From Cytobacillus oceanisediminis 2691 (GTDB lineage: Bacteria; Bacillota; Bacilli; Bacillales; Cytobacillaceae), in contig NZ_CP015506.1 of NCBI RefSeq assembly GCF_000294775.2, forward strand, positions 905,501 to 969,500: 64,000 bases of DNA, written 5' to 3'. The notes beneath the pieces were generated by a model. The model had not been told where the DNA came from. It did not search any database and saw only the letters and a list, made by a program, of their open reading frames with translations. Position 1 is the stretch's first letter; each line of letters starts with the position of its first letter. A program made the position numbers and the translations under genes. Positions 1-64,000 of this stretch are shown piece after piece.

Positions 1-447
1 GCGTCAGCTGAAGGGAGAACGACCATGTCAGACAAAGAGAAGTTTGAAGGATTTAAAAAGAAAATGATTGAAGATAATGAGGAACAATACGGAAAAGAAA
101 TCCGTGAGAAATATGGTGATGAGACGGTTGATAAATCCAATGCCAAACTCATGAACATGACCCAGGAGGAGCATGAGGCCGTAACGAAACTGGCTGAAGA
201 GGTGAACACTGCTCTAGCCGAAGCCATGCAAACTGGCGATCCGGCAGGCGAGCTTGCACAAAAAGCAGCCGATCTGCACAAGCAGTGGATCACTTTCTAC
301 TGGAGTGAATACAGCAAAGAGGCCCACGCCGGTCTTGCGGAAATGTATGTGGCAGATGAAAGGTTTAAAGCCTATTATGATAAAATTCGCCCAGGTGCGG
401 CCGAGTTTTTAAGAGATGCGATTAACATTTATACTGGACAGCAATAG
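1..447 (+). CDS. TipAS-domain protein, probably C-terminal part of a MerR-family regulator (5' truncated by window)
   Basis: The reading frame is open from base 1. An ATG at 25 would give 140 residues, but the upstream codons are also sense, so I treat the gene as cut by the window edge. The sequence resembles the TipAS (antibiotic-recognition) domain: the stretches AADLHKQWITFYW, YSKEAHAGLAEMYV and ERFKAYYDKIRPGAAEFLRDAI are typical of the helical, globin-like fold that closes around thiopeptide-type ligands. In Bacillaceae this domain usually follows a MerR helix-turn-helix, giving an autoregulated multidrug-response activator. No HTH is visible in the window, so the MerR part is inferred. 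A stand-alone TipAS protein starting at 25 is possible, since a GGGAGA sequence lies just upstream. A strong terminator follows at once. Confidence 0.75.
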   Translation, partial: ASAEGRTTMSDKEKFEGFKKKMIEDNEEQYGKEIREKYGDETVDKSNAKLMNMTQEEHEAVTKLAEEVNTALAEAMQTGDPAGELAQKAADLHKQWITFYWSEYSKEAHAGLAEMYVADERFKAYYDKIRPGAAEFLRDAINIYTGQQ

Positions 448-454
448 AAATGAA

Positions 455-482
455 AGCGGCTGGCTCTGCCAGCTGCTTTTTT
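455..482 (+). terminator. Rho-independent terminator of the TipAS gene
   Basis: The inverted repeat AGCGGCTGGC / GCCAGCTGCT has a 3-nt loop and runs into a T6 tract, 8 bp after the TAG stop. Confidence 0.9.
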
Positions 483-496
483 GTGTGAAAACTTTA

Positions 497-841
497 TGCG
501 CCGCTGCTGCTGATTATTGCGTTGTTTTGGTGGATCATTGCGCTATTCTGCATTATGATTGCGCCGTTCGCCCAGTAAAATGCATCAACATCACCATTAA
601 ATGCGCCATCATACCAGATATGCGCCGCTTCATCCAATATGTGCGCCGACCCGCAACGTGATAGTGCCGTTCGCCCAGTAAAATGCGTCAACATCACCAT
701 TAAATGCGCCATCATGCCAGATATGCGCCGCTTCATCCAATAAATGCGCCGATCCGAACTTCCGCCAAATTAAATGCGTATGCATCACCTGTAATTGTGC
801 CATCACACCAAATATATGCCGATTCAATCAACAATTGCGCC
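497..841. repeat. Intergenic array of a TGCG(CC) motif at about 21-bp spacing
   Basis: This fills most of the 525-bp gap between the terminator at 482 and the gene at 973. TGCG, or the variants TGCA/TGCC, begins at 497, 518, 539, 560, 581, 602, 621, 642, 665, 684, 705, 724 and 745. Spacings are 19-23, mostly 21, and the pattern decays towards 840. Inside it a unit of about 78 bp beginning GCCGTTCGCCCAGTAAAATGC (first 20 nt shared) is duplicated almost exactly at 563 and 666, a 103-bp period. Neither 21/103 phasing nor ribosome-binding sites support coding; minus-strand open frames here only echo the repeat. I see no other gene in 448-972. Confidence 0.85.
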
Positions 842-972
842 CGCCAGCAGAATATTTGTGGAATCCCACTAACCCGCCAATATTTCACTAAAACCATCGG
901 CTTACTGTATGTAACTCACTGCATGGGGAAAGATGAATAACATGATACCAACTCGGGCAGGCAGGTGATGAG

Positions 973-1527
973 ATGAGCCGCATTCCTTCATATAAAGATG
1001 AGCAAAACCTAAGGGAAAAGTTAAGAGATGTTTCTTTTGAGCATTGGCTGAATGAGGATTTGTTCAGCTTTAATTGGTGGCTGCTGCTGGCTGCGAGCAT
1101 TTTGCCGTTTTTTATTTGGTGGAGGCTGGTGGATAAGGGCCGGTTCTTTGAAATACTTGCTTTCGGGCTGCTATGTGCAATCTTCGCCTGTTTTCTTGAT
1201 GTTGTAGGATTGAACTTTATTTTGTGGGGATATCCGGATAAGCTGTTCCATTTTATTCCGCCGTTAGTGCCTGCAGATTTTGTGGTGATACCCATATCGG
1301 GAATGCTGATTTATCAGTATTTTAATACGTGGAAAAGCTATGCAGCTGCAGCGGTAGGCCTTGGAATCCTGTTTGCTTATATCTTTGAACCGTTATTCAG
1401 CTTTTTGAATATGTTTGTCCTTATCAATTGGAAGCACACCTATTCCTTCATCGGTTTTATCATCTTTTTTCTTGGCGTCCGCCTCTTAATGGTTTCCTTA
1501 AAGCGTGCGGCAGAAAAAATAAAGTAA
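973..1527 (+). CDS. CBO0543-family integral membrane protein
   Basis: A 184-residue protein with a short charged N-terminus (residues 1-30) followed by about five hydrophobic segments (near 33-52, 58-78, 88-108, 116-137, 142-165) and a basic tail. The pattern, with SFNWWLLL at the first helix and a WGYPDKLFHFIPP loop in the middle, is that of the CBO0543 family common in spore-forming Firmicutes. The family's function is not known. ATG at 973 follows GGTGATGAG. The gene is monocistronic, with a terminator directly behind it. Confidence 0.7.
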   Translation: MSRIPSYKDEQNLREKLRDVSFEHWLNEDLFSFNWWLLLAASILPFFIWWRLVDKGRFFEILAFGLLCAIFACFLDVVGLNFILWGYPDKLFHFIPPLVPADFVVIPISGMLIYQYFNTWKSYAAAAVGLGILFAYIFEPLFSFLNMFVLINWKHTYSFIGFIIFFLGVRLLMVSLKRAAEKIK

Positions 1528-1555
1528 GCGGTCAGCAAAGCTGGCCGCTGTTTTA
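1527..1555 (+). terminator. Terminator of the CBO0543-type gene
   Basis: AGCGGTCAGC - AAA - GCTGGCCGCT stem-loop followed by GTTTT; it overlaps the last base of the stop codon. Confidence 0.85.
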
Positions 1556-1560
1556 CTGGA

Positions 1561-1824
1561 TTAATAGTCATATCTATGGGAACATTTTTTACAGCAGCAA
1601 AAATGCAGGTGTTCGAATGAGCATTTCTTGCAAGGGCAATGATGAATTTCCGGTGAACATTTTTGGCAGGAACATCTTTTATGCTCATCAGAGCATTTTT
1701 TACAGGGACAGTGAGGTTTAAAATCACTCGTGCATTTCTTACAGCCGTGATGTTCATGTTTGTCCTTCTTTTTGCAGCAGACTTTCTTCTTATAATAATA
1801 TTCTTCAACACAATATTGGCACAT
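1561..1824 (-). CDS. Small cysteine-rich repeat protein, possible metal-binding or spore-associated
   Basis: An 87-residue protein with 19 cysteines and many His and Lys. After an N-terminal MCQYC it is built from about four repeats of 12-13 residues with the core C-x-C-K/Q-K-C-S followed by an acidic/His linker (HCPCKKCS twice, RCSCQKCS, CCCKKCS). I chose ATG at 1824 rather than GTG at 1833 because the GAAAGGAG site sits directly against the GTG and 8 bp before the ATG. I do not recognise a named family. The layout suggests metal coordination like a metallothionein, or a cross-linked spore-coat-type protein; both are inference. An overlapping 123-residue frame on the same strand is basic, has no clear start site and is rejected. 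Confidence 0.65.
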   Translation of the reverse strand: MCQYCVEEYYYKKKVCCKKKDKHEHHGCKKCTSDFKPHCPCKKCSDEHKRCSCQKCSPEIHHCPCKKCSFEHLHFCCCKKCSHRYDY

Positions 1825-1900
1825 GGGATTCACTCCTTTCTCTCCTACTAATATATGAAGGAAAAAACAGAAGGAAAGAGCCCTTGTCCATAGTGCTTAA

Positions 1901-1934
1901 AAATCCGCAAAAGCCCCCTAAGTATTGAGGGGGC
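1901..1934 (-). terminator. Terminator of the RND transporter gene
   Basis: On the minus strand GCCCCCT - AATACTT-like loop - AGGGGGC is followed by TTTTGCGGATTTTT, just past the stop of the gene at 1944-5003. Confidence 0.85.
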
Positions 1935-1943
1935 GGAAGTAAG

Positions 1944-4900
1944 TTAATTAACGGTCTCAGGAATCACTTTAACATCGCTGCTTTTCTTTTCTTGCTTTTT
2001 CTTCAGCCAGCCAAAGCGGAGGCTGGATGTGGTGAACAAGCGGTAAACCGCCGGGATCAGCAGCAGCGTGATAAAGGTCGCAAACAGCAGGCCGGAAATA
2101 ATGACCGTTGCCATTGGCGCCTGATAGTTGCCGGAAGTTCCCGATGCAAGGGCAAGGGGCAGCATTCCGCCAACCGTTGTCAGGGTAGTCATGAATATCG
2201 GCCGGATCCGGTTTTTGCCTGCTTCCAGAAGGGCCACTTCAACAGAGAAGCCTTCCAGGCGGAGCTGATTCGTACGGTCGATCAGCAGGATGGCGTTATT
2301 GAGCACAATCCCAATCAGCATCACAATTCCCATTCCTGACATTACGCTAAGCTCCATCTGTGTCAGAAACAAACCGAGAATGACGCCGACGATGGTCATC
2401 GGAATGACAGACATGACGATCAACGGATGGCCAAGGTGGTTAAATTGGACAGCCATCACCAGGTACACAAGGAAAATCGCAATTGCTAAAACAAACACCA
2501 TATCCATGATTAATTCCTGCTGCTGTTCAAGATCCCCGGCAGCTGCCACGCTATAGCCAGCAGGTGCATCAAAATCATTGATCAGCTTTTGGACATCCCG
2601 GTTCACGGCACCAAGGTCCTTGCCTTCAATATCAGCAGAAATGGAGATGAAGCGCTCCCCGTCATGATGGGAAATTTCATTTGGTGTATCTACACTCTTC
2701 AATTCAATAAAGGAAGATAATGCTTTCTCGCCCTGGGCAGTTGGAACCTTTAAATCCAGAAGATCTGACCTGGAATCTGTCTTCTCAGCCCATTTCAAGG
2801 CAAGCGGCACATTTTCTTCATTCATGGACATTTCCCCGACAGGCATTTCCATGAACGCCTGCTCAATAAACTGCCTGATTTGCAGCTGGGTTAAGCCTGC
2901 CGTTTCAATCGCTTCTTCTTTTAATACAACAACCTGCTCCTCAGACGTACGCTCCATTGAGTTGGTCACACCGACGATGCCGTCAATCTTTTCGAGCTCC
3001 TCAGAAAAATCACCGGTAAGCTTCTGCAGATCTGCAAAATTTTCGCCCGTAATATTCACCTGGACCGGTGATCCGCCGCCAGCCGACATCGCACTCTGGA
3101 CATTTTTAACCGGAAGGGAATCCGATAGGCTGCGAAGTTGCTTCATAATATCTTCATTGACATCTTTTTGCTCTCTTGAAATGTCATCGCCTTTTGTCAT
3201 ATTGATGATCGTATAGAACATGCCGCCGCTGTCCATGACATAATTGGACTCTACATCTTCAATCGACTGCAGTTTCTGATTGATTCCTTGAGCGATATCT
3301 TCTTTATCTTCAACAGATATACCTGTTTCCAGATCAACCATCAGCTCTGTGTAGCGGTTAAACATATCCGGCATAATCGTCATCGGAATTTTCGTCACAA
3401 GCGTTAATGAACCGGCAAACATCAGGAAGATAATCGCAATGACTGCAAAACTGTATCGCTTTTTCCGGATGGTCCAGGCCACAATCCGGCTATAAAGGCG
3501 CATAATCGGCCCTTCTTTGCGCTCCTTCTTCGGCTTGCGCAGTTTCAGCAATTTTTCTGAAAGCGAAGGGATCAAAGTAAACGAGACTATAACCGAACTG
3601 ATGAGTGTAATGGCTACAACTGCAGACAGCATGATCATGAATGTGCCCACATCGCCGCCAATGAGGCCGATCGGCAGGAATACCACGATCGTAGTGAGCA
3701 TCGAAGCAATAACTGCTGATGAAACCTCTTTCGTTCCTTCCAAAACGGACTCAAGCCTGCCAAGTCCCTGTTCCTTTTTTCGATAGATGGATTCAATGAT
3801 GACAATCGAAGAATCCACCATCATCCCGATCCCCAGGCCAAGCCCAATCAGGGTCAGGATATTAAAGCTGTAATCAAAAACCCACATCGCCGTAAACGTC
3901 AGAAGGATGGAAGTGGGGATCGACAGTCCGATGATAAAGGTGGCCCTTACATTCCTCAAAAAGATTAAAAGAATGGCAATGGCAATGACGCCGCCGGTTA
4001 AAATGTTGCCGGTCACGCCATCAATTGATTCCTGCACATAATCTGCCTGTGCCACCATTTCGTTCAGCTCAAAGCCTTTTACCAGCCCGTCTTCGCGGAT
4101 GTTTTTCACTTCATCGCGGACCGCAGCTGCCATTTCAATTTGCGTGGCATTAGCAGCACGGCCAACCTGGACAAAGATGAAATCCTTTGTTCCGTTTTTC
4201 CAGACGAACGATGAGCTTTCAATCGGCTGAAATTGAACATCTGCAACATCTTTCAAATCAACAAATCCATTTGGTGATGGGATTTTAATATTCTGTACAT
4301 CCTCCACATTTTCGAGCTTCGTATTCCAGCGGAGGGAAGGAGAGCTGGCATCCCTGCTGAGTTCTCCCAGTGTGGCTTCGCTGTTAACCTGCTGAATCGC
4401 ACCAATCACAGCTGTAGAATCCAGCCCTTTTTCAGCCAATTTGCTGCGGTCCAGTTCAATGATTACCTCGTGCTCCTGAACTCCTGCAAGCGATACGTCG
4501 CGGACTTCCGGCAATGCTTCCAGGCGCGGTTCAAGAACCTTTTTGGCAAAAGCGGTCATATCCTCCATGCTGCCGCCGGATACATCCATATAGAATTCAT
4601 AGCTTTGCGTGGTCCCATACTGCCCTGAAGTAACATCCGTGATCGCGGCATTCTCACCTTTAGCGGCGTTTGCAGCCGTTTCTACTTCTTTAAAAAGTTC
4701 ATCGCCCCGACCCTGTTCAAACGTAATTTGAAGTGAGCTCCGTCCAATCGCCGATGTGGAGTCAACCGATTCTACTCCCTCAATCCCCCTGATTTGCTGC
4801 TCCAGGGGGTTGGTTATCGATCGCTCCACTTCAATAGCTGCCATTTCACCGGCATTGACCTCCACATAAGCGCCATCCATCGTTACCGGCGGCATCAGCT

Positions 4901-5003
4901 CTTTATCCAATTCGATAATGGAAAAGCTGCCGATGGCCAAAATCAGCACCGTCATAAGGGCAACCAAAATCTTTCTCTGCACAATCATTTTTAATAATTT
5001 CAT
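1944..5003 (-). CDS. swrC: RND-family efflux transporter permease, SwrC (YerP)-like
   Basis: A 1019-residue inner-membrane proton-driven exporter of the AcrB/SwrC superfamily. It has the duplicated RND plan: one N-terminal helix (about 11-31), a large extracytoplasmic loop with porter subdomains, six helices, then the same again. The TM4 region GLGIGMMVDSSIVIIES carries the Asp used in proton coupling, and the second half has GMGIVMLIGIVLNNAILLID. B. subtilis SwrC exports surfactin and supports swarming, and Gram-positive members work without an outer-membrane channel. No membrane-fusion protein is adjacent. ATG at 5003 follows AAGGAGA. The C-terminal tail is Lys-rich. The pump substrate cannot be read from sequence. 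Confidence 0.9.
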   Translation of the reverse strand: MKLLKMIVQRKILVALMTVLILAIGSFSIIELDKELMPPVTMDGAYVEVNAGEMAAIEVERSITNPLEQQIRGIEGVESVDSTSAIGRSSLQITFEQGRGDELFKEVETAANAAKGENAAITDVTSGQYGTTQSYEFYMDVSGGSMEDMTAFAKKVLEPRLEALPEVRDVSLAGVQEHEVIIELDRSKLAEKGLDSTAVIGAIQQVNSEATLGELSRDASSPSLRWNTKLENVEDVQNIKIPSPNGFVDLKDVADVQFQPIESSSFVWKNGTKDFIFVQVGRAANATQIEMAAAVRDEVKNIREDGLVKGFELNEMVAQADYVQESIDGVTGNILTGGVIAIAILLIFLRNVRATFIIGLSIPTSILLTFTAMWVFDYSFNILTLIGLGLGIGMMVDSSIVIIESIYRKKEQGLGRLESVLEGTKEVSSAVIASMLTTIVVFLPIGLIGGDVGTFMIMLSAVVAITLISSVIVSFTLIPSLSEKLLKLRKPKKERKEGPIMRLYSRIVAWTIRKKRYSFAVIAIIFLMFAGSLTLVTKIPMTIMPDMFNRYTELMVDLETGISVEDKEDIAQGINQKLQSIEDVESNYVMDSGGMFYTIINMTKGDDISREQKDVNEDIMKQLRSLSDSLPVKNVQSAMSAGGGSPVQVNITGENFADLQKLTGDFSEELEKIDGIVGVTNSMERTSEEQVVVLKEEAIETAGLTQLQIRQFIEQAFMEMPVGEMSMNEENVPLALKWAEKTDSRSDLLDLKVPTAQGEKALSSFIELKSVDTPNEISHHDGERFISISADIEGKDLGAVNRDVQKLINDFDAPAGYSVAAAGDLEQQQELIMDMVFVLAIAIFLVYLVMAVQFNHLGHPLIVMSVIPMTIVGVILGLFLTQMELSVMSGMGIVMLIGIVLNNAILLIDRTNQLRLEGFSVEVALLEAGKNRIRPIFMTTLTTVGGMLPLALASGTSGNYQAPMATVIISGLLFATFITLLLIPAVYRLFTTSSLRFGWLKKKQEKKSSDVKVIPETVN

Positions 5004-5252
5004 AAACAGTCTCCTTACTCCCTAATAGTGAAAATTTGCACCCAAGACCTATTTATACAGAGGAAAATAGGTATTAATAACTGCTCTTTCTTTAATTTTC
5101 CAATAATTCGACCGACCTAATTCGGCAAAATATGATCTTGTTTGCAGGAAAAACTTAACAATTCTTACAAATACTATCTTAACCGGGATTAACTCGAGTC
5201 ATAACGAGCCAGAGACATATCTTGGCATCGGGCTTGAGGCTGAGAAGAAGGG

Positions 5253-5925
5253 GGATTAAGGACGAAAAGTGGGGAGAGGAGAGAAGATGGTAGTTAATCA
5301 TCCGGATTAACGACGAAAACGTGGAGAGAGTAGAGAAAATGGTAGCTAATCAACCGGATCAACGACGAAAACGTGGAGAGAGTAGAGAAAATGGTAGCTA
5401 ATCAACCGGATTAACGACGAAAACGTGGAGAGAGGTAGAAAAATGGTAGCTAATCAACCGGATTAACGACGAAAAGTGGGGAGAGGAGAGAAGATGGTAG
5501 TTAATCATCCGGATTAACGACGAAAACGTGAAGAGAGGTAGAAAAATGGTAGCTAATCAACCGGATTAACGACGAAAACGTGGAGAGAGTAGGAGAAATG
5601 GTAGCTAATAATCCGGATTAACGACGAAAACGTGGAGAGAGTAGAGAAAATGGTAGTTAATCATCCGGATTAAGGACGAAAAGTGGGGAGAGGAGAGAAG
5701 ATGGTAGTTAATCATCCGGATTAACGACGAAAACGTGGAGAGAGTAGAGAAAATGGTAGCTAATCAACCGGATCAACGACGAAAACGTGGAGAGAGGTAG
5801 AAAAATGGTAGCTAATCAACCGGATTAACGACGAAAACGTGGAGAGAGGTAGAAAAATGGTAGCTAATCAACCGGATTAACGACGAAAACGTGGAGAGCA
5901 GCGAGAAAATGCTAGTTAATCATCC
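5253..5925. repeat. Thirteen-copy 51/52-bp intergenic tandem array
   Basis: This array dominates the 1066-bp gap between swrC (5003) and 6070. Units begin GGATTAACGACGAAAACG and end in GGTAGCTAATCAACC. They start at 5253, 5304, 5356, 5408, 5460, 5511, 5563, 5615, 5667, 5718, 5770, 5822 and 5874. Units 1, 5 and 9 share a distinct 51-bp variant (GTGGGGAGAGGAGAGAAG core), so the array has a four-unit higher order of about 207 bp and grew by block duplication. There are no variable spacers and the period is not a multiple of three. The left flank (5004-5252) must hold the swrC promoter, which I could not place. The right flank holds the promoter at 6002-6029. Confidence 0.95.
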
Positions 5926-6001
5926 AAAATAACGACGAAAAAGCTTCAGTTATTCCTCCAGCAAACAAAAAACTTCAGCCATTCCCTATAACCCTTCCAA
6001 A

Positions 6002-6029
6002 ATGACAATCCCAATCAGTATGTTATACT
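6002..6029 (+). promoter_or_regulatory. Candidate sigma-A promoter of the B12/STAS operon
   Basis: ATGACA (-35) and TATACT (-10) are separated by 16 bp. The -10 box ends 40 bp before the ATG of the first gene. GGAGGAGAG at about 6058 is the ribosome-binding site. Confidence 0.6.
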
Positions 6030-6069
6030 GAAAAAAAAACAGAAAACTCCCAAGTTTGGAGGAGAGTTA

Positions 6070-6375
6070 ATGTATACAGTCTTTTCAACATTTGACGTAC
6101 CCGACGAAAAGTCGGAGGAAGTCATTAGCATATATAAAAATCGCTCGCGGTCGGTCGATCAGGCGGAGGGGTTTATCGATTTTCTGCTGCTGCAGAATGA
6201 TAAGCGCCCTGGCGAACTGACGGTGCAGCTCATCTTTGATACAAAGGAAAATTATTTAAATTGGGTTCGCAGCGAGGATTTTAAGAGAATCCATGATTTA
6301 GAGAAAAAGTATCCGGATCAGGAACTGGCAGCAGTGGTTCCAAAAGTTTCGCAATTCAAGGTGGTGGCTAAGTGA
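6070..6375 (+). CDS. Antibiotic-biosynthesis-monooxygenase (ABM) fold protein, HmoA/IsdG-like
   Basis: A 101-residue single-domain ferredoxin-like ABM protein. MYTVFSTFDV at the start, SVDQAEGFIDFLLLQ in the middle and an alternating beta/alpha pattern fit this family, which includes heme-degrading HmoA/HmoB and IsdG. The usual catalytic Asn-Trp-His set of IsdG cannot be assigned with certainty, so heme oxygenase activity is only a possibility. It is the first gene of a four-gene operon: the next start (GTG at 6372) overlaps its TGA. Its placement with a B12-binding sensor is unusual and may mean a role in tetrapyrrole or redox chemistry linked to that sensor. Confidence 0.65.
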   Translation: MYTVFSTFDVPDEKSEEVISIYKNRSRSVDQAEGFIDFLLLQNDKRPGELTVQLIFDTKENYLNWVRSEDFKRIHDLEKKYPDQELAAVVPKVSQFKVVAK

Positions 6376-6737
6376 GCTTTGAAAAGATCGTAAACCATGT
6401 AACCGAAAAGATCTATGAACGCGAGCCTTTCCTGCTGGAGCGGTTTGGCGAACAAGGAAAAGAGAAGTGCCGCGAAGATAACCATCATCATATGAAGCAT
6501 CTCGAGACAGCGTATGAGCTGAACCAATCTGCTTTTTTCACTGATTATGCCGTATGGCTTGATGGCATTTTAAAGAAGCATGGGATGAATACCCGGCATC
6601 TGATCGACAATTTCGAAATCATTCAGGCTGTGCTGGCTGAAGATAACGATTCTCCTGAAAAGGCAGAGAGATTCCATCTTTATCTGGCGGAAGCCATTGC
6701 TGTTTTGAAAGGTGAACCTGTTAAGGGAGGAGTGTAA
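6372..6737 (+). CDS. Helical protein of unknown function in the B12/STAS operon
   Basis: A 121-residue, predicted all-alpha soluble protein starting at GTG 6372, translationally coupled to the upstream gene by a GTGA overlap. A His cluster (REDNHHHMKHLETA, near residues 35-48) and a LFTDY-WL-like core (FFTDYAVWLDGILKKHGM) stand out. From memory, similar helical segments occur at the N-terminus of B12-binding sensor proteins in other bacteria, so this may be a split-off domain of such a sensor; I cannot verify that here. The next gene starts 1 bp after its TAA. No enzyme motif is visible. The His cluster could bind metal or heme, which is a guess. Confidence 0.6.
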   Translation: MSFEKIVNHVTEKIYEREPFLLERFGEQGKEKCREDNHHHMKHLETAYELNQSAFFTDYAVWLDGILKKHGMNTRHLIDNFEIIQAVLAEDNDSPEKAERFHLYLAEAIAVLKGEPVKGGV

Positions 6738-6738
6738 G

Positions 6739-7383
6739 ATGAACCACGCTGAAACACTCGCTTCCTTATTGCTTCAAGGTGATTCTGCGAAAGTTTGGGA
6801 GAACATTCAAAAGCAACCGCAGCTATCGCGCCTTGAAGTTTATCAAAATCTGATTACACCTGCGATGCAGCACATCGGCCACCTATGGGAGACGAATCAA
6901 ATCACTGTGGCAGATGAACATCTGGCAACAGCAACATGTGATTTTGTCCTCTCAAAGCTCGCATACCGGCAGGAAAAAAGACAATCAAACCAAAAAGCCA
7001 TGTTTCTCTGCCTGGATGGGGAACAGCATTATATTGGCCTGAAAATGGTCAACAGCCTTTTTGAAGAGCACGGCTGGGAGACAAAGTACTTTGGCCCGAG
7101 CCTTCCTTTGGAATATGCACTGAAAACGGCAAAGGACTGGAAGCCGAGTGTAATCGGTCTATCGGTCAGCATCGTCTATCACCTGCCGAAGCTGAAGGAA
7201 TATGCCGAAGCCTTTGCCAAGCTGACGCATAAGCCGGCTGTTCTTCTTGGCGGGCGCTTAGCCGGGAAGTATGACCTGCTTCCTTATTGCTCCGATCATA
7301 CGGTCATTCTAAAGGATTTGCCGGAAACAAAGGAATGGCTGCAAAACAATGAAGCGGGAGGACAGCAAAATGCAATATTTTGA
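6739..7383 (+). CDS. Stand-alone cobalamin-binding sensor protein with the W-x9-EH photoreceptor-type motif
   Basis: A 214-residue protein with a helical B12-binding cap (about 1-80) and a Rossmann-type B12-binding domain (about 85-210). The lower-ligand motif E95-x-H97-x-x-G100 lies in LDGEQHYIGLKMV, followed by GLSVSIVYHLP and the LLGGRL loop. In the cap, W50 is followed after nine residues by E60-H61, the W-x9-EH signature of the adenosylcobalamin photoreceptors CarH/LitR. Unlike CarH there is no MerR DNA-binding domain, so any output must run through a partner, as in the stand-alone AerR type. ATG 6739 follows GGGAGG. The downstream STAS gene overlaps by 14 bp, which makes that protein the likely partner. 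Confidence 0.85.
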   Translation: MNHAETLASLLLQGDSAKVWENIQKQPQLSRLEVYQNLITPAMQHIGHLWETNQITVADEHLATATCDFVLSKLAYRQEKRQSNQKAMFLCLDGEQHYIGLKMVNSLFEEHGWETKYFGPSLPLEYALKTAKDWKPSVIGLSVSIVYHLPKLKEYAEAFAKLTHKPAVLLGGRLAGKYDLLPYCSDHTVILKDLPETKEWLQNNEAGGQQNAIF

Positions 7384-8155
7384 TCAGCCGCTTCCGCTTG
7401 CGTTTTTAAAAGCTGACAGGAACGGAAAAATAGTAAGCTACTCTGGCATAGCACGGGAAAGCTTTGACCTGAGCGAGGGGCATTTAAAAGGAATCATCGA
7501 TGAGGAAAGCATAGAAAAGCTGATTCAGTACAGCTGGGAGCCTGGGCTGGATCCTGTGAAGCTGGAACTGAATATGAAGACCAGGGAAACACCGCTATCT
7601 TTATTTGAGGTCCATATTCAATGGGACAGCGAGGGTTATGCCAATATGCTATTCTTGCCAAAAGACAGCTCTAATGAAAACTTGATGGATAAGCTGATGC
7701 AGCTGCAGCAGCGCCTGTCCTCAACTGACTTTGAACTTCTGGAGAAAAAAGAAGAGCTGGAGCAGGTGCTGATCCGCTTAAATCAGCTGTCCGGGCCGTT
7801 TATTCCGCTGTCGGAAACGCTCTGCATGATTCCTTTATTTGGGGATATTACAGCAGAAAAAATAAACGTTATTTCCGAAAGCTGTCTCAAAGCCGTTTTT
7901 GCCGGCGAATATGAAGAAATTCTCTTTGATCTGACGGCGGTTGGGGAAATTGAAGGAAAAGGCATTGAGAAATTCACCCAGCTGCTTAAAACGCTCAACT
8001 TCATGACAGGCAGCATCATCAAATTGATTGGCATTAAGCCAAACCTGGCAAAAGTGCTGAATACCTATAAGCTGGATGAATGGGTGCAGATCGATCAATC
8101 CCTGAAGCAAGTCTTAAATGTTTATTTTAATCGGAATGAGTTAGGGGCCACTTAG
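7370..8155 (+). CDS. PAS-like/STAS signalling protein, divergent RsbR-type
   Basis: A 261-residue protein with a PAS-like N-terminal domain (about 5-95, FLKADRNGKIVSYSGIA), a coiled-coil linker (about 105-140) and a C-terminal STAS domain (about 143-255) ending in a KPNLAKVLNTYKL-type helix. It aligns with RsbR-family stressosome proteins, but where RsbR has the phosphorylated threonine in V-V-D-T this protein has E-I-E-G, and the first site reads PLFGDIT. Control by RsbT-type phosphorylation is therefore unlikely at that site. ATG at 7370 follows GGGAGGACAGC and lies inside the end of the B12-binding gene, so the two are translationally coupled. I infer that B12 or light input is passed to this STAS protein. 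Confidence 0.8.
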   Translation: MQYFDQPLPLAFLKADRNGKIVSYSGIARESFDLSEGHLKGIIDEESIEKLIQYSWEPGLDPVKLELNMKTRETPLSLFEVHIQWDSEGYANMLFLPKDSSNENLMDKLMQLQQRLSSTDFELLEKKEELEQVLIRLNQLSGPFIPLSETLCMIPLFGDITAEKINVISESCLKAVFAGEYEEILFDLTAVGEIEGKGIEKFTQLLKTLNFMTGSIIKLIGIKPNLAKVLNTYKLDEWVQIDQSLKQVLNVYFNRNELGAT

Positions 8156-8195
8156 GAGGTCCTTTTTTTGTCAACACTTCTGAATGCGAAATAGT

Positions 8196-8224
8196 TTGAC
8201 AATTACCTTATTTAAAATCATGAT
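8196..8224 (+). promoter_or_regulatory. Candidate sigma-A promoter of the BenE-type transporter
   Basis: A perfect TTGACA at 8196 lies 17 bp before CATGAT at 8219. The gap after the operon end at 8155 also holds an imperfect GC hairpin with T7 (about 8142-8170) that may end the previous transcript. Confidence 0.55.
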
Positions 8225-8260
8225 AGTAAGTAAAATAATCGGAAGTCGGGGGCAGGAAAA

Positions 8261-9466
8261 ATGGGTTTGCCGAAGGAAAGGCATAGCGGATACAGTCAAG
8301 AAGTACAGAAGGGTTCGTTCTTAAGGGATCTGACAGCGGAAAACATTTCATCTGGAATCATTGCAAGCACACTGGTTATGACGGGGCCGGCCCTGATCAT
8401 TTTACAGGCTGCGTCAGCAGGGGGATTTACTGATCAGCAGACGATTAACTGGATGTTTGCGGTTTATTTTTTCGGGGGTGTATACAGCATCCTCCTGCCG
8501 CTTCTATATAGGATTCCCATTACAGGAGGGCATTCGATTACTGGAGCGGCCTTTTTGGCGACTGTGACTGCCCAATATTCGTATCCGGAACTGATAGGCG
8601 GGTATGTGATGTCCGGGCTGCTGATTTTTCTGGTTGGCATTTCAGGGCTGTTTACAAAAATCATTGGCTGGGTGCCGAAAGAAGTCATCGCATCCATGCT
8701 TGGCGGATTGGTTGCCGGCTATGTCGTGAAGCTCGTACCGGCCATCCAGGAAATGCCTGTTATCGGGGGAGCGGCTTTAATCAGTTTTCTGCTTTTTACG
8801 AGATATGTGAAGAAGTTCCCGCCTGTGCTCGCGGCCGTCGCGATTGCCTTTGCGGTATTGTATTTGACAGCTGATTTAAATCCGGCTAAGGAGATTGCTT
8901 ATTTCCTGCCATCTATTCAAGTACCGGAATTCAGCTGGATGGGGTTTGTGACGATTGCCCTGCCGCTTGCGATGCTGATATTGAGCAATGACGCTGCGCC
9001 AGGAATTGGGGCACTGGAAAGTGAGGATTTCAAGCCGCCTATTCGTAAAATCGTCTCGTCAAGCGGCGCCTTCTCCATAATCACCAGCTTCTTTGGCGGC
9101 CAGTGTGCCAATATCGCCGGCATGATGAGCGCCATCTGTGCCGGGCCGGATTCAGGGCCTAAGGAAAAGCGGTATATGGGAGCTGTTGTTTCAGGTGCTA
9201 TTACGATTGTTTTCGGCATATTTGCCTGGAAAATCGTGCCCTTTATCCAATCGCTTCCGCAGGCCTTCGTTTCATTGCTGGCCGGGTTCGCTCTGATCGG
9301 CGTCCTGCATTCCAGCCTGCAAATGGGCTTCTCCGAAAACCGCTACCGGCTAAGCGCGCTCGCAGCCTTCATCGTCACTTTGTCAGGCATAAGCTTTCTC
9401 CATATCAGCGCACCCGTTTGGGGACTCATTGCCGGGGCGGTATTGGCCCGGACAATAGAAAGATAA
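8261..9466 (+). CDS. benE: BenE-family benzoate/H+ symporter-like transporter
   Basis: A 401-residue polytopic membrane protein with about 11-12 hydrophobic segments. Markers of the BenE/NCS2-like fold are LTAENISSGIIASTLVMTGPALIILQAA near the start, RIPITGGHSITGAAF (re-entrant region) and LSNDAAPGIGALESEDFKPP in the second half. BenE homologues import benzoate or related aromatic acids with protons. No aromatic-ring genes are adjacent, so the substrate may be another carboxylate. ATG 8261 stands 12 bp after a weak GGGGG-type site. Behind the stop is a fragment resembling the dispersed GACAGGCACC repeat (9478-9495). Confidence 0.8.
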   Translation: MGLPKERHSGYSQEVQKGSFLRDLTAENISSGIIASTLVMTGPALIILQAASAGGFTDQQTINWMFAVYFFGGVYSILLPLLYRIPITGGHSITGAAFLATVTAQYSYPELIGGYVMSGLLIFLVGISGLFTKIIGWVPKEVIASMLGGLVAGYVVKLVPAIQEMPVIGGAALISFLLFTRYVKKFPPVLAAVAIAFAVLYLTADLNPAKEIAYFLPSIQVPEFSWMGFVTIALPLAMLILSNDAAPGIGALESEDFKPPIRKIVSSSGAFSIITSFFGGQCANIAGMMSAICAGPDSGPKEKRYMGAVVSGAITIVFGIFAWKIVPFIQSLPQAFVSLLAGFALIGVLHSSLQMGFSENRYRLSALAAFIVTLSGISFLHISAPVWGLIAGAVLARTIER

Positions 9467-9522
9467 GTGGTTGACAGGCACCACCCGAAATCTGGCGAAT
9501 ATATCGAAGAGGTGTTAATAGA

Positions 9523-9906
9523 TTGAAAGAATTGCAAAGCTTTATGAGAGAGTATCAAAAAGAGATGGGCTGGGAGATCAGCGATGAGAATTATGCCAGG
9601 AGCCGCGATTCCCTATTAAATAACTATATGCTGCTGACAACCGAAGTAGCGGAGGTTGCTGAAGAGCTGCGCAAGGCCTTTAACCTTGTCCGCGAATATG
9701 CCGAAGAAGGAATGGATGAAGAACTGGCCTTTCAATTAGCTAGTGATCAAGTAAAAGAAGAACTTGGCAAAGAACTCGCAGACTGCCTGGCCTATCTGAT
9801 TAAATTCTATAACTTCTTTGGCATTGACTTGGAGGAGAGTTTTTACGGGAAAATGGATGAAGTCAGGAAAAGAAGGAATAAGGATGGGAGTTTGGCTGAA
9901 AAATAG
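9523..9906 (+). CDS. MazG-like nucleotide pyrophosphohydrolase domain protein
   Basis: A 127-residue all-alpha protein. TTEVAEVAEELRKAF (about 39-53) and KEELGKELADCLAYLIKF (about 84-101) supply the E-x-x-E and E-x-x-D pairs that bind Mg2+ in MazG-type enzymes, which hydrolyse nucleoside triphosphates to monophosphates and pyrophosphate. The start is TTG at 9523 behind GAGGTG. It is a single-domain member, much shorter than full MazG, so a house-cleaning role on modified or excess nucleotides is likely. It lies alone between the transporter and the PucR-type regulator. Confidence 0.75.
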   Translation: MKELQSFMREYQKEMGWEISDENYARSRDSLLNNYMLLTTEVAEVAEELRKAFNLVREYAEEGMDEELAFQLASDQVKEELGKELADCLAYLIKFYNFFGIDLEESFYGKMDEVRKRRNKDGSLAEK

Positions 9907-9978
9907 ATAGTTTGCAGCAATATAGATTGTAATGTCCTTGAGTGAATTTCACGAAACTTATTAGATAGGAGAACAGCC

Positions 9979-11565
9979 ATGACCATCATGCAGGACAAAA
10001 TCACAAGCCTTCTGGAAATAAACCGCAGTTTAACCCAGTCTCTTGACCTGGAAGAGATTCTAAAGAGGCTGGTGCAAGCTGCCTTTGATTTAGTAGACCA
10101 TGCTGACACGACCATTCTATACACGTTAAAGGAAGATGGATTATTGCATTTTTCCAGCGGGGTTGGGGTGGAGACAGGCTTTATGAGCCAGGTGAAGTTT
10201 GAGTCTGGTGAATCCTTGACGGGACAGGTATTTCTGACTAAAAAGGGCGTCATTGCATCAGGACCTGAGTTCAGGGAGCATATGAGCCGTATGTCTGAGA
10301 CAAATTATGTTCATTTTTTTAATGGAGTCTACCGGCGTGAAGTAAAGAGCGGTATCGTTGTCCCATTGGTTTATAAGGAGAATTGCATCGGTGTGCTTGT
10401 GGTGGATAACTTCGACAAGGATGTACAGTTTACTGAAGCTGACTTTCAAGTGCTGGAGGTGGTGGCAGACCAGGCGGCTATTGCCATCATGAACTCGAAG
10501 CTTTACGAAGAAGTAAGGCGGAAAAATGAGGAACTGAGCCAATCCCTTGATATCCACCGGAAATTTACGAAGATTCTGCTGGAGGGAAGGGGGACTTCGT
10601 ATATCCTGGATACCATCAGTCACATTTTGGGCTCCACTGTCATCTTTGCAGAGTCACCAATAAATCCATCCAGTTCTTTTCCGATTATAAACTCCAACGA
10701 GCTTTTCGGATATTTCCTTCTTGATGGGCCGGTTGAACGTTTGACGAATATCCAGAAGGCTGCTCTTGAGCATGCTTCAACGGCTTTGTCACTGGAGTTT
10801 GTCAGGCAGAATACGCTTTTTGAAAAGGAAATGCACCTAAGGGAAGAGGCCTTTCATGATTTGATCAATGGCGGACGCCTGAATGCAAGGATTCTGGAAA
10901 AGTTCCGCATGAATGAGAAAAGCAGCATCGCTTGTATGATGGTGGACTGCAAGTCTGGTTTTTTATGGGATGCAGCCTCCATCCTTCAAAAAGAAAAACT
11001 CATCCGCTCGATTGAGCAGATCATCATGAAATACTGTGAAACCTCAATCGTTTTTACGAAATCAAACCAAATCATTGCACTTCTAGTGAATGGTCGAAAA
11101 CGGTATGACCAGTCTCTAGCTGATGATATTCAGAGAAAAGTGAGCAGAGCTGTCATTGGTTTGGGCAGAGAGGTTGCTTTAACAGATATGACAGATACTT
11201 ATCAGGAAGCTGCCGAGGCTTTATCATTTGCCAAAAACCATCAGCACAAAACCTACATCACTTATTCTGAGCTTGGTGCTGAAAGACTGTGGCTCAACAC
11301 CGACCGCAGCTTGCTGAATAAATTTGTCTCCGATAAAATAGGCTCTCTTTTAAAAATGGAGCCTGAATACTTAAAAACGATGCAAGCCTTTCTGGCAAAT
11401 AATCAAAGCCATAAACAAACAGCAGAAGAGATGCATATTCATCCCAATACCCTTGCCTACCGGCTTAAAAAAATCGAGAGTGAACTGCAGCTGGATTTTT
11501 CCCGGAAAGAAGATTGGATTACAGTGGTCCTGGCATTCCAGATCTTTGATTTTTTAAACCCATAA
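9979..11565 (+). CDS. GAF-domain PucR/CdaR-type transcriptional regulator
   Basis: A 528-residue protein with a GAF sensor domain (about 20-170, ending GVLVVDNFDKDVQFTEADFQVLEVVADQAAIAI), a linker with a divergent GGDEF-like segment (about 290-410), and a C-terminal PucR helix-turn-helix (about 470-520). In that HTH, QTAEEMHIHPNTLAYRLKKIE is the family signature (first 20 residues are diagnostic). PucR/CdaR proteins activate catabolic operons in response to small molecules. It stands just upstream of, and co-oriented with, the aldehyde dehydrogenase operon at 11674, its probable target. ATG 9979 follows AGGAGA. Confidence 0.85.
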   Translation: MTIMQDKITSLLEINRSLTQSLDLEEILKRLVQAAFDLVDHADTTILYTLKEDGLLHFSSGVGVETGFMSQVKFESGESLTGQVFLTKKGVIASGPEFREHMSRMSETNYVHFFNGVYRREVKSGIVVPLVYKENCIGVLVVDNFDKDVQFTEADFQVLEVVADQAAIAIMNSKLYEEVRRKNEELSQSLDIHRKFTKILLEGRGTSYILDTISHILGSTVIFAESPINPSSSFPIINSNELFGYFLLDGPVERLTNIQKAALEHASTALSLEFVRQNTLFEKEMHLREEAFHDLINGGRLNARILEKFRMNEKSSIACMMVDCKSGFLWDAASILQKEKLIRSIEQIIMKYCETSIVFTKSNQIIALLVNGRKRYDQSLADDIQRKVSRAVIGLGREVALTDMTDTYQEAAEALSFAKNHQHKTYITYSELGAERLWLNTDRSLLNKFVSDKIGSLLKMEPEYLKTMQAFLANNQSHKQTAEEMHIHPNTLAYRLKKIESELQLDFSRKEDWITVVLAFQIFDFLNP

Positions 11566-11612
11566 TTGGTGCTAGTCACAAAGAAAAGAAGGATTATTTG
11601 GCTGTTGGCACA

Positions 11613-11641
11613 TGTACATCGAATATTCAAAATATTATAAT
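11613..11641 (+). promoter_or_regulatory. Candidate activator-dependent promoter of the aldehyde dehydrogenase operon
   Basis: A consensus TATAAT at 11636 has only a poor -35 (TGTACA at 11613, 17-bp spacing). A weak -35 fits positive control by the adjacent PucR-type protein. An AATATT-CAA-AATATT symmetric element overlaps the spacer. Confidence 0.4.
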
Positions 11642-11673
11642 AACCTAAACTTTTTATGATAAGGAGAGATTGG

Positions 11674-13170
11674 ATGAGTACAGAGGTTAATAGCCAGAAA
11701 ACAGTGGCCGTCAATGCCGGTGCAGAAACTTTTTACAATTATATTGGCGGGGAATGGGTTCCTTCAGTGACAGGGGAAACGTATCCGAGTGTGAATCCAG
11801 CCAATACAGATGAGGTACTGGGTTACTTTCAGAAATCGAATGAGATTGATGTGCAAAAAGCAATCGAGAGTGCAAAGAGGGCTTTTCCCGAATGGAAAAA
11901 TACATCTCCAATCAGCCGGGGGGACATCCTTTTTAAACTGATTTTTCTCATCCAGCAGGAAAAAGAGGAATTAGCAGAAATCATTACGAAGGAAGTCGGC
12001 AAAACGATCGGGGCAGCCCGAAAGGAAGTGGATGCAACGGTTCAGGCTCTGAAGCATTTCAGCGGCGAGGCGAATCGGATTTCAGGTGAAACCGTGCCTG
12101 CGATTGATCCGAAAACCTTTGCCTGCACGATACAGGAGCCGCTGGGAGTGGTGGCTGTTGTTACGCCATTTAATTTTCCGCTCGGAATCGCCATTTATAA
12201 AATTGCACCTTCCATGCTGGCTGGAAATACGATCATCTATAAGGCTGCAAGCGATACGTCTCTAATCGCAGTGAAGGTAGTCGAGCTGTTTGAAAAGGCT
12301 GGAATGCCAGCGGGCGTGCTGAATATGATCACGGGCCCGGGTTCTGTCGTGGGAGAAGAGCTTGGAACCAATCCGGAAATTAAGGCAGTCTCGTTTACAG
12401 GCTCCTCCGATGTCGGCATCCATCTTGGCAAGCTTGTGACAGCCCATGCCGGAAAAATGCAGGCTGAAATGGGCGGGAAGAATGCGACAATTATTCTGGA
12501 GGATGCCAATCTGGAAGAGGCTGTCCAGAGCGTGGTCATCAGCGGGTTTTATAATAACGGCCAAAGCTGTACGGGAACCAGCCGCGTGATTGTGCCCCGG
12601 TCCATTTCCCGAAAGGTCATTGAGCTGCTGGTTGAAAAAGCGAAGCAAGTAAAGGTTGGCGATGGGGTTCGGGAAGGAAATGACAACGGTGCGGTTGCGA
12701 ATAAGCATCAATTGAATACGTATCTCCATTATGTGAATAGCGCCATCGAAGAAGGAGCGGTGCTCGAATATGGCGGAAAGCAGCTGACAGATGGCGATAT
12801 GGCGAATGGCTATTTCGTCGCTCCGACTGTTTTCAGTAAGGTTACGAAGGATTTTACAATCGCCCAGGAAGAGATTTTCGGGCCGGTTGTGGCTGTGATG
12901 GAAGTGGATTCTTACGAAGAGGCGATTGAGCTTGCAAATGATACGGAATTTGGCTTGTCATCCGCCATTTTTACAAATGACCTTCAGAAGGCATTCGATT
13001 TTGTCCGGAAAATTGAAACAGGGGTCACGCATGTGAATATCCCATCCAACCATTATGAAAACCAGCTCCCGTTTGGCGGCAAAAAAACATCCAGCATTGG
13101 GCCGCGTGAACAGGGCAGCACCGCATTGGATTTCTGGCTTGATACAAAAACAGTTTATATAAAACCTTAA
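11674..13170 (+). CDS. NAD(P)-dependent aldehyde dehydrogenase, semialdehyde dehydrogenase type
   Basis: A 498-residue ALDH-superfamily enzyme. The catalytic Cys lies in NNGQSCTGTSRV, the general-base Glu in QAEMGGKNATIILEDA, and the cofactor-binding TPFNFPLGIA and SFTGSSDVG are intact. It most resembles the 2,5-dioxovalerate (ketoglutarate semialdehyde) and succinate-semialdehyde branch, but substrate cannot be fixed by eye. ATG 11674 follows AAGGAGAG; an in-frame ATG 18 bp upstream lacks a site. It leads an operon with an HIBDH-family reductase 11 bp downstream and the DUF3100 pair, consistent with oxidation and reduction of a semialdehyde intermediate of a catabolic pathway under PucR-type control. 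Confidence 0.85.
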   Translation: MSTEVNSQKTVAVNAGAETFYNYIGGEWVPSVTGETYPSVNPANTDEVLGYFQKSNEIDVQKAIESAKRAFPEWKNTSPISRGDILFKLIFLIQQEKEELAEIITKEVGKTIGAARKEVDATVQALKHFSGEANRISGETVPAIDPKTFACTIQEPLGVVAVVTPFNFPLGIAIYKIAPSMLAGNTIIYKAASDTSLIAVKVVELFEKAGMPAGVLNMITGPGSVVGEELGTNPEIKAVSFTGSSDVGIHLGKLVTAHAGKMQAEMGGKNATIILEDANLEEAVQSVVISGFYNNGQSCTGTSRVIVPRSISRKVIELLVEKAKQVKVGDGVREGNDNGAVANKHQLNTYLHYVNSAIEEGAVLEYGGKQLTDGDMANGYFVAPTVFSKVTKDFTIAQEEIFGPVVAVMEVDSYEEAIELANDTEFGLSSAIFTNDLQKAFDFVRKIETGVTHVNIPSNHYENQLPFGGKKTSSIGPREQGSTALDFWLDTKTVYIKP

Positions 13171-13181
13171 GGAGGGAGAGG

Positions 13182-14042
13182 ATGAAAAACATAGGAGTAA
13201 TTGGCTGCGGGGCCATGGGAAAGGGTATTGTGAAAAATTTAATCAAAAACGGGTATAAGGTGTTTGCTTATGATCCAAGTCAGGATGCACTGGCGAAATG
13301 TGAGACGCTGGGGGCCATTCCCCAGCCTTCTCCATTCGAGGCAGCAAGACAGGCGGATCTAGTAATTTCTTCATTGCCTGGACCAAGTATTGTGAGAGAT
13401 GTTATGATGGGTGGAAGCGGAGTCTTTCCTGCTTTAAAGCCTCACAGTTTCGTGCTGGATATGAGCACCATTGACCCAAAAACAGCCCAAGAGTTGAATC
13501 AGGCTGCAAAGGAGCAAGGCATCCATTTTTATGACTGTCCGTTAAGCGGGGGACCTAAGGGTGCTGATGCCGGTACGCTGACCATAATGGTTGGGGGAGA
13601 CGATAGATATTTGCCGGACATTCGCCCAGTCCTGGAGAGCGTAGGAAAGGATATCTTTCTGCTCGGCCCTTCAGGATCAGGCCAGGTGGCAAAGCTGTGC
13701 CATAATATGCTGGTTGCTTTAACGACTGCAGGCCTGGGTGAGGTCCTTGCAGTGGGGGAGAAAGCAGGTGTCAGCCGGTCTCAGCTGGCGGAAGTTATTC
13801 AAAGCGGGTCTGCGCATAATCGCGTGCTGACCGTATTCGGTGAAAATATCCTTCAGCATACATACGAGAATGTGCTGTTCAGCCTGGAGCACATGAATAA
13901 GGATATTCACTTATACAAAGACACAGCTGAATTTTATAGCGAAGATTCTCCTTTGGGCCAGCTGGTGTGCGATATCTATGAAAAGGCGATGGAGCAAGGG
14001 AAGGGCAAGCTTGATTCTTCCGCCGTGTGCGGATCTATCTAG
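13182..14042 (+). CDS. NAD(P)-dependent beta-hydroxyacid dehydrogenase (HIBDH / tartronate semialdehyde reductase family)
   Basis: A 286-residue two-domain enzyme. Its Rossmann motif is IGVIGCGAMGKGIVKNL at the N-terminus, the family substrate signature is DCPLSGGPKGADAGTLTIMVGG (about 121 onward), and the catalytic Lys lies in GSGQVAKLCHNM. Family members interconvert 3-hydroxyisobutyrate, tartronate or similar semialdehydes with their hydroxyacids. ATG 13182 follows GGAGGGAGAG, 11 bp after the aldehyde dehydrogenase. The pairing of an aldehyde dehydrogenase with this reductase suggests a shared semialdehyde. Confidence 0.85.
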   Translation: MKNIGVIGCGAMGKGIVKNLIKNGYKVFAYDPSQDALAKCETLGAIPQPSPFEAARQADLVISSLPGPSIVRDVMMGGSGVFPALKPHSFVLDMSTIDPKTAQELNQAAKEQGIHFYDCPLSGGPKGADAGTLTIMVGGDDRYLPDIRPVLESVGKDIFLLGPSGSGQVAKLCHNMLVALTTAGLGEVLAVGEKAGVSRSQLAEVIQSGSAHNRVLTVFGENILQHTYENVLFSLEHMNKDIHLYKDTAEFYSEDSPLGQLVCDIYEKAMEQGKGKLDSSAVCGSI

Positions 14043-14068
14043 TAATCTTTTAATCCAGGGGGGAGAAC

Positions 14069-14890
14069 ATGAAAAACGAAAAGACAGAAATTTTAAAAGA
14101 TTGGCGCTTGCATGCCGTTGTGCTGGTTCTGGTTGCGGCCACCGAAGCGATTGGACAGATCAGCTTTAAAGTTGGCGCAGGGGTTATTCTGCTGCTGCCT
14201 ATGCTTTATGCTTTTTTCCTGGGGCTGGGTCTTTATTTCACTCCGCTTATTAAGGAAAAACAGGCTAAAAATGCAGAGCCCCTCATCGTGCTTGGGGTTA
14301 CTCTTTTAATTGCGAAAATTGGCGTAACAATTGGGCCGCAAATCGAGGCAATCATTGCGGCAGGGCCATCATTATTGCTGCAGGAACTTGGTAACTTGGG
14401 AACGATCTTATTTGCACTGCCAGTGGCCATTTTTCTTGGCTTTAAAAGAGAAGCCATTGGCATGACCCACTCGATTGGCCGGGAGCCGAACGTCGGGCTG
14501 ATTATGAATAAATACGGATTTGATTCGCCAGAAGGCAGAGGAGTAATGGCAATTTATATTTTCGGTACTGTGTTTGGTGCTGCCTTCCTGGGATTGATTT
14601 CCGGATTTCTGGCCACCATTACCCCGCTCCATCCGCTGTCTTTCGCGATGGCATCAGGGGTGGGAAGCGGCAGCATGATGGCTGCTGCCAGTGGATCGCT
14701 TGTCGCTGCCTTCCCTGAAATGGAGGCGCAGATTGTTGCCTTCGCAGGCGCCAGTAACCTGCTTTCACTTTCTACAGGGCTGTATGCAAGTATTTTCATT
14801 GGATTGCCTCTTACTGAAAAGCTGTACAGCATCATGATGAAGCGTAAAGAGAAAAAGGCTGCGGAAAAAGGGGGAGATATCCATGCTTAA
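14069..14890 (+). CDS. DUF3100 integral membrane protein, probable carrier subunit
   Basis: A 273-residue protein with eight or so hydrophobic helices. The conserved stretches MTHSIGREPNVGLIMNKYG and MASGVGSGSMMAAASGSL match my memory of the DUF3100 family. Gly/Ser-rich helix breaks of this kind are typical of secondary carriers. The next gene overlaps by 8 bp and encodes a second small membrane protein, so the two probably form one complex. Placement in a catabolic operon makes substrate uptake or product export the likely job; this is inference. Confidence 0.75.
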   Translation: MKNEKTEILKDWRLHAVVLVLVAATEAIGQISFKVGAGVILLLPMLYAFFLGLGLYFTPLIKEKQAKNAEPLIVLGVTLLIAKIGVTIGPQIEAIIAAGPSLLLQELGNLGTILFALPVAIFLGFKREAIGMTHSIGREPNVGLIMNKYGFDSPEGRGVMAIYIFGTVFGAAFLGLISGFLATITPLHPLSFAMASGVGSGSMMAAASGSLVAAFPEMEAQIVAFAGASNLLSLSTGLYASIFIGLPLTEKLYSIMMKRKEKKAAEKGGDIHA

Positions 14891-15335
14891 AAACATAACA
14901 GAGTGGTTCCTGATTTTAGGCATATTCGGTCTTTCGGCGCTGATAGGCAACTGGGTAGGCTACGATATCCTGCCGTCTGCAGCCATTCCAGGCATGCTTG
15001 TATTAATTGTCATCAGTGTGCTCGGGCTGATTCTTGAAAAAGTGCTGCCAGGCAATATCCCGAGCGTCGGATATATCGGGATTATCGGAATCATCGTTTC
15101 CATTCCAGGAGTACCAGGATCTGAATATGTTGTCGAATGGACAACCCAGGTCAATATTTTGGCTCTTGCTACCCCAATTCTGGCTTATGCAGGCATCTCA
15201 ATCGGAAAGAACTGGGCTGATTTTTCCAAGCTGGGCTGGAGAAGCATTATTGTTGCAGTCTTCGTGTTTTTCGGAACCTTCATCGGATCTGCAGTTATTG
15301 CCGAGATTATTTTACGTATGCAGGGAATTATTTAA
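14883..15335 (+). CDS. Small membrane partner of the DUF3100 protein
   Basis: A 150-residue protein with four or five helices (about 6-24, 32-52, 60-80, 92-110, 117-145). It starts inside the end of the DUF3100 gene (8-bp overlap), behind GGGGGAG. The segment LPSAAIPGMLVLIVISVLG and the later ATPILAYAGISIGKNW recall halves of LysO/DUF340-type carriers, so the pair may be a split transporter. I do not know a characterised homologue. It is the last gene before a terminator. Confidence 0.65.
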   Translation: MLKNITEWFLILGIFGLSALIGNWVGYDILPSAAIPGMLVLIVISVLGLILEKVLPGNIPSVGYIGIIGIIVSIPGVPGSEYVVEWTTQVNILALATPILAYAGISIGKNWADFSKLGWRSIIVAVFVFFGTFIGSAVIAEIILRMQGII

Positions 15336-15344
15336 TGAATTGCG

Positions 15345-15375
15345 GCCTGGCAGGCGGATATCTGCCGGGCTTTTT
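15345..15375 (+). terminator. Terminator of the aldehyde dehydrogenase-DUF3100 operon
   Basis: GCCTGGCAG / CTGCCGGGC stem (one G-U pair) with an 8-nt loop, then T5, 9 bp after the TAA. Confidence 0.85.
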
Positions 15376-15413
15376 GCTCTGCATCTGTCATTTTTTAGCA
15401 CTGCCTCAAAATA

Positions 15414-15460
15414 TATCGGTCAAAAATGCCATTTTATCGGCCGGTTTTCCGATATATCGG
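15414..15460. repeat. Short TATCGG array at 20/21-bp spacing with embedded palindromes
   Basis: TATCGG begins at 15414, 15435 and 15455. CCGATATATCGG (15449-15460) is a perfect 12-bp palindrome, and TATCGG (15435) pairs with CCGATA (15449). It sits between a terminator and the M20 hydrolase start, so an operator role is possible; the spacing equals that of the longer arrays in this window. Confidence 0.55.
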
Positions 15461-15529
15461 TTACTTCGCGTTCCATCAACAATCTATTAATCTCACAGAG
15501 AAAAAAACAAATAAGAAAGAGTGAATAGC

Positions 15530-16813
15530 ATGAACCTTTATGGACAGTTAATAAAAGATTATGACCAGGAACTAACCCACTCAGGTGTAAACGGTGAAAG
15601 ATTGGCCTCAAGACTTGATGAGCTTTCAAGGATAGGCCTCTTGGATAGCGGCGGGGTGACACGCCCAGGCTATTCTGCCGAAGAGAAAGAAGCAAAAGAG
15701 CTAGTAATCAAGTGGATGAAAAACGCTGGTCTTACTGTGACGGCAGATGGAGCAGGAAATGTATTCGGCAGATTGGAAGGAAACACGGAAGGACCTTCAA
15801 TCGCTTCGGGTTCCCATGTTGACAGTGTTCCAAATGGAGGGCACTTTGATGGGCCATTGGGTGTTCTTTCGGCTTTGGAGGTCGTAGAGTCATGGAAAGA
15901 AACAGGATACATACTAGAGAAGCCGTATGAGATTGTGATTTTCTCAGATGAAGAGGGTTCGAGATTCAAGAGCAGCTTAACAGGCAGCCGGGCATTTATG
16001 GGTCAACTGAAGCCGGAAGAAATGGATAGCCTGCGGGATGAGAATGGCAAATCGTTTCGCGACGTATTGAACGAATATGGAAGCAGTGCGGAAGCGTGCT
16101 TAAAGGCAGGAGAAAACAGACGTGAAATCGAAACCTTTGTGGAAGTCCATATTGAGCAAGGGAAGGTGCTGGAAAGAGAGAATCAGCCAGTTGGAGTGGT
16201 AAAAGGCATTGCAGGGCCAGCCTCGCTGGAGGTTACCTTTACAGGAGAAGCTGGACATGCAGGAAATACGCCGATGGCTGGACGAAAAGATCCGCTGGTG
16301 GCTGCCTCATTGTTTGTAGCTGCCATTGAGAAATTTCCAAAGCAGGTCAGTGATACAGCTGTTGCCACTGTCGGCAAGCTGAACGTGCATCCAAATGGTT
16401 TCAATGTCATTGCCCAGAAAGTAATACTAACCGTTGATATCAGGGATATTTTTGAAGAAACCCGGGATCAGCTGCTTGATCAAATTAAGGCCAAAGCGGT
16501 GAAAATAGCAGAGGAACGAAGTATTGATGTGCAAATGAAGCTGAATGCCAAAATCAAACCTCTTCCAATTCATGAAAGTCTGCAGGCAGGTATAGCAGAA
16601 TCCCTGACTAAGTTCAATATTAATCCTGTTTATATTCCGAGCGGAGCCGGCCATGACACGATGATCGTCGGCACGGAAATGCCAGCCGCCATGCTGTTCG
16701 TCCGCAGCAGGGATGGCATCAGTCACAATCCGCGGGAATGGACATCATTAAATGACTGTGTACATGGTGTACATGTTTTGAAAGATTTTGTTGAAGGGCT
16801 TATGAAAAAATAG
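15530..16813 (+). CDS. M20-family Zn-dependent amidohydrolase (N-carbamoyl-amino acid hydrolase / allantoate amidohydrolase type)
   Basis: A 427-residue enzyme of the hydantoinase/carbamoylase branch. Metal ligands are visible in SGSHVDSVPNGGHFDGPLG (His and Asp), FSDEEGSRF (catalytic Glu pair) and, later, VEVHIEQGKVLE and SGAGHDTMIV. The dimerisation (lid) domain holds GEAGHAGNTPMAGRKDP. Such enzymes split N-carbamoyl groups from amino acids, beta-ureidopropionate or allantoate, releasing NH3 and CO2. I place the start at ATG 15530, 8 bp after AAGAAAGAG, rather than GTG 15521. The PucR-linked operon next to it fits nitrogen-compound catabolism, but the substrate is open. Confidence 0.85.
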   Translation: MNLYGQLIKDYDQELTHSGVNGERLASRLDELSRIGLLDSGGVTRPGYSAEEKEAKELVIKWMKNAGLTVTADGAGNVFGRLEGNTEGPSIASGSHVDSVPNGGHFDGPLGVLSALEVVESWKETGYILEKPYEIVIFSDEEGSRFKSSLTGSRAFMGQLKPEEMDSLRDENGKSFRDVLNEYGSSAEACLKAGENRREIETFVEVHIEQGKVLERENQPVGVVKGIAGPASLEVTFTGEAGHAGNTPMAGRKDPLVAASLFVAAIEKFPKQVSDTAVATVGKLNVHPNGFNVIAQKVILTVDIRDIFEETRDQLLDQIKAKAVKIAEERSIDVQMKLNAKIKPLPIHESLQAGIAESLTKFNINPVYIPSGAGHDTMIVGTEMPAAMLFVRSRDGISHNPREWTSLNDCVHGVHVLKDFVEGLMKK

Positions 16814-16831
16814 TAAAAAGGAGAAATCCCC

Positions 16832-17329
16832 ATGATTATCCGCCATATAAAACCAGCAGACGCCGAGGCGCTGGCCGGCCTGATCACACAAGCAGAAAAC
16901 GAATCAGACTACATGCTTTTCGAGCCAGGTGAAAGGAAGACCTCAGCCGAGGCACAAGGAAAAAGAATTGAAGCCATTCAAAAAGAAGATCATTCGACCA
17001 TCATCGTCGCGGAAAAAGATAGCCGATTGATCGGCTTTGTAATGGCAATTGGCGGTGCGGCAAGGAGAAATAAGCACTCAGCCTATCTCGTTGCCGGTAT
17101 CCTCAGCGAACACAGAGGCCAGGGCATCGGCACCAAGCTGTTTGAAGAGCTTGACCGCTGGGCGCGTAAACACGATATCCACAGGCTGGAACTTACAGTT
17201 GTTATCCGTAATCAGGCAGGAGTCGCCCTTTACAAAAAGGCGGGATTCCAGATTGAAGGCACTAAGAAACATTCGCTTTTGATAAACGGTGAATTTGTCG
17301 ATGAATACTATATGGGTAAGCTGTTATAA
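16832..17329 (+). CDS. GNAT-family N-acetyltransferase
   Basis: A 165-residue single-domain acetyltransferase. The acetyl-CoA pyrophosphate loop reads LSEHRGQGIGTKLFEEL (about 91-107), and the C-terminal ALYKKAGFQIEGTKKHSL is the usual motif B region. It follows the M20 hydrolase by 18 bp behind AAAAGGAGAAA and shares its terminator, so it may acetylate a product or substrate of that enzyme; substrate is not evident. Confidence 0.85.
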   Translation: MIIRHIKPADAEALAGLITQAENESDYMLFEPGERKTSAEAQGKRIEAIQKEDHSTIIVAEKDSRLIGFVMAIGGAARRNKHSAYLVAGILSEHRGQGIGTKLFEELDRWARKHDIHRLELTVVIRNQAGVALYKKAGFQIEGTKKHSLLINGEFVDEYYMGKLL

Positions 17330-17330
17330 A

Positions 17331-17376
17331 AGAAAGGCCATTTTCTGAACACAGAAAATGGGCCTTTCTTTTTTTT
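17331..17376 (+). terminator. Terminator of the M20 hydrolase-GNAT unit
   Basis: AGAAAGGCC-ATTTTCTG pairs with CAGAAAAT-GGGCCTTTCT around a short loop and is followed by T8. Confidence 0.9.
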
Positions 17377-17483
17377 GTACTTCTGCCAGGTAAAATATCC
17401 TATTTTAACATTTAAAAACCCTGAAATATCAAGGGAAGGGCCCATAAAATTTCACGGAATAAAACAAAAAATCAGAATTTTAA

Positions 17484-17513
17484 TTGAATTCTAATCCTGT
17501 AATCTTGTATACT
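17484..17513 (+). promoter_or_regulatory. Candidate sigma-A promoter of the TAXI-TRAP / 2-hydroxyacid operon
   Basis: TTGAAT (17484) and TATACT (17508) with an 18-bp spacer, 53 bp before the first start codon. The operator palindrome touches the -10 box and a cre-like box lies just downstream. Confidence 0.6.
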
Positions 17514-17524
17514 TGTAATACAAG
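17512..17524. promoter_or_regulatory. Candidate FadR/GntR-type operator
   Basis: CTTGTAATACAAG is a perfect odd palindrome matching the TNGT-N3-ACNA pattern used by FadR-subfamily GntR regulators. It covers the expected transcription start, ideal for repression, and the same operon encodes a FadR-type regulator (20575-21294). A second half-match, CTTGTAT, lies at 17504. Confidence 0.6.
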
Positions 17525-17528
17525 TTTG

Positions 17529-17542
17529 AAAAAGCGCTTACA
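17529..17542. promoter_or_regulatory. Candidate cre (CcpA) site
   Basis: AAAAAGCGCTTACA agrees with TGWAANCGNTNWCA at all defined positions except the first two. Its location in the leader would allow repression by CcpA roadblock when sugars are present. Confidence 0.5.
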
Positions 17543-17566
17543 TTTCTAATGGAAAGGGAGGATTTT

Positions 17567-18583
17567 ATGATTCAAAAAAAGTGGAAGATTATCATATCGG
17601 TTCTGACACTTGTTTTCATTGCCATTGTTGGCGTGCGGACAGCGGCCGAGAACAAGGATAAAAAGTTCGTATCCGTTGCCACCGCTTCAACAGGAGGTAC
17701 ATATTATCCGATTGGGGTTGGAATGGCTAATATTTGGAGCAGCCATTTAAAAGGAGAGAAAATCCAGGCGAGCGGCCAGTCTTCAGCCGGCTCCATTGAA
17801 AATATTGAACTGCTTCGTGAAGGGGAAGCACAGCTCGCCATTCTTCAGGGGTTAATTTCGTCCCAGGCCTATGCCGGTGATGGCTCCTTTGAAGGTAAGC
17901 GCTATGAGGATTTGCGCACGATCTCCATGCTCTGGCCAAATGTGGAGCATTTTGTGCTGATGAACAGCAAGATCGAAAGCGGAACTATCGACGATATAAA
18001 AGGAACGCAATTTTCTGTAGGGCCGCAGGCAAGCGGTACGGAGCAATCTACAGTCGTGATGATGGAAGGCCTTGCGCTCACGAAAAAGGATATTTCTCCT
18101 GAGTATCTTGGCTACAGTGACACGGTTTCCGCGATGCGCGACGGGAGATTGGATGGAGGTTCCCTTCCGGCAGGTATTCCGATTTCCGCTGTAACAGATA
18201 TGTATGCAAGTAATGTGAAAGCATCGATTTTGGAAGTAACTGACGAGCAGCTGGATGCCATTAATGCAGTATCTGACAGCTGGTACCGCTATGTGATTCC
18301 TGGAGGAACATATCCGCGTATTGACGAAGATATCAACACCATTGCCCAGCCGAACCTTTTATCCACAACAAAAGAAATGGACGAAGAAACAATCTATGTT
18401 TTAACCAAAACGCTCTATGAAAATCTGGATGAAATGTATGAGGTACATAGCTCTGCCAAGGAAATGACACTGGAAACCGCCCTTGATGGAGTATCTGTTC
18501 CATTGCATGCCGGAGCTTACAGATATTTTAAAGAAGCAGGTCTTGATATACCTGAAAATCTAATTCCGCCGGAAGCGAAATAA
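17567..18583 (+). CDS. TAXI-family TRAP transporter solute-binding protein
   Basis: A 338-residue extracytoplasmic protein with an uncleaved or signal-type helix (about 6-25) and the TAXI signature VATASTGGTYYPIGVGMAN near residue 40. Later blocks are SVGPQASGTEQSTVVMM and YSDTVSAMRDGRLDGGSLPAG. There is no lipobox Cys, so it is probably membrane-anchored by its N-terminal helix. TAXI proteins bind organic acids for fused TRAP permeases, and this one is followed 13 bp later by that permease. Start at ATG 17567 behind GGGAGG; the upstream in-frame ATG precedes the ribosome site. The co-transcribed oxidases suggest a 2-hydroxyacid ligand. Confidence 0.9.
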   Translation: MIQKKWKIIISVLTLVFIAIVGVRTAAENKDKKFVSVATASTGGTYYPIGVGMANIWSSHLKGEKIQASGQSSAGSIENIELLREGEAQLAILQGLISSQAYAGDGSFEGKRYEDLRTISMLWPNVEHFVLMNSKIESGTIDDIKGTQFSVGPQASGTEQSTVVMMEGLALTKKDISPEYLGYSDTVSAMRDGRLDGGSLPAGIPISAVTDMYASNVKASILEVTDEQLDAINAVSDSWYRYVIPGGTYPRIDEDINTIAQPNLLSTTKEMDEETIYVLTKTLYENLDEMYEVHSSAKEMTLETALDGVSVPLHAGAYRYFKEAGLDIPENLIPPEAK

Positions 18584-18596
18584 AGGAGGGAAATCG

Positions 18597-20561
18597 ATGA
18601 CAAAATCAACAACCGAACCCATTGTACAGCCAGCCGATCTGGATAAAGAAGCAGGCGGCGGCATGCGGCTGCTGGAGGGTCCATACAAAAAAGCGGCTGC
18701 CATCATTGCTGTTCTGTTTTCTGTTTTTGCTATTTATTCGAATGGATTATCCAATATTCAAGAGATTTATAGAAACCTGATTTTCCTGGGCATCCTGCTG
18801 GTTATGACTTTTTTCTATTATCCGGCCGGAAAATCTTCCAATCAAAAAAGGTTTACAGCCCCTGATTACGTATTTGCGGCGCTTGCCATTGCAGGTCTTG
18901 GCTACCTGCTCCTGAATTACACAACGATTCATGTGGACCGGGGCTCCCAGCCGATTATGATTGATTATATCTTTGGAGCCATAACGATCATCGTCCTCCT
19001 GGAAGCTTCAAGACGGGCAGTTGGGATCTTTATCCCGATCCTGTGTGGAGGCGCTATTGTATACGCCCTGTTTGGCACCTACTTCCCATGGATTTTCGGG
19101 CATGCCGGCTTTTCACTGGAACGCCTGCTGTACCGTCTTTATATGACGACGGAGGGCGTGCTGGGGTTAACACTATCGACGGCCTCCACGTTCATCGTCA
19201 TGTTCGTCCTGTTTGGTGCCTTCCTGTCTGTCAGCGGTGCCACCCAGCTTTTCAATGATCTCGCTCTTTCCATTGCAGGCAGAAAGCGTGGAGGCCCTGC
19301 CCAAGTGGCGGTCATCTCCAGTGCACTGACAGGATCATTGAGCGGAAGTGCAGTGGCCAACGTCGCGACAACAGGAGCTTTTACGATTCCATTGATGAAA
19401 TCCATTGGTCTTAAGCCTAAGTTTGCCGGTGCCGTAGAAGCGGCTGCTTCAACAGGCGGAATGATCATGCCGCCGATTATGGGCGCTGCCGCATTCATTA
19501 TGGCCGGTTTCCTTGGAATCTCTTATACAACGGTCATCCTGGCAGCGATCATTCCAAGCTTTCTCTACTATATCGCACTGATTTTTGCCATTGATATTGA
19601 AGCGAAAAAGCAAGGCCTGAAAGGCATCAGTAAAGAAAATATCCCGGATGTCGTCCAAATCCTGAAGGAACGCGGTGTCCTGCTTATTCCAATCATCGTT
19701 GTCATCACAACACTATTAATGGGAAAGACAGCTCTATTTGCCGGATTTGCCGGAATCGGTGCAGTCATTGTGGCGAGCTGGCTGGCAAAGGATAAATCTT
19801 CAAGAATCACGATCTCTAAAACAATTGAAGCTTTCATTGAAGGCGGAAGAGGGACGATTCAAGTCGGGATTGCCTGCGCCGCCATCGGAATCATCATCTG
19901 CGTTGTCACCATGACAGGAATTGGATCTACATTAGCTTATAATATTGTTGAATTAACGGGTGGTCAGCTTTGGCTGATTTTAATCGTCGTCATGCTCACC
20001 TGCATCGTTTTAAGTATGGGGCTCCCATCCACAGCTCTTTATATCGTCGTTGCGGTTACGGCAGCTCCTGCACTTGTGGAGGCTGGCGTTAATCCAATCG
20101 CTGCCCATTTCTTTGTGTTCTGGTTTGGTGCATTGTCCAACATTACGCCGCCTGTGGCTCTGGCATCATATACCGCAGCGGGACTGGCCGGCGCCAATGC
20201 GATGCAGACATCATGGGAGGCGCTTAGAATTTCACTTCCGGGCTTTATCATCCCGTTCATGATTGCCTATAACCCTATTATTCTGCTTCAGGCAGCAGAG
20301 GGAGAAACGGTATCCATATTATCAGTCGCATTAGTGGTCATCACAAGCACACTGGGCATTTACGCCCTAGCAAGTTCGCTTGGAAATTACCTGAATGCTA
20401 AGCTGACGATACTTGAAAGATTCCTAATGTTTGCAGGGGCATTAATGCTGATTAAACCAGGCATGATCACAGATATTGCCGGACTTGGGCTTTGTGTGTT
20501 TGCGATTCTCTTCCACATCATCAGAGTAAAGAAAAGCAGTTCAGTCGAAATCACCATATAA
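18597..20561 (+). CDS. TRAP transporter fused permease (DctQM-type), TAXI system
   Basis: A 654-residue membrane protein joining a small Q-type part (about 30-150, four helices) to a large M-type part. M-domain hallmarks are SSALTGSLSGSAVANVATTG, AAASTGGMIMPPIMGAAAF and, in the second half, SMGLPSTALYIVVAVTAAPAL and NITPPVALASYTAAGLAG. Fused permeases of this length accompany TAXI binding proteins and use a Na+ or H+ gradient. The C-terminus has extra helices after the usual M core. ATG 18597 follows AAGGAGGG. Confidence 0.92.
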   Translation: MTKSTTEPIVQPADLDKEAGGGMRLLEGPYKKAAAIIAVLFSVFAIYSNGLSNIQEIYRNLIFLGILLVMTFFYYPAGKSSNQKRFTAPDYVFAALAIAGLGYLLLNYTTIHVDRGSQPIMIDYIFGAITIIVLLEASRRAVGIFIPILCGGAIVYALFGTYFPWIFGHAGFSLERLLYRLYMTTEGVLGLTLSTASTFIVMFVLFGAFLSVSGATQLFNDLALSIAGRKRGGPAQVAVISSALTGSLSGSAVANVATTGAFTIPLMKSIGLKPKFAGAVEAAASTGGMIMPPIMGAAAFIMAGFLGISYTTVILAAIIPSFLYYIALIFAIDIEAKKQGLKGISKENIPDVVQILKERGVLLIPIIVVITTLLMGKTALFAGFAGIGAVIVASWLAKDKSSRITISKTIEAFIEGGRGTIQVGIACAAIGIIICVVTMTGIGSTLAYNIVELTGGQLWLILIVVMLTCIVLSMGLPSTALYIVVAVTAAPALVEAGVNPIAAHFFVFWFGALSNITPPVALASYTAAGLAGANAMQTSWEALRISLPGFIIPFMIAYNPIILLQAAEGETVSILSVALVVITSTLGIYALASSLGNYLNAKLTILERFLMFAGALMLIKPGMITDIAGLGLCVFAILFHIIRVKKSSSVEITI

Positions 20562-20574
20562 GGAGCTAACATCC

Positions 20575-21294
20575 ATGAAAATCGAACGAAAAAAAATCTC
20601 GGCCCAGGTGCTGGATCAGCTGAAGGAAATGATAAAAGACGGCAAGTTCCCGCCAAATGAGCCGATGCCATCCGAGAATGAGCTGGCCAAACTGTTTGGC
20701 GTCAGCCGTGCGCCTGTTCGAGAAGCATTGAGCGTATTATCTGCCAGCGGGATTATTGAATCCAGGCAAGGCGGCCGCAGCTTCGTCAAAGAAGTTAATA
20801 TGGCAGACATGCTTGGTTCGTTAGCGATTGAATATATCCCCGTGGAACAGATTTTTGAGCTATTGGAAATGCGGAGGATTATGGAGACACAGGCAGCAGC
20901 TATTGCTGCCTTGCGTCGTGATGAGGCCGATCTGGAAAAAATGAAACTGGCGCTCGATCAATTTGAGATTACGCTGACGAATCCTGAAGCGGTAGGCGAT
21001 CTGGCAGACGTTAATTTTCATAAACACCTGATCGAAGCAACGAAAAATCGTTTCATGATACAGGTAATGGAAAATATCGATGATCTGTACCGAAAAGCAA
21101 TTGCCTTTTCCCTTAAGAAGAATGTGGGTCTTCCGGCAAAGCGCGAACAGGTTTTTCAGGAGCATATGAGCATTTTTACAGCTATTAAAGAACAGGATGA
21201 AGAAAGAGCGGCAAAGGCGATGCGAGTGCATCTTGAGAATGTTACAAAGAAATTGAAGGTGAACGAAGGGGAAGGAAAGAAGGTGCCATTGTGA
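20575..21294 (+). CDS. GntR-family regulator, FadR subfamily
   Basis: A 239-residue regulator with an N-terminal winged helix (about 5-72; PSENELAKLFGVSRAPVREAL is diagnostic in its first 20 residues) and an all-helical FCD effector domain (about 80-220). In that domain DVNFHKHLIEAT supplies the metal/ligand-binding Asp and His. FadR-type members such as LldR and GlcC sense lactate, glycolate or related acids. Encoded inside the operon it likely controls, it probably acts at the 13-bp palindrome at 17512. The following gene starts within its stop codon (4-bp overlap). Confidence 0.9.
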   Translation: MKIERKKISAQVLDQLKEMIKDGKFPPNEPMPSENELAKLFGVSRAPVREALSVLSASGIIESRQGGRSFVKEVNMADMLGSLAIEYIPVEQIFELLEMRRIMETQAAAIAALRRDEADLEKMKLALDQFEITLTNPEAVGDLADVNFHKHLIEATKNRFMIQVMENIDDLYRKAIAFSLKKNVGLPAKREQVFQEHMSIFTAIKEQDEERAAKAMRVHLENVTKKLKVNEGEGKKVPL

Positions 21295-22706
21295 TCACCG
21301 AACAAATTGTTGAGCGGCTGAAAAGCATCATGGGATCAGAAAATCGCGTTTTGCTTGAAAAAGCAGACCTGGTTTCTTATTCATACGATGGCTCATTTGG
21401 AGCCTATATTCCGGAGATCATCCTGCAGCCAGTTTCGACTGAGGAAGTGGCAGGCATAGTAAAGCTCGCCAATGACATGAAAATACCAGTCTATCCAAGA
21501 GGCAGGGGAACAAGTCTAAGTGGAGGCCCGCTCCCTGTCCATGGCGGGATGGTCCTTGATTTTTCCAGGTGGGCCCAGAAGCTGATCATTGATCCGGAGG
21601 ATACCGTTGCGATTGTATCTCCCGGAGTCATCACAGCTGATATTGACCGTGAAGCGCAGCGGCATGGGCTGATGTATCCGCCAGACCCAAGCAGTTCCCA
21701 TGTTTCTACAATTGGAGGGAACCTTGCCGAGAATGCCGGCGGGCCGCGCGGTTTAAAGTACGGAGTTACGAAGGATTATGTATTGGGCCTCGAGATCGTC
21801 ACGCCAGAAGGGGACGTTATCCGAACAGGCGGGCGGACGGTCAAAAACGTCACAGGCTATGACCTGACGAAGCTGATCGTTGGGTCGGAGGGGACGCTGG
21901 GCATCATCACAGAGGCCACCCTTCAGCTGATTCCAAGGCCGCAGGCCACCCAGACGATGATGGTCATATTTGATGACATTATTGATGCCGGAAAAGCGAT
22001 CTCGGCTGTGCTCACTTCCGGCATCCTGCCTTCCAAAATGGAAATCATGGATCAGGCTTCCATCCGGGCGGTGGAAGAGTTTCAGCCGATCGGTCTTCCA
22101 ATAGATGTGGATGCCATTATCCTGATTGAGCTTGATGGCCATCCAATTGCCATAAGGGATGAAAGCGAACAGGTGAAGCAGGTGTGCCTGGACGTCGGGG
22201 CAAGGGAAGCCATCATTGCTAGGGATGAGGAATCTGCCGAGAACCTGTGGAAAGCGAGAAAGCTCGTTTCCCCTGCGATTGTCAGGAAAAAGCCAACGAA
22301 AATTTCCGAGGATGCTACCATTCCAAGAAGCAAGATTCCTGAAATGTTCAGAAGGCTTCAGGAAATCAAAGCAAAATATGAAATTGACTTAGTCGTATTC
22401 GGCCATGCGGGTGATGGAAATCTGCATCCGAATATCATTGCAGATAAGCAGGATAAAGAAGAGATGAAGCGTGTGGAAAAAGCAGTAGAGGAGATTTTTA
22501 CAGCAGCGATTGAATTGGGTGGAACCCTCTCAGGCGAGCATGGAATCGGGACCATGAAGGCGCCGTTTATGGAGATGGAGCTTGGGGAAGCGGGACTGGA
22601 CATGATGAAACGAATGAAAAAAGCGTGGGATCCGAACAACATTATGAATCCGGGCAAGATTTTTCCCGAGACAAAAGGACAAAAGCTGGTGTTAGTCCAT
22701 GACTAG
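21291..22706 (+). CDS. glcD: FAD-linked 2-hydroxyacid oxidase/dehydrogenase, GlcD-type subunit
   Basis: A 471-residue flavoprotein with an FAD-binding_4 domain (about 38-215; RGRGTSLSGG, TIGGNLAENAGGPRGLKYG) and an FAD-linked oxidase C-terminal domain ending HAGDGNLHPNI and SGEHGIGTMK. It belongs to the GlcD/D-LDH/D-2-hydroxyglutarate dehydrogenase group, which passes electrons through an Fe-S partner to the respiratory chain. The start is GTG 21291 overlapping the regulator stop. The GlcF-type gene overlaps its end by 8 bp. The exact substrate (glycolate, D-lactate or D-2-hydroxyglutarate) is not decided by sequence; the LhgO-type neighbour favours 2-hydroxyglutarate. Confidence 0.88.
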   Translation: MITEQIVERLKSIMGSENRVLLEKADLVSYSYDGSFGAYIPEIILQPVSTEEVAGIVKLANDMKIPVYPRGRGTSLSGGPLPVHGGMVLDFSRWAQKLIIDPEDTVAIVSPGVITADIDREAQRHGLMYPPDPSSSHVSTIGGNLAENAGGPRGLKYGVTKDYVLGLEIVTPEGDVIRTGGRTVKNVTGYDLTKLIVGSEGTLGIITEATLQLIPRPQATQTMMVIFDDIIDAGKAISAVLTSGILPSKMEIMDQASIRAVEEFQPIGLPIDVDAIILIELDGHPIAIRDESEQVKQVCLDVGAREAIIARDEESAENLWKARKLVSPAIVRKKPTKISEDATIPRSKIPEMFRRLQEIKAKYEIDLVVFGHAGDGNLHPNIIADKQDKEEMKRVEKAVEEIFTAAIELGGTLSGEHGIGTMKAPFMEMELGEAGLDMMKRMKKAWDPNNIMNPGKIFPETKGQKLVLVHD

Positions 22707-23964
22707 CCAGCTTGCCTATAAAGAAACGTTCGACTGTGTCCAATGCGGCTATTGTCTTCCAGCATGTCCCACATACGCCAGCATGGGGAAAGAAAGTCAT
22801 TCTCCACGGGGCCGGATCAATCTTGTGCAAATGGCGGCGGAAGGGAAAATAACCATCGATGAAATGACAGAATCGATGGAGCTCTGCCTTGGCTGCCGCG
22901 CCTGTGAGACGGCATGCCCAACGAATGTGCAATATGGAAAAATTCTCGAATCATTTAAGGAAGTAAAGGCTGCCGAAGCACCAGCTCCATTCATGGAGAA
23001 CTTGGCTCTGCAGAAGGCATTGCCGAATAAAAAATTGCTGTCAGCCATGAGAGCTTCACTTCGGGCCTATCAAAAAACGGGTATGGACACGTTGGCCCGC
23101 AAAAGCAAGGTGCTAGGCATTCTTCCCGAACAGCTTCGTGCTTTTGAAGAAATAGCACCTCCTGTGGAAATGCCAAATAAACAGCTGAGAACAGGCAGCC
23201 ATAGCCTTCGGCGTGAGCCGAAAGCCCGCGTCGCTTTTTTTACAGGGTGCATTATGGATGTGTTTTTTGCCAAGATCAATGACCTCAGCATCAAGCTGCT
23301 GAGGCATGCTGGCTGTGAAGTCACTGTGATCAAGGAACAGACCTGCTGCGGCGCGCTGCAGAACCATAGCGGAGATACGGGAACATCCAGGAAACTGGCG
23401 AAGGAAAATATTGCGGCTTTTGAAAAAGGGAACTTTGATTATGTGGTTAATGCGATTGGCGGCTGCGGTGCGATGCTCGTTGAATATGATCACCTTCTCG
23501 CAAATGATCCGGAATGGACAGAGCGTGCCAAGGTGTTCGCACAAAAGAATAAGGATGTAAGTGTAATACTGAACAAACTCGGAATCAGTTTCAGCCGGGA
23601 ACTCTCAGGTGCTGTGACCTATCAGCCATCCTGCCATCTGTTAAATGTGCAGAAGGTGGCGGACGATCCCGTTCAGCTCCTCGAAAGCATACCAGGCATT
23701 ACATATGTTCCGCTTCCGAAAGGGGATATGTGCTGCGGATCGGCGGGGATTTATAATATTGTCCACTACGAAGAATCCATGGAAATCCTTGATGCCAAAA
23801 TGGAACATGTCCAAAAGATCTCGCCGGACATCATCGTCACGTCCAACCCTGGATGCCATTTGCAGATGGGCCTCGGGGTTAAACGCGAAGGGCTTGAAGA
23901 CAAGGTCCGTGTTGTCCATATTATTGAATTACTGGCAGAAGCCTGCGGGATTGATCATAAATAA
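22699..23964 (+). CDS. glcF: Iron-sulfur oxidoreductase, GlcF-type subunit
   Basis: A 421-residue protein. Two 4Fe-4S motifs lie at the N-terminus (CVQCGYCLPACP near 12 and CLGCRACETACP near 66), and two CCG-type domains follow (TCCGALQNHSG near 215, MCCGSAGIYN near 345). The CCG motifs bind a further cluster and contact the electron acceptor. It partners the GlcD-type flavoprotein, with an 8-bp gene overlap, and likely delivers electrons to menaquinone at the membrane face. No GlcE-like third subunit is present, as in many Gram-positive versions. Confidence 0.9.
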   Translation: MTSQLAYKETFDCVQCGYCLPACPTYASMGKESHSPRGRINLVQMAAEGKITIDEMTESMELCLGCRACETACPTNVQYGKILESFKEVKAAEAPAPFMENLALQKALPNKKLLSAMRASLRAYQKTGMDTLARKSKVLGILPEQLRAFEEIAPPVEMPNKQLRTGSHSLRREPKARVAFFTGCIMDVFFAKINDLSIKLLRHAGCEVTVIKEQTCCGALQNHSGDTGTSRKLAKENIAAFEKGNFDYVVNAIGGCGAMLVEYDHLLANDPEWTERAKVFAQKNKDVSVILNKLGISFSRELSGAVTYQPSCHLLNVQKVADDPVQLLESIPGITYVPLPKGDMCCGSAGIYNIVHYEESMEILDAKMEHVQKISPDIIVTSNPGCHLQMGLGVKREGLEDKVRVVHIIELLAEACGIDHK

Positions 23965-23982
23965 GAGAAAGGGTGGAGGATC

Positions 23983-25191
23983 ATGTATGATTACATCATT
24001 ATTGGCGGGGGCATTGTTGGCTTGTCAACAGGAATGGAGCTGCTGAGCCGGTTTCCTTCAGCAAAAGTGGCCATCCTGGAAAAGGAAAGCCATGTAGCGG
24101 CCCACCAGACGGGCCATAACAGCGGCGTCATCCATTCCGGAATATACTATAAACCCGGAAGCTATAAAGCCAGGCTTGCCAAAAAAGGCAGTGAATCCAT
24201 GACGGAATTTTGCCGGGAGCATGGTCTTGAAGTGGATATCTGCGGAAAAGTCATTGTCGCGAGCGAAGATTTCGAGCTCCCGCTATTGGACGATCTATAT
24301 CAGCGCGGTTTAGACAATGGTCTTGGCATCCGGATGATTGACCATGGCGAGCTCCATGAAATCGAGCCGCACGTGAATGGAAAAAAGGCAATTCATGTGC
24401 CAATGGCTGGCATTGTCAACTATAAGCAGGTTTCGGAAAAAATGGCTGAGATCATCACAGCAAAAGGCGGGGACATCCTGCTGAATCATAAAGTACTAGC
24501 CATTGACGAAACGGCTCAGGAAGTAATCGTCCAGACCAGCATGGGAGAGGTAAGGGGAGCATACTATGTAAACTGCGGCGGCCTGCAGTCAGACCGGATC
24601 GCCAAGCTTGCCGGATTGAAAACGGATGTCAAAATAGTGCCATTCAGGGGCGAGTATTTCATGCTCAAACCGGAGAAAAGCAGCCTCGTCAAAAATCTGA
24701 TCTATCCTGTGCCAAATCCCAACTTCCCGTTCCTTGGGGTCCATTTTACCCGCATGATTAACGGAGCCATTGATGTTGGCCCAAATGCCGTTCTAAGCTT
24801 TAAGCGGGAGGGCTATAAAAAGACGGATCTCAATGTGGCAGACCTTATGGAAGTTGTGGCTTATAAAGGATTCTGGAAGCTGGCAAAGAAATATATGAAA
24901 GAGGGAGTGGAAGAAATGATCCGCTCAGCATCCAAGGAGCTCTTCATGAAAAATGTCCAGAAGCTCATGCCGGACATCCAGAAGGATGACATTGTTCCCG
25001 GGCCGGCCGGTGTCAGAGCGCAAGCCTTGAAGGATGATGGCTCATTAGTCGATGACTTTTTCATTGTGCCGAGCAAACGCTCCATTCATGTTCTAAATGC
25101 ACCATCTCCGGCCGCTACGGCATCCATTGAAATTGGAAAAGAAATCGTCAGGAAGATGGACGGAATGTTTAAGATGGAATCAGCTGTTTAA
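23983..25191 (+). CDS. lhgO: L-2-hydroxyglutarate oxidase (LhgO-like)
   Basis: A 402-residue DAO-fold flavoenzyme with FAD motif YIIIGGGIVGLSTGMELL at the start, the HQTGHNSGVIHSGIYYKPGS block near residue 45, and a C-terminal GPAGVRAQALKDDGSLVDDF typical of L-2-hydroxyglutarate oxidases. LhgO oxidises L-2-hydroxyglutarate to 2-oxoglutarate and passes electrons to the quinone pool. It is the last gene of the TAXI-TRAP operon, 18 bp behind glcF. A D-specific GlcD/F pair plus an L-specific LhgO could deal with both enantiomers of one imported acid. Confidence 0.88.
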   Translation: MYDYIIIGGGIVGLSTGMELLSRFPSAKVAILEKESHVAAHQTGHNSGVIHSGIYYKPGSYKARLAKKGSESMTEFCREHGLEVDICGKVIVASEDFELPLLDDLYQRGLDNGLGIRMIDHGELHEIEPHVNGKKAIHVPMAGIVNYKQVSEKMAEIITAKGGDILLNHKVLAIDETAQEVIVQTSMGEVRGAYYVNCGGLQSDRIAKLAGLKTDVKIVPFRGEYFMLKPEKSSLVKNLIYPVPNPNFPFLGVHFTRMINGAIDVGPNAVLSFKREGYKKTDLNVADLMEVVAYKGFWKLAKKYMKEGVEEMIRSASKELFMKNVQKLMPDIQKDDIVPGPAGVRAQALKDDGSLVDDFFIVPSKRSIHVLNAPSPAATASIEIGKEIVRKMDGMFKMESAV

Positions 25192-25251
25192 GTAATTGGA
25201 GAATAATTCAAAATCCCCTGAACCATAATATGGAAGAAAGGGGATTTTTAC

Positions 25252-25707
25252 ATGAAAGCTACTACAGTGATCAGGCTGCTTCATTTGGTCATTCCTTGGC
25301 TGACCATATTTTTTCTGCCTAAAAAGTCCTTCAATAAATTTTCCACCGTCTCGGTTTTTGCCGGAATTTTAGTGTTCATTATGAGCATCCTGGCCATTCC
25401 TTTTAAATGGTGGACAGTGGAGGGAGGACACTTCAAGAAATTGCTCAATGATTTAACCTTCATACTGGGCCCGTTTTTTATCGGGACCTTATGGATTTTT
25501 CATTTTACCTTCGGAAACTTTAAGCGTTATCTGGCTGTCAACGCTATCATGGATTTTCTATTCGCCTATCCGCTTAATTATTTGTATGAAAAATTTAACT
25601 TATATAAGCTGGTCAAATTTAAGCCCATCTATATTTTCCTGTTCTTCACCACCTACGCATGGATTATTTATGGATACCAGGAATTTTTTCATCGGAACCA
25701 CAGATAA
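25252..25707 (+). CDS. Four-helix membrane protein of unknown function
   Basis: A 151-residue polytopic protein (hydrophobic segments near 8-22, 32-52, 68-88, 98-112, 122-145) ending in a basic tail. ATG 25252 follows AAGAAAGGGG. I do not recognise a family; size and aromatic-rich helices resemble Bacillaceae inner-membrane proteins of the CBO0543 kind, but no diagnostic motif was found. It is monocistronic and ends at a bidirectional terminator. Confidence 0.6.
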   Translation: MKATTVIRLLHLVIPWLTIFFLPKKSFNKFSTVSVFAGILVFIMSILAIPFKWWTVEGGHFKKLLNDLTFILGPFFIGTLWIFHFTFGNFKRYLAVNAIMDFLFAYPLNYLYEKFNLYKLVKFKPIYIFLFFTTYAWIIYGYQEFFHRNHR

Positions 25708-25741
25708 GAAAAAAGCCGCTCCATCATGGAACGGCTTTTCT
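25708..25741. terminator. Bidirectional terminator between converging genes
   Basis: AAAAGCCGCTCCAT / ATGGAACGGCTTTT with one mismatch and A/T tracts on both sides; serves 25252-25707 (+) and 25744-26388 (-). Confidence 0.85.
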
Positions 25742-25743
25742 CG

Positions 25744-26388
25744 TTAGCATTCTCCATTATGACACTCGACCCCGATCACACGGAAGCCATTTGCATCCAG
25801 TTCTTTCTTGATTTTATCCAAGGTTTCTTCTGTCGTATCCTTCGGCAATGTAAAAAGGATACGGCGGATCAGGCTGACATGGAAGTTGGATGAGTCCAGT
25901 GAAATGACTCCCTGTATATCGCTATATTTACTGATGATGCTGCTTATCTTTTTCAGTGTTCCCTGTGTGCCATAGCTTCCCACAGTCAGGGTATAGCTTC
26001 CGCGGTTCAGTCCCCACGCTTCCTCCAGCAGTTCCAGTACGGCCGCATGTGTCAGCAAACCGACAAACTGCCCATTTTCATTTTCAACCGGCAGATAAGG
26101 ATATCTCTTCAGCGTGAAAAAGGCTTTCATGAAAGAGTCATCCTCATCAATTACGGTCTGCTGGTCTTTAGCCAGAGCCGTAATGGGTTCATCCAAAGAA
26201 TGATTCTCCTTATATTCTAAAATATCAACCTTATAGATGTTGCCGGCAAACTTTGTATGTGTGGCATCCAGAATAGGGACACAGCGGTAACCAGTTTCGT
26301 TTAGAAACTGCAGCGCCTGTTCCAAATTAAAGGTTTCATCACAAAACCGGACATCTCTTTTCTCTACCATCTGATGGCGAATCAGCAT
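25744..26388 (-). CDS. CBS-pair protein with C-terminal ACT-like domain, CbpA-like
   Basis: A 214-residue soluble protein with two CBS motifs (about 5-60 and 70-130) and an ACT-like region (about 135-210) containing GTLKKISSIISKYSDIQGVISLD. Listeria CbpA, a c-di-AMP-binding protein, has the same length and domain order, so a c-di-AMP or adenine-nucleotide sensor role is plausible, though ligand residues cannot be checked by eye. ATG 26388 follows GGAGGATG. It is monocistronic. Confidence 0.65.
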   Translation of the reverse strand: MLIRHQMVEKRDVRFCDETFNLEQALQFLNETGYRCVPILDATHTKFAGNIYKVDILEYKENHSLDEPITALAKDQQTVIDEDDSFMKAFFTLKRYPYLPVENENGQFVGLLTHAAVLELLEEAWGLNRGSYTLTVGSYGTQGTLKKISSIISKYSDIQGVISLDSSNFHVSLIRRILFTLPKDTTEETLDKIKKELDANGFRVIGVECHNGEC

Positions 26389-26527
26389 TCCAGCATCCTC
26401 CTTTACCCCTAACCTTCTCTATTCTATGCCGGTGCCTTTTTGGCAATGATAAGAAATTAAGTGAATCCCCCTGCGAAAACTTGTAAAATAAGAAAAAGCC
26501 ATCATCAGGAAAGGTGCTGAAAAGAAC

Positions 26528-27172
26528 GTGGAAAGCATTACAGTTGTGTCGCTGCTGGATGTGATTGGAGAACTGTTTTCCGATGAGATTTCCATAGCGG
26601 TTTCCAATACAAGTGAATATATTTATTACCGGCCGAGCAAGCGCATCGATTTGAAAATCAGGCCGGGTGACAGGGTGAAGGAAGGAACCATCGCCTATAA
26701 GGCTTTAGGGACACAGCAAAGAGTGTCGGAGTTTATTGATCGCGATGTATTCGGTGTTCCGTACCACGGCATGGCGGTTCCATTTTTGCATGAAGGAAAG
26801 CTTGAAGGCTGCGTAACCGCTATTTTTCCGGCTTTGACGGACGGCAAATCGGTTGTGACAATGAAAACGAATGATGGCTGGATTCCGATTCCTTTTTCCG
26901 AGGTTGTCTACCTTGAGGCAAAGGATAAGAAGACCTATGTACATACTGGCGGCAATTCAGGCACCCATAAATACTCGCTTCAGGATTTTGAGTATTCGCT
27001 GCCGAAGGACAGTTTTATCCGCTGTCACCGCTCCTACATTGTAAATGTCAATCATATCAAGGAAATCTTTCCTGACACGCATTCCACCTTTCTCCTCGTC
27101 ATGAAAAATGGGGACCGGGTGCCTGTCAGCCAGTCTTACTCCAGCTATTTCCGGAAATTGCTTGGTTTTTAG
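26528..27172 (+). CDS. LytTR-family transcriptional regulator
   Basis: A 214-residue regulator. The C-terminal LytTR domain (about 112-214) is clear: IPFSEVVYLEAKDKKTYVHT, then SFIRCHRSYIVNVNHIKEI. The N-terminal half (1-105), with ISNTSEYIYYRPSKRIDLKI-like strands, is not a response-regulator receiver and looks like a small-molecule sensor. The start is GTG 26528 behind AAAGGTGCTGAAAAG. It lies directly upstream of the acetyl-CoA hydrolase/transferase gene in the same direction, so that gene is its likely target. Confidence 0.8.
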   Translation: MESITVVSLLDVIGELFSDEISIAVSNTSEYIYYRPSKRIDLKIRPGDRVKEGTIAYKALGTQQRVSEFIDRDVFGVPYHGMAVPFLHEGKLEGCVTAIFPALTDGKSVVTMKTNDGWIPIPFSEVVYLEAKDKKTYVHTGGNSGTHKYSLQDFEYSLPKDSFIRCHRSYIVNVNHIKEIFPDTHSTFLLVMKNGDRVPVSQSYSSYFRKLLGF

Positions 27173-27217
27173 AAAATTCTTTCTGTTTCAGCTTTATAAT
27201 TTGCTGTTTTATCCGAA

Positions 27218-27240
27218 TTTTCCGTAAGATTATCGGAAAA
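27218..27240. promoter_or_regulatory. Inverted repeat upstream of the acetyl-CoA hydrolase gene, candidate operator
   Basis: TTTTCCG - 9 nt - CGGAAAA lies in the gap between the LytTR gene and 27305. An ATCCGAATTTTCCG block just 5' adds a direct TCCG repeat. It could be the LytTR binding site, though LytTR sites are usually direct repeats. Confidence 0.45.
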
Positions 27241-27304
27241 GTCCTGGCTCCCTCTTTATCCGGGTAAAATGATTATATATATCATGGCAAAGGGGAGGAG
27301 CAAC

Positions 27305-28837
27305 ATGGAGAAAAATTTAGATCGGATTCGCGACAGCCGCCTGCATGACCGGGTAGTTACACCTGAAGAAGCAGCATCCTGGATTCAGGATGGTATGACT
27401 CTGGGGCTAAGCGGCTTTACACGTGCGGGCGATGTGAAGGCGGTGCCATTCGCGCTGGCTGACCGTGCCAGGCATGAGAGTTTTAAAGTGAATGTGTATA
27501 CTGGGGCTTCTTTGGGATCTGATGTGGATAAGCTTTTTGCGGAAGCAGGAATTTTGGGAAAAAGGCTGCCATTTCAGGCCGATCCGACCATGAGAAAAGG
27601 GATTAACCAGGGGGATTTCTTATTTATCGATCAGCATTTATCCCACACGGCAGAGCTTGTGCGCGCGAAGGTCATGGATCCTATTGATTTCGCTATTTTG
27701 GAAGCGGTTTCTATTGCGGAGGATGGGCTGATCATTCCGTCTACTTCAATAGGAAACTCGTTATCTTTCGCTGAAAATGCCAGACATATCATCATTGAAA
27801 TCAATCTTGCCCAATCCACGCAGCTGGAAGGCCTGCATGATTTATATGAACCTGGCAGGCAGGGGGAACGGAATCCGATTCCGCTGACGAAAGCCGGCGA
27901 CCGGATCGGCATTCCGGGAATTAAAGTGGATTTGGATAAGGTGAGGGGTATCGTATTCACGAATCAGCAGGACTCTCCGTCGACGATCGTGCCGCCGGAT
28001 GAAGAAACTGCCATCATGGCACAGCATCTGCTTCGATTTCTCCGCGGGGAAATTGAAGCAGGCAGGCTGGCAAATAGCCTGGCACCGCTGCAGTCGGGTA
28101 TTGGGTCCGTAGCGAATGCCGTGCTTCATGGAATGCTCGACTCTGAGTTTGAGAATCTGGAAGTCTATTCAGAAGTGCTGCAGGATGCGGTATTTGATTT
28201 GATGGATGCCGGAAAAGTGGACTTCGCTTCCTGCTGTTCTATCACTCTATCAGATGAAAAAATGAAACAGGTTTTCAAGAACTTTGACCGATACAGGGAC
28301 CGTTTAATCATGCGTCCGCAGGAGATATCCAACCATCCTGAAATCATCCGCCGCCTCGGCTTGATTTCGATCAATACAGCATTGGAGCTTGATATCTATG
28401 GAAATGTGAACTCCACCCATGTGCTTGGAACGAAAATGATGAACGGCATCGGCGGATCCGGTGATTTTGCCAGAAATGCGCGCCTTGCGATCTTCGTGAC
28501 AAAATCAATTGCCAAAGACGGCAAGATTTCAAGCATCGTCCCATTCGTTTCCCATGTCGACCACACTGAGCATGATGTCGATGTCATTGTGACAGAACAA
28601 GGCTATGCAGACCTGCGAGGGCTGGCTCCAAGGCAGCGCGTCGAACTGATCATCGAGAATTGCGCACACCCTCTGTACCGCGACCAGCTTCGCGAATATT
28701 ACCGGGAAGCCCTCACAAGAGGGGGACAGACTCCGCACGTACTGGAAAAAGCCCTTTCCTGGCACACAGACTTCACCAGGAATGGAACCATGCTAAAAGA
28801 AACAGCAGCAGCTGCTACTCAGTGGAGCTTCTGCTAA
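27305..28837 (+). CDS. Acetyl-CoA hydrolase / succinate:acetate CoA-transferase family protein
   Basis: A 510-residue class I CoA-transferase-fold enzyme. An N-terminal block runs GMTLGLSGFTRAGDVKAVPF, the middle has SGIGSVANAVLHGM, the SEVLQDAVF segment likely carries the catalytic Glu that forms the acyl-CoA adduct, and the C-terminal EQGYADLRGLAPRQRVELII is a family hallmark. Members either hydrolyse acetyl-CoA or swap CoA between succinate and acetate. I prefer the CoA-transferase reading because of the length and the E region, without proof. Start ATG 27305 follows GGGGAGGAG; an in-frame upstream start lacks a site. Confidence 0.82.
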   Translation: MEKNLDRIRDSRLHDRVVTPEEAASWIQDGMTLGLSGFTRAGDVKAVPFALADRARHESFKVNVYTGASLGSDVDKLFAEAGILGKRLPFQADPTMRKGINQGDFLFIDQHLSHTAELVRAKVMDPIDFAILEAVSIAEDGLIIPSTSIGNSLSFAENARHIIIEINLAQSTQLEGLHDLYEPGRQGERNPIPLTKAGDRIGIPGIKVDLDKVRGIVFTNQQDSPSTIVPPDEETAIMAQHLLRFLRGEIEAGRLANSLAPLQSGIGSVANAVLHGMLDSEFENLEVYSEVLQDAVFDLMDAGKVDFASCCSITLSDEKMKQVFKNFDRYRDRLIMRPQEISNHPEIIRRLGLISINTALELDIYGNVNSTHVLGTKMMNGIGGSGDFARNARLAIFVTKSIAKDGKISSIVPFVSHVDHTEHDVDVIVTEQGYADLRGLAPRQRVELIIENCAHPLYRDQLREYYREALTRGGQTPHVLEKALSWHTDFTRNGTMLKETAAAATQWSFC

Positions 28838-28844
28838 AGCAGGC

Positions 28845-28895
28845 AGTGCCAGGTACCCATACCACTTCACCCAGCTGGTATAGGTGCCTGGCACT
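28845..28895. repeat. Dispersed palindromic repeat, copy A
   Basis: AGTGCCAGGTACCCATACCA and TGGTATAGGTGCCTGGCACT form 20-bp arms (18 of 20 paired) around an 11-nt loop, 7 bp after the stop of the preceding gene and followed by TTTT, so it may also terminate transcription. Related copies: 30146 and 35243. Confidence 0.85.
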
Positions 28896-28942
28896 TTTAA
28901 TGTTACAATGATGCTATACTAACAAAATGATTGGGTGGAAAT

Positions 28943-30136
28943 ATGAGTAAAGCTATCAAATTAATTGCGGCTTCTAAATATAAGAATGGGTTTAAGGATG
29001 GCTATCCCCTGGTAACGGAGGAATCGGTGCAGCGGATTCCGAAGGGGATTGAAGAGGGTGCGGTCATTGAACTGACTGATGAGAGCGGGCGGTTTATCGG
29101 CAAAGGGTATTTTGGAAAGCAGAATAAAGGCAGAGGCTGGATTCTCTCGCGTAATCCTCAGGAAACCTTCGACGAAGCGTTTTTTGCAAATAAATTTAAA
29201 GAAGCTTTAAAAAGGCGGGAAGCTCTATTCCATGACCCAGAAACAACCGCTTTTCGGGTTTTCAATGGAGAAGGAGATGGAATCGGAGGCATCACGATTG
29301 ATTATTACGATGGCTTTTACGTGATCAGCTGGTACAGTGAAGGGGTTTACAGCTTCAGAAATACAGTAATTCAGGCATTGATGAACAGTGCTGATGTCAA
29401 AGGCCTGTATGAAAAGAAACGGTTTGCTGTAAAAGGCACCTATATAGAGGATGATGATTTCGCAGCAGGGGAACGGGCATCTTTTCCGCTGATGGTGAAG
29501 GAGAATGGAATCAGCTTTCCCATTTATCTCAATGATGGCGCCATGGTAGGTGTATTTCTTGATCAGAGGCATGTCCGGAAGACAATCAGGGATAAGTATG
29601 CTAAAGGAAAAACGGTACTGAACACGTTCTCTTATACGGGCGCTTTTTCAGCGGCAGCCGCATTAGGGGGAGCAGTGAAAACAACCAGTGTCGACCTTGC
29701 CAACCGCAGCAAAAGCAAAACCATCGAAATGTTCAGCGTCAATGGCATTGATTTTGAGGCACAGGATATTATTGTGGAAGATGTGTTCAACTACTTCAAA
29801 TACGCCGTTCGGAAGCAGCTGAAATTTGATATGGTCATCCTTGACCCTCCAAGCTTTGCCCGTTCCAAAAAGCATACATTCAGCGCCAGAAAAGATTACC
29901 CGGAACTGCTCGCACAGGCCATTCAAATCACAGAAAAGAATGGAATCATTGTGGCATCATCAAACTGCAGCACATTCAACATGAAAAAATTCAAAGACTT
30001 TATCAAAAAAGCATTCGCACAAACAGGGGACCGCTACAAAATCCTTGAGGAATTCACCCTTCCTGAAGACTTCCGCACCATTAAGGAATTCAAAGAAGGA
30101 GACTATCTTAAAGTAGCATTCATACAGAAGCTGTAA
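28943..30136 (+). CDS. Class I SAM-dependent rRNA methyltransferase, RlmI/YwbD-type
   Basis: A 397-residue protein with an N-terminal PUA RNA-binding domain (about 1-80), a linker domain and a C-terminal Rossmann methyltransferase. The SAM motif is VLNTFSYTGAFSAAAALGG, and the catalytic-loop motif DPPSFARSK is typical of the RlmI/RlmK group that makes 5-methylcytosine in 23S rRNA. The C-terminal SSNCSTFNMKKF carries a Cys near the usual position. Start ATG 28943 follows GGGTGG. A TATACT -10-like box lies at 28915. The gene is flanked on both sides by copies of the dispersed palindrome. Confidence 0.85.
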   Translation: MSKAIKLIAASKYKNGFKDGYPLVTEESVQRIPKGIEEGAVIELTDESGRFIGKGYFGKQNKGRGWILSRNPQETFDEAFFANKFKEALKRREALFHDPETTAFRVFNGEGDGIGGITIDYYDGFYVISWYSEGVYSFRNTVIQALMNSADVKGLYEKKRFAVKGTYIEDDDFAAGERASFPLMVKENGISFPIYLNDGAMVGVFLDQRHVRKTIRDKYAKGKTVLNTFSYTGAFSAAAALGGAVKTTSVDLANRSKSKTIEMFSVNGIDFEAQDIIVEDVFNYFKYAVRKQLKFDMVILDPPSFARSKKHTFSARKDYPELLAQAIQITEKNGIIVASSNCSTFNMKKFKDFIKKAFAQTGDRYKILEEFTLPEDFRTIKEFKEGDYLKVAFIQKL

Positions 30137-30145
30137 ATAAAAGAA

Positions 30146-30183
30146 TGACAGGCACCTATACCAATTGGTATAGGTGCCTGTCA
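30146..30183. repeat. Dispersed palindromic repeat, copy B (perfect), acting as bidirectional terminator
   Basis: TGACAGGCACCTATACCAA is followed directly by its exact reverse complement: 19-bp arms with no spacer. It lies between converging genes and is flanked by T-rich sequence on both strands. Confidence 0.92.
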
Positions 30184-30187
30184 CCTT

Positions 30188-31243
30188 TTATTGATATTTA
30201 GCCCGCAGTTCCTTCATCTCTTCTACAAGTTTCTTCCCGATTTCCTGTGAAAAGTCTTCATAGACAGGATCCAGCTTAGACTGCCATTTCTGTTTTTCTT
30301 CAGATGTAAGCTCATGAATTTGAATGGAGGAATTCTGCCTGATTTTTTCAAGCAGTTCTTCGTTCATTTCAAAAGCCATCCGGCTGTTCCAGGCGGTTGT
30401 TTCTTCCATTGCCTCGAGCAGAATCTTCTTTGTTTCCTCTGTCTGCTCATTCCAGACCTTCTCGCTCATCATCACTGCATATCCAAGATAGCCATGATTG
30501 CTGATTGTCATATGCTTTTGCAGGTTATAAAATTTCTTTGAGTAGATGTTGGAAATGGTGTTTTCTTCACCATCCACATCGCCTTCTTCCAGGAGTTTAT
30601 AAGTGGAATTGAATGAATCCTGAACTGCCTTTGCCTTCAGGCGGCTGAATTGGGCAGATATCACATCACTTTGCATAATCCGGAAGGATTGCCCTTTCAG
30701 ATCCCCTGGTTTTTGGATGGGACCCTGATTTGAAGTGATCTGCTTAAATCCATTTGGCCAGTGGGCGAGCCCTTTAATGCCGTCCCCCTGCAGGGATCTC
30801 AGCAGCTGCTCGCCGATTTTCCCGTTCAGGCCTTTCATAGCAGCTTCACGCGAAGGGAACGCAAAAGGCAGATCCAGCACTCCCCATTGCGGTGAAAGCA
30901 TGCCAAGCTTGGATGTGGAGGGGGCAATAAAGTGAACCTGTCCTTCTTTAAGAGCATTAATTTCTTCAATATCGGAATAGAGACTGCCGTTTGGAAACAC
31001 TTCTATTTTAATATGGCCATTCGACTTTTCGGCGACAAGCTCTGCAAACTTTTGGGCTGCAAGGCCCTTCGGGGTATTTTCAGCCACCACATGGCTGAAC
31101 TTGAAGACAATTTGATCCTTGAGCCCTTCCTGGTCATCATCGTAGGGAACCGCATCCCTTGGAAAAAAGCTTTGATAGCCAAAGAAGGCAGCCAGCAGCA
31201 AAACCATACCGGCAAGGAGAATATAGCCTGTGGCGCTTTTCAT
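30188..31243 (-). CDS. dctB: DctP-family C4-dicarboxylate-binding protein, DctB-like co-sensor
   Basis: A 351-residue TRAP-type (DctP) solute-binding protein with an N-terminal membrane segment (about 5-25) and no lipobox. VFKFSHVVAENTPKGLAAQKFAE opens the domain (first 20 residues typical), and LKGQSFRIMQSDVISAQF is in the ligand-arginine region. No TRAP permease is nearby. Instead it is divergent from a DctS-type kinase, matching B. subtilis DctB (YdbE), which works with DctS and DctP as a co-sensor. ATG 31243 follows GGAGGATTC; the upstream extension lacks a site. Confidence 0.88.
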   Translation of the reverse strand: MKSATGYILLAGMVLLLAAFFGYQSFFPRDAVPYDDDQEGLKDQIVFKFSHVVAENTPKGLAAQKFAELVAEKSNGHIKIEVFPNGSLYSDIEEINALKEGQVHFIAPSTSKLGMLSPQWGVLDLPFAFPSREAAMKGLNGKIGEQLLRSLQGDGIKGLAHWPNGFKQITSNQGPIQKPGDLKGQSFRIMQSDVISAQFSRLKAKAVQDSFNSTYKLLEEGDVDGEENTISNIYSKKFYNLQKHMTISNHGYLGYAVMMSEKVWNEQTEETKKILLEAMEETTAWNSRMAFEMNEELLEKIRQNSSIQIHELTSEEKQKWQSKLDPVYEDFSQEIGKKLVEEMKELRAKYQ

Positions 31244-31323
31244 TTGAATCCTCCTTTTTAAAACTATTAATGTTATCATACTTACAAGAATTCTATCCGT
31301 AAAGACAGAAGGGAGGGTCCCTT

Positions 31324-32925
31324 GTGAATCAGATGCCCATCCGCTGGAAGATTACCATCCTGTCTTATGCAGTCGTTATTTTTTCTTTATTGATTGGCGG
31401 AATGGTGGTTATTGCAAACATCCAGGAGCAGGAAGAAAAAGAGCTGAGGATACGCTCGATGAATACAGCCAGAACGGTGGCAGAGCTGTCAGATGTAAAA
31501 AAAGGAATCCTCCAGCCGCAGGGCTGGAAGACGGTTAATAAAGTCACAGAGGAAATCCGGATCATTAATGAAACAGACTATATCGTAATCATGAATATGG
31601 AGCGTATCCGCTATTCCCATCCGGTCAGGGAACTGATCGGCCAGCCATCTGCAGGTGAGGATGAGAAACCGGCTTTTGCCGAACATATTTATTTTTCCAA
31701 GGCAGAGGGAGACGTCGGTACCTTTATCCGCGCATTCATCCCGATTAAAGATGAAAGCCTCAATCAAATCGGTGTGGTCGTTGTCGGCAATAAGATCCCT
31801 TCGATTACGGAAATTATCGCTGATCTGGCCGGCGAAATCAGCATTATTGTCCTGCTGACGCTCATATTTGGACTGATCGGTTCTTTGATGCTTGCCAATC
31901 ATATTAAAAAGCAGATGTTCCAGCTGGAGCCCCATGAAATCAAACGGATGCTGGAGGAAAGGACAGCCACCTTTCATTCGATCAATGAAGGCGTAATCGC
32001 GATCGATAACCAGGAAAACATTACGATTTTCAATGAAAAGGCAAAGAAAATTTTTAACGTAACTGGCGATGTCGCCGGCAAAAAAATCAGATCTGTTTTA
32101 AAAGACACCAGGCTCCCTGAAATAGTGGAGCGCAGCCGTGCAGTTTATAATGAACAAATCATTGTAAGCGGCAAGGTCATCTTAAGCACCAGAATTCCCA
32201 TCCGGAAAGACAGCGAAATGATCGGAGCGGTAGCTATTTTCCAGGACCGCACGGAAGTCACGAAGCTAGCCGAAGAGCTGACCGGTGTAAAAAGCTTTGT
32301 TGAGGCGCTGAGAGTGCAGAACCATGAACATATGAACAAGCTTCACACCATTGCCGGATTGATTCAGCTCGGGAAAGCAGACAAAGCTTTAAAGCTGACG
32401 TTCGATGCGTCTGAAGAGCAGGAAAACCTCTCGAATTTCCTCAGCGATAAAATCAGGAACGATGCCATTGCAGGCCTATTATTAAGCAAAGTGCGGCGCG
32501 GAAAGGAATTGGGCATCACAGTGGTCATCGACCCAAACAGCAATCTGGAGGAGTTTCCAAGCCGCCTGGACCACCATGACTTTGTTTTGCTGCTGGGCAA
32601 TCTGATTGAAAATGCGTTTGGGGCTTTTGAGCATAGTGAACGTGAAGATCGAAAAATAGATATCAGTATTGAGCAGACTGATGAGATTTGTGCGGTGCTG
32701 GTGGAAGATAACGGCAGCGGGATAGAGGAAGCGATTTTGCCGAAGCTATATGAAAAAGGATTTACTGCCAATAAATCAGGCGGGACAGGCTATGGGCTTT
32801 ACCTTGTCAAACAAATTACAGAAAAAGGCGGAGGAGCGATCGAGGTTTCAACAGGCCGGGATGAAGGAGCTTCCTTTACGATCACTTTTCCAATGGAAGC
32901 GGAGGGAGAGGCATATGGCGGTTAA
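31324..32925 (+). CDS. dctS: Sensor histidine kinase DctS, CitA/DcuS family
   Basis: A 533-residue membrane kinase: TM1 about 10-33, extracytoplasmic sCache/PAS sensor about 35-170, TM2 about 173-195, cytoplasmic PAS about 215-310, then QNHEHMNKLHTIAGLIQLG with the phosphoacceptor His, and a HATPase domain with VEDNGSGIEEAILPKLYEKG and GTGYGLYLVKQI. CitA-family kinases sense fumarate, succinate or citrate outside the cell. The start is GTG 31324 behind GGAGGG, 80 bp from divergent dctB. The response-regulator gene overlaps its end by 11 bp. Confidence 0.9.
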   Translation: MNQMPIRWKITILSYAVVIFSLLIGGMVVIANIQEQEEKELRIRSMNTARTVAELSDVKKGILQPQGWKTVNKVTEEIRIINETDYIVIMNMERIRYSHPVRELIGQPSAGEDEKPAFAEHIYFSKAEGDVGTFIRAFIPIKDESLNQIGVVVVGNKIPSITEIIADLAGEISIIVLLTLIFGLIGSLMLANHIKKQMFQLEPHEIKRMLEERTATFHSINEGVIAIDNQENITIFNEKAKKIFNVTGDVAGKKIRSVLKDTRLPEIVERSRAVYNEQIIVSGKVILSTRIPIRKDSEMIGAVAIFQDRTEVTKLAEELTGVKSFVEALRVQNHEHMNKLHTIAGLIQLGKADKALKLTFDASEEQENLSNFLSDKIRNDAIAGLLLSKVRRGKELGITVVIDPNSNLEEFPSRLDHHDFVLLLGNLIENAFGAFEHSEREDRKIDISIEQTDEICAVLVEDNGSGIEEAILPKLYEKGFTANKSGGTGYGLYLVKQITEKGGGAIEVSTGRDEGASFTITFPMEAEGEAYGG

Positions 32926-33601
32926 AGAAGAAATCAATGTGCTGCTGATTGAAGATGACCCAATGGTCCAGGAAGTGAATAGAGAATTCATTGCAAGTGT
33001 GGAAGGATTCACGATCATTGCGGCAGCCGGAAATGGTGAGGAAGGAATCAGCCTTGCGAAAAAACTGAAGCCTGACCTGGTTATTTTGGATATTTTTATG
33101 CCGAAAAAAGATGGCATTCAAACCCTTCAGGAATTTAGAAAGCAGCACCTCGATTCTGATGTCATCGTCGTTTCCGCTGCAAAGGATAAGGAAACCATCA
33201 AGCTGATGCTTCAAAATGGCGCAAGAGATTATATCATTAAACCTTTTAAGCTGAACAGAATTCAGCAGGCTCTTGAAAAATACCGCCATTACAGAGAGAG
33301 CCTGAAGGAATCAGGCACACTGTCACAGGAGCAGCTGGATGCCCTGATTTATGCAAAGCAGGCGAAGAAAGAAGCAAACAGTCTGCCAAAAGGGCTGAAT
33401 GAATTCACCTTAAATGAAATTACTGCATTTATGCAGCAGCAGACCGAACCCCGCTCTGCCGAAGAAGTTGCCAACGGCATCGGCATTGCCAGAGTAACCG
33501 CCCGCCGCTATCTTGATTACCTTGAAAAAAGCGGAGCAATCCGGCTGGATGTGCAGTACGGAGGAGTGGGCAGGCCTGTCAATCGGTATGTCATAGTTTA
33601 G
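32915..33601 (+). CDS. dctR: Response regulator DctR, CitB family
   Basis: A 228-residue protein: receiver domain (about 5-120; LLIEDDPMVQEVNREF, phosphoacceptor Asp in LVILDIFMPKKDG, Lys in DYIIKPF) and a C-terminal CitB-type HTH (GIARVTARRYLDYLEKSGAI). It starts at ATG 32915 inside the end of dctS behind GGAGGGAGAG; longer in-frame starts lie in the kinase gene and are rejected. It should activate dctP in response to external dicarboxylates. Confidence 0.9.
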   Translation: MAVKEEINVLLIEDDPMVQEVNREFIASVEGFTIIAAAGNGEEGISLAKKLKPDLVILDIFMPKKDGIQTLQEFRKQHLDSDVIVVSAAKDKETIKLMLQNGARDYIIKPFKLNRIQQALEKYRHYRESLKESGTLSQEQLDALIYAKQAKKEANSLPKGLNEFTLNEITAFMQQQTEPRSAEEVANGIGIARVTARRYLDYLEKSGAIRLDVQYGGVGRPVNRYVIV

Positions 33602-33666
33602 TTATTATATTTCGAGACCAAAATGAACAAAACATCCGTTATGACCATAAACTTCTCGCTTTTATC

Positions 33667-33680
33667 TGAAAACGCTATCA
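33667..33680. promoter_or_regulatory. cre (CcpA) site upstream of dctP
   Basis: TGAAAACGCTATCA matches the cre consensus TGWNANCGNTNWCA at every position, 45 bp before the dctP start. It implies glucose repression of dicarboxylate uptake, as known for B. subtilis dctP. Confidence 0.75.
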
Positions 33681-33724
33681 TTCCTAATAGAATGAATAGT
33701 TAGAAAAAAGGAGATGAGATCAAA

Positions 33725-35014
33725 GTGAAGAAGCAGCGGATTTATAAAAATTTAACCTTTCAGGTGTTAACGGCTATTTTTATCGGTGTTATGGTCGGAC
33801 TGATTTGGCCGGAAGTCGGAAAAGAGATGAAGCCGGTAGGCGATACCTTCATCAACGCAGTTAAAATGGTCATCGCCCCGATTATTTTCCTGACTATCGT
33901 CCTTGGAATCGCCAAAATGGGTGATATGAAAAAAGTCGGCAAGGTTGGCGGCAAAGCGTTTATCTATTTTGAGGTTGTTACTACACTTGCTTTAATGATC
34001 GGTCTGATCGTCGTTAATGTCATTAAACCAGGTGCAGGCCTGAACTTTAATGAATTGGAAAAAGGAGATGTTTCACAGTATACAGCCAATGGCGGAGAGG
34101 GCATCAATTGGATTGAGTTTGTAACACATATTGTTCCTTCCAACATGGTGGATGCCTTTGCAAAAGGGGATATCCTGCAGGTTTTATTCTTCTCTATTTT
34201 ATTTGGTGTCGGTTTGGCTGCTCTTGGTGAAAAGGGCAAAATCGTCATTGAATTTTTGGATAAGCTATCATTGGTCTTCTTTAAAATCATCGGCTATGTA
34301 ATGAAGGCAGCCCCGCTTGGAGCATTTGGAGCCATGGCCTATACAATCGGGCATTTCGGACTGGCATCACTTGTTCCGCTTGGCAAACTGATGATTTCTG
34401 TGTACGTGACGATGTTCTTATTTATCTTTGTTGTTTTAAATATTATATGCAAAATGTACGGATTCAGCTTATGGAATTATTTGAAGTTCATCAAAGATGA
34501 AATTTTAATCGTATTAGGCACAAGTTCATCAGAATCAGTGCTTCCGAGAATGATGGATAAAATGGAGCGCATCGGCTGCTCCAAATCGGTTGTGGGTCTG
34601 GTCATTCCAACAGGGTACTCCTTTAACCTGGACGGTACATCCATTTACCTGTCCATGGCAGTTGTCTTCCTTGCACAAGTGTTCGGAGTGGATCTGACAA
34701 TCGGCCAGCAGGTTACCATTCTATTAGTACTCATGCTGACTTCAAAAGGTGCCGCGGGAGTAACTGGCAGCGGATTTATTGTATTGGCATCGACGCTTGC
34801 CGCCCTGCAGGTTATTCCTCTTGAAGGATTGGCGCTTCTTCTTGGTGTAGATCGCTTCATGAGTGAAGGAAGAGCAATAGTGAACCTGATCGGAAACGGA
34901 ATCGCAACGATGGTTGTAGCAAAGAGCGAAAATGAATTTGATGAAAATAAGGCTAAAAAAGCCATTAGTGAAATGAAATTAATGAAGCAGGAACAGCAAA
35001 AACAGGCAGTATAA
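33725..35014 (+). CDS. dctP: C4-dicarboxylate/cation symporter DctP (DAACS family)
   Basis: A 429-residue membrane carrier. Family marks are VKMVIAPIIFLTIVLGIAKMGDMKKVG (TM3 region), the Ser-rich hairpin VLGTSSSESVLPRMMDKME (HP1), VIPTGYSFNLDGTSIYLSMAV (TM7) and TSKGAAGVTGSGFIVLASTLAA (HP2). It imports succinate, fumarate or malate with H+/Na+. It starts at GTG 33725 behind AAGGAG. It lies behind dctR with its own leader, a cre box and its own terminator. Confidence 0.92.
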   Translation: MKKQRIYKNLTFQVLTAIFIGVMVGLIWPEVGKEMKPVGDTFINAVKMVIAPIIFLTIVLGIAKMGDMKKVGKVGGKAFIYFEVVTTLALMIGLIVVNVIKPGAGLNFNELEKGDVSQYTANGGEGINWIEFVTHIVPSNMVDAFAKGDILQVLFFSILFGVGLAALGEKGKIVIEFLDKLSLVFFKIIGYVMKAAPLGAFGAMAYTIGHFGLASLVPLGKLMISVYVTMFLFIFVVLNIICKMYGFSLWNYLKFIKDEILIVLGTSSSESVLPRMMDKMERIGCSKSVVGLVIPTGYSFNLDGTSIYLSMAVVFLAQVFGVDLTIGQQVTILLVLMLTSKGAAGVTGSGFIVLASTLAALQVIPLEGLALLLGVDRFMSEGRAIVNLIGNGIATMVVAKSENEFDENKAKKAISEMKLMKQEQQKQAV

Positions 35015-35023
35015 AAGGTAAAG

Positions 35024-35051
35024 GCCATTTCCAACAAGGAAATGGCTTTAT
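35024..35051 (+). terminator. Terminator of dctP
   Basis: GCCATTTCC - AACAA - GGAAATGGC, then TTTATT. Confidence 0.85.
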
Positions 35052-35135
35052 TCATTGTCGAAAACTTTCCTAAGCTGACGACATTTCCTGCACCTATTTC
35101 CCGGGAAAAAATCAAGTATAAGAAGGGTTGTCTGC

Positions 35136-35163
35136 CTTTTCAATCAAACGTTTGATTGAAAAG
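35136..35163. promoter_or_regulatory. Perfect 28-bp palindrome, probable TetR-type operator
   Basis: CTTTTCAATCAAAC is followed with no spacer by its exact reverse complement. The CAAACGTTTG centre is common in operators of TetR/AcrR regulators. There is no T tract, so it is not a terminator. The regulator is not in this window; the nearest target is the MFS gene 148 bp downstream. Confidence 0.6.
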
Positions 35164-35242
35164 TAAATTGTTGAATTACCGCGAAAAACAGACAAAATTT
35201 AGAAAGTTATAAAAATTATATGATATGATTATTCTTAAAAAA

Positions 35243-35291
35243 GTGATAGGCGCCTATACCACTTAAGCTAACTGGTATAGGTGCCTGTCAC
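35243..35291. repeat. Dispersed palindromic repeat, copy C
   Basis: GTGATAGGCGCCTATACCA and TGGTATAGGTGCCTGTCAC form 19-bp arms (17 of 19 paired) around an 11-nt loop. It ends 19 bp before the start codon of the MFS gene, so it lies in that gene's 5' leader. Confidence 0.88.
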
Positions 35292-35310
35292 CCGAAAGAA
35301 GGTTCACATC

Positions 35311-36618
35311 GTGAAGCGCCTTAAGGTTCATTATGCGTGGATTATTTTAATATTGACGTTCTTGGCGTTGCTGGCTGCACAGGGTGTACGTTTGTCGTTC
35401 GGGGCGTTCATGGCGCCATGGGAGCATGAGTTTTCTGCGAATCGCAGTGTCATATCCTTCATTGCCTTCGTCAGCTATATTGTTTTTGCCATTTCACAGC
35501 CGTATGTTGGCAGGCTGATTGACAAATATGGCATCCGCTATATTCTATCCTGCAGCATTTTGGTGATCGGTTTTTCAACACTTCTCACCTTTTTCACCAC
35601 TAATGCCGTCCAGCTGATTATCATCTATGGTGTAATCGCCTCGGTTGGTTTTGGAGGTGCATCCAATGTTGCGGGAACGATGGCGGTGGCGACCTGGTTT
35701 GCCGATAAAAAGGGTATGGCCATGGGACTGATGTCTGCAGGCACTGCAGCAGGACAGCTTATTCTTGTCCCGCTGTCCTTATTCCTAATTGACCAGCTCG
35801 GGTGGAAGACAACTGTGCTCGTGCTCGGCTGCTTTTTGATTGTATTCATTTTTCCGCTTCTTCTGCTCTTTATCCGTTCGAACCCGGCTGATCTCCATAT
35901 CGAGGCTTATGGAGCGAGGGTGAGTGATAATGAGAAGGGAAGGCAAAAGGAAGCACCAAAAGGAACGCTATCTATATTCCAGCTCTTAAAGCGAAAAGAA
36001 TTCCTGTTTCTCATGCTCCCGTTTTTCGTGTGCGGCGTCACCACTACAGGCCTGATGGATACCCATCTTATTCCCTTTGCCCAGTATTGCGGATTTACGC
36101 CTGGCGTTACCGGAGCCGCTGTCAGTCTGCTGGCCGGCTTCAACATTCTCGGCACAGTCGTATCCGGGTTTCTTGCAGATAGGTGGAATTGCAGAAGGAT
36201 CCTTGCCTTTCTCTACGGAGTACGGGCCCTGACCATTGTTCTTCTGCTCATCATCGTAAATGATGCTTCCCTGTTTGGCTTTTTCGTCACTCAATCCCAT
36301 TTGTTGATTCTGTTTGCCATCAGCTTTGGGATTGTCAATTTTGCCACTGTCGCACCGACCATGAAACTGGCTGCGGAATATTTCAGGCATCTGTCCGCCG
36401 GAGCGGTGATTGGCTGGATTTATTTGAGCCATCAGCTGGGTTCTGCTCTTGGTTCCTTCGTCCCTGGTGTCATATTTGATCTGACAGGGAGCTATGACAG
36501 TTCTTTCATTGCATCCATCATTCTTCTTGTTCTGGCATCCGCCTTAAGCATAATGCTTCCGAGACCAGGAGCAGACTATCAGTATGCGAACAGCAGGGAA
36601 TTAGCGGAAAATCGTTAG
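35311..36618 (+). CDS. MFS transporter, monocarboxylate/OFA-like
   Basis: A 435-residue 12-helix MFS protein. VHYAWIILILTFLALLAAQG at the first helix, GRLIDKYGIRYI (loop 2-3 motif) and the central hydrophilic loop (about 200-235) suit the monocarboxylate/oxalate-formate antiporter branch; substrate unknown. I use GTG 35311, 9 bp behind AGAAGG. An in-frame GTG at 35281 lies inside the dispersed palindrome and would add repeat-derived residues. A TetR-type palindrome upstream may control it. Confidence 0.8.
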   Translation: MKRLKVHYAWIILILTFLALLAAQGVRLSFGAFMAPWEHEFSANRSVISFIAFVSYIVFAISQPYVGRLIDKYGIRYILSCSILVIGFSTLLTFFTTNAVQLIIIYGVIASVGFGGASNVAGTMAVATWFADKKGMAMGLMSAGTAAGQLILVPLSLFLIDQLGWKTTVLVLGCFLIVFIFPLLLLFIRSNPADLHIEAYGARVSDNEKGRQKEAPKGTLSIFQLLKRKEFLFLMLPFFVCGVTTTGLMDTHLIPFAQYCGFTPGVTGAAVSLLAGFNILGTVVSGFLADRWNCRRILAFLYGVRALTIVLLLIIVNDASLFGFFVTQSHLLILFAISFGIVNFATVAPTMKLAAEYFRHLSAGAVIGWIYLSHQLGSALGSFVPGVIFDLTGSYDSSFIASIILLVLASALSIMLPRPGADYQYANSRELAENR

Positions 36619-36696
36619 GAGCTTAAAATCGACACTTTATTTCTCATCGGTTAAAATATTAATATTGAAATAACAGTTCGGTTAGGGGAGACAGGC

Positions 36697-37542
36697 ATGC
36701 ATCGTAATCATGATCTATATCAATTTTTCCTTGAAAAAACCTGGGACTTAACAGAAGAATGGTATAAAAATGTGGACAAAGAAGAGAGCGGCGGGATATA
36801 TACATCAGAAGATCCCGCTGTGATTGAACGAGTAAAGAAGCAAAATTACGAATTCCACAAGCAGTTCTCCGAAGTCTTCCATAAAGAAGAAGAAGCTTTC
36901 TTTCGTGAGCTGGAAAGCTGGATTGTCAAAGTGGCGCAGGATGATGAACACCTCCGTACGCCTCTGGAGATGATCCTGCAGGAGTTCTTTAACACCCAGG
37001 AACAGTATTTGAACCTGCTTGAGCAGTTTGTTGAAATCAGCCAGGGTCAATATGATGAAAAACAAATTGCCTTATGGCGCAGGATGATCATTAGAACCAT
37101 CGGTGAGGTGGTTACCTGGTTCACGGAGGAGTATAATAACCATTCCCAGAAGAGGCTGCAGGCACAGCAGGCTTTAATCCTTGAACTAAGTTCCCCGGTC
37201 ATTTCCCTGACAGAAGATATCGCACTTCTTCCTCTTGTCGGGGATATTGATACAGCACGAGCGAAAATCATGCTTGAAAATACACTTCAGCAGTGCAATA
37301 AAATAGGTGTCAGCCAGCTGTTCCTTGACCTTTCAGGCGTAGTCATGATTGATACTATGGTAGCCCATCAGCTTTTCCAGCTGATAGAAGCGCTAAGCCT
37401 GATCGGCGTAAAGACGACAATCTCCGGCTTAAGGCCGGAAATTGCCCAGACTGCAGTACAGCTCGGTTTGACATTTGATCATGTCAGCATCAAATCCACA
37501 CTATCCAGTGCCATTAAATCAGCAAACATAATAGCAGGGTAA
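36697..37542 (+). CDS. RsbR-type stressosome co-antagonist paralogue
   Basis: A 281-residue protein with an N-terminal non-heme globin-like helical domain (about 1-155) and a C-terminal STAS domain (about 165-275). SLTEDIALLPLVGDIDTARAK and LDLSGVVMIDTMVAHQLFQL carry the RsbR hallmarks, including the Thr in IDT that RsbT-type kinases phosphorylate. The stressosome relays environmental stress to sigma B. No rsbS, rsbT or rsbX is adjacent, so it is one of the scattered sensory RsbR paralogues. ATG 36697 follows AGGGGAG. Confidence 0.88.
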   Translation: MHRNHDLYQFFLEKTWDLTEEWYKNVDKEESGGIYTSEDPAVIERVKKQNYEFHKQFSEVFHKEEEAFFRELESWIVKVAQDDEHLRTPLEMILQEFFNTQEQYLNLLEQFVEISQGQYDEKQIALWRRMIIRTIGEVVTWFTEEYNNHSQKRLQAQQALILELSSPVISLTEDIALLPLVGDIDTARAKIMLENTLQQCNKIGVSQLFLDLSGVVMIDTMVAHQLFQLIEALSLIGVKTTISGLRPEIAQTAVQLGLTFDHVSIKSTLSSAIKSANIIAG

Positions 37543-37544
37543 TA

Positions 37545-37579
37545 AAAAACACGATGAAGGATGCCTTCATCGTGTTTTT
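37545..37579. terminator. Bidirectional terminator
   Basis: AAAAACACGATGAAGG - ATG - CCTTCATCGTGTTTTT, a near-perfect 16-bp stem between converging genes. Confidence 0.92.
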
Positions 37580-37583
37580 GCGT

Positions 37584-39272
37584 CTATTCCAATCCTTTAA
37601 TGGTCATTTCCTTCACAGGCAGGAATGCCTCACCTGTATCCAGATAGTTCACGTCCACCTGATCGCCTTCCTTCAGATAAATGGCCATCGGCACGGTTTC
37701 AGATGAAACCACATAGCTCTGGCGGTTATCCAGGAGGAATGATACGACGGTGAATTCGCCGGATTTCTCCTTGTACACCCGCAGTACAGTGCCGCTCACC
37801 TGTTTCTCCTCTGCTTTTGAGCTTCCGTCTACCGTGCCTCCGCCTCGCTGCAATGCGGTTTTATATAAACGCAATGCTTCATTTGGCGTTGTCCCGTAAG
37901 CAGATATTTCCGGATTGGCAGCTGATACAATAAAGTAGTTCTGCAGGAATCCGTTGGCATCAAGCACAGGCGTCAGCCAGCTCGCTTCCCCGTAGAAGTT
38001 ATACAGAACAGGCATTTCACCGCTCCATTTTTTCTCGATGAATTTCTTCTCGATAATCTGGAGGGCACCCTGCGAATCCATATAAGATTCCTCAAGATTA
38101 CCTGTAAAGAAGGTCGCTTCGCCCGTCCTTGAATTTGTCAGAGAATAGCCAAGCATCGAATCGACGCCTTCTTTGGGACTTGTAAAATCTGTGAAGTAAT
38201 ACATATCGCCATTTTCATCAAAAATCGGACTCACATTGGCTTCTGTTCCTTCATCCGATGGAAGCCTAACATCTGACTTTCCGAATTTGCTGTTCCAGAA
38301 GCCGTGGACATAATTCCCGAAATAGCTGTTCTGCAGACTGACAGTTTCAGGGGAAACAGCTCCATCCACAAAGGCCGGCACATCCGCAAGTTTATAGGAC
38401 TCCGTCTGTCCGTTCAGCGGGTCAACCATGACCACCCCTTGAACATCAAAGCCATTTCTCGCCGAAATAAACTCTCCATATGAACGGATATAAAACGGCT
38501 TTCCGTCGTCATCCACCTCCAGCTGCACATCTCCGTAAAAAATGGCCTGCGGATACTGCATCCGAATATGGCGCTCAATATTTTTATTAAAATAAGAGGA
38601 TGGTGTATACACCATATCACTTTTCACAAACTTTGGATTGGCAGAGGAGTCAGTTGCGCTGATTGTAAAATAGCCAGGTGTTTTATCTCCATTCCACCAT
38701 TTGAAAAAGCCCGAAAACTCTACAGGCGCTATATAAACATATTCTCCATTGACTTTCTGGATCTGCAGGCTGCCAAGCTCATAATAGCTCGTATTCGGAA
38801 CCTGCCCGAAAGCCTTCTTCATCTTATTGCGTGCAAACTGCGGCGGCACGCTTGCCGGTGTTTCTTTTTCATCAAACGTCTCAATCTCCGTTTTTTCATT
38901 CATTTTGGCACTTTCATATTTATCATCTGCGTTGAATAGAAAAGCTGTCAGAAAGAAAATCCCTGCAATCAGACTGACGGCAAACACACCTGTTTTTATC
39001 ATTCGTTCCCTGCCTGTCGCAAGAACAGCTCCAATTAATGAAGCGATAACCGCAAACAGCCATAAGCTGGTCAAGTTCCGGTCCAGATTGGTGAAATAAT
39101 ACACGGCAAAAACAAGCAGCACAGATACAGCGGCGGTGCCGGCCATAATTCCGGTCCCCAGTTTCCTGCCTTCTTTTTCCTTTGCCTTTGCCTTCGGTTT
39201 ATAGCTGAACGGAATCAGCAGGATAGCAACCGCCAGTCCGGCAATCAGTGAAAAAATAAAAATATTTCCCAT
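37584..39272 (-). CDS. Large membrane-anchored protein of unknown function
   Basis: A 562-residue protein. Four hydrophobic helices lie in the first 125 residues (about 4-22, 42-62, 70-88, 95-118), followed by a large soluble domain with repeated beta-strand motifs (SLQIQKVNGEYVYIAPVEF, GYFTISATD, QLEVDDDGKPFYIRSYGEF). A C-terminal small barrel (about 485-562, VSGTVLRVYKEKSGEFTVVSFLL) looks OB-like. I recognise it only as a conserved Bacillaceae protein without known function. ATG 39272 follows AGGAGAG; a longer 583-residue frame lacks a site. It is monocistronic. Confidence 0.7.
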   Translation of the reverse strand: MGNIFIFSLIAGLAVAILLIPFSYKPKAKAKEKEGRKLGTGIMAGTAAVSVLLVFAVYYFTNLDRNLTSLWLFAVIASLIGAVLATGRERMIKTGVFAVSLIAGIFFLTAFLFNADDKYESAKMNEKTEIETFDEKETPASVPPQFARNKMKKAFGQVPNTSYYELGSLQIQKVNGEYVYIAPVEFSGFFKWWNGDKTPGYFTISATDSSANPKFVKSDMVYTPSSYFNKNIERHIRMQYPQAIFYGDVQLEVDDDGKPFYIRSYGEFISARNGFDVQGVVMVDPLNGQTESYKLADVPAFVDGAVSPETVSLQNSYFGNYVHGFWNSKFGKSDVRLPSDEGTEANVSPIFDENGDMYYFTDFTSPKEGVDSMLGYSLTNSRTGEATFFTGNLEESYMDSQGALQIIEKKFIEKKWSGEMPVLYNFYGEASWLTPVLDANGFLQNYFIVSAANPEISAYGTTPNEALRLYKTALQRGGGTVDGSSKAEEKQVSGTVLRVYKEKSGEFTVVSFLLDNRQSYVVSSETVPMAIYLKEGDQVDVNYLDTGEAFLPVKEMTIKGLE

Positions 39273-39409
39273 AAGAATCTCTCCTAAAGTAAGTTCTTTA
39301 CTATTTAATACGGACGGCAGACAAAAAAGTTTCATATAGAAAAAACTACCACTCCAAGTTACTTGTAGTGTAAAATTACACTATATAAACGGTTGGGAGT
39401 GACAAATAC

Positions 39410-39802
39410 ATGAAAAAATTACTGTTGATTATAGCAGGCTTGTTAATTCTGGCTACACCCGTCTTTTTTCTTTATGTATTAAATAATGGCAATCCCATCA
39501 TGAACAAGTGGATAACCCATGAGGTGAAGAAGCATCTGGATGGAACAGACTATGACGAAAGTGATTTTCAGGAACACAGCTATAGCATACCTAAGATGGA
39601 CATCAATCATGATTTTTACCATACCCATTATTATGTCATTTTCAAAGATGAACCGAACATAATCTATTACTATGGCAAAAAGAAGTGGTTTGGGGATGTT
39701 GTTCAGTTTTGTGAAAAAGAGGACGCTTCCACATATGAGTTTGTAACGGGGAATACGGAACATAGTGAAGAAGTCTGTGTATCGATGCTGGATAACCGTT
39801 AA
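39410..39802 (+). CDS. DUF3139-like small secreted or membrane-anchored protein
   Basis: A 130-residue protein with one N-terminal hydrophobic segment (about 4-24) and a polar remainder rich in Tyr, His and acidic residues (FYHTHYYVIFKDEPNIIYYYGKKK). The single anchor with a short strand-rich domain fits the DUF3139 family of Bacilli, whose function is unknown. ATG 39410 is preceded by TTGGGAGTG. Confidence 0.6.
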   Translation: MKKLLLIIAGLLILATPVFFLYVLNNGNPIMNKWITHEVKKHLDGTDYDESDFQEHSYSIPKMDINHDFYHTHYYVIFKDEPNIIYYYGKKKWFGDVVQFCEKEDASTYEFVTGNTEHSEEVCVSMLDNR

Positions 39803-39868
39803 AAGAAAAAGGATTCTTCCGCCTTGAACCAGAATAGGTTTAGCATTACATACTTAAGGAGATTTTTT

Positions 39869-40267
39869 ATGATCAAATATGAATTTGCCTTACCGGATCA
39901 GGATCAATTATTTCAGTTATATGAAAATGACGGCTGGAATGAATTTTTGAAGCTGCCGAAAGAAAAACTGCATAAGGCGATGGAGCAGAGCTGGCTGGTG
40001 ATCAGTGCCTATGATGGAGATTGCCTGATCGGGACAGGGCGCATTATTTCAGACGGAGTGATTAATGCCTATCTTTGCGGATTAATCGTTGATCCAGGTT
40101 ATCGCAGCCAGGGCATCGGAAAGGAAATGGTGCGCAGGCTGGCAGTGGAGTGCTCGAAGGCACGGCTGCATGTGCAATTGATGGCTGAGGAAGAGAAAGC
40201 GGGCTATTATGAAAAGCTGGACTTTGAGGTTTTTACCTTAGGCTTGAAGTATAAGTTTTCAGGCTAA
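39869..40267 (+). CDS. GNAT-family N-acetyltransferase
   Basis: A 132-residue acetyltransferase with the acetyl-CoA loop VDPGYRSQGIGKEMVRRL (about 72-89) and a short C-terminal GYYEKLDFEVFTLGLKYKF. ATG 39869 follows AAGGAGA; an upstream in-frame start has no site. Single-domain, substrate unknown, not obviously coupled to its neighbours. Confidence 0.82.
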   Translation: MIKYEFALPDQDQLFQLYENDGWNEFLKLPKEKLHKAMEQSWLVISAYDGDCLIGTGRIISDGVINAYLCGLIVDPGYRSQGIGKEMVRRLAVECSKARLHVQLMAEEEKAGYYEKLDFEVFTLGLKYKFSG

Positions 40268-40361
40268 AGTTGTAGTCATTTTCAGTCAGAACGGCGATTT
40301 AGCATAAAGTTTCCAGCATTAAAATGGGTAATGTAAAATATGAGAAACGGAGGCAATTCTA

Positions 40362-41186
40362 ATGGAAAAATATATATGCAAAACGTGCGGAACGCAATTT
40401 CCGCCTTCGGTCCATCAGCCTGAAAGCTGCCCGATCTGCATGGAAGAGCGCCAGTACGTTGGACCCCGTGGCCAGGAATGGACAACATTACATGAAATGA
40501 CGGAAAGCCAAATTTATATAAATGAAATACAGAAGGAGGAATCCAATCTTTACAGCATGAAAACAGTGCCGGAGTTTGCCATCGACCAGACAGCTTATCT
40601 TATTCAGCATAACGGTTTTAATCTGATGTGGGACTGTATTACCTATCTCGATGAGCACACGATTGACACCATAAAAGATCTAGGCGGATTAGACGCAATC
40701 GCACTGTCCCATCCTCATTACTATTCAGCTCAGGCGGAATGGGCGGAAACATTCAATGTGCCGATCTATATACACGAAGACGACAGGGAATGGGTGATGA
40801 GGGACAGTGAACACATTATTTTCTGGAGCGGAGAATCGCTCAAAGTTCAAGATGGCCTGGTCATCCACCGCCTTGGCGGACATTTTAAAGGCGGTGCTGT
40901 CCTTCATTGGGAAAATGGGAGCCAGGGCAAAGGCGTTCTGCTCACCGGCGACATCATTCAGGTTGTCGCAGATAGTGGGTGGGTCAGCTTCATGTACAGC
41001 TACCCGAATCTCATCCCTCTTCCGGCTGAAACGGTAGAACGAATGGCTGGCAGAATAAAAACGCTATCATTTGACCGGATCTACAACGCGTTTCACAGAG
41101 TTATAGAAAAAGAGGCAGACCTTGCAGTGCAGCGGTCAGCTAAACGCTATATAAAAGCAGTCCGGGGCGAGCTTTTTCAAACCTAA
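40362..41186 (+). CDS. MBL-fold hydrolase-like protein with N-terminal rubredoxin-type zinc finger
   Basis: A 274-residue protein. Residues 6-30 form a CxxC...CxxC knuckle (CKTCGTQFPP, CPICMEE), then a metallo-beta-lactamase fold. The metal motif, usually HxHxDH, reads H117-P-H119-Y-Y-S, so the Asp and third His are replaced. Later ligands appear kept (LGGHFKGGAVLHW, LLTGDIIQVV, AFHRVIEKEA). The altered site suggests mononuclear metal binding or a non-hydrolytic role. ATG 40362 follows ACGGAGG. Monocistronic. Confidence 0.75.
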   Translation: MEKYICKTCGTQFPPSVHQPESCPICMEERQYVGPRGQEWTTLHEMTESQIYINEIQKEESNLYSMKTVPEFAIDQTAYLIQHNGFNLMWDCITYLDEHTIDTIKDLGGLDAIALSHPHYYSAQAEWAETFNVPIYIHEDDREWVMRDSEHIIFWSGESLKVQDGLVIHRLGGHFKGGAVLHWENGSQGKGVLLTGDIIQVVADSGWVSFMYSYPNLIPLPAETVERMAGRIKTLSFDRIYNAFHRVIEKEADLAVQRSAKRYIKAVRGELFQT

Positions 41187-41244
41187 TATTGGCTCTGTAA
41201 ATAGATATTTAGTAAAATAAGGTAATAGAATGGGAGGGAACGCG

Positions 41245-41784
41245 ATGTTAAAAAAACCTAAATCCAATGAATATGCACCCTATTATGAGAAATATGTCAG
41301 CTCCGTACCGGAAGGGGACCTGCTGCAGATCCTCGATGTGCAAATAAAGGAAACGATGAATCTGGTAAAAGACCTGAATGAAGATCAGGCTCAATTCCGT
41401 TATGCTCCGGAAAAATGGACCATTAAAGAAGTTATCGGCCATATCACAGATACCGAACGCATCATGAGCTACCGCCTGCTTTGCATTGGCAGAGGGGAGA
41501 TGGCCAAGCTGCCTGGCTATGATGATAATGAGTATGTGAAGAATGGGCAATTCAACCGTTTCAGCATCCGGGAACTGGTAGAGCAGCTGTCCTATGTACG
41601 CCAAAACACGATTGCTCTACTAAAAAGCATGGATGATGAGTCACTGCTAAGGAGAGGGAATGCAAACGGCACGGAAGTAACCGCCCGGGCCATCGCCTAT
41701 ATTATTGCCGGCCATGAACTTCATCACCGCACCTTCATTAAAGACAGGTATATGGGTGCAGAAGGCTTTGGTGGAACACATTGA
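41245..41784 (+). CDS. DinB/YfiT-family putative metal-dependent protein
   Basis: A 179-residue four-helix-bundle protein. The three metal-binding His are in VIGHITDTERIM, and AGHELHHRTFIKDRY near the C-terminus. The family includes bacillithiol S-transferase (BstA) and DinB; the exact substrate is unknown. ATG 41245 follows GGGAGG. The signal peptidase gene overlaps its end by 4 bp. Confidence 0.82.
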   Translation: MLKKPKSNEYAPYYEKYVSSVPEGDLLQILDVQIKETMNLVKDLNEDQAQFRYAPEKWTIKEVIGHITDTERIMSYRLLCIGRGEMAKLPGYDDNEYVKNGQFNRFSIRELVEQLSYVRQNTIALLKSMDDESLLRRGNANGTEVTARAIAYIIAGHELHHRTFIKDRYMGAEGFGGTH

Positions 41785-42302
41785 ATAAGCATGAAATAGT
41801 GAGCTGGCTGAAATCCCTTCTGATTGCCTTTGGAATCGCTATGGTGATCAGGGTCTTCCTTTTTTCACCTTACTATGTGGAAGGAGCCTCCATGGATCCG
41901 ACCCTTCATGACGAGGAAAAAATATTCGTAAATAAATTTGAAGAACTGGACAGAGGCGATATTGTCATCATCAAGGACGAAGAAAAAAACTATGTTAAAA
42001 GATTAATAGGATTCCCCGGCGATGAATTGGAGATGAAAGATGACCATCTGTATATAAATGGCAAGCAGTGGGATGAAGACTATCTCTCAGAAAATCGCAA
42101 AGCAGCAGAAGGAATTGTCAACAAACTGACCGGTGACTTCGGCCCCCTAACTGTTCCGGAAGATCACTATTTTGTGATGGGCGACAACCGCCTTGTCAGC
42201 CTGGACAGCCGTAATGGACTCGGATACATCGAGAAGGAGCGGATTATCGGCGTCAGCGAATTTGTCTGGTATCCTTTTTCAAACGTAAGAAAAGTAGATT
42301 AG
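41781..42302 (+). CDS. lepB: Type I signal peptidase
   Basis: A 173-residue membrane-anchored protease with one N-terminal helix (about 8-28). The catalytic Ser lies in GASMDPTL, the general-base Lys in YVKRLIGFPGDELEM, and the GDNRLVSLDSRNG box is conserved, so it is a prokaryotic (P-type) SPase I like SipS/T. Length is typical. The start is TTG 41781 (TTGA overlap with the DinB stop). It cuts signal peptides at the outer membrane face. A terminator follows. Confidence 0.9.
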   Translation: MNKHEIVSWLKSLLIAFGIAMVIRVFLFSPYYVEGASMDPTLHDEEKIFVNKFEELDRGDIVIIKDEEKNYVKRLIGFPGDELEMKDDHLYINGKQWDEDYLSENRKAAEGIVNKLTGDFGPLTVPEDHYFVMGDNRLVSLDSRNGLGYIEKERIIGVSEFVWYPFSNVRKVD

Positions 42303-42307
42303 CTTCA

Positions 42308-42331
42308 GGAGCGGCAGGCACCGCTCCTTTT
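42308..42331 (+). terminator. Terminator of the DinB-signal peptidase unit
   Basis: GGAGCGG - 6 nt - CCGCTCC followed by T4, six bases past the TAG. Confidence 0.8.
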
Positions 42332-42350
42332 ACATAATAGGGGGGATCTT

Positions 42351-42584
42351 GTGGAATTGTTTCTTCAGGTAGCTGCCTATTTTATCTTTGCTGCCGGGTC
42401 TTTTTATTTCTTTTTCGGCGGAGTAAGAAAACCGGCTGGAAAATACGCGCTAAGGCACAAGAGCTTTATCTTTTTGATCAGCTTCTTAATACTGAGCGGA
42501 TATTTCTGTTCGGCAGATGATGAGGGTGAAGCCTGTATGCTGGAGCCACTATTCTATTTGCAGATTTCGACATTCTATTTATGA
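42351..42584 (+). CDS. Possible small membrane protein
   Basis: A 77-residue frame starting at GTG 42351 behind GGGGGGAT. Two hydrophobic helices (about 5-25 and 38-52) are separated by a basic loop, then comes an acidic, low-complexity tail. No family is recognised. The tail reads unlike the rest, so a frameshifted remnant is possible. It is supported only by its ribosome site and membrane character. Confidence 0.4.
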   Translation: MELFLQVAAYFIFAAGSFYFFFGGVRKPAGKYALRHKSFIFLISFLILSGYFCSADDEGEACMLEPLFYLQISTFYL

Positions 42585-42672
42585 AAGCTGCCCTTCTATT
42601 TGCATCCTCCAAAAGGAAATTGCCTATTTTAATTAAATACCGAAACAAGTGAAAAGAAAGGACGTGTTATAG

Positions 42673-43269
42673 ATGACAAAAATCGGATTGATCAGGCACG
42701 GAATTACAGCCTGGAATAAGGAGGGACGGGCACAGGGAAGCTCGGATATTCCTCTCCATGAAGAAGGATTGGCTGAGGCGGAACGCCTGGCAGAACGGCT
42801 TGGCCGAGAAAGCTGGGATGTGATTTATTCAAGCAATCTCCTGAGGGCAAAGCAGACTGCGGAAGCCATCCAGAAGAAAACCGGTTCCATTCCCCTTCAC
42901 CTCGATCCCCGAATAAGGGAAGTCGGCGGCGGGATGATTGAAGGCACAACCGAAGCAGAGCGTCTTGAAAAATGGGGCAAAGACTGGCGGGAAATGGACC
43001 TCGGTTTTGAGCCGAAAGAAAGCATCATTCATAGAGGACTTGAGTTCCTCCAGGAAATCACAGATAAGCACCCGGGCGAAAACGTGCTGATCGTAAGCCA
43101 CGGTTCCTTCATCCGCCATCTGTTAAGGGAACTTGTGCCGCACACGGATCTGTCCTCCCCGCTGAAAAACACATCCATCACAAAGCTTTTGATCAAAGAT
43201 AGCCAGTGGATCTGTGAGCTGTATAACTGCACGAAGCATCTTGAGGTGAAGCAGATAGAATCATGTTAA
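42673..43269 (+). CDS. Histidine phosphatase family protein (PhoE/GpmB-like)
   Basis: A 198-residue enzyme with the phosphate-binding LIRHGITAWNKEGRAQGSSD at the N-terminus (His-10 region is the phosphoacceptor), the acid/base Glu in REVGGGMIEGTTEAE and the second His in VLIVSHGSFIRHLL. Members are cofactor-independent phosphoglycerate-mutase-like phosphatases with broad substrates. ATG 42673 follows AAAGGACG. A terminator follows. Confidence 0.88.
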   Translation: MTKIGLIRHGITAWNKEGRAQGSSDIPLHEEGLAEAERLAERLGRESWDVIYSSNLLRAKQTAEAIQKKTGSIPLHLDPRIREVGGGMIEGTTEAERLEKWGKDWREMDLGFEPKESIIHRGLEFLQEITDKHPGENVLIVSHGSFIRHLLRELVPHTDLSSPLKNTSITKLLIKDSQWICELYNCTKHLEVKQIESC

Positions 43270-43279
43270 GCCAGTAAAA

Positions 43280-43309
43280 AAACAGCAGGCTGCCGCTGCT
43301 GTTTTTTTA
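43280..43309. terminator. Terminator between converging genes
   Basis: ACAGCAG - 7 nt - CTGCTGT with A7 upstream and T7 downstream; works on both strands. Confidence 0.85.
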
Positions 43310-44566
43310 TCCATTATGTATCTTCGACTTAAAGTTCGGAAATGTAAACCTGAAAACAGTGCCTTTACCCACTTCGCTTTTGACGCGAACACTGCCATCC
43401 ATGGCCCTTACAATACTGAACACGACCATCATACCGAGACCGGTCCCTTTGGAGCCTTTTGTAGAATAGTAGGGTTCACCTAAACGCTGAAGCTGATCGG
43501 ACGTCATGCCGACACCGGTGTCTTTTATTTCGATGGTGATCTGGCTGCTGCTATAGTGTGTTTCTATGTATAATTGCCCGCCGCGCGGCATGGCCTCGAT
43601 TGAATTTTTAATTACATTCAGAAAGCATTGGTGGAATTTTTGCCGATCACCTTTAATCGATCCGAGGAGGGCAAAATGGGCATTAATCTCTACGGAATTC
43701 TGATTGGCGGTCGGTTTTAATATATTCATGACTTGCATTAGTTCTTTTTTTACATTAATTTCTTCGATCTTATCTAAGGAAGGCTTGGAAAAGGTTAAAT
43801 AATTTTGAATGACCTGTTCCGCCGATTCGAGTTCTGCTTTCACGATGCCCAAATACTCAACCCTTTTTCGCGGCGGCAGCCGCTGTTCCTGTAATAGCTG
43901 TACAAATCCAATTGCAGCCGTCAGGGGGTTGCGGATTTCATGTGAGATGGCTGCTCCCATTTGCTCCACAGCTTCAAGCTTTTCTGCCCTTACGAGATTT
44001 TCACGGATATCCAGATTTCTTTTGGCAAACTCGAATACATATGAAATCATGAAGACACCCAATGGCGGAATCACCAGGTAGGCAAACCAGGCATCAAACC
44101 GGTTCTGTGGCGGCACCGATAGTTCCATAACGACAACGGTCAGCACACTTAAAATCAGGGTTATGATAATCGAAAGGCGAATCCTTTTTCGCGGCACCTG
44201 CTTCCAAAACCAAGGATAGAGTCTCCAAAGAATAATCCCGAGGGGCAAATATAAAAGAATATTAGAATAAAACCCAGGTTCTACTCCATAAAAACTTCTC
44301 ATCAAAATCACAGACCCGGCCAATGCGGGGCCGATTCCCGCATATAAACCGCCGATGATGACAGGTATCAATCGTAAATCAAAAAAGTAATGCGGGCTTG
44401 GCTGATAGGAAAACTGAAAGCATATCCAGATCATGAACAAAAGCCATATAAAAGAGCAGCCTTTGGAAAACCGGAATTTAGAGCTTTTTTCCGCCCATAC
44501 CAGCACAATAAACAAGATGACGATCAAGAGCGATAGATTAAAGAAAAAATGCTTTGTGATTTCCAC
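43307..44566 (-). CDS. Orphan sensor histidine kinase, KinB-like (5TM-type)
   Basis: A 419-residue kinase with about six N-terminal helices (5TM-5TMR_LYT-like, LIPVIIGGLYAGIGPALAG), a HisKA domain with phosphoacceptor AAISHEIRNPLTAAIGF near 212, and a HATPase with IKDTGVGMTSDQLQRLGEPYY and GTGLGMMVVFSIV. The arrangement is that of B. subtilis KinB, which feeds the Spo0F-Spo0A phosphorelay. No response regulator lies next to it, which fits an orphan sporulation kinase. GTG 44566 follows AGGTGA. A second protein of the same type is at 59369-60622. Confidence 0.82.
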   Translation of the reverse strand: MEITKHFFFNLSLLIVILFIVLVWAEKSSKFRFSKGCSFIWLLFMIWICFQFSYQPSPHYFFDLRLIPVIIGGLYAGIGPALAGSVILMRSFYGVEPGFYSNILLYLPLGIILWRLYPWFWKQVPRKRIRLSIIITLILSVLTVVVMELSVPPQNRFDAWFAYLVIPPLGVFMISYVFEFAKRNLDIRENLVRAEKLEAVEQMGAAISHEIRNPLTAAIGFVQLLQEQRLPPRKRVEYLGIVKAELESAEQVIQNYLTFSKPSLDKIEEINVKKELMQVMNILKPTANQNSVEINAHFALLGSIKGDRQKFHQCFLNVIKNSIEAMPRGGQLYIETHYSSSQITIEIKDTGVGMTSDQLQRLGEPYYSTKGSKGTGLGMMVVFSIVRAMDGSVRVKSEVGKGTVFRFTFPNFKSKIHNG

Positions 44567-44623
44567 CGTTTCACCTGCCTCTTTGTGAGGTTATAAGAAA
44601 ATTCTATATTGTTTTACTATTTA

Positions 44624-44661
44624 TGACAATACTCATTTGCTTTTTTTATATAATATTGTCA
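44624..44661. promoter_or_regulatory. Inverted TGACAATA repeat in the divergent intergenic region
   Basis: TGACAATA (44624) and TATTGTCA (44654) flank a 22-nt AT-rich spacer between the KinB-like and ArsR-type genes; a third AATTGTC follows near 44672. Could be a regulator site for either gene. Confidence 0.35.
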
Positions 44662-44827
44662 GAAAATACAAAATTGTCGAGGGTGAAGATTAATATTTCA
44701 ATGCGAGTGAAATATGGTTTGCCGAAACCTCTTTGTTATTTATTTTAAAAAGATGTATCATTCTAAATTTTTAGAACATATAATAAAATTAAAATAAATA
44801 AATAGATTAGAAAGGGTGAAATCCTCT

Positions 44828-45301
44828 TTGGATTTAATCAAAAAAACGATGGAGATTAATCTGGAACAGCAGAAGCTGATATCCAGCCCGCTAAGGATAA
44901 AAATTATTTACCTCCTCGCTAAAAAAGCCATGACAGCCAAACAGGTTGCTGAAGAGCTAGGGAAGTCTGCAGGAAGCATTCATTACCATATTCAGCAGCT
45001 TTATAAAGGCGAAATACTGGAGATTGAGGAAACGAAAGAAAACAGGGGAATTATCGAGAAGTATTACCGTTCAAAAGCGACGCAATTCAACTTGAAAGAA
45101 GAGAAAGGGCAGGAAAAAGGATCCAGCAGATCAATGGGAATAAGCATCTCCCTCACAGATGATGAATTAAAGGATTTTCAGGACGATTTGTATGATCTGA
45201 TGGTTAAATACATGGAAAAAAGCGTAAAGGGGGCTATAAAGCGCAATTCATATGAAATCTCCTGCAGCTTCAAATTGCTTAATTCCGAGGAGGAAGATTA
45301 G
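44828..45301 (+). CDS. ArsR-type winged-helix regulator
   Basis: A 157-residue protein with an N-terminal winged helix (about 15-80; SPLRIKIIYLLAKKAMTAKQ and AEELGKSAGSIHYHIQQLYK) and a C-terminal helical effector region with an acidic tail. I place the start at TTG 44828, 9 bp after AAAGGG; GTG 44816 overlaps the ribosome site. The MFS gene begins at the base after its TAG, so it likely represses its own operon. No CxC metal-thiolate motif is seen in the recognition helix, hence not a classic metal sensor. Confidence 0.8.
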   Translation: MDLIKKTMEINLEQQKLISSPLRIKIIYLLAKKAMTAKQVAEELGKSAGSIHYHIQQLYKGEILEIEETKENRGIIEKYYRSKATQFNLKEEKGQEKGSSRSMGISISLTDDELKDFQDDLYDLMVKYMEKSVKGAIKRNSYEISCSFKLLNSEEED

Positions 45302-46579
45302 ATGGAAACCCAGATTAAAAAAAATATAACACTTTTTCTGACAGGGAAAATGACAGCAGTGCTCGGTTCCTCCATTTACGGTTTTGCCATTGGCTTATAT
45401 ATCCTTGCAGAAACTGGATCCAGTCTGAACTTTGCCATAACCCTCATTCTTAGTGCACTGCCAAGAATTCTGCTTTCCCCTGTTGCGGGCGCCCTCAGTG
45501 ACAGGTGGGACCGCAAAAAAATCATCATTATTTCCGATTTTGCCTGTGCAGTCTGGCTGCTTGCCATTTTGCTGCTGTATCTTTTTGTCACACAGGAAAT
45601 CTGGCTCCTCTACACAGCCACAGCTGTTCTAAGCATTTTGAATACCTTTTATTCAGCGGCAGTCACTTCAGCGATTTACAACATGGTCGGTCCTGATACT
45701 CTGCAAAAAGCGATGTCACTCAATCAGGCCGCAGCTTCATCATCCGCCATCTTGGGACCTGTTCTTGGGGGCGTCTTCTTTGGCATCTTTCATTTATCAT
45801 TCTTCATGCTTATCAACATCATCGCCTTCACAGTCTCCGGCATCACCAGTTTACTAATTCAATACAATCTATTTGCAGAGAAAAAAGAAAGACTAGAAGA
45901 AAAGAGTATGATCTACGATCTGAAAATGGGCGTTTCATATGTGAAAAATCAGCCGTTCATTAAAAATCTCATTATCATTAGCATCTGGCTGAATTTTTGG
46001 TTCGCGGTTTTTCCCGTTGCGATGCCTTATCTGGTTCTGACTGTGCGGGAAATGAGTTCCCTTCAGCTGGGTATTATTGAAGGGGCCTTTTCCGTCGGGA
46101 TGCTGATTATGTCGGTCGTTCTATCTGCCCGTCCCGAGGTAAAGAGAAAAGAAGTAACCATCTTTGGGGGCGTAATGGCCATGTCCCTCATCATTGCACT
46201 GCTTGGCATCCCGAATTTTCCTGGCTTAATGGGCATTTCAAACAGCATCATGTTTCCTTTTTTAATTGGTATGGTCCTGCTGTTATCATCAGTTATCATG
46301 GTAATCAATATTCCGGTGATGGTTTTACTGCAAAAAGGCACGCCTGATGCCTATCGGGGCAGGGTTATGTCACTCCTTGAAACAGGAGCAAGTGCCATGA
46401 CACCACTCGGCTTTATCTTTTTTGGCTTCCTGCTTGAAAAAATGCCTGTCTGGATCCTGATGGCTGCATGCGGAGGCTGTATTCTGGTGCTCATCCTGTA
46501 TCATCTGCAAAAAAGAACCTTTATCCAGCTGCTGAGAGATGCAGATCAGCCTAAAACAGAGATTAGCCCACAAGCCTGA
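45302..46579 (+). CDS. MFS efflux transporter (DHA3-like)
   Basis: A 425-residue 12-helix MFS protein with the motif-A-like GALSDRWDRKKIII after TM2 and SSAILGPVLGGVFFG in TM5. Its form recalls EntS/macrolide-efflux type exporters. It starts directly behind the regulator gene with GAGGAAG, so it is co-transcribed and probably induced by its own substrate. A terminator follows. Confidence 0.82.
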   Translation: METQIKKNITLFLTGKMTAVLGSSIYGFAIGLYILAETGSSLNFAITLILSALPRILLSPVAGALSDRWDRKKIIIISDFACAVWLLAILLLYLFVTQEIWLLYTATAVLSILNTFYSAAVTSAIYNMVGPDTLQKAMSLNQAAASSSAILGPVLGGVFFGIFHLSFFMLINIIAFTVSGITSLLIQYNLFAEKKERLEEKSMIYDLKMGVSYVKNQPFIKNLIIISIWLNFWFAVFPVAMPYLVLTVREMSSLQLGIIEGAFSVGMLIMSVVLSARPEVKRKEVTIFGGVMAMSLIIALLGIPNFPGLMGISNSIMFPFLIGMVLLLSSVIMVINIPVMVLLQKGTPDAYRGRVMSLLETGASAMTPLGFIFFGFLLEKMPVWILMAACGGCILVLILYHLQKRTFIQLLRDADQPKTEISPQA

Positions 46580-46580
46580 G

Positions 46581-46614
46581 AGAAAGCAGTTTTCCGCTGC
46601 TTTCTTTTATTTTG
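46581..46614 (+). terminator. Terminator of the ArsR-MFS operon
   Basis: AGAAAGCAG - 7 nt - CTGCTTTCT then TTTATTTT. Confidence 0.88.
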
Positions 46615-46616
46615 CC

Positions 46617-46641
46617 GTTTATCGCCTAAGTTCTGGGGTAT
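46617..46641 (+). promoter_or_regulatory. Candidate sigma-B promoter of the catalase gene
   Basis: GTTTAT (46617) and GGGTAT (46636) with a 13-bp spacer fit the sigma-B consensus GTTTAA-N12-15-GGGTAT with one mismatch. B. subtilis katE is a sigma-B gene, which agrees. Confidence 0.65.
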
Positions 46642-46676
46642 TTCAACATATAGATACATAGTTTGAATCGTAGCCC

Positions 46677-46692
46677 AGAAGCAATTGCTTCT
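46677..46692. promoter_or_regulatory. 16-bp palindrome in the catalase leader
   Basis: AGAAGCAATTGCTTCT is a perfect palindrome ending about 9 bp before the AAGGAGG ribosome site. It may be an operator or a leader hairpin affecting translation. Confidence 0.45.
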
Positions 46693-46714
46693 TATATATA
46701 AGGAGGAAAATCAT

Positions 46715-48802
46715 TTGAAACAAGATCCGGAAAACAAAGGTGTAAATGAGCACAGCAAGGACAGGCAGCTTGAAGAGTTTCGCATGGATAATACAGGAAA
46801 GAAGCTTACGACGAACCAGGGAGTCAAGGTTTCGGAGGATGAGCATTCGTTAAAAGCTGGTTCCCGCGGCCCGACCTTGATGGAGGACTTTCACTTCAGG
46901 GAAAAAATGACGCATTTTGACCATGAGCGCATCCCGGAACGGGTTGTCCATGCCCGCGGTTTTGGCGCACATGGCTACTTCCAGGTGTATGAACCCATGG
47001 CAGAATATACCCGGGCAAAGTTTTTGCAGGATCCATCTGTGAAAACCCCGGTCTTTGTTCGCTTCTCCACAGTTGCAGGCTCCCGCGGCTCGGCAGACTC
47101 TGTACGTGATGCCCGCGGCTTTGCAACGAAGTTTTATACCGAAGAAGGCAACTACGACTTAGTCGGCAATAATATTCCGGTGTTTTTCATTCAGGATGCC
47201 ATCAAATTCCCTGATCTGGTTCATTCATTCAAGCCGGAGCCGCATAACGAAATGCCGCAGGCTTCAACGGCCCATGATACGTTCTGGGATTTTGCCGCCA
47301 ACAATACTGAAACAGCCCATATGATCATGTGGACAATGTCAGACCGTGCCATCCCGCGCAGCTTCCGCATGATGGAGGGCTTTGGCGTTCACACGTTCCG
47401 ATTTGTGAACGAGCAGGGCAAGGCACGTTTTGTGAAATTTCACTGGAAGCCTGTTCTGGGCACACATTCCCTGGTTTTTGATGAAGCCCAAAAACTTGCC
47501 GGAAAGGATCCGGATTTCCACCGACGTGATCTTTGGGAAGCCATCGAAATGGGGAATTACCCTGAATTTGAGCTTGGAGTTCAGATGATTGAGGAGGAAG
47601 ATGAATTCTCCTTTGACTTTGATATTCTGGATGCAACAAAGCTATGGCCGGAGGAAATGGTCCCGGTTAAGATCATCGGGAAAATGACCCTGAACCGTAA
47701 CCAGGATAATGTATTTGCTGAAACAGAGCAGGCCGCGTTCCACCCGGGACATGTCGTACCTGGCATTGATTTTTCAAATGACCCGCTGCTGCAGGGACGT
47801 TTATTTTCCTATACCGACACCCAGCTGATCCGCCTTGGCGGTCCGAACTTCCATGAGATCCCGATCAATCGTCCGGTCTGCCCGTTCCACAATAATCAGT
47901 ATGACGGCTACCATCGCATGACGATTAATAAAGGGCCGGTTGCCTATCATAAAAACTCGATGCAGAATAATGATCCAAGCCCTGCCACAGCAGAAGAGGG
48001 CGGCTATGTTCATTACCAGGAAAAAGTCGAAGGACGCAAGGTGCGCGAGCGCAGCGACAGCTTCAAAGACCATTACAGCCAGGCGAAAATGTTCTGGAAC
48101 AGCATGTCTGAAGTGGAAAAGCAGCATATGATCGAGGCGTTCCGCTTTGAAGTGGGCAAGGTGATGAACAAGGATGTGAAGCAGCAGGTTGTAGACATGT
48201 TCAGCAATGTGGATAGCTTCCTTGCCGAGCAAATTGCCCTCGGAGTTGGCGTAAAAGTGCCGGATGCTGCGAATGAATCCAAAGTGACGCTCTCTTCTCC
48301 TGCTCTTAGCCAAATGAACACAGCTAAATCACCTAAGACCCGGAAAGTCGCCATTCTCGCTGATAATGGATTCAACTATTCTGAAGTCAAAAGCGTGATG
48401 GAAGCTTTGAAAGGTGCTGGAATCATGCCGGAGATTGTCAGCAAAAACCTGGGCATGATCAAAGGAGACGGCGGAGAATTGGAAGCAGTGAAAACATTCC
48501 TGACCTCTCACTCAGTAATGTATGACGGCATCTATGTGGCAGGAGGAAAAGAAAGTGCTGAAGCCCTGAAGAAGGTGCCGCAGGCCAAGGAATTCGTCAG
48601 CGAAGCCTACAAGCATTTTAAAACCATTGCGTTTGGCGGCGAAGGAGCCGAACTGCTGCCTCCAGAAGCAATGAACACGCTGGGGCAATCACAAACCCTA
48701 TCGGAAATGGGAATCGTCGAAATCAAAGCCGGCGATGCATCCGCAAGCGAAAATTTAATTAATAACATTGCCATGCACCGGCACTGGGGACGTGCCATAT
48801 AA
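46715..48802 (+). CDS. katE: Large-subunit catalase, KatE/HPII-type
   Basis: A 695-residue clade-2 catalase. The distal-side [18 protein letters not shown] carries the essential His, [20 protein letters not shown] and [12 protein letters not shown] follow (Asn ligand), and the proximal Tyr region is [15 protein letters not shown]-terminal class-I-amidotransferase-like domain (about 545-695, [20 protein letters not shown]) is complete. It disproportionates H2O2 in the cytoplasm. The start is TTG 46715, 9 bp behind AAGGAGG; the longer frame begins upstream of the ribosome site. Sigma-B-type promoter control indicates general-stress expression. Confidence 0.93.
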
Positions 48803-48813
48803 GGTGCCATCGA

Positions 48814-48848
48814 AGCCAGCTGCCCGTTATGGGGAGGCTGGCTTTTTT
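48814..48848 (+). terminator. Catalase terminator
   Basis: AGCCAGC - 16 nt - GCTGGCT followed by T6. Confidence 0.82.
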
Positions 48849-48920
48849 CTGATTTCTTGATAGATAAAGGACTGACCGATATAGTTGGAAACTGAGCCAT
48901 AAATATGATGAAGTGATTTT

Positions 48921-49011
48921 GGCCGGTAAATTCCCCACTTTGGCCGGTATTTTCCTAAACTTGGCCGGTGAAACGGCAAAATAGGCCGGTAAATCCCCCA
49001 TTTTGGCCGCT
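48921..49011. repeat. Intergenic array of TTGGCCGGTA motif with exact 21-bp period
   Basis: GGCCGGT begins at 48921, 48942, 48963 and 48984, and a variant GGCCGCT at 49005: five copies exactly 21 bp apart, with the spacers AT-rich and variable. It fills the centre of the 381-bp gap between the catalase and the AraC gene. The rest of the gap holds the terminator (left) and a TATAAT-like -10 at 49161 ahead of the AraC gene (right). Confidence 0.9.
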
Positions 49012-49183
49012 ATTTTCATAATTCTGCTCCGGTCTGCCAGCAGCCGCATAAAATTTTCCCAACATGCAGGTATTCCCCTTCTAAAATAAGAATTCTTTAA
49101 TACAAACCTGCCAAAACAAAGCAAAAAATGACAGGAAGACAAAAAGAGAAAAAGGTAGGATATAATCAAGGGAGTGATCAGTA

Positions 49184-50047
49184 ATGTCATGGATCGTATC
49201 GCTGCAGAAGGCGATTGATTATATAGAGGAGCATTTGCTGGATGAGGATCTTTCCATCGGGAAAGCCGCGGGTGAAGCCAACTCCTCCGTATTTCATTTT
49301 CAGCGTACATTCGCCATTTTGACGGATATGCCGGTGGGCGAATATATACGGGGAAGAAGACTGACCCTCGCAGCACAGGAACTGGTCCGAACAGACCGCA
49401 AAGTGATTGATCTTGCCTATAAATACGGCTATGACACTCCCGAGGCTTTTACTAAGGCTTTCCGCAGGCAGCATGGCATGACCCCGACTGAAGCAAGAAA
49501 TTTCTCCGGAAAGCTGAAATCATATAACCGCCTGGTAATTCAGGTGAGTCTGAAAGGGGCAGAACCAATGCAATATGCAATTGTCAAAAAAGAAGCTTTC
49601 CAAGTAGCAGGAATCAAAAAGGAGTTCTCATTGTGCAATGAAGAGAATCTGGCCGGCATCCCGAAAATGTGGGATGAAGTGAATAGCAACGGGACTGCTG
49701 ACAAGCTATTTATGCTGAATAATGGCGAAATTAAAGGAGTTCTCGGTGTGTGTGTCGATAACCGCAGCAAGAAGCCTGACAGCATGGATTATTGGATCGG
49801 GGCAAGCTTTAAAGGCGAAAAGCCTGACAGCTTCGAGTGCCTGGAAGTTCCGGCCTCCAAATGGGCGGTATTTGAAGTACATGGCGCCATGCCGCATGCC
49901 ATGCAAAACACCTGGAAAAAAATCTTCTCAGAATGGTTTCCATCCAGCGGCTATGAACATGCTGCTGCACCGGAGCTGGAAGTCTATACGGCAGGTGATG
50001 CTTCCAATTCTGATTATTATTCAGAGATCTGGATCCCGGTAAAATAA
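49184..50047 (+). CDS. AraC-family regulator with GyrI-like effector domain
   Basis: A 287-residue protein: N-terminal double HTH (about 8-105; SIGKAAGEANSSVFHFQRTF, then KVIDLAYKYGYDTPEAFTKA) and a C-terminal GyrI/SoxS-Rob-type ligand domain (about 125-287; QYAIVKKEAFQVAGIKKEF ... EIWIPVK). Such regulators respond to amphipathic drugs or metabolites. ATG 49184 follows GGGAGTGATC. It ends at a shared terminator and faces the BCCT gene. Confidence 0.88.
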   Translation: MSWIVSLQKAIDYIEEHLLDEDLSIGKAAGEANSSVFHFQRTFAILTDMPVGEYIRGRRLTLAAQELVRTDRKVIDLAYKYGYDTPEAFTKAFRRQHGMTPTEARNFSGKLKSYNRLVIQVSLKGAEPMQYAIVKKEAFQVAGIKKEFSLCNEENLAGIPKMWDEVNSNGTADKLFMLNNGEIKGVLGVCVDNRSKKPDSMDYWIGASFKGEKPDSFECLEVPASKWAVFEVHGAMPHAMQNTWKKIFSEWFPSSGYEHAAAPELEVYTAGDASNSDYYSEIWIPVK

Positions 50048-50052
50048 ACAGG

Positions 50053-50083
50053 AAAACCTGCAGACGCCATATCTGCAGGTTTT
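50053..50083. terminator. Bidirectional terminator
   Basis: AAAACCTGCAG - 9 nt - CTGCAGGTTTT between converging genes. Confidence 0.9.
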
Positions 50084-50086
50084 GTT

Positions 50087-51601
50087 TTACACTTTCTTCT
50101 TCGGGATTTTTCCTATCCCCAGCTCCTTCGCTTCTTTCTGCAGAGCCTTGATCAGACTGAAGGTCATTAATGCCATGATGACGGAGAAAGGAAGAGCTGC
50201 TGCAATCATCGTATTCTGCAGTGCTTGAAGCCCGCCGGAATAAAGCAGAACCAATGAGATGGCAGCAAGCAATATTCCCCAGACCATTTTTATCTTATTG
50301 CCAGGATGGTGTGAGCCATTTGTGGTCATCATTCCTAAGACATATGTGCCGGAGTCGGCAGAGGTAATAAAGAATGTACAAATGAGCAGAATGGCGATGA
50401 CTGAAAGGATCGTTCCCATCGGCAAGTTGGAAAATACACCAAATAAAGCTACCTCAGTAGCCAATTCGGAAATTTTGGCAACACCGTTATGCTCTTGCAT
50501 CATTGCTGTCCCGCCAAAAGTTGCAAACCATATGAAGCCTATTAGCGATGGCACAAGGAGGACCCCAAAAACAAATTCCCGGATGGTTCTCCCTTTTGAA
50601 ACACGGGCGATAAAAATCCCTACGAAGGGTGCCCAGGCAATCCACCAGGCCCAGTAAAAAATCGTCCAGGCATTAATCCATTCCCTGACTTCTGGATTTA
50701 ACGGCGCAATTCTGAGGCTCATGCCAGGCAAATTCTGCAGATAAGACCCAAGTGTATTGGTGAACAGGTTTAAGATGAACAAAGAAGGTCCCAGGAAAAA
50801 AGTGAGCAAAAATAGAATCACTGCTAAAATCATATTGGCATTGCTCAAGATTTTGATGCCCTTGCCAAGTCCAGACCATGCGGATATCATGAAAAGAACC
50901 GTAACAATAGCCACAATAATGAACTGGACTGTAATGCTAACCGGTATGCCAAAAAGATAAGACAACCCTCCGTTAATCTGCACAGCCCCAAACCCAAGTG
51001 TCGTTGCCACACCAATCACAGTCGCAACCACTGAAAGAATATCAATGGTCTTCCCTGTTGCTTTCTGTGTATGGTCGCCTAAAATCGGCTTTAAAGTGGC
51101 ACTGATCAAACCGGGTTCCCCGTGGCGGAAAATAAAGTAAGCCAAAACAAGCGCCACAATTCCATAAATCGCCCATGCATGGATTCCCCAATGGAAGTAA
51201 GTATATCTCATGGCATGCCTAATGGCCTGGTCAGTCCCTACCTCTCCGCCAGTTGGAGACCCAACTGCATAGTGATAAATCGGTTCAGCTGCACCCCAGA
51301 AAACCAGGCCGATCCCCATTCCCGCACTAAACAGCATCGCAAACCAAGTAGGGCGGGAAAATTCGGGTTTGTCATCCGGCTTCCCAAGCTTAATTCTGCC
51401 TAATGGACTTATTAAAAAGTACAAATTAACAATAACGATAAATGATACAAGAATTAAATAATACCAGCCGAATTTATCGGTGATAAAAGCCTGTACATTT
51501 GCGGTCACTCTCTCCAGCGAATCCGGGACAAAAACACCGAATAAAACAAGCAATAATAATATGCCCACCGATATATAGAAAACCATTAAGTTCTTCTTCA
51601 C
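50087..51601 (-). CDS. opuD: BCCT-family glycine betaine/choline-type transporter (OpuD-like)
   Basis: A 504-residue 12-helix betaine/carnitine/choline transporter. FSAGMGIGLVFWGAAEPIYHY holds the glycine-rich, aromatic betaine-binding region (about 93-113), and WTIFYWAWWIAWAPFVGIFI (about 320) the tryptophan box; ITSADSGTYVLGMMT is in the last third. It imports compatible solutes with Na+ under osmotic stress. I use GTG 51601, 7 bp after AAAGGGG; a TTG two codons upstream touches that site. The Lys-rich C-terminus (KIPKKKV) is short, unlike osmosensing BetP. Confidence 0.9.
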   Translation of the reverse strand: MKKNLMVFYISVGILLLLVLFGVFVPDSLERVTANVQAFITDKFGWYYLILVSFIVIVNLYFLISPLGRIKLGKPDDKPEFSRPTWFAMLFSAGMGIGLVFWGAAEPIYHYAVGSPTGGEVGTDQAIRHAMRYTYFHWGIHAWAIYGIVALVLAYFIFRHGEPGLISATLKPILGDHTQKATGKTIDILSVVATVIGVATTLGFGAVQINGGLSYLFGIPVSITVQFIIVAIVTVLFMISAWSGLGKGIKILSNANMILAVILFLLTFFLGPSLFILNLFTNTLGSYLQNLPGMSLRIAPLNPEVREWINAWTIFYWAWWIAWAPFVGIFIARVSKGRTIREFVFGVLLVPSLIGFIWFATFGGTAMMQEHNGVAKISELATEVALFGVFSNLPMGTILSVIAILLICTFFITSADSGTYVLGMMTTNGSHHPGNKIKMVWGILLAAISLVLLYSGGLQALQNTMIAAALPFSVIMALMTFSLIKALQKEAKELGIGKIPKKKV

Positions 51602-51742
51602 ATACAATCCCCTTTCTTCTCATGCCGCTTCCATTAGGATTAAATATATGGCAAGTAATTATGCGGAGGAAAAAGAAATTTGCAGGAAATTCCCATATGC
51701 TGACGAAATTCCATAGGTATCTGGACAAGGAGGTAAGAGAAT

Positions 51743-52240
51743 ATGCTGACATTATTTCGCTATAACTGGCAAGTGCGCGATGAGTGGTTTGAATGGTGCC
51801 GCCAGCTCTCAGCCGAAGAGCTGAATGCCAATCGGACTGGAGGAGTTGGGGGCATTCTGGAAACCCTTTTTCATATCGTGGATGTAGAATACAGCTGGAT
51901 TTGTGCCATTCAGGGCAAGGAAGTGAAAGACCCCCTGTTTTCCGACTATGATGAACTGGAAAAAGTAAGGGCACTTTCTGAAGAATACCGCAGGGAATTA
52001 GAAAGTTTTTTTCAGGAGGAATGGCCGGTTCCATATAATGAGTTTGTTACACCGCCATGGATGGAGAGGCAATATAAAAAGGGAGATATCCTGAACCATG
52101 TCATTGCCCATGAAATCCATCATATCGGCCAGCTGTCCGTATGGGCAAGAGAGATGAATCTAACGCCGATATCAGCCAATCTGATAGGAAGAGATTTAAA
52201 TCAAATAAGGGGAATGGAAAATGATCAGAAGGCTAACTGA
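51743..52240 (+). CDS. DinB-family protein
   Basis: A 165-residue four-helix-bundle protein with metal ligands likely in LETLFHIVDVEYSW and HVIAHEIHHIGQL. It is similar in fold to, but not a duplicate of, the DinB-type gene at 41245. ATG 51743 follows AAGGAGG. The GNAT gene overlaps its end by 20 bp. Role unknown; thiol-transferase or stress protein types occur in this family. Confidence 0.85.
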   Translation: MLTLFRYNWQVRDEWFEWCRQLSAEELNANRTGGVGGILETLFHIVDVEYSWICAIQGKEVKDPLFSDYDELEKVRALSEEYRRELESFFQEEWPVPYNEFVTPPWMERQYKKGDILNHVIAHEIHHIGQLSVWAREMNLTPISANLIGRDLNQIRGMENDQKAN

Positions 52241-53021
52241 ACTAGACGATGAAATTTGCTTCAGCTTTTTAAAGCAGCAGCCGGCTGAGAATCTGTTTAT
52301 TATTGGAGATATTGAAGCATACGGCTATGAGCAGGAATTCCAAAAGGTGTGGGGAGAGTTCGATGATAGCGGAAATTTAATCGCAGTTTTATTAAAATAT
52401 GAAGAAAATTACATCCCCTTTGCAGCAGGAGATTTTAATGCCAGGGGGTTTGCGGAGATCATGCTCGGGGACCCGAATCTTGGGATGATGTCTGGCCTAA
52501 AAGCTGTAACTGCAAAAATTGAACCTCATCTTTCAAATCGCATAAAAAGAAAACGGGAAACTTATTATGCAAAGTGCGTGGAAATAACGGACGAAGGTAT
52601 TGATGCATCAGCAGTTTGCCAGGCTGGCCCTGAAGATGCTGAACAGCTGGTGGAGCTTCTGAACAGCATTCCTGAATTCAGCGATTCAGCCATTACTGTT
52701 GAACGAAAACGCAGGGGTCTAAAGGATGGCTCATCCCGTTCCTTTTTTATTACAGAGGAGGGAAAAATGGTCAGCACCGCTTCAACTGCAGCCGAAAATT
52801 CCCTTTCTGCCATGGTCGTCGGCGTCGCAACAGATCGTAATTACAAAAAGAAAGGCTATGCCACCCAATGCATGGTCAAGCTCTGCCGCCAGCTTCTTTC
52901 GGAGCATAAAGAACTATGTCTGTTTTATGATAATCCGGCTGCCGGCACCATCTATAAACGCATCGGGTTTGAAGATATCGGTTTTTGGATGATGTACACG
53001 ATAGAAAAGGAAATGTCCTGA
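52221..53021 (+). CDS. GNAT-family acetyltransferase, two-domain type
   Basis: A 266-residue protein with a divergent N-terminal GNAT-like half (about 1-120) and a clear C-terminal GNAT domain, where the cofactor loop is VGVATDRNYKKKGYATQCMV (about 205-224) and LFYDNPAAGTIYKRIGFEDI follows. ATG 52221 lies inside the DinB gene behind GGGGAATGG, so the two are translationally coupled. Substrate unknown. Confidence 0.82.
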   Translation: MIRRLTELDDEICFSFLKQQPAENLFIIGDIEAYGYEQEFQKVWGEFDDSGNLIAVLLKYEENYIPFAAGDFNARGFAEIMLGDPNLGMMSGLKAVTAKIEPHLSNRIKRKRETYYAKCVEITDEGIDASAVCQAGPEDAEQLVELLNSIPEFSDSAITVERKRRGLKDGSSRSFFITEEGKMVSTASTAAENSLSAMVVGVATDRNYKKKGYATQCMVKLCRQLLSEHKELCLFYDNPAAGTIYKRIGFEDIGFWMMYTIEKEMS

Positions 53022-53038
53022 TCCAGGGCATTTTTTTT
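53014..53038 (+). terminator. Terminator of the DinB-GNAT pair
   Basis: TGTCCTG - ATC - CAGGGCA followed by T8; it overlaps the stop codon. Confidence 0.7.
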
Positions 53039-53150
53039 GCGGGAATATTTCAAAAAAATCGTCAAATAGGACATATATCACCGAATTAAATAATGAGCTT
53101 CCATAAAATAAAGTTTGGGGGGATTTGAAAATTTTATTGGAGGGGTAGGA

Positions 53151-53702
53151 ATGTATCAGCAAATCGCCATGTATGCGACTGTTTTCTTTGTGTTCCTGCT
53201 GGCGCTGGCATTTGCGTTTGTCTACGGAGAATCCAAGCGCAGCGGAGAGTATAGCACCATCCAGGAAAAAGGATATAAAATCAGGAAATTCTATTTTCTC
53301 GGGCTAATTGCCATTATGGCTTTTGCCACTGTCATGACGCTTGGCAGGCTGCCGTACGACAGCAATCAGGCCGAAGCGGAAGGCTTAAATGAAGGGATAG
53401 TAGTGAAGGTAACTGGAATACAATATGCGTGGGAGATGAGTGAGGAAACATTTAAAGCAGGGGACAAGGTCCAATTTGATGTGACGGCTTCGGATGTTAC
53501 CCATGGTTTTGGCTTATACAATGAGAATATGGAGCTTGTTGCACAAACTCAGGCAATGCCTGGATATACGAATACAGTTTATTATACTTTTAAAGAACCT
53601 GGAACTTATCAAATATTATGCCTTGAATACTGTTCAGCCGGACATCATGTGATGGTTAAAGAAATTGTTGTCGAACCGGAAGGGGGAGCTTCTGATGAAT
53701 GA
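53151..53702 (+). CDS. Heme-copper oxidase subunit II with CuA centre (ba3 / CuA-NOR type)
   Basis: A 183-residue protein with two hydrophobic segments (about 5-25 and 48-65) and an outside cupredoxin domain. All CuA ligands are visible: H118 in DVTHGF, then C157-L-E-Y-C161-x3-H165-x2-M168. It receives electrons from cytochrome c and passes them to subunit I. It is short and has no fused heme c domain. ATG 53151 follows GGAGGGGTAGGA. Subunit I overlaps by 8 bp, so a 1:1 complex is implied. Confidence 0.88.
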   Translation: MYQQIAMYATVFFVFLLALAFAFVYGESKRSGEYSTIQEKGYKIRKFYFLGLIAIMAFATVMTLGRLPYDSNQAEAEGLNEGIVVKVTGIQYAWEMSEETFKAGDKVQFDVTASDVTHGFGLYNENMELVAQTQAMPGYTNTVYYTFKEPGTYQILCLEYCSAGHHVMVKEIVVEPEGGASDE

Positions 53703-55161
53703 AGCGATTCACCCATTAGCCAGGAAAACAGTGGTCTGGCATCTGGCTGTAACTTCACTTGTCTTAATTCTTATGATGATCTTTGGTGTTATTATGCTGA
53801 TGAATCAGGGTGAAATGATCAGCATCACGCCGCAGTGGTTTTATAAAATCATGACTGCGCACGGAACAGGCATGGTCGGCATCGCTGCATTGGGAGGAAC
53901 GGCCATCTTATGGTACTTCCTGTCTAAATACGTAAAACTGAACCCTTCCATCCTCATTGTAAACTTTGTCCTTTTTTTAACCGGAGTCTCGATGGTTCTC
54001 ATCGCCATTTTTGTCTTTGACTTTTCCGATGGCTGGACATTTTTATATCCGCTTCCTGCTCAGTCAGCCAAAATGTATGGGGCGGCAGGTGCGGTATTCT
54101 TCTTATCGGGCATGCTGGTTCTTGGCTTTGGTTTTTTAATTCTTTACATGTACCTGGCTGCGAGACTGACAGCAGTTTATGGGGGCCTTGGAAAGGCACT
54201 CGGATGGGATATCATTTTCAGGGGGAAAAAAGGATATGGTCCGCCTGCTGCTGTCGTGGCGACTGCCATGGTCATCATAACCAATTCGACTGCACTGCTG
54301 GCAGGAGCCACGGTGCTGGCGGCATCCCTCGTAAATATTATCAACCCGGCCGTCACGATGGACCCCCTGCTTGCCAAGCATCTTACGTATGCGTTCGGCC
54401 ATATCTTTGCCAATTGCACCATCTATATGGCTGTTATTGCCGTCTATGAGGTCCTCTCAGAATATACAAAACGACCGTGGAAAGCTAACAAGGTTTTTTT
54501 AATTGCGTGGAACTGCTCGACACTCTTTACCTTAATGATCTATACGCACCATTTACTGATGGACTTTGCGGTGCCAAAATGGATGCTCATCATCGGGCAG
54601 GTGTTTTCCTATGCAAACGGCTTGCCCGTTATGGTCGTTACAGCCTACGGAGCGCTGATGATTGTCTACCGCTCGCGGATGAAATGGGACTTTACATCAA
54701 GCCTGTTTTTCCTTTCCATGTTCGGATGGGTGGCAGGAGCAATCCCGGCTATCATTGATGCCACCATTGTCGTCAATCATGTAATGCATAACACGAAATG
54801 GGTTCCGGGCCATTTCCATACGTATATGGGAATGGGTGTAGTCGCCATGATTATTGGGTTTATGTATTATTTTAATAAGACCGAAGGCAATCAGGAGCAC
54901 AGGGGAATCGATACGTTCACCATTGCTCTCTATTTTGTTTTTTTTATGGGACTTGTGGGCTCTTTCCTTTATGCAGGCGGAATCAGTGCACCAAGAAGAT
55001 GGTCAGAACACCTGCCGCAATGGGTGCTGTCCGACCAGGTAGGCGCAGTCAGCGGAATCTTTATCGTTCTGGCCGCAATCATCTTCACCGCAAGATTTTT
55101 TTCCGGGTTAAGATGTGTTGGCAGTCAGGTTCCTTACCAAAAAAAATCAGCAGCTGGCTGA
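53695..55161 (+). CDS. Heme-copper oxidase subunit I homologue lacking the active-site tyrosine; possible CuA-type NO reductase
   Basis: A 488-residue, 12-13-helix catalytic subunit usually labelled b(o/a)3-type. Ligands present: low-spin heme H56 (TAHGTGMVG) and H375, high-spin heme H373 (VPGHFHTYMGMG), and CuB H236, H285 and H286 (THHLLMD). In O2-reducing enzymes the first CuB His is followed four residues later by the cross-linked Tyr (H-P-x-V-Y); here the segment is H236-I-F-A-N240, with Asn at that place. Loss of this Tyr is a feature of NO-reductase-like members such as the CuA-containing NOR of Bacillus. ATG 53695 lies within the subunit II gene. Confidence 0.82.
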   Translation: MNEAIHPLARKTVVWHLAVTSLVLILMMIFGVIMLMNQGEMISITPQWFYKIMTAHGTGMVGIAALGGTAILWYFLSKYVKLNPSILIVNFVLFLTGVSMVLIAIFVFDFSDGWTFLYPLPAQSAKMYGAAGAVFFLSGMLVLGFGFLILYMYLAARLTAVYGGLGKALGWDIIFRGKKGYGPPAAVVATAMVIITNSTALLAGATVLAASLVNIINPAVTMDPLLAKHLTYAFGHIFANCTIYMAVIAVYEVLSEYTKRPWKANKVFLIAWNCSTLFTLMIYTHHLLMDFAVPKWMLIIGQVFSYANGLPVMVVTAYGALMIVYRSRMKWDFTSSLFFLSMFGWVAGAIPAIIDATIVVNHVMHNTKWVPGHFHTYMGMGVVAMIIGFMYYFNKTEGNQEHRGIDTFTIALYFVFFMGLVGSFLYAGGISAPRRWSEHLPQWVLSDQVGAVSGIFIVLAAIIFTARFFSGLRCVGSQVPYQKKSAAG

Positions 55162-55170
55162 GAAATAGGC

Positions 55171-55201
55171 GCTCTGGAGATTCTTCTCCAGGGCTTTTTT
55201 T
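55171..55201 (+). terminator. Terminator of the oxidase operon
   Basis: GCTCTGGAG - 6 nt - CTCCAGGGC followed by T7. Confidence 0.88.
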
Positions 55202-55248
55202 ATGATATAGTGATAATTAAGAATATTATAAATACATAAAGGTGATCT

Positions 55249-56472
55249 ATGAAAATATTTAATTGGAAAATGGCGTCCTTTCTGCTGACAGGGATTGGAA
55301 TATCCAGACTGGGAGATTTTATTTACCTGATTGCTATTAATTTGATTGTCTATGACATGACCGGATCAGCAGCTGCTGTAGCAGGATTATGGATCATAGG
55401 TCCAGTCACTTCCGTTTTAACCAATTCATGGAGCGGAGGCTTGATAGATCGGAAAAATAAAAAGAGCATTATGATTTGGACGGACTTGGCCAGAGCCATG
55501 GGTGTAGCTCTGATACCATTTCTCGGAAGCATTGGCTTCATTTATGCAGTCCTCTTTCTAATCAGTATGGCGAAGGCTCTATTTATGCCGGCTTCCGCAA
55601 CGTATATAGCCAAGCTGGTTCCAATTGAAAGCAGAAAAAGGTTCAACTCCATCAACAGTCTTGTTACCTCAGGCGCTTTTATCGTGGGGCCAGCCATCGC
55701 AGGCGGATTATTTCTGATTGGAACCATCGAAACTGCCATCTATTTAAATGCGGCTTCCTTTGTCTTTTCAGCTGTCATCATCTGGGTGCTTCCAGATATG
55801 GATAAAGATTTAAAGTCCCCTTCTGTACAAACATCAGCCTATGAAACGCTCCGGGATGATTGGAAGCAGGTTATCATGTTTGCCGGGAGAGAGGTTTTTA
55901 TCATTTCTGTTTACGGGTGTTTTCTGGCATTCGGTTTGTTCTCGCTCGCAATGGATTCCCAAGAAGTTGTGTTTATCCAGGATGTTGTGGGGCTGACAGA
56001 AGCGGATTATAGTTTCCTTGTCAGCATCAGCGGGATTGGTTTTGCGCTGGGAGCTCTCTTTATCACCATCGTTTCAAGAATGCTTAGCATCAAACAGCTC
56101 ATGGGCTATGGCATGCTTTTGACCGCAGCGGGTTATCTGATTTATGCATTGGCAGACTCCTTTATGCTGGTGGTCATGGGATTCACTGTACTGGGCATTT
56201 TTAATGCTTTCTCAAGTGCGGGATACCAAACCTTTTATCAGAATAATGTGCCTGTGGAAATTATGGGCAGAATGACAAGTGTGATCGGTGTCATCCAAAG
56301 CTTTGCTCAGATTATCCTGCTCTTTGGAATCGGTGTTCTCGGAGATCTGTTTCCGCTCCGTTATACGATTGTCATTTTAGCAGTCCTGAATTTAATCCTT
56401 TCTCTTTATGTCTGCCGGCAGCTGCTGAAGCCGGGGAAGCAGCAGTATTTTTCAGAAACAACCTCCTCTTAA
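55249..56472 (+). CDS. MFS transporter, DHA3-like
   Basis: A 407-residue 12-helix MFS protein with LIDRKNKKSIMIWTDLARAM after TM2 and GAFIVGPAIAGGLFLIG at TM5. It is of the same broad type as the exporter at 45302 but without a linked regulator. ATG 55249 follows AAAGGTGATCT. Substrate unknown; drug or metabolite efflux is the family norm. Confidence 0.82.
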   Translation: MKIFNWKMASFLLTGIGISRLGDFIYLIAINLIVYDMTGSAAAVAGLWIIGPVTSVLTNSWSGGLIDRKNKKSIMIWTDLARAMGVALIPFLGSIGFIYAVLFLISMAKALFMPASATYIAKLVPIESRKRFNSINSLVTSGAFIVGPAIAGGLFLIGTIETAIYLNAASFVFSAVIIWVLPDMDKDLKSPSVQTSAYETLRDDWKQVIMFAGREVFIISVYGCFLAFGLFSLAMDSQEVVFIQDVVGLTEADYSFLVSISGIGFALGALFITIVSRMLSIKQLMGYGMLLTAAGYLIYALADSFMLVVMGFTVLGIFNAFSSAGYQTFYQNNVPVEIMGRMTSVIGVIQSFAQIILLFGIGVLGDLFPLRYTIVILAVLNLILSLYVCRQLLKPGKQQYFSETTSS

Positions 56473-56500
56473 AAGAAACGCCGGCCCAATTGGACCGGCG
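56471..56500 (-). terminator. Terminator of the antiporter gene (minus strand)
   Basis: A 22-bp palindrome with one mismatched pair (CGCCGG arms around CCAATTGG) is followed on the minus strand by TTTCTTTT. Confidence 0.75.
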
Positions 56501-56506
56501 CGGGCA

Positions 56507-57463
56507 TTAATTCCTCATAATGATATAAATCAAATACATAATGTAAGAGGCTGCGAGAAAGCCGCCCTCATATTTTCCTACAGCATAATGGCTTCTTGAG
56601 AAGATGAGTAGCACAAATGTGATTAAAATTAATATCGTAATATCGACGAATATCTTAGGGTCCACAGGGAGCGGTGATATGGCGGCTGAAGCCCCGAGGA
56701 CAAACAGGATGTTAAAGATATTGCTCCCAACAATATTTCCAAGAGCGATTTCACTTTCTTTTTTTATGGCTGCGGCGACAGAGGTCACCAGTTCCGGCAG
56801 AGAGGTTCCGATGGCAACAATCGTTAAGCCAACCAATGTTTCACTCATTCCCAAAGAGTAAGCAATCTCTGTACTGCTTCTGACTACCAAATCACCGCCA
56901 AAAATAATGGCAGCCAATCCGGCAATCGTCAAAAGGCTTTGCTTCGTCCATTGTCCAGCGCTTGTTTTTATAGGATCAGCATGGGTACTGCTTCGGCTTT
57001 CCCGGGCCACTTCAAATAAATAGTACATGAATACAGCAAAAATCAGCAGCAAAACAAGGCCATCACTGCGTGAAACCACATTGCTGCCGATTGAGTCCAG
57101 ATATGTATCACTAATGAAAATCATAAGTGCGGCAGTGGCAAGCAAAGTGAATGGAATCTCCTTGCGGATGGTGGTGCTCTCCACTTTCAGGGGAAAAATC
57201 ATGGCGGTAATGCCGACAACCAGTGTGATGTTAAAAATATTACTGCCGACGACATTCCCGATAGCCACATCGGCATTGCCATCGAGCGCTGCCAGAATGC
57301 TGACTGTGGCTTCAGGCGAACTTGTTCCAAACGCAACGATTGTCAGCCCGACCAGCAGCGGAGAAATCTTGAGAAACCCGGCAATTTTTGAAGCGCCATC
57401 CACAAAGAAGTTTGCCCCTGCTATTAAAAGGGCAAATCCTATGATCAGAAGTAAATATGACAC
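56507..57463 (-). CDS. Calcium/sodium antiporter, CaCA family (YrbG-like)
   Basis: A 318-residue membrane protein with two inverted halves. The alpha-repeats are clear: LVGLTIVAFGTSSPEATVSI with GNVVGSNIFNITLV in the first, and LVGLTIVAIGTSLPELVTSV with GNIVGSNIFNILFV in the second. The Glu in each GTSxPE binds the cation. It exchanges Ca2+ for Na+ or H+. I place the start at GTG 57463, 10 bp from AGGAGG; GTG 57475 overlaps that site. Confidence 0.9.
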   Translation of the reverse strand: MSYLLLIIGFALLIAGANFFVDGASKIAGFLKISPLLVGLTIVAFGTSSPEATVSILAALDGNADVAIGNVVGSNIFNITLVVGITAMIFPLKVESTTIRKEIPFTLLATAALMIFISDTYLDSIGSNVVSRSDGLVLLLIFAVFMYYLFEVARESRSSTHADPIKTSAGQWTKQSLLTIAGLAAIIFGGDLVVRSSTEIAYSLGMSETLVGLTIVAIGTSLPELVTSVAAAIKKESEIALGNIVGSNIFNILFVLGASAAISPLPVDPKIFVDITILILITFVLLIFSRSHYAVGKYEGGFLAASYIMYLIYIIMRN

Positions 57464-57531
57464 TTTTCGAAGCACCTCCTATAATTACTATGATTATCCA
57501 ATTATGGATTGTATTTAGTAAATCTTCAACT

Positions 57532-57561
57532 AAAAGCCACCGGAATGTTATGCCGGCGGCT
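57532..57561 (-). terminator. Terminator of the DUF3784-like gene (minus strand)
   Basis: On the minus strand AGCCGCCGG - 9 nt - CCGGTGGCT then TTTAG; the stem overlaps the last codons of the gene. Confidence 0.7.
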
Positions 57562-58291
57562 TCGTTTGTTTTTCCGCTTCTTTTTTGAGCTCCTCATACC
57601 AGATCTGAGTTTCTGAGGAATCTTTGCTGTTAACAAATATCTGCTCATCTTTGACCTCAATGTATAGAATGGGCGTATGCTCTTTTTGGATGAATAATAG
57701 GCTGCTGCCATAGCCAGTCACTTTGAAATGTCCCTGTGCAAGAGTAGGGAGGCCGATACCATTTTGTTTCCAGGTTACTTCAGGCATCTCCTCCAATAAT
57801 TGTACGGACTGAATATCCCGATAATCCCACTTATCTCCGTACATCCCGGAGATTTCAAATGAATCCTCCTCTAATGCCATTTCATAGCCTTTATGACTGG
57901 AGACGGTCAGATAAACGATAGGGCCAAACGTTACAATGAAGAGAATGCTGGCAATTATATAACTGCGTTTTCTTTTGGCCGGCACTTCATATCTGGATAA
58001 GTAGACGAGTCCGCCAAGCAATATGACCAGCATGAAGCCGAATTGCGCTTCGGCTGCGAATCTGAATTCGGTAAACGAGAGAGGCAGGAGCACCAGCATT
58101 CCGATAGCGGTGCCTATAAGCAGGCTTCCGATTTTTTGCAGATACCTGTTTTCTATTAATGATTCTTTCTCTTCTTCGGGCCGCGATGCGAATCCGGAAA
58201 TGAGCCAGTAAGCCTTTTTGAATCTTACAGCCCACCCGAGAATCAGGAAGAGCGCGATCACGGCAATTTGTGTAATGACAAGTCCGATCAT
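57548..58291 (-). CDS. Membrane protein with DUF3784-like N-terminus and PH-like C-terminus
   Basis: A 247-residue protein with helices near 5-22, 52-72, 82-97 and 108-128, then a soluble domain (about 135-235) with strands EDSFEISGMYGDKWDYRDIQ and SLLFIQKEHTPILYIEVKD like bacterial PH (bPH) domains. The segment YWLISGFASRPEEEKE after the first helix resembles DUF3784. Function unknown. ATG 58291 follows AAGGAGG. Confidence 0.65.
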   Translation of the reverse strand: MIGLVITQIAVIALFLILGWAVRFKKAYWLISGFASRPEEEKESLIENRYLQKIGSLLIGTAIGMLVLLPLSFTEFRFAAEAQFGFMLVILLGGLVYLSRYEVPAKRKRSYIIASILFIVTFGPIVYLTVSSHKGYEMALEEDSFEISGMYGDKWDYRDIQSVQLLEEMPEVTWKQNGIGLPTLAQGHFKVTGYGSSLLFIQKEHTPILYIEVKDEQIFVNSKDSSETQIWYEELKKEAEKQTKPPA

Positions 58292-58405
58292 GGGAAAAAC
58301 CTCCTTACTATTCTTACGGAGAAAACCGCCGTTTTGTTTCGTATTTGGTATAATAATAAGACAGTATCTTTTAAAAAATGTATTGAAATAAGGGGAGGAA
58401 CATCC

Positions 58406-58630
58406 TTGAAAAGCAAAAATATTTTATTTTATATATTGCTGGTACTTTTGCTCACTACCGTTGTCAGCATTGTTATGGGCTATCATACCTTCGGCTTTGG
58501 GGTAGGGTTTCTGTTCGCATTTCTGTCTCTTTCCACAGGATATTTCTATTCCATGAAAAACCGGGAATATATGCATCAGAATTATCATGCCGACTATGTG
58601 GACCGATTAAAGAACGATAAAAAGATCTAA
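58406..58630 (+). CDS. Small two-helix membrane protein
   Basis: A 74-residue protein with helices near 5-24 and 30-47 and a polar, basic tail (SMKNREYMHQNYHADYVDRL). The start is TTG 58406, 7 bp behind GGGGAGG; a longer in-frame extension to 58268 overlaps the divergent gene and has no site. No family recognised. Confidence 0.6.
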   Translation: MKSKNILFYILLVLLLTTVVSIVMGYHTFGFGVGFLFAFLSLSTGYFYSMKNREYMHQNYHADYVDRLKNDKKI

Positions 58631-58700
58631 GAGCGGTTCCGCTGGCATTCAGCACTCCTCTATTATATGCTTAATTTAAAATGAATAGAGGAGGCTGGCC

Positions 58701-59309
58701 ATGAGAAACAAGGAAAAGATGGGGCTGCTGCTGGATGTGGAGACGACGGGACTTGGACCAAATTCCGATGAAATCATCGAACTGGCATTAAAGCTGTTTT
58801 CCTACCGTGCGGATACAGGGGAGATCCTTGATATTAAGGATAAAGCTGCATTCCTGCGGGAGCCCATAAGCAAATCGGCCAAAAACAATTACAGCCGCGC
58901 TTTTAGAGTTCACGGAATTCCTTATGAAGCTGTCAGCGGTAAATGCTTTGATGATATCAAAATAAAAAAATATTTCTTTCATGCCGATTCCGTTTTCGCT
59001 CATAATGCATCCTTTGACCGCAGCTTTTTATACCGGATGTATCCTGAAGACATCAACGAATTAAAATGGTATTGCACAATGAGAAGTGTCCCATGGAAGG
59101 AATATGGTTTTACAGACAGCAAGCTGCTGACGCTCCTTCAGTCCCATCAGATTGCAGAAAGCCAGACGCATAGGGCTATGGATGATATTACATACCTCTT
59201 AGAACTGCTGAAAAAAACAAATCCTGCCGGGGATTTCTATATGCGTGATGTTCTGGCAAAAGGTCCGATGAGAAAATACCAGCCTGCGATTCAGGGCCGG
59301 CTTGGTTAA
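58701..59309 (+). CDS. DnaQ-like 3'-5' exonuclease (DEDDh)
   Basis: A 202-residue single-domain exonuclease. ExoI motif LLDVETTGLG, ExoII FAHNASFDRSF and ExoIII HRAMDDITYL give the D-E-D-D set with the catalytic His five residues before the last Asp. It is not fused to a polymerase or GIY-YIG domain. Family members trim single-stranded DNA or RNA ends. ATG 58701 follows GAGGAGG. A terminator follows. Confidence 0.88.
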   Translation: MRNKEKMGLLLDVETTGLGPNSDEIIELALKLFSYRADTGEILDIKDKAAFLREPISKSAKNNYSRAFRVHGIPYEAVSGKCFDDIKIKKYFFHADSVFAHNASFDRSFLYRMYPEDINELKWYCTMRSVPWKEYGFTDSKLLTLLQSHQIAESQTHRAMDDITYLLELLKKTNPAGDFYMRDVLAKGPMRKYQPAIQGRLG

Positions 59310-59322
59310 AAGGCAATACAGC

Positions 59323-59352
59323 AAAAGAGTGCACTCAGGCACTCTTTTTTTT
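59323..59352 (+). terminator. Exonuclease gene terminator
   Basis: AGAGTGC - 6 nt - GCACTCT followed by T7. Confidence 0.85.
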
Positions 59353-59368
59353 GGCAATTTTTCTTTCC

Positions 59369-60622
59369 TTATTCACTCTTCAGCAGGGGCAGTATGATTT
59401 TCACTGTCGTTCCCTTGCCAATATCGCTGTCATATTCTATCGTTCCTTGCATTTCACGGATGATTTTGTTCGTAACCATGCTGCCAAGTCCAGTTCCCTT
59501 CGTCTTTGTTGTATAAAAAGGCAGTCCGATATTCTCTAATTGCTCGGATGTCATGCCCCGGCCGTTGTCTGAAATGGTTATTTCAACCGTGTTGTGAAAA
59601 TAATCAGCAGAGGTGAAAATTTGAATCCTTCCCTTTTCCGGGACTGATTCTATACCATTCTTGATCACATTCATGATGGCCTGTTTTAGGTGGTGTTCAT
59701 CTCCCTGCACATAAAAAGGCCCTTTATCCGCGTATTCAATCACCACATTGGCATAAGAAGCAAGGGGTCTCATGAGCAGTACGCAATCCTGAATCACGTC
59801 ATGCAGGGGGACATTAGCCAGATGGAACTGCTCGGGCTTTGAGACTTTTAAATAGTTTGTAATGATGCTGTTTGTACGATCCAATTCCTCAATAATGAGC
59901 GGGGAGAACTTTTTTAAGCTCTCATCCGACGTATCCTGGCTCAAATATTGAATGAAGCCCCTCACAGTGGATAAAGGATTTCTGATTTCATGTGCGATGG
60001 AAGCTGCCAGCTGGCCGACCATTGTCAGCTTATCCATATACATCATTTCACTGATCTGTTTATTCGTTTTGAAAAGATTTTCGATGACAAAAATAAGTGC
60101 AATAAATGTCAGGTAAAACGCAACGAAGTAAGTCAGGTAAAAGAATGTATCAAGAAAAATGACGGCTGTGGCAATGATGGATATATATAAGTAAAAATAA
60201 AAGAACAGAATAAAAGAACCAGTCACTACCCGATGGCTGGAATTAAGAAACACTCGTCTTAGGGAAAGGGTAATCACAAATGCCAGAATGGAAACCAAAA
60301 TTCCAATATAAATGAACTGTCCGCCTATTAAATAGCGGGTAATGACGGTACTCAGCATCACAATAGAGCCGGGAAGCCATCCTGTATACAGCGTCACGAT
60401 CATGATGGCGACCATGCGCAAATCAAAATGGGTTTCCCCCAGCGTTTCAATAGGATAAAACATGCATAAAAGTGCTCCGAATGAGCCGAGAAGTCCGTAA
60501 ATCAATTTTTGTTTAAGGGTAAGAGGGGTCTTTGTCTGATATGGAAAAAACAAATTCCCGTTAAACGTAAATGAAAAAAGTATTGTAATGTTTACCAGTA
60601 AAGGCTTGATCAGTGTAACCAA
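59369..60622 (-). CDS. Orphan sensor histidine kinase, KinB-like (5TM-type), second paralogue
   Basis: A 417-residue kinase with about six helices in residues 1-175 (FDLRMVAIMIVTLYTGWLPG is the 5TM-LYT-like hallmark), phosphoacceptor AASIAHEIRNPLSTVRGFIQ near 210, and HATPase ISDNGRGMTSEQLENIGLPF and GTGLGSMVTNKII. Same layout as the kinase at 43307, again without a response regulator. The start is TTG 60622 behind GGGAGGAG. Both probably feed the sporulation phosphorelay. Confidence 0.82.
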   Translation of the reverse strand: MVTLIKPLLVNITILFSFTFNGNLFFPYQTKTPLTLKQKLIYGLLGSFGALLCMFYPIETLGETHFDLRMVAIMIVTLYTGWLPGSIVMLSTVITRYLIGGQFIYIGILVSILAFVITLSLRRVFLNSSHRVVTGSFILFFYFYLYISIIATAVIFLDTFFYLTYFVAFYLTFIALIFVIENLFKTNKQISEMMYMDKLTMVGQLAASIAHEIRNPLSTVRGFIQYLSQDTSDESLKKFSPLIIEELDRTNSIITNYLKVSKPEQFHLANVPLHDVIQDCVLLMRPLASYANVVIEYADKGPFYVQGDEHHLKQAIMNVIKNGIESVPEKGRIQIFTSADYFHNTVEITISDNGRGMTSEQLENIGLPFYTTKTKGTGLGSMVTNKIIREMQGTIEYDSDIGKGTTVKIILPLLKSE

Positions 60623-60670
60623 TAGTCTCCTCCCAGTATAACCAAATCTAGTGTAAGGGAACTGTCCCTA

Positions 60671-60865
60671 TTAACGTAAAATTTGTTTTACCCGGCCAAC
60701 CTGTCCATCTTCGAGTCTCACTTTTATACCGTGCGGGTGAGAAGGTGACTTTGTTAGAATGTCTTTCACTATTCCTTCTGTCAGCACACCTGTCCGCTGA
60801 TCCTTTTTAAGAACAATTTTTACTTTTAACCCAGGCGCGATTGCAGCGCGATTCTGCCCTTCCAT
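60671..60865 (-). CDS. ywbE: YwbE family protein
   Basis: A 64-residue basic protein, MEGQNRAAIAPGLKVKIVLK at the start and GIVKDILTKSPSHPHGIKVR in the middle, matching the conserved YwbE family. Its beta-rich, KOW-like pattern suggests RNA or ribosome contact, but function is unknown. The ATG overlaps the stop of the upstream small gene by one base. Confidence 0.85.
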   Translation of the reverse strand: MEGQNRAAIAPGLKVKIVLKKDQRTGVLTEGIVKDILTKSPSHPHGIKVRLEDGQVGRVKQILR

Positions 60866-61053
60866 TATACACCCGTCCGTTTCCGCTGGTTATTGGTCTT
60901 CTTTGTCTGCTGGCTTTTCAATGCTTTCGCCGATTTAACCGGAGTATTATTGAACTTTCCGCCTGCCTGCTCTTGTTTTTTATTCATAAGCTGCTGTTTC
61001 ATTGCTTCTTTTAAGCTGATTTTTTTTCGATTATTGTCTTCTATATGAGTCAT
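60865..61053 (-). CDS. Small basic protein co-transcribed with ywbE
   Basis: A 62-residue, Lys/Gln/Asn-rich, probably disordered protein (KKISLKEAMKQQLMNKKQEQ). ATG 61053 follows AAAGGAGAC, and its stop shares a base with the ywbE start, so the two are coupled. No domain recognised. The composition suggests nucleic-acid or ribosome contact. Confidence 0.65.
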   Translation of the reverse strand: MTHIEDNNRKKISLKEAMKQQLMNKKQEQAGGKFNNTPVKSAKALKSQQTKKTNNQRKRTGV

Positions 61054-61270
61054 GTTAGAGTCTCCTTTATCTACATATCCCTCTATTATAAATCATTAAA
61101 CAGTTAAAGGAAATTTCACAGAGAAATAATCTTTTTACCTGTAACTTTTCAGAAAAATAAGTCTTTTAGACCACGAGAAATCTTATAAACCATCCTTTGT
61201 TCCTATTTTGAAAATACTGAATATTTTGTACTATTTAGATTACAGAAACAGATTATAGGGAGTGAGTCAA

Positions 61271-63097
61271 ATGTTAAAAGTTCTATCCACTTCAGCTTTA
61301 TCCCTTGCTTTAGCAGGAAGTGCCGTTTTTGCAGGAGCGGGACCGGCAGATACTCAGGCAAAGCAGGAAAGTAAATATCAAATCAGTCTTGCCCATCATG
61401 TAGGTGCGTCGCCGGAGCTTGCTGCAAAAGCAAAGGAATTGGGAATCGATCTATCAAAGGTCGATCCGGCTGAGAAAGCAGCAAAGGCAGGAGCAAAGTT
61501 CCAGCAGCCTGGTGACAATCATGTGGCGTATAAAGCAGCAACAGGAGATATACCGGTTCTTGTTCTTCTGGCAAAGTATTCGGATGGTGATGAGCCGGTC
61601 GGTGATATGCCTGGACAAGTTCCAGCTGAGTATTATGAGGATTTAATTTTTGGAACAGAGTATAATCCTTATGAGCTTCCTCAATTCCAGAAATATGATG
61701 GTGAGAATGTTCCAAAGGACCGCACGATGCAAAATGCTTATAAAGAATCCAGCTATGGAAAAACCAACCTGGTCCGCAAGGAAAACACCGAATTTGTATG
61801 GGTAGAGATGCCTAAAGGTGCTTCATACTACTTGGATCAGGAAGGTAAATATGCTGAAAATGGTACATACGTTAATGGCAATGTGAATGGGGATGCCCAT
61901 ACAGGCGAATTCATCCGTGACTTGCTGAAAGCGGCAGACGAGCAGGTTGACTTCTCGAAGTATGCTGAGAATGGGGAAGTGCCTAATATCTTCGTCATTC
62001 ATGAAGGTACAGGAGCTGAATTCAGCCGTGACCCGGCACAGTTCTGGTCACATAAGTGGAGCCTGCTAAGTGCTTTATATTATGGGAAATACTATGAAAC
62101 TGGCAAACCTGCAGATGTACATGCTGGCATGTCTCAAAATGAATGGATTAATAAAACAGTTGCAGAAGATATGACCTATGACGGAGTAGTAGTCAATAAC
62201 TACAACATTCAGCCAGGCATCGGCGGAAACGTTGCCGGTTTCGATGCAGCTACTAATACCTACAAAGAAGAAGCAAAAACGGGTCCATTCCCTGCACAAA
62301 CCGGGGTTTACGCTCATGAATTTGGACATGCGCTAGGATTGCCTGATTTCTATGATACGGTTTACAGCTCTGAAGGTGTAGGAAACTACTCAATGATGGC
62401 AGGCGGCTCCTGGATGCGCTATCCGGATGCTGCAGCTTATGCAGGAAACTCTCCAACGCACTTTGATCCGTTCTCTAAGATATTCTTGGGGTGGGTAAAT
62501 CCAATTGAAGTAAAGCCTGAAGATGGCGTGAAAGAAATCACGCTTCCGGCGATCAATAAAGCAACTGCTGATAACGGCATCGTCAAAATGGAAGTGCCGG
62601 GCTCTAATGGCACTGAATACTTCCTATTTGAAAACGTTCAGCAGGATGGCTTTAACAAAGGCTTAATTCGCCAGGGGGCAGATTCTAAAGGGTTAATGGC
62701 ATGGCACGTAGATGAGAACATCATCAACCTGTACCAGACTGCCGGCTTCCGTCCAAACAACGTGGAAAACTGGATGAACAAACGCTTCCAGTACAACCAA
62801 TCTGAAACAGCAAGTGATGGTACAGTTGTAACTCACTACGGTTTATCTGTTCTTCAGGCTGATGGCAAGTATGACTTGGAGAAAAATCTAAACCGCGGTG
62901 ATGCAGGAGATTTCTTCAAAACCGGAGGGAAAATCACACCTGTATCCGGAAATGTTCACACTGGTTCTTACTACTTCTGGAAGGGCTATAGCTCAACGCC
63001 GGCTGATTCCGGAATCCATGTAACTGACATTAAAGAAAATGCCGATGGATCCATCACGGCGAAATTCTACTATAATACAAACAGCAGCAAAAAATAA
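61271..63097 (+). CDS. Secreted M6-family (immune inhibitor A-like) metalloprotease
   Basis: A 608-residue protein with a Sec signal peptide (about 1-28, LSLALAGSAVFAGAGPAD, cleavage near Ala). The zinc site HEFGHALGLPDFYD lies near 350 and is followed by SMMAGGSWMRYPDAAAYAG, the M6 Met-turn region. Typical InhA proteases are near 800 residues, so the usual C-terminal MAM-like extension is missing or shortened. It probably degrades extracellular proteins. ATG 61271 lies 8 bp after GGGAG; GTG 61262 touches that site. Confidence 0.88.
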   Translation: MLKVLSTSALSLALAGSAVFAGAGPADTQAKQESKYQISLAHHVGASPELAAKAKELGIDLSKVDPAEKAAKAGAKFQQPGDNHVAYKAATGDIPVLVLLAKYSDGDEPVGDMPGQVPAEYYEDLIFGTEYNPYELPQFQKYDGENVPKDRTMQNAYKESSYGKTNLVRKENTEFVWVEMPKGASYYLDQEGKYAENGTYVNGNVNGDAHTGEFIRDLLKAADEQVDFSKYAENGEVPNIFVIHEGTGAEFSRDPAQFWSHKWSLLSALYYGKYYETGKPADVHAGMSQNEWINKTVAEDMTYDGVVVNNYNIQPGIGGNVAGFDAATNTYKEEAKTGPFPAQTGVYAHEFGHALGLPDFYDTVYSSEGVGNYSMMAGGSWMRYPDAAAYAGNSPTHFDPFSKIFLGWVNPIEVKPEDGVKEITLPAINKATADNGIVKMEVPGSNGTEYFLFENVQQDGFNKGLIRQGADSKGLMAWHVDENIINLYQTAGFRPNNVENWMNKRFQYNQSETASDGTVVTHYGLSVLQADGKYDLEKNLNRGDAGDFFKTGGKITPVSGNVHTGSYYFWKGYSSTPADSGIHVTDIKENADGSITAKFYYNTNSSKK

Positions 63098-63104
63098 TAA
63101 ACTA

Positions 63105-63136
63105 AAAATCCGAGCGGGTTGGCCTGCTCGGATTTT
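63105..63136. terminator. Bidirectional terminator
   Basis: AAAATCCGAGC - 10 nt - GCTCGGATTTT between converging genes. Confidence 0.88.
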
Positions 63137-63139
63137 GGT

Positions 63140-64000
63140 TTAAAGACTATTTTTTTCATAAACTTTTAAGTTAGCATAAATCGCACCGATAACAGGAGCA
63201 TCCAAATCCAGCAGCTCAGCTTTTTTCAGCAAATATCCAAAGAAATGATCGGCTTCGATAGCCTGCTGCTTTTCCATATCGCGCTGCAGGGAGGATTTCA
63301 TTTCATAGCCCATTTCGTTTATTTTTTGCACCTGCGCATCTTCAATCCCATCAGCCAGCGGAGCATCCAAGCCCCTCATAATAGCAGATGCTTCCTTCAA
63401 AACTATTTTAACGGTATTTAATCCGAATGCCTGATCTCGAATCGGCCCGATGGGTGAACGGAACAGGGAAGTGACACCAGAAAGTGTGGAGATAAAGAGG
63501 TACTTATGCCACATCTCCTGTTCGATATTTTCGGATAGGCGGAAGTTTGCTTTTGTACCTGAAAATGCCTCTTGAAGCTTCAGGATCCGCTCTGTTTTTT
63601 CACCGGATCGTTCCCCAAAAACAAAGTCATGGACCGGGCTTGTCTGAATCACTTTCCCATTTTCACCAAGAGTGGTTTCAATAAAGCAAAGACCGCCAAG
63701 AACGTTCGCTGCCCCAAAAGCGGCTGTTAGTTGATCCATATGTGCGATTCCATTTAAGAGAGGAAGAATCAAGGTACTATCGCCTGTGAAGGGACGGATA
63801 TCCTCTATAGCTCCCTCAAGATGATAGGCTTTTGTAGAGAGCAGGATGACATCGAATGCATCTGCCTTTTCTCCGGCCTGGATCGTTTTCGGCTCAGGAA
63901 AAGTCATATCCCCATGCACACTTTCCGCCAGAAGCCCGTATTTCTCAAGCTGCTGCTTTCGTTTCTCCCTTACCAAAAAAGTAACATCCTCGCCTTTTTC
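63140..64000 (-). CDS. panE: 2-dehydropantoate 2-reductase (ketopantoate reductase), N-terminus beyond window
   Basis: The frame is open to the window end (base 64000), so only the C-terminal 286 or so residues are seen; the N-terminal GxGxxG NADPH loop is outside. Markers present: DAFDVILLSTKAYHLEGAI (loop with the conserved Lys), LPLLNGIAHMDQL, the catalytic Lys region EQEMWHKYLFISTLSGVTSL and the late SSLQRDMEKQQAIEADHFFG. The enzyme reduces ketopantoate to pantoate for coenzyme A synthesis. Several paralogues are normal in Bacillaceae, so a different 2-oxoacid substrate is possible. Confidence 0.85.
   Translation of the reverse strand, partial: EKGEDVTFLVREKRKQQLEKYGLLAESVHGDMTFPEPKTIQAGEKADAFDVILLSTKAYHLEGAIEDIRPFTGDSTLILPLLNGIAHMDQLTAAFGAANVLGGLCFIETTLGENGKVIQTSPVHDFVFGERSGEKTERILKLQEAFSGTKANFRLSENIEQEMWHKYLFISTLSGVTSLFRSPIGPIRDQAFGLNTVKIVLKEASAIMRGLDAPLADGIEDAQVQKINEMGYEMKSSLQRDMEKQQAIEADHFFGYLLKKAELLDLDAPVIGAIYANLKVYEKNSL

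Follow-up and report, generated by a model that had tools for sequence, protein, structure and literature searches.

The photoglobin family, said to have been described by Schneider in 2022, reportedly comprises globins that act in signal transduction together with the B12-binding domains to which they are coupled. The photocobilins, of which SasPcob (8J2W/8J2X) and AbDPcob (8J2Y) have been characterised, are receptors in which a B12-binding and a bilin-binding part are fused (PMC10979010, PMC11796333). Photocobilin domains supplied in trans are reported to act on a partner enzyme, and stand-alone photocobilins can act via protein contact, with STAS partners being predicted in Saccharothrix (PMC10979010). 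In Myxococcales, a split arrangement is described, in which a BBAG-2 globin and a separate B12 protein cluster with a heme oxygenase or a pre-2 reductase (PMC10151467).

The operon considered here lies in the window, i.e., the whole stretch of 64,000 nt from Cytobacillus oceanisediminis 2691 that was analysed. Like the photocobilins, it combines a CarH-type B12 domain with a bilin-binding globin in which the equivalents of Asp270 and Trp296 are kept; unlike them, it encodes globin and B12 domain as separate proteins, its globin carries a Cys where phycobiliproteins attach their bilin, the photocobilins being without a bilin-linking Cys, and the operon also encodes an ABM and a PAS-STAS protein. 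Because the globin and the B12 domain are separate open reading frames (ORFs), we do not file the operon as a photocobilin, even though it would presumably work like one. With the BBAG-2 clusters it shares a stand-alone bilin-binding globin that adjoins a stand-alone B12 protein, and likewise a putative heme-opening enzyme in the cluster or the genome, but it differs from them by the IsdG-like nature of its ABM protein, by a globin that reads C-x-E-D where BBAG-2 is without C-x-R-D, and by the PAS-STAS output. No description of the Bacillales four-gene operon was found in literature searches of open-licence papers. The sequence-only reading, which had called the module possibly undescribed, is in this respect only partly right, as the fused photocobilins and the Myxococcales split clusters, as far as they are described in PMC10979010 and PMC10151467, are close precedents.

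Four ORFs were confirmed on the plus strand, encoding the ABM protein (6070..6375, 101 aa), the globin (6372..6737, 121 aa, GTG start codon), the B12 protein (6739..7383, 214 aa) and the PAS-STAS protein (7370..8155, 261 aa). The first two ORFs overlap by 4 nt and, with ATG 7370 as the PAS-STAS start, which a ribosome-binding site recognised by eye favours over 7349, the last two overlap by 14 nt; between the globin stop and the start of the B12 gene there is a gap of 1 nt, and the earlier description of four tightly overlapping genes hence has to be relaxed at this junction. Upstream of the operon, a sigma-A-type promoter-like site on the plus strand (6002..6029, ATGACA-16-TATACT with extended TG) agrees with the consensus at 10 of 12 positions, which is weak alone given that a scan of the region returned 7 sites at 5.2 expected. 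The same holds for the terminator-like hairpin with T run at the 3' end of the last gene (8143..8164, plus strand), for which the scan gave 4 at 3.4 expected. Between an AcrB-type gene and the operon, a 52-bp repeat (GGATTAACGACGAAAACGTGG...) recurs about 13 times at positions 5253-5941, and this array stops about 130 bp upstream of the ABM gene.

The 121-aa protein gave no Pfam match, and its sequence alone retrieved nothing useful among solved structures. In a structure comparison with Foldseek, most phycobiliprotein rows have a TM score of about 0.7, while haemoglobins appear at ranks 10 and 31 with 0.58. The 50 VIA rows among the matches listed hold photocobilin and phycobiliprotein-type chains. 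On these grounds, a chance helical bundle or a heme globin was rejected, and we conclude that the helical protein is a predicted photoglobin-like globin of the bilin-binding type that has the five-helix bilin-binding domain of the photocobilins. Its motif C33-R-E-D36 (6468..6479, plus strand), as aligned with phycocyanin KCARD and SasPcob, keeps the Cys and the Asp of the phycobiliprotein motif C-x-R-D with Glu in place of Arg, so that C33 occupies the bilin-attachment position of phycobiliproteins and D36 the bilin-holding position of SasPcob Asp270. W62 (codon 6555..6557, plus strand) is the equivalent of Trp296, which in SasPcob lies by the D ring of the bilin and hydrogen-bonds the corrin (PMC10979010); with D36 and W62, both of these biliverdin-contact residues of the photocobilin are present. 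Among 98 split homologues, one of which is a fragment (P0089) assigned to the window itself, D36 is found in all, W62 in 97 (the remaining one being gapped there) and C33 in 96, whereas seven fused proteins all have the Asp and the Trp, but none has the Cys.

The B12 protein matches Pfam B12-binding (3e-13) and B12-binding_2 (2e-12), and its best PDB matches are the photocobilins 8j2w and 8j2x (1.7e-14 and 1.8e-14); the match to the NCBIfam CarH model (6.8e-14) is under the cut-off of that model. When residues are numbered from ATG 6739, the two motifs claimed earlier are exact, namely W50-x9-E60-H61 of the adenosyl pocket (6886..6921, plus strand) and E95-x-H97-x-x-G100 of the lower Co ligand (7021..7038, plus strand), which correspond to the W-(9/10)x-EH and E/DxH motifs of photocobilins. 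None of the six residues varies among 33 aligned sequences, one of which is that of the window. Of the 63 ORFs that match the B12 profile in the neighbourhoods described below, 60 have W-x9-EH, the three others being a broken frame (L045) and two long unrelated ORFs (L046, L047). These motifs are common to CarH/LitR, yet the MerR N-terminal DNA-binding domain of the latter was not seen in the ORF or by Pfam, which agrees with the proposed stand-alone CarH-type domain. Elsewhere in the same genome, a 307-aa protein (L160, 1240-2163) has, by eye, a MerR-like N-terminus, a B12 domain and a W-x9-EH motif of its own, and the cell therefore has two candidate B12 photoreceptors. The name 'methanogenic corrinoid protein MtbC1' given in the source, together with weak NCBIfam matches to corrinoid proteins, would fit a corrinoid methyl carrier of a methyltransferase; with CarH and photocobilins as the top matches, on which this identity was rejected, the W-x9-EH motif, and four genes without a methyltransferase among them, we regard it as extremely unlikely.

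For the neighbourhoods, 80 loci were kept of 88 globin relatives. The ABM, B12 and STAS genes were initially counted near the globin at 49 loci, from which L028 and L029 were subtracted, because what the STAS profile had matched there was a PAS-histidine kinase and an RsbR-like gene in which the PAS part is missing. All four genes thus occur in the same order and on the same strand at 47 of the 80 loci, among them L045 with its broken B12 frame. Of the flanking genes, BenE is found at just 6 and AcrB at just 9 of these 47 loci, and both were rejected as operon members; since the order of the four genes is kept while these neighbours seldom follow, we consider the grouping not to be due to chance. 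The conserved co-occurrence of the four genes, for which the sequence-only reading had proposed to look, is thus found in relatives, and the genetic tie between the CarH-type B12 gene and the PAS-STAS gene is supported. By a 2.5-kb rule, further loci comprise ABM-globin alone (21), ABM-globin-B12 (4), a B12 and a PAS gene opposite to the globin (4), and two spurious opposite-strand B12 matches, the long unrelated ORFs of L046 and L047. ABM-globin is the tightest pair (76 of 80 loci), and the 4-nt overlap recurs at 43 of the 47 four-gene loci, the others having either a broken frame or ORFs with longer starts. Among 20 additional stretches with a B12 gene, mostly from genomes with the B12 gene away from the globin, some being second copies and one (L156) being the L068 locus itself, a PAS protein adjoins the B12 protein in 18 by profile and in one more by eye. 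Because they occur separately across the neighbourhoods, we see the unit as two halves, ABM-globin and B12-PAS-output. At L151-L155, from Rossellomorea and related genomes, the neighbour of the B12-PAS pair is a carbonic anhydrase-like gene (by eye).

That the ABM-globin half is a separate heme-degradation or bilin-storage pair, which only happens to be in the same operon as a B12-PAS-STAS sensor, would be favoured by the pair being together at 76 of the 80 loci, 21 of which are without a nearby B12 gene. However, the B12 protein was found in all 50 globin-bearing genomes (the own genome and 49 from the 80 loci), and at L103 a fused globin-B12 gene is immediately preceded by an ABM gene; we hence take this explanation to be very unlikely. 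Seven fusion proteins of 358-363 residues have the globin N-terminal and the B12 domain C-terminal; they fall into two families, one in the same class (f4) and one in the same phylum (f21), and their profile matches a photocobilin over both domains (2.8e-34). Among 299 Bacilli, the globin (E <= 0.001) was detected in 44 and the B12 protein (E <= 1e-25) in 46 genomes, with both in 41, the globin only in 3 (weak or fragmentary matches) and the B12 protein only in 5 (Fisher 3e-41, kinship ignored); for some genomes the first-look candidates were scored in part, and absences are not certain. The co-occurrence is trivial in 17 of the 41 genomes, because both domains share one frame; without these, 24 genomes have both, 3 the globin only, 5 the B12 protein only and 250 neither (Fisher 9e-27, kinship ignored). 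In one relative (G395), the loci L101 and L106 hold globin pieces only, the opposite strand has a match to the STAS profile, and the search for the B12 protein found none at the threshold used; a joint decay of the unit is possible in this case.

The same data bear on the idea of a B12-only module that acts through partners like AerR, which was the earlier view of the operon and in which the B12 protein would be the sole light or B12 sensor signalling to the STAS protein, with the ABM and helical genes being accessory or unrelated. AdoCbl alone is photoactive in CarH, and B12-PAS pairs do exist apart from ABM-globin in some genomes. Against this, the B12 protein is without the globin in just 5 of 46 genomes (5 of 29 if fusion genomes are excluded), and globin and B12 domains are fused elsewhere. 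From our point of view, a sole B12 sensor is hence very unlikely; the view missed the bilin-binding-type globin and the IsdG-like ABM protein, with which the operon resembles a split photocobilin instead.

The ABM protein belongs to the ABM family (Pfam ABM 5.5e-13) and matches structure 1iuj (2.1e-5) as well as NCBIfam HmuQ (1.3e-11, yet with 44.7 bits at a cut-off of 130). Its residues S6, W65 and H75 occupy the positions of the IsdG triad Asn7/Trp67/His77 (S6 being placed via 1iuj), of which S6 and W65 are invariant and H75 is found in 28 of 29 aligned rows. The ABM domain and the Trp and His of the triad are thus common to IsdG-type heme oxygenases, from which the protein differs by the invariant Ser for Asn7 and by the linkage of its gene to the globin. 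Asn7 is reported to be critical in IsdG (PMC6018153), and the product of the IsdG family is described as staphylobilin, not biliverdin (PMC9393634). A canonical heme oxygenase was found in 2 of the 50 globin-bearing genomes and not in that of the window, and a bilin reductase in 0 of 50, in which the unit departs from the BBAG-2 clusters; on the latter result, reduced phycobilins were rejected as chromophore, and the former, for 48 of the 50 genomes, suggests a putative non-canonical chromophore route. Another five ABM-family matches were found in the genome of the window, of which four were aligned, and other heme-degrading enzymes are therefore possible. An adenosyltransferase was found in 50 of 50 genomes, which says little because the control Bacillus subtilis has one too. 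One could speculate that the Ser-for-Asn7 enzyme makes a non-biliverdin bilin of the staphylobilin kind, and that this bilin, covalently bound through Cys33 in the globin, both tunes the split B12 photoreceptor and drives stressosome signalling. This extension is in our opinion unlikely; if true, the chromophore would be one unseen so far and, as we know of no IsdG-family enzyme that serves a light sensor, the first such case.

The main rival to a light sensor would be that the same complex senses tetrapyrrole, oxygen or redox state (heme or iron load, AdoCbl supply), with the ABM protein reporting heme and oxygen via the bilin, the B12 protein reporting AdoCbl and the PAS-STAS protein informing the stressosome. 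An ABM enzyme of such type would need heme and oxygen, and among the 299 Bacilli the ABM subfamily (E <= 1e-25) is found in 24, only beside the globin, always on the same strand and with match edges no more than 84 bp apart. Conversely, the subfamily is missing, by this threshold, from 20 of the 44 genomes that have the globin, and 15 of these 20 have fusions. In addition, the activity of AbDPcob is reported to be lowered in the dark by binding of AdoCbl alone, and two BBAG-2 globins with bound biliverdin are called photoinert (PMC10151467). However, the adenosyl-pocket motif of the photoactive CarH/photocobilin group is invariant in the 33 aligned B12 sequences, the globin retains the corrin-bilin contact residue, and the photocobilin switch is reported to be the light conversion of its B12, so that we judge this rival to be unlikely.

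The last gene encodes a protein with the RsbR-type order of sensor domain, signalling helix and C-terminal STAS domain, as is common to the stressosome sensors YtvA and RsbR. It matches Pfam STAS (8.4e-8) and, over residues 132-243 of the 268-aa frame and under the cut-off, the NCBIfam YtvA family (3.6e-14). The AlphaFold2 model (pLDDT 78.3, pTM 0.47) has a PAS topology followed by a helix (100-140) and the STAS domain, and Foldseek ranked YtvA 2mwg first (4.7e-12), followed by Listeria RsbR 7b0u and RsbS 6jhk; the TM score of 0.38 to 2mwg means that the domains are alike and their arrangement is not. No LOV chromophore motif was recognised in the PAS part. In contrast to YtvA and RsbR, the chromophore proteins are separate, and both phospho-threonine positions (T171 and T205) are missing, being Ala and Gly here and not conserved in the family, for which reason the protein is not filed as an RsbR. 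Both phospho-threonines are retained by four RsbR paralogues that the genome encodes. A second RsbR-type STAS protein of the window (36697-37542, L088) has both of the positions that the PAS-STAS protein of the operon is without. YtvA is described as a light sensor of the RsbR family that has a positive role only and is associated with the stressosome, which is reported to be able to signal without these phosphorylations (PMC3944199).

The genome has, judged by order, length and sequence by eye, a complete rsbR-S-T-U-V-W-sigB-rsbX run (L107). In a search of the 50 genomes for RsbS, 45 have a match at 1e-6, and 35 plus 13 were tabulated, L029 and L068 being excluded as no PAS protein was assigned to them, L067/L153 being entered as PAS-only by eye, and L062 (1.6e-9) being scored as without RsbS. 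At E <= 1e-49, all 35 genomes with PAS-STAS have RsbS, as against 7 of the 13 with PAS only (Fisher 1.4e-4, kinship ignored); the six PAS-only genomes without RsbS are recorded as Paenibacillus or Alicyclobacillus. A relay by protein contact to the stressosome, as originally suggested, is hence reasonable, because the B12 gene is tied to the PAS-STAS gene and all 35 such genomes examined have RsbS. What follows the PAS domain varies and can be STAS, a histidine kinase (L028, by eye) or a short tail; short-tail PAS proteins sometimes adjoin a large CheB/CheR-type hybrid (by eye). Such hybrids of 1,150-1,211 aa (by eye) stand beside the globin or the B12-PAS genes at L053, L069, L143 and L146, from Paenibacillus, Alicyclobacillus and relatives, where they are possibly another output.

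Overall, we consider it probable that the operon encodes a split photocobilin with B12 and bilin, which would signal via the PAS-STAS protein to the stressosome and sigma-B. Computational support comes from gene order, predicted folds, conserved chromophore residues, fused homologues, co-occurrence, interchangeable outputs and the sigB operon; the light response, the identity of the bilin and the contacts between the proteins are inferred. The lack of both RsbR phospho-threonines and the Ser in place of IsdG Asn7 speak against this reading. In the split photocobilin as we envisage it, the ABM enzyme would open heme to a bilin, which the small globin would take up and hold by D36 and W62, with C33 perhaps being bonded to it. 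The globin would then dock on the AdoCbl-loaded B12 protein in a photocobilin-like manner, so that green light could act on the B12 directly and red light via the bilin. Loss of the adenosyl group would move the four-helix domain, a change that the PAS domain of the partner would read and its STAS domain would relay to the RsbRST stressosome and sigma-B.

If true, a two-pigment light sensor of B12 and bilin would be wired to the general stress response in many non-photosynthetic relatives of Bacillus. As this sensor would be built of separate proteins (101-261 residues), its assembly would be open to study. It would further explain as one unit the hypothetical protein, ABM and "MtbC1" families that are so far unannotated or misnamed.
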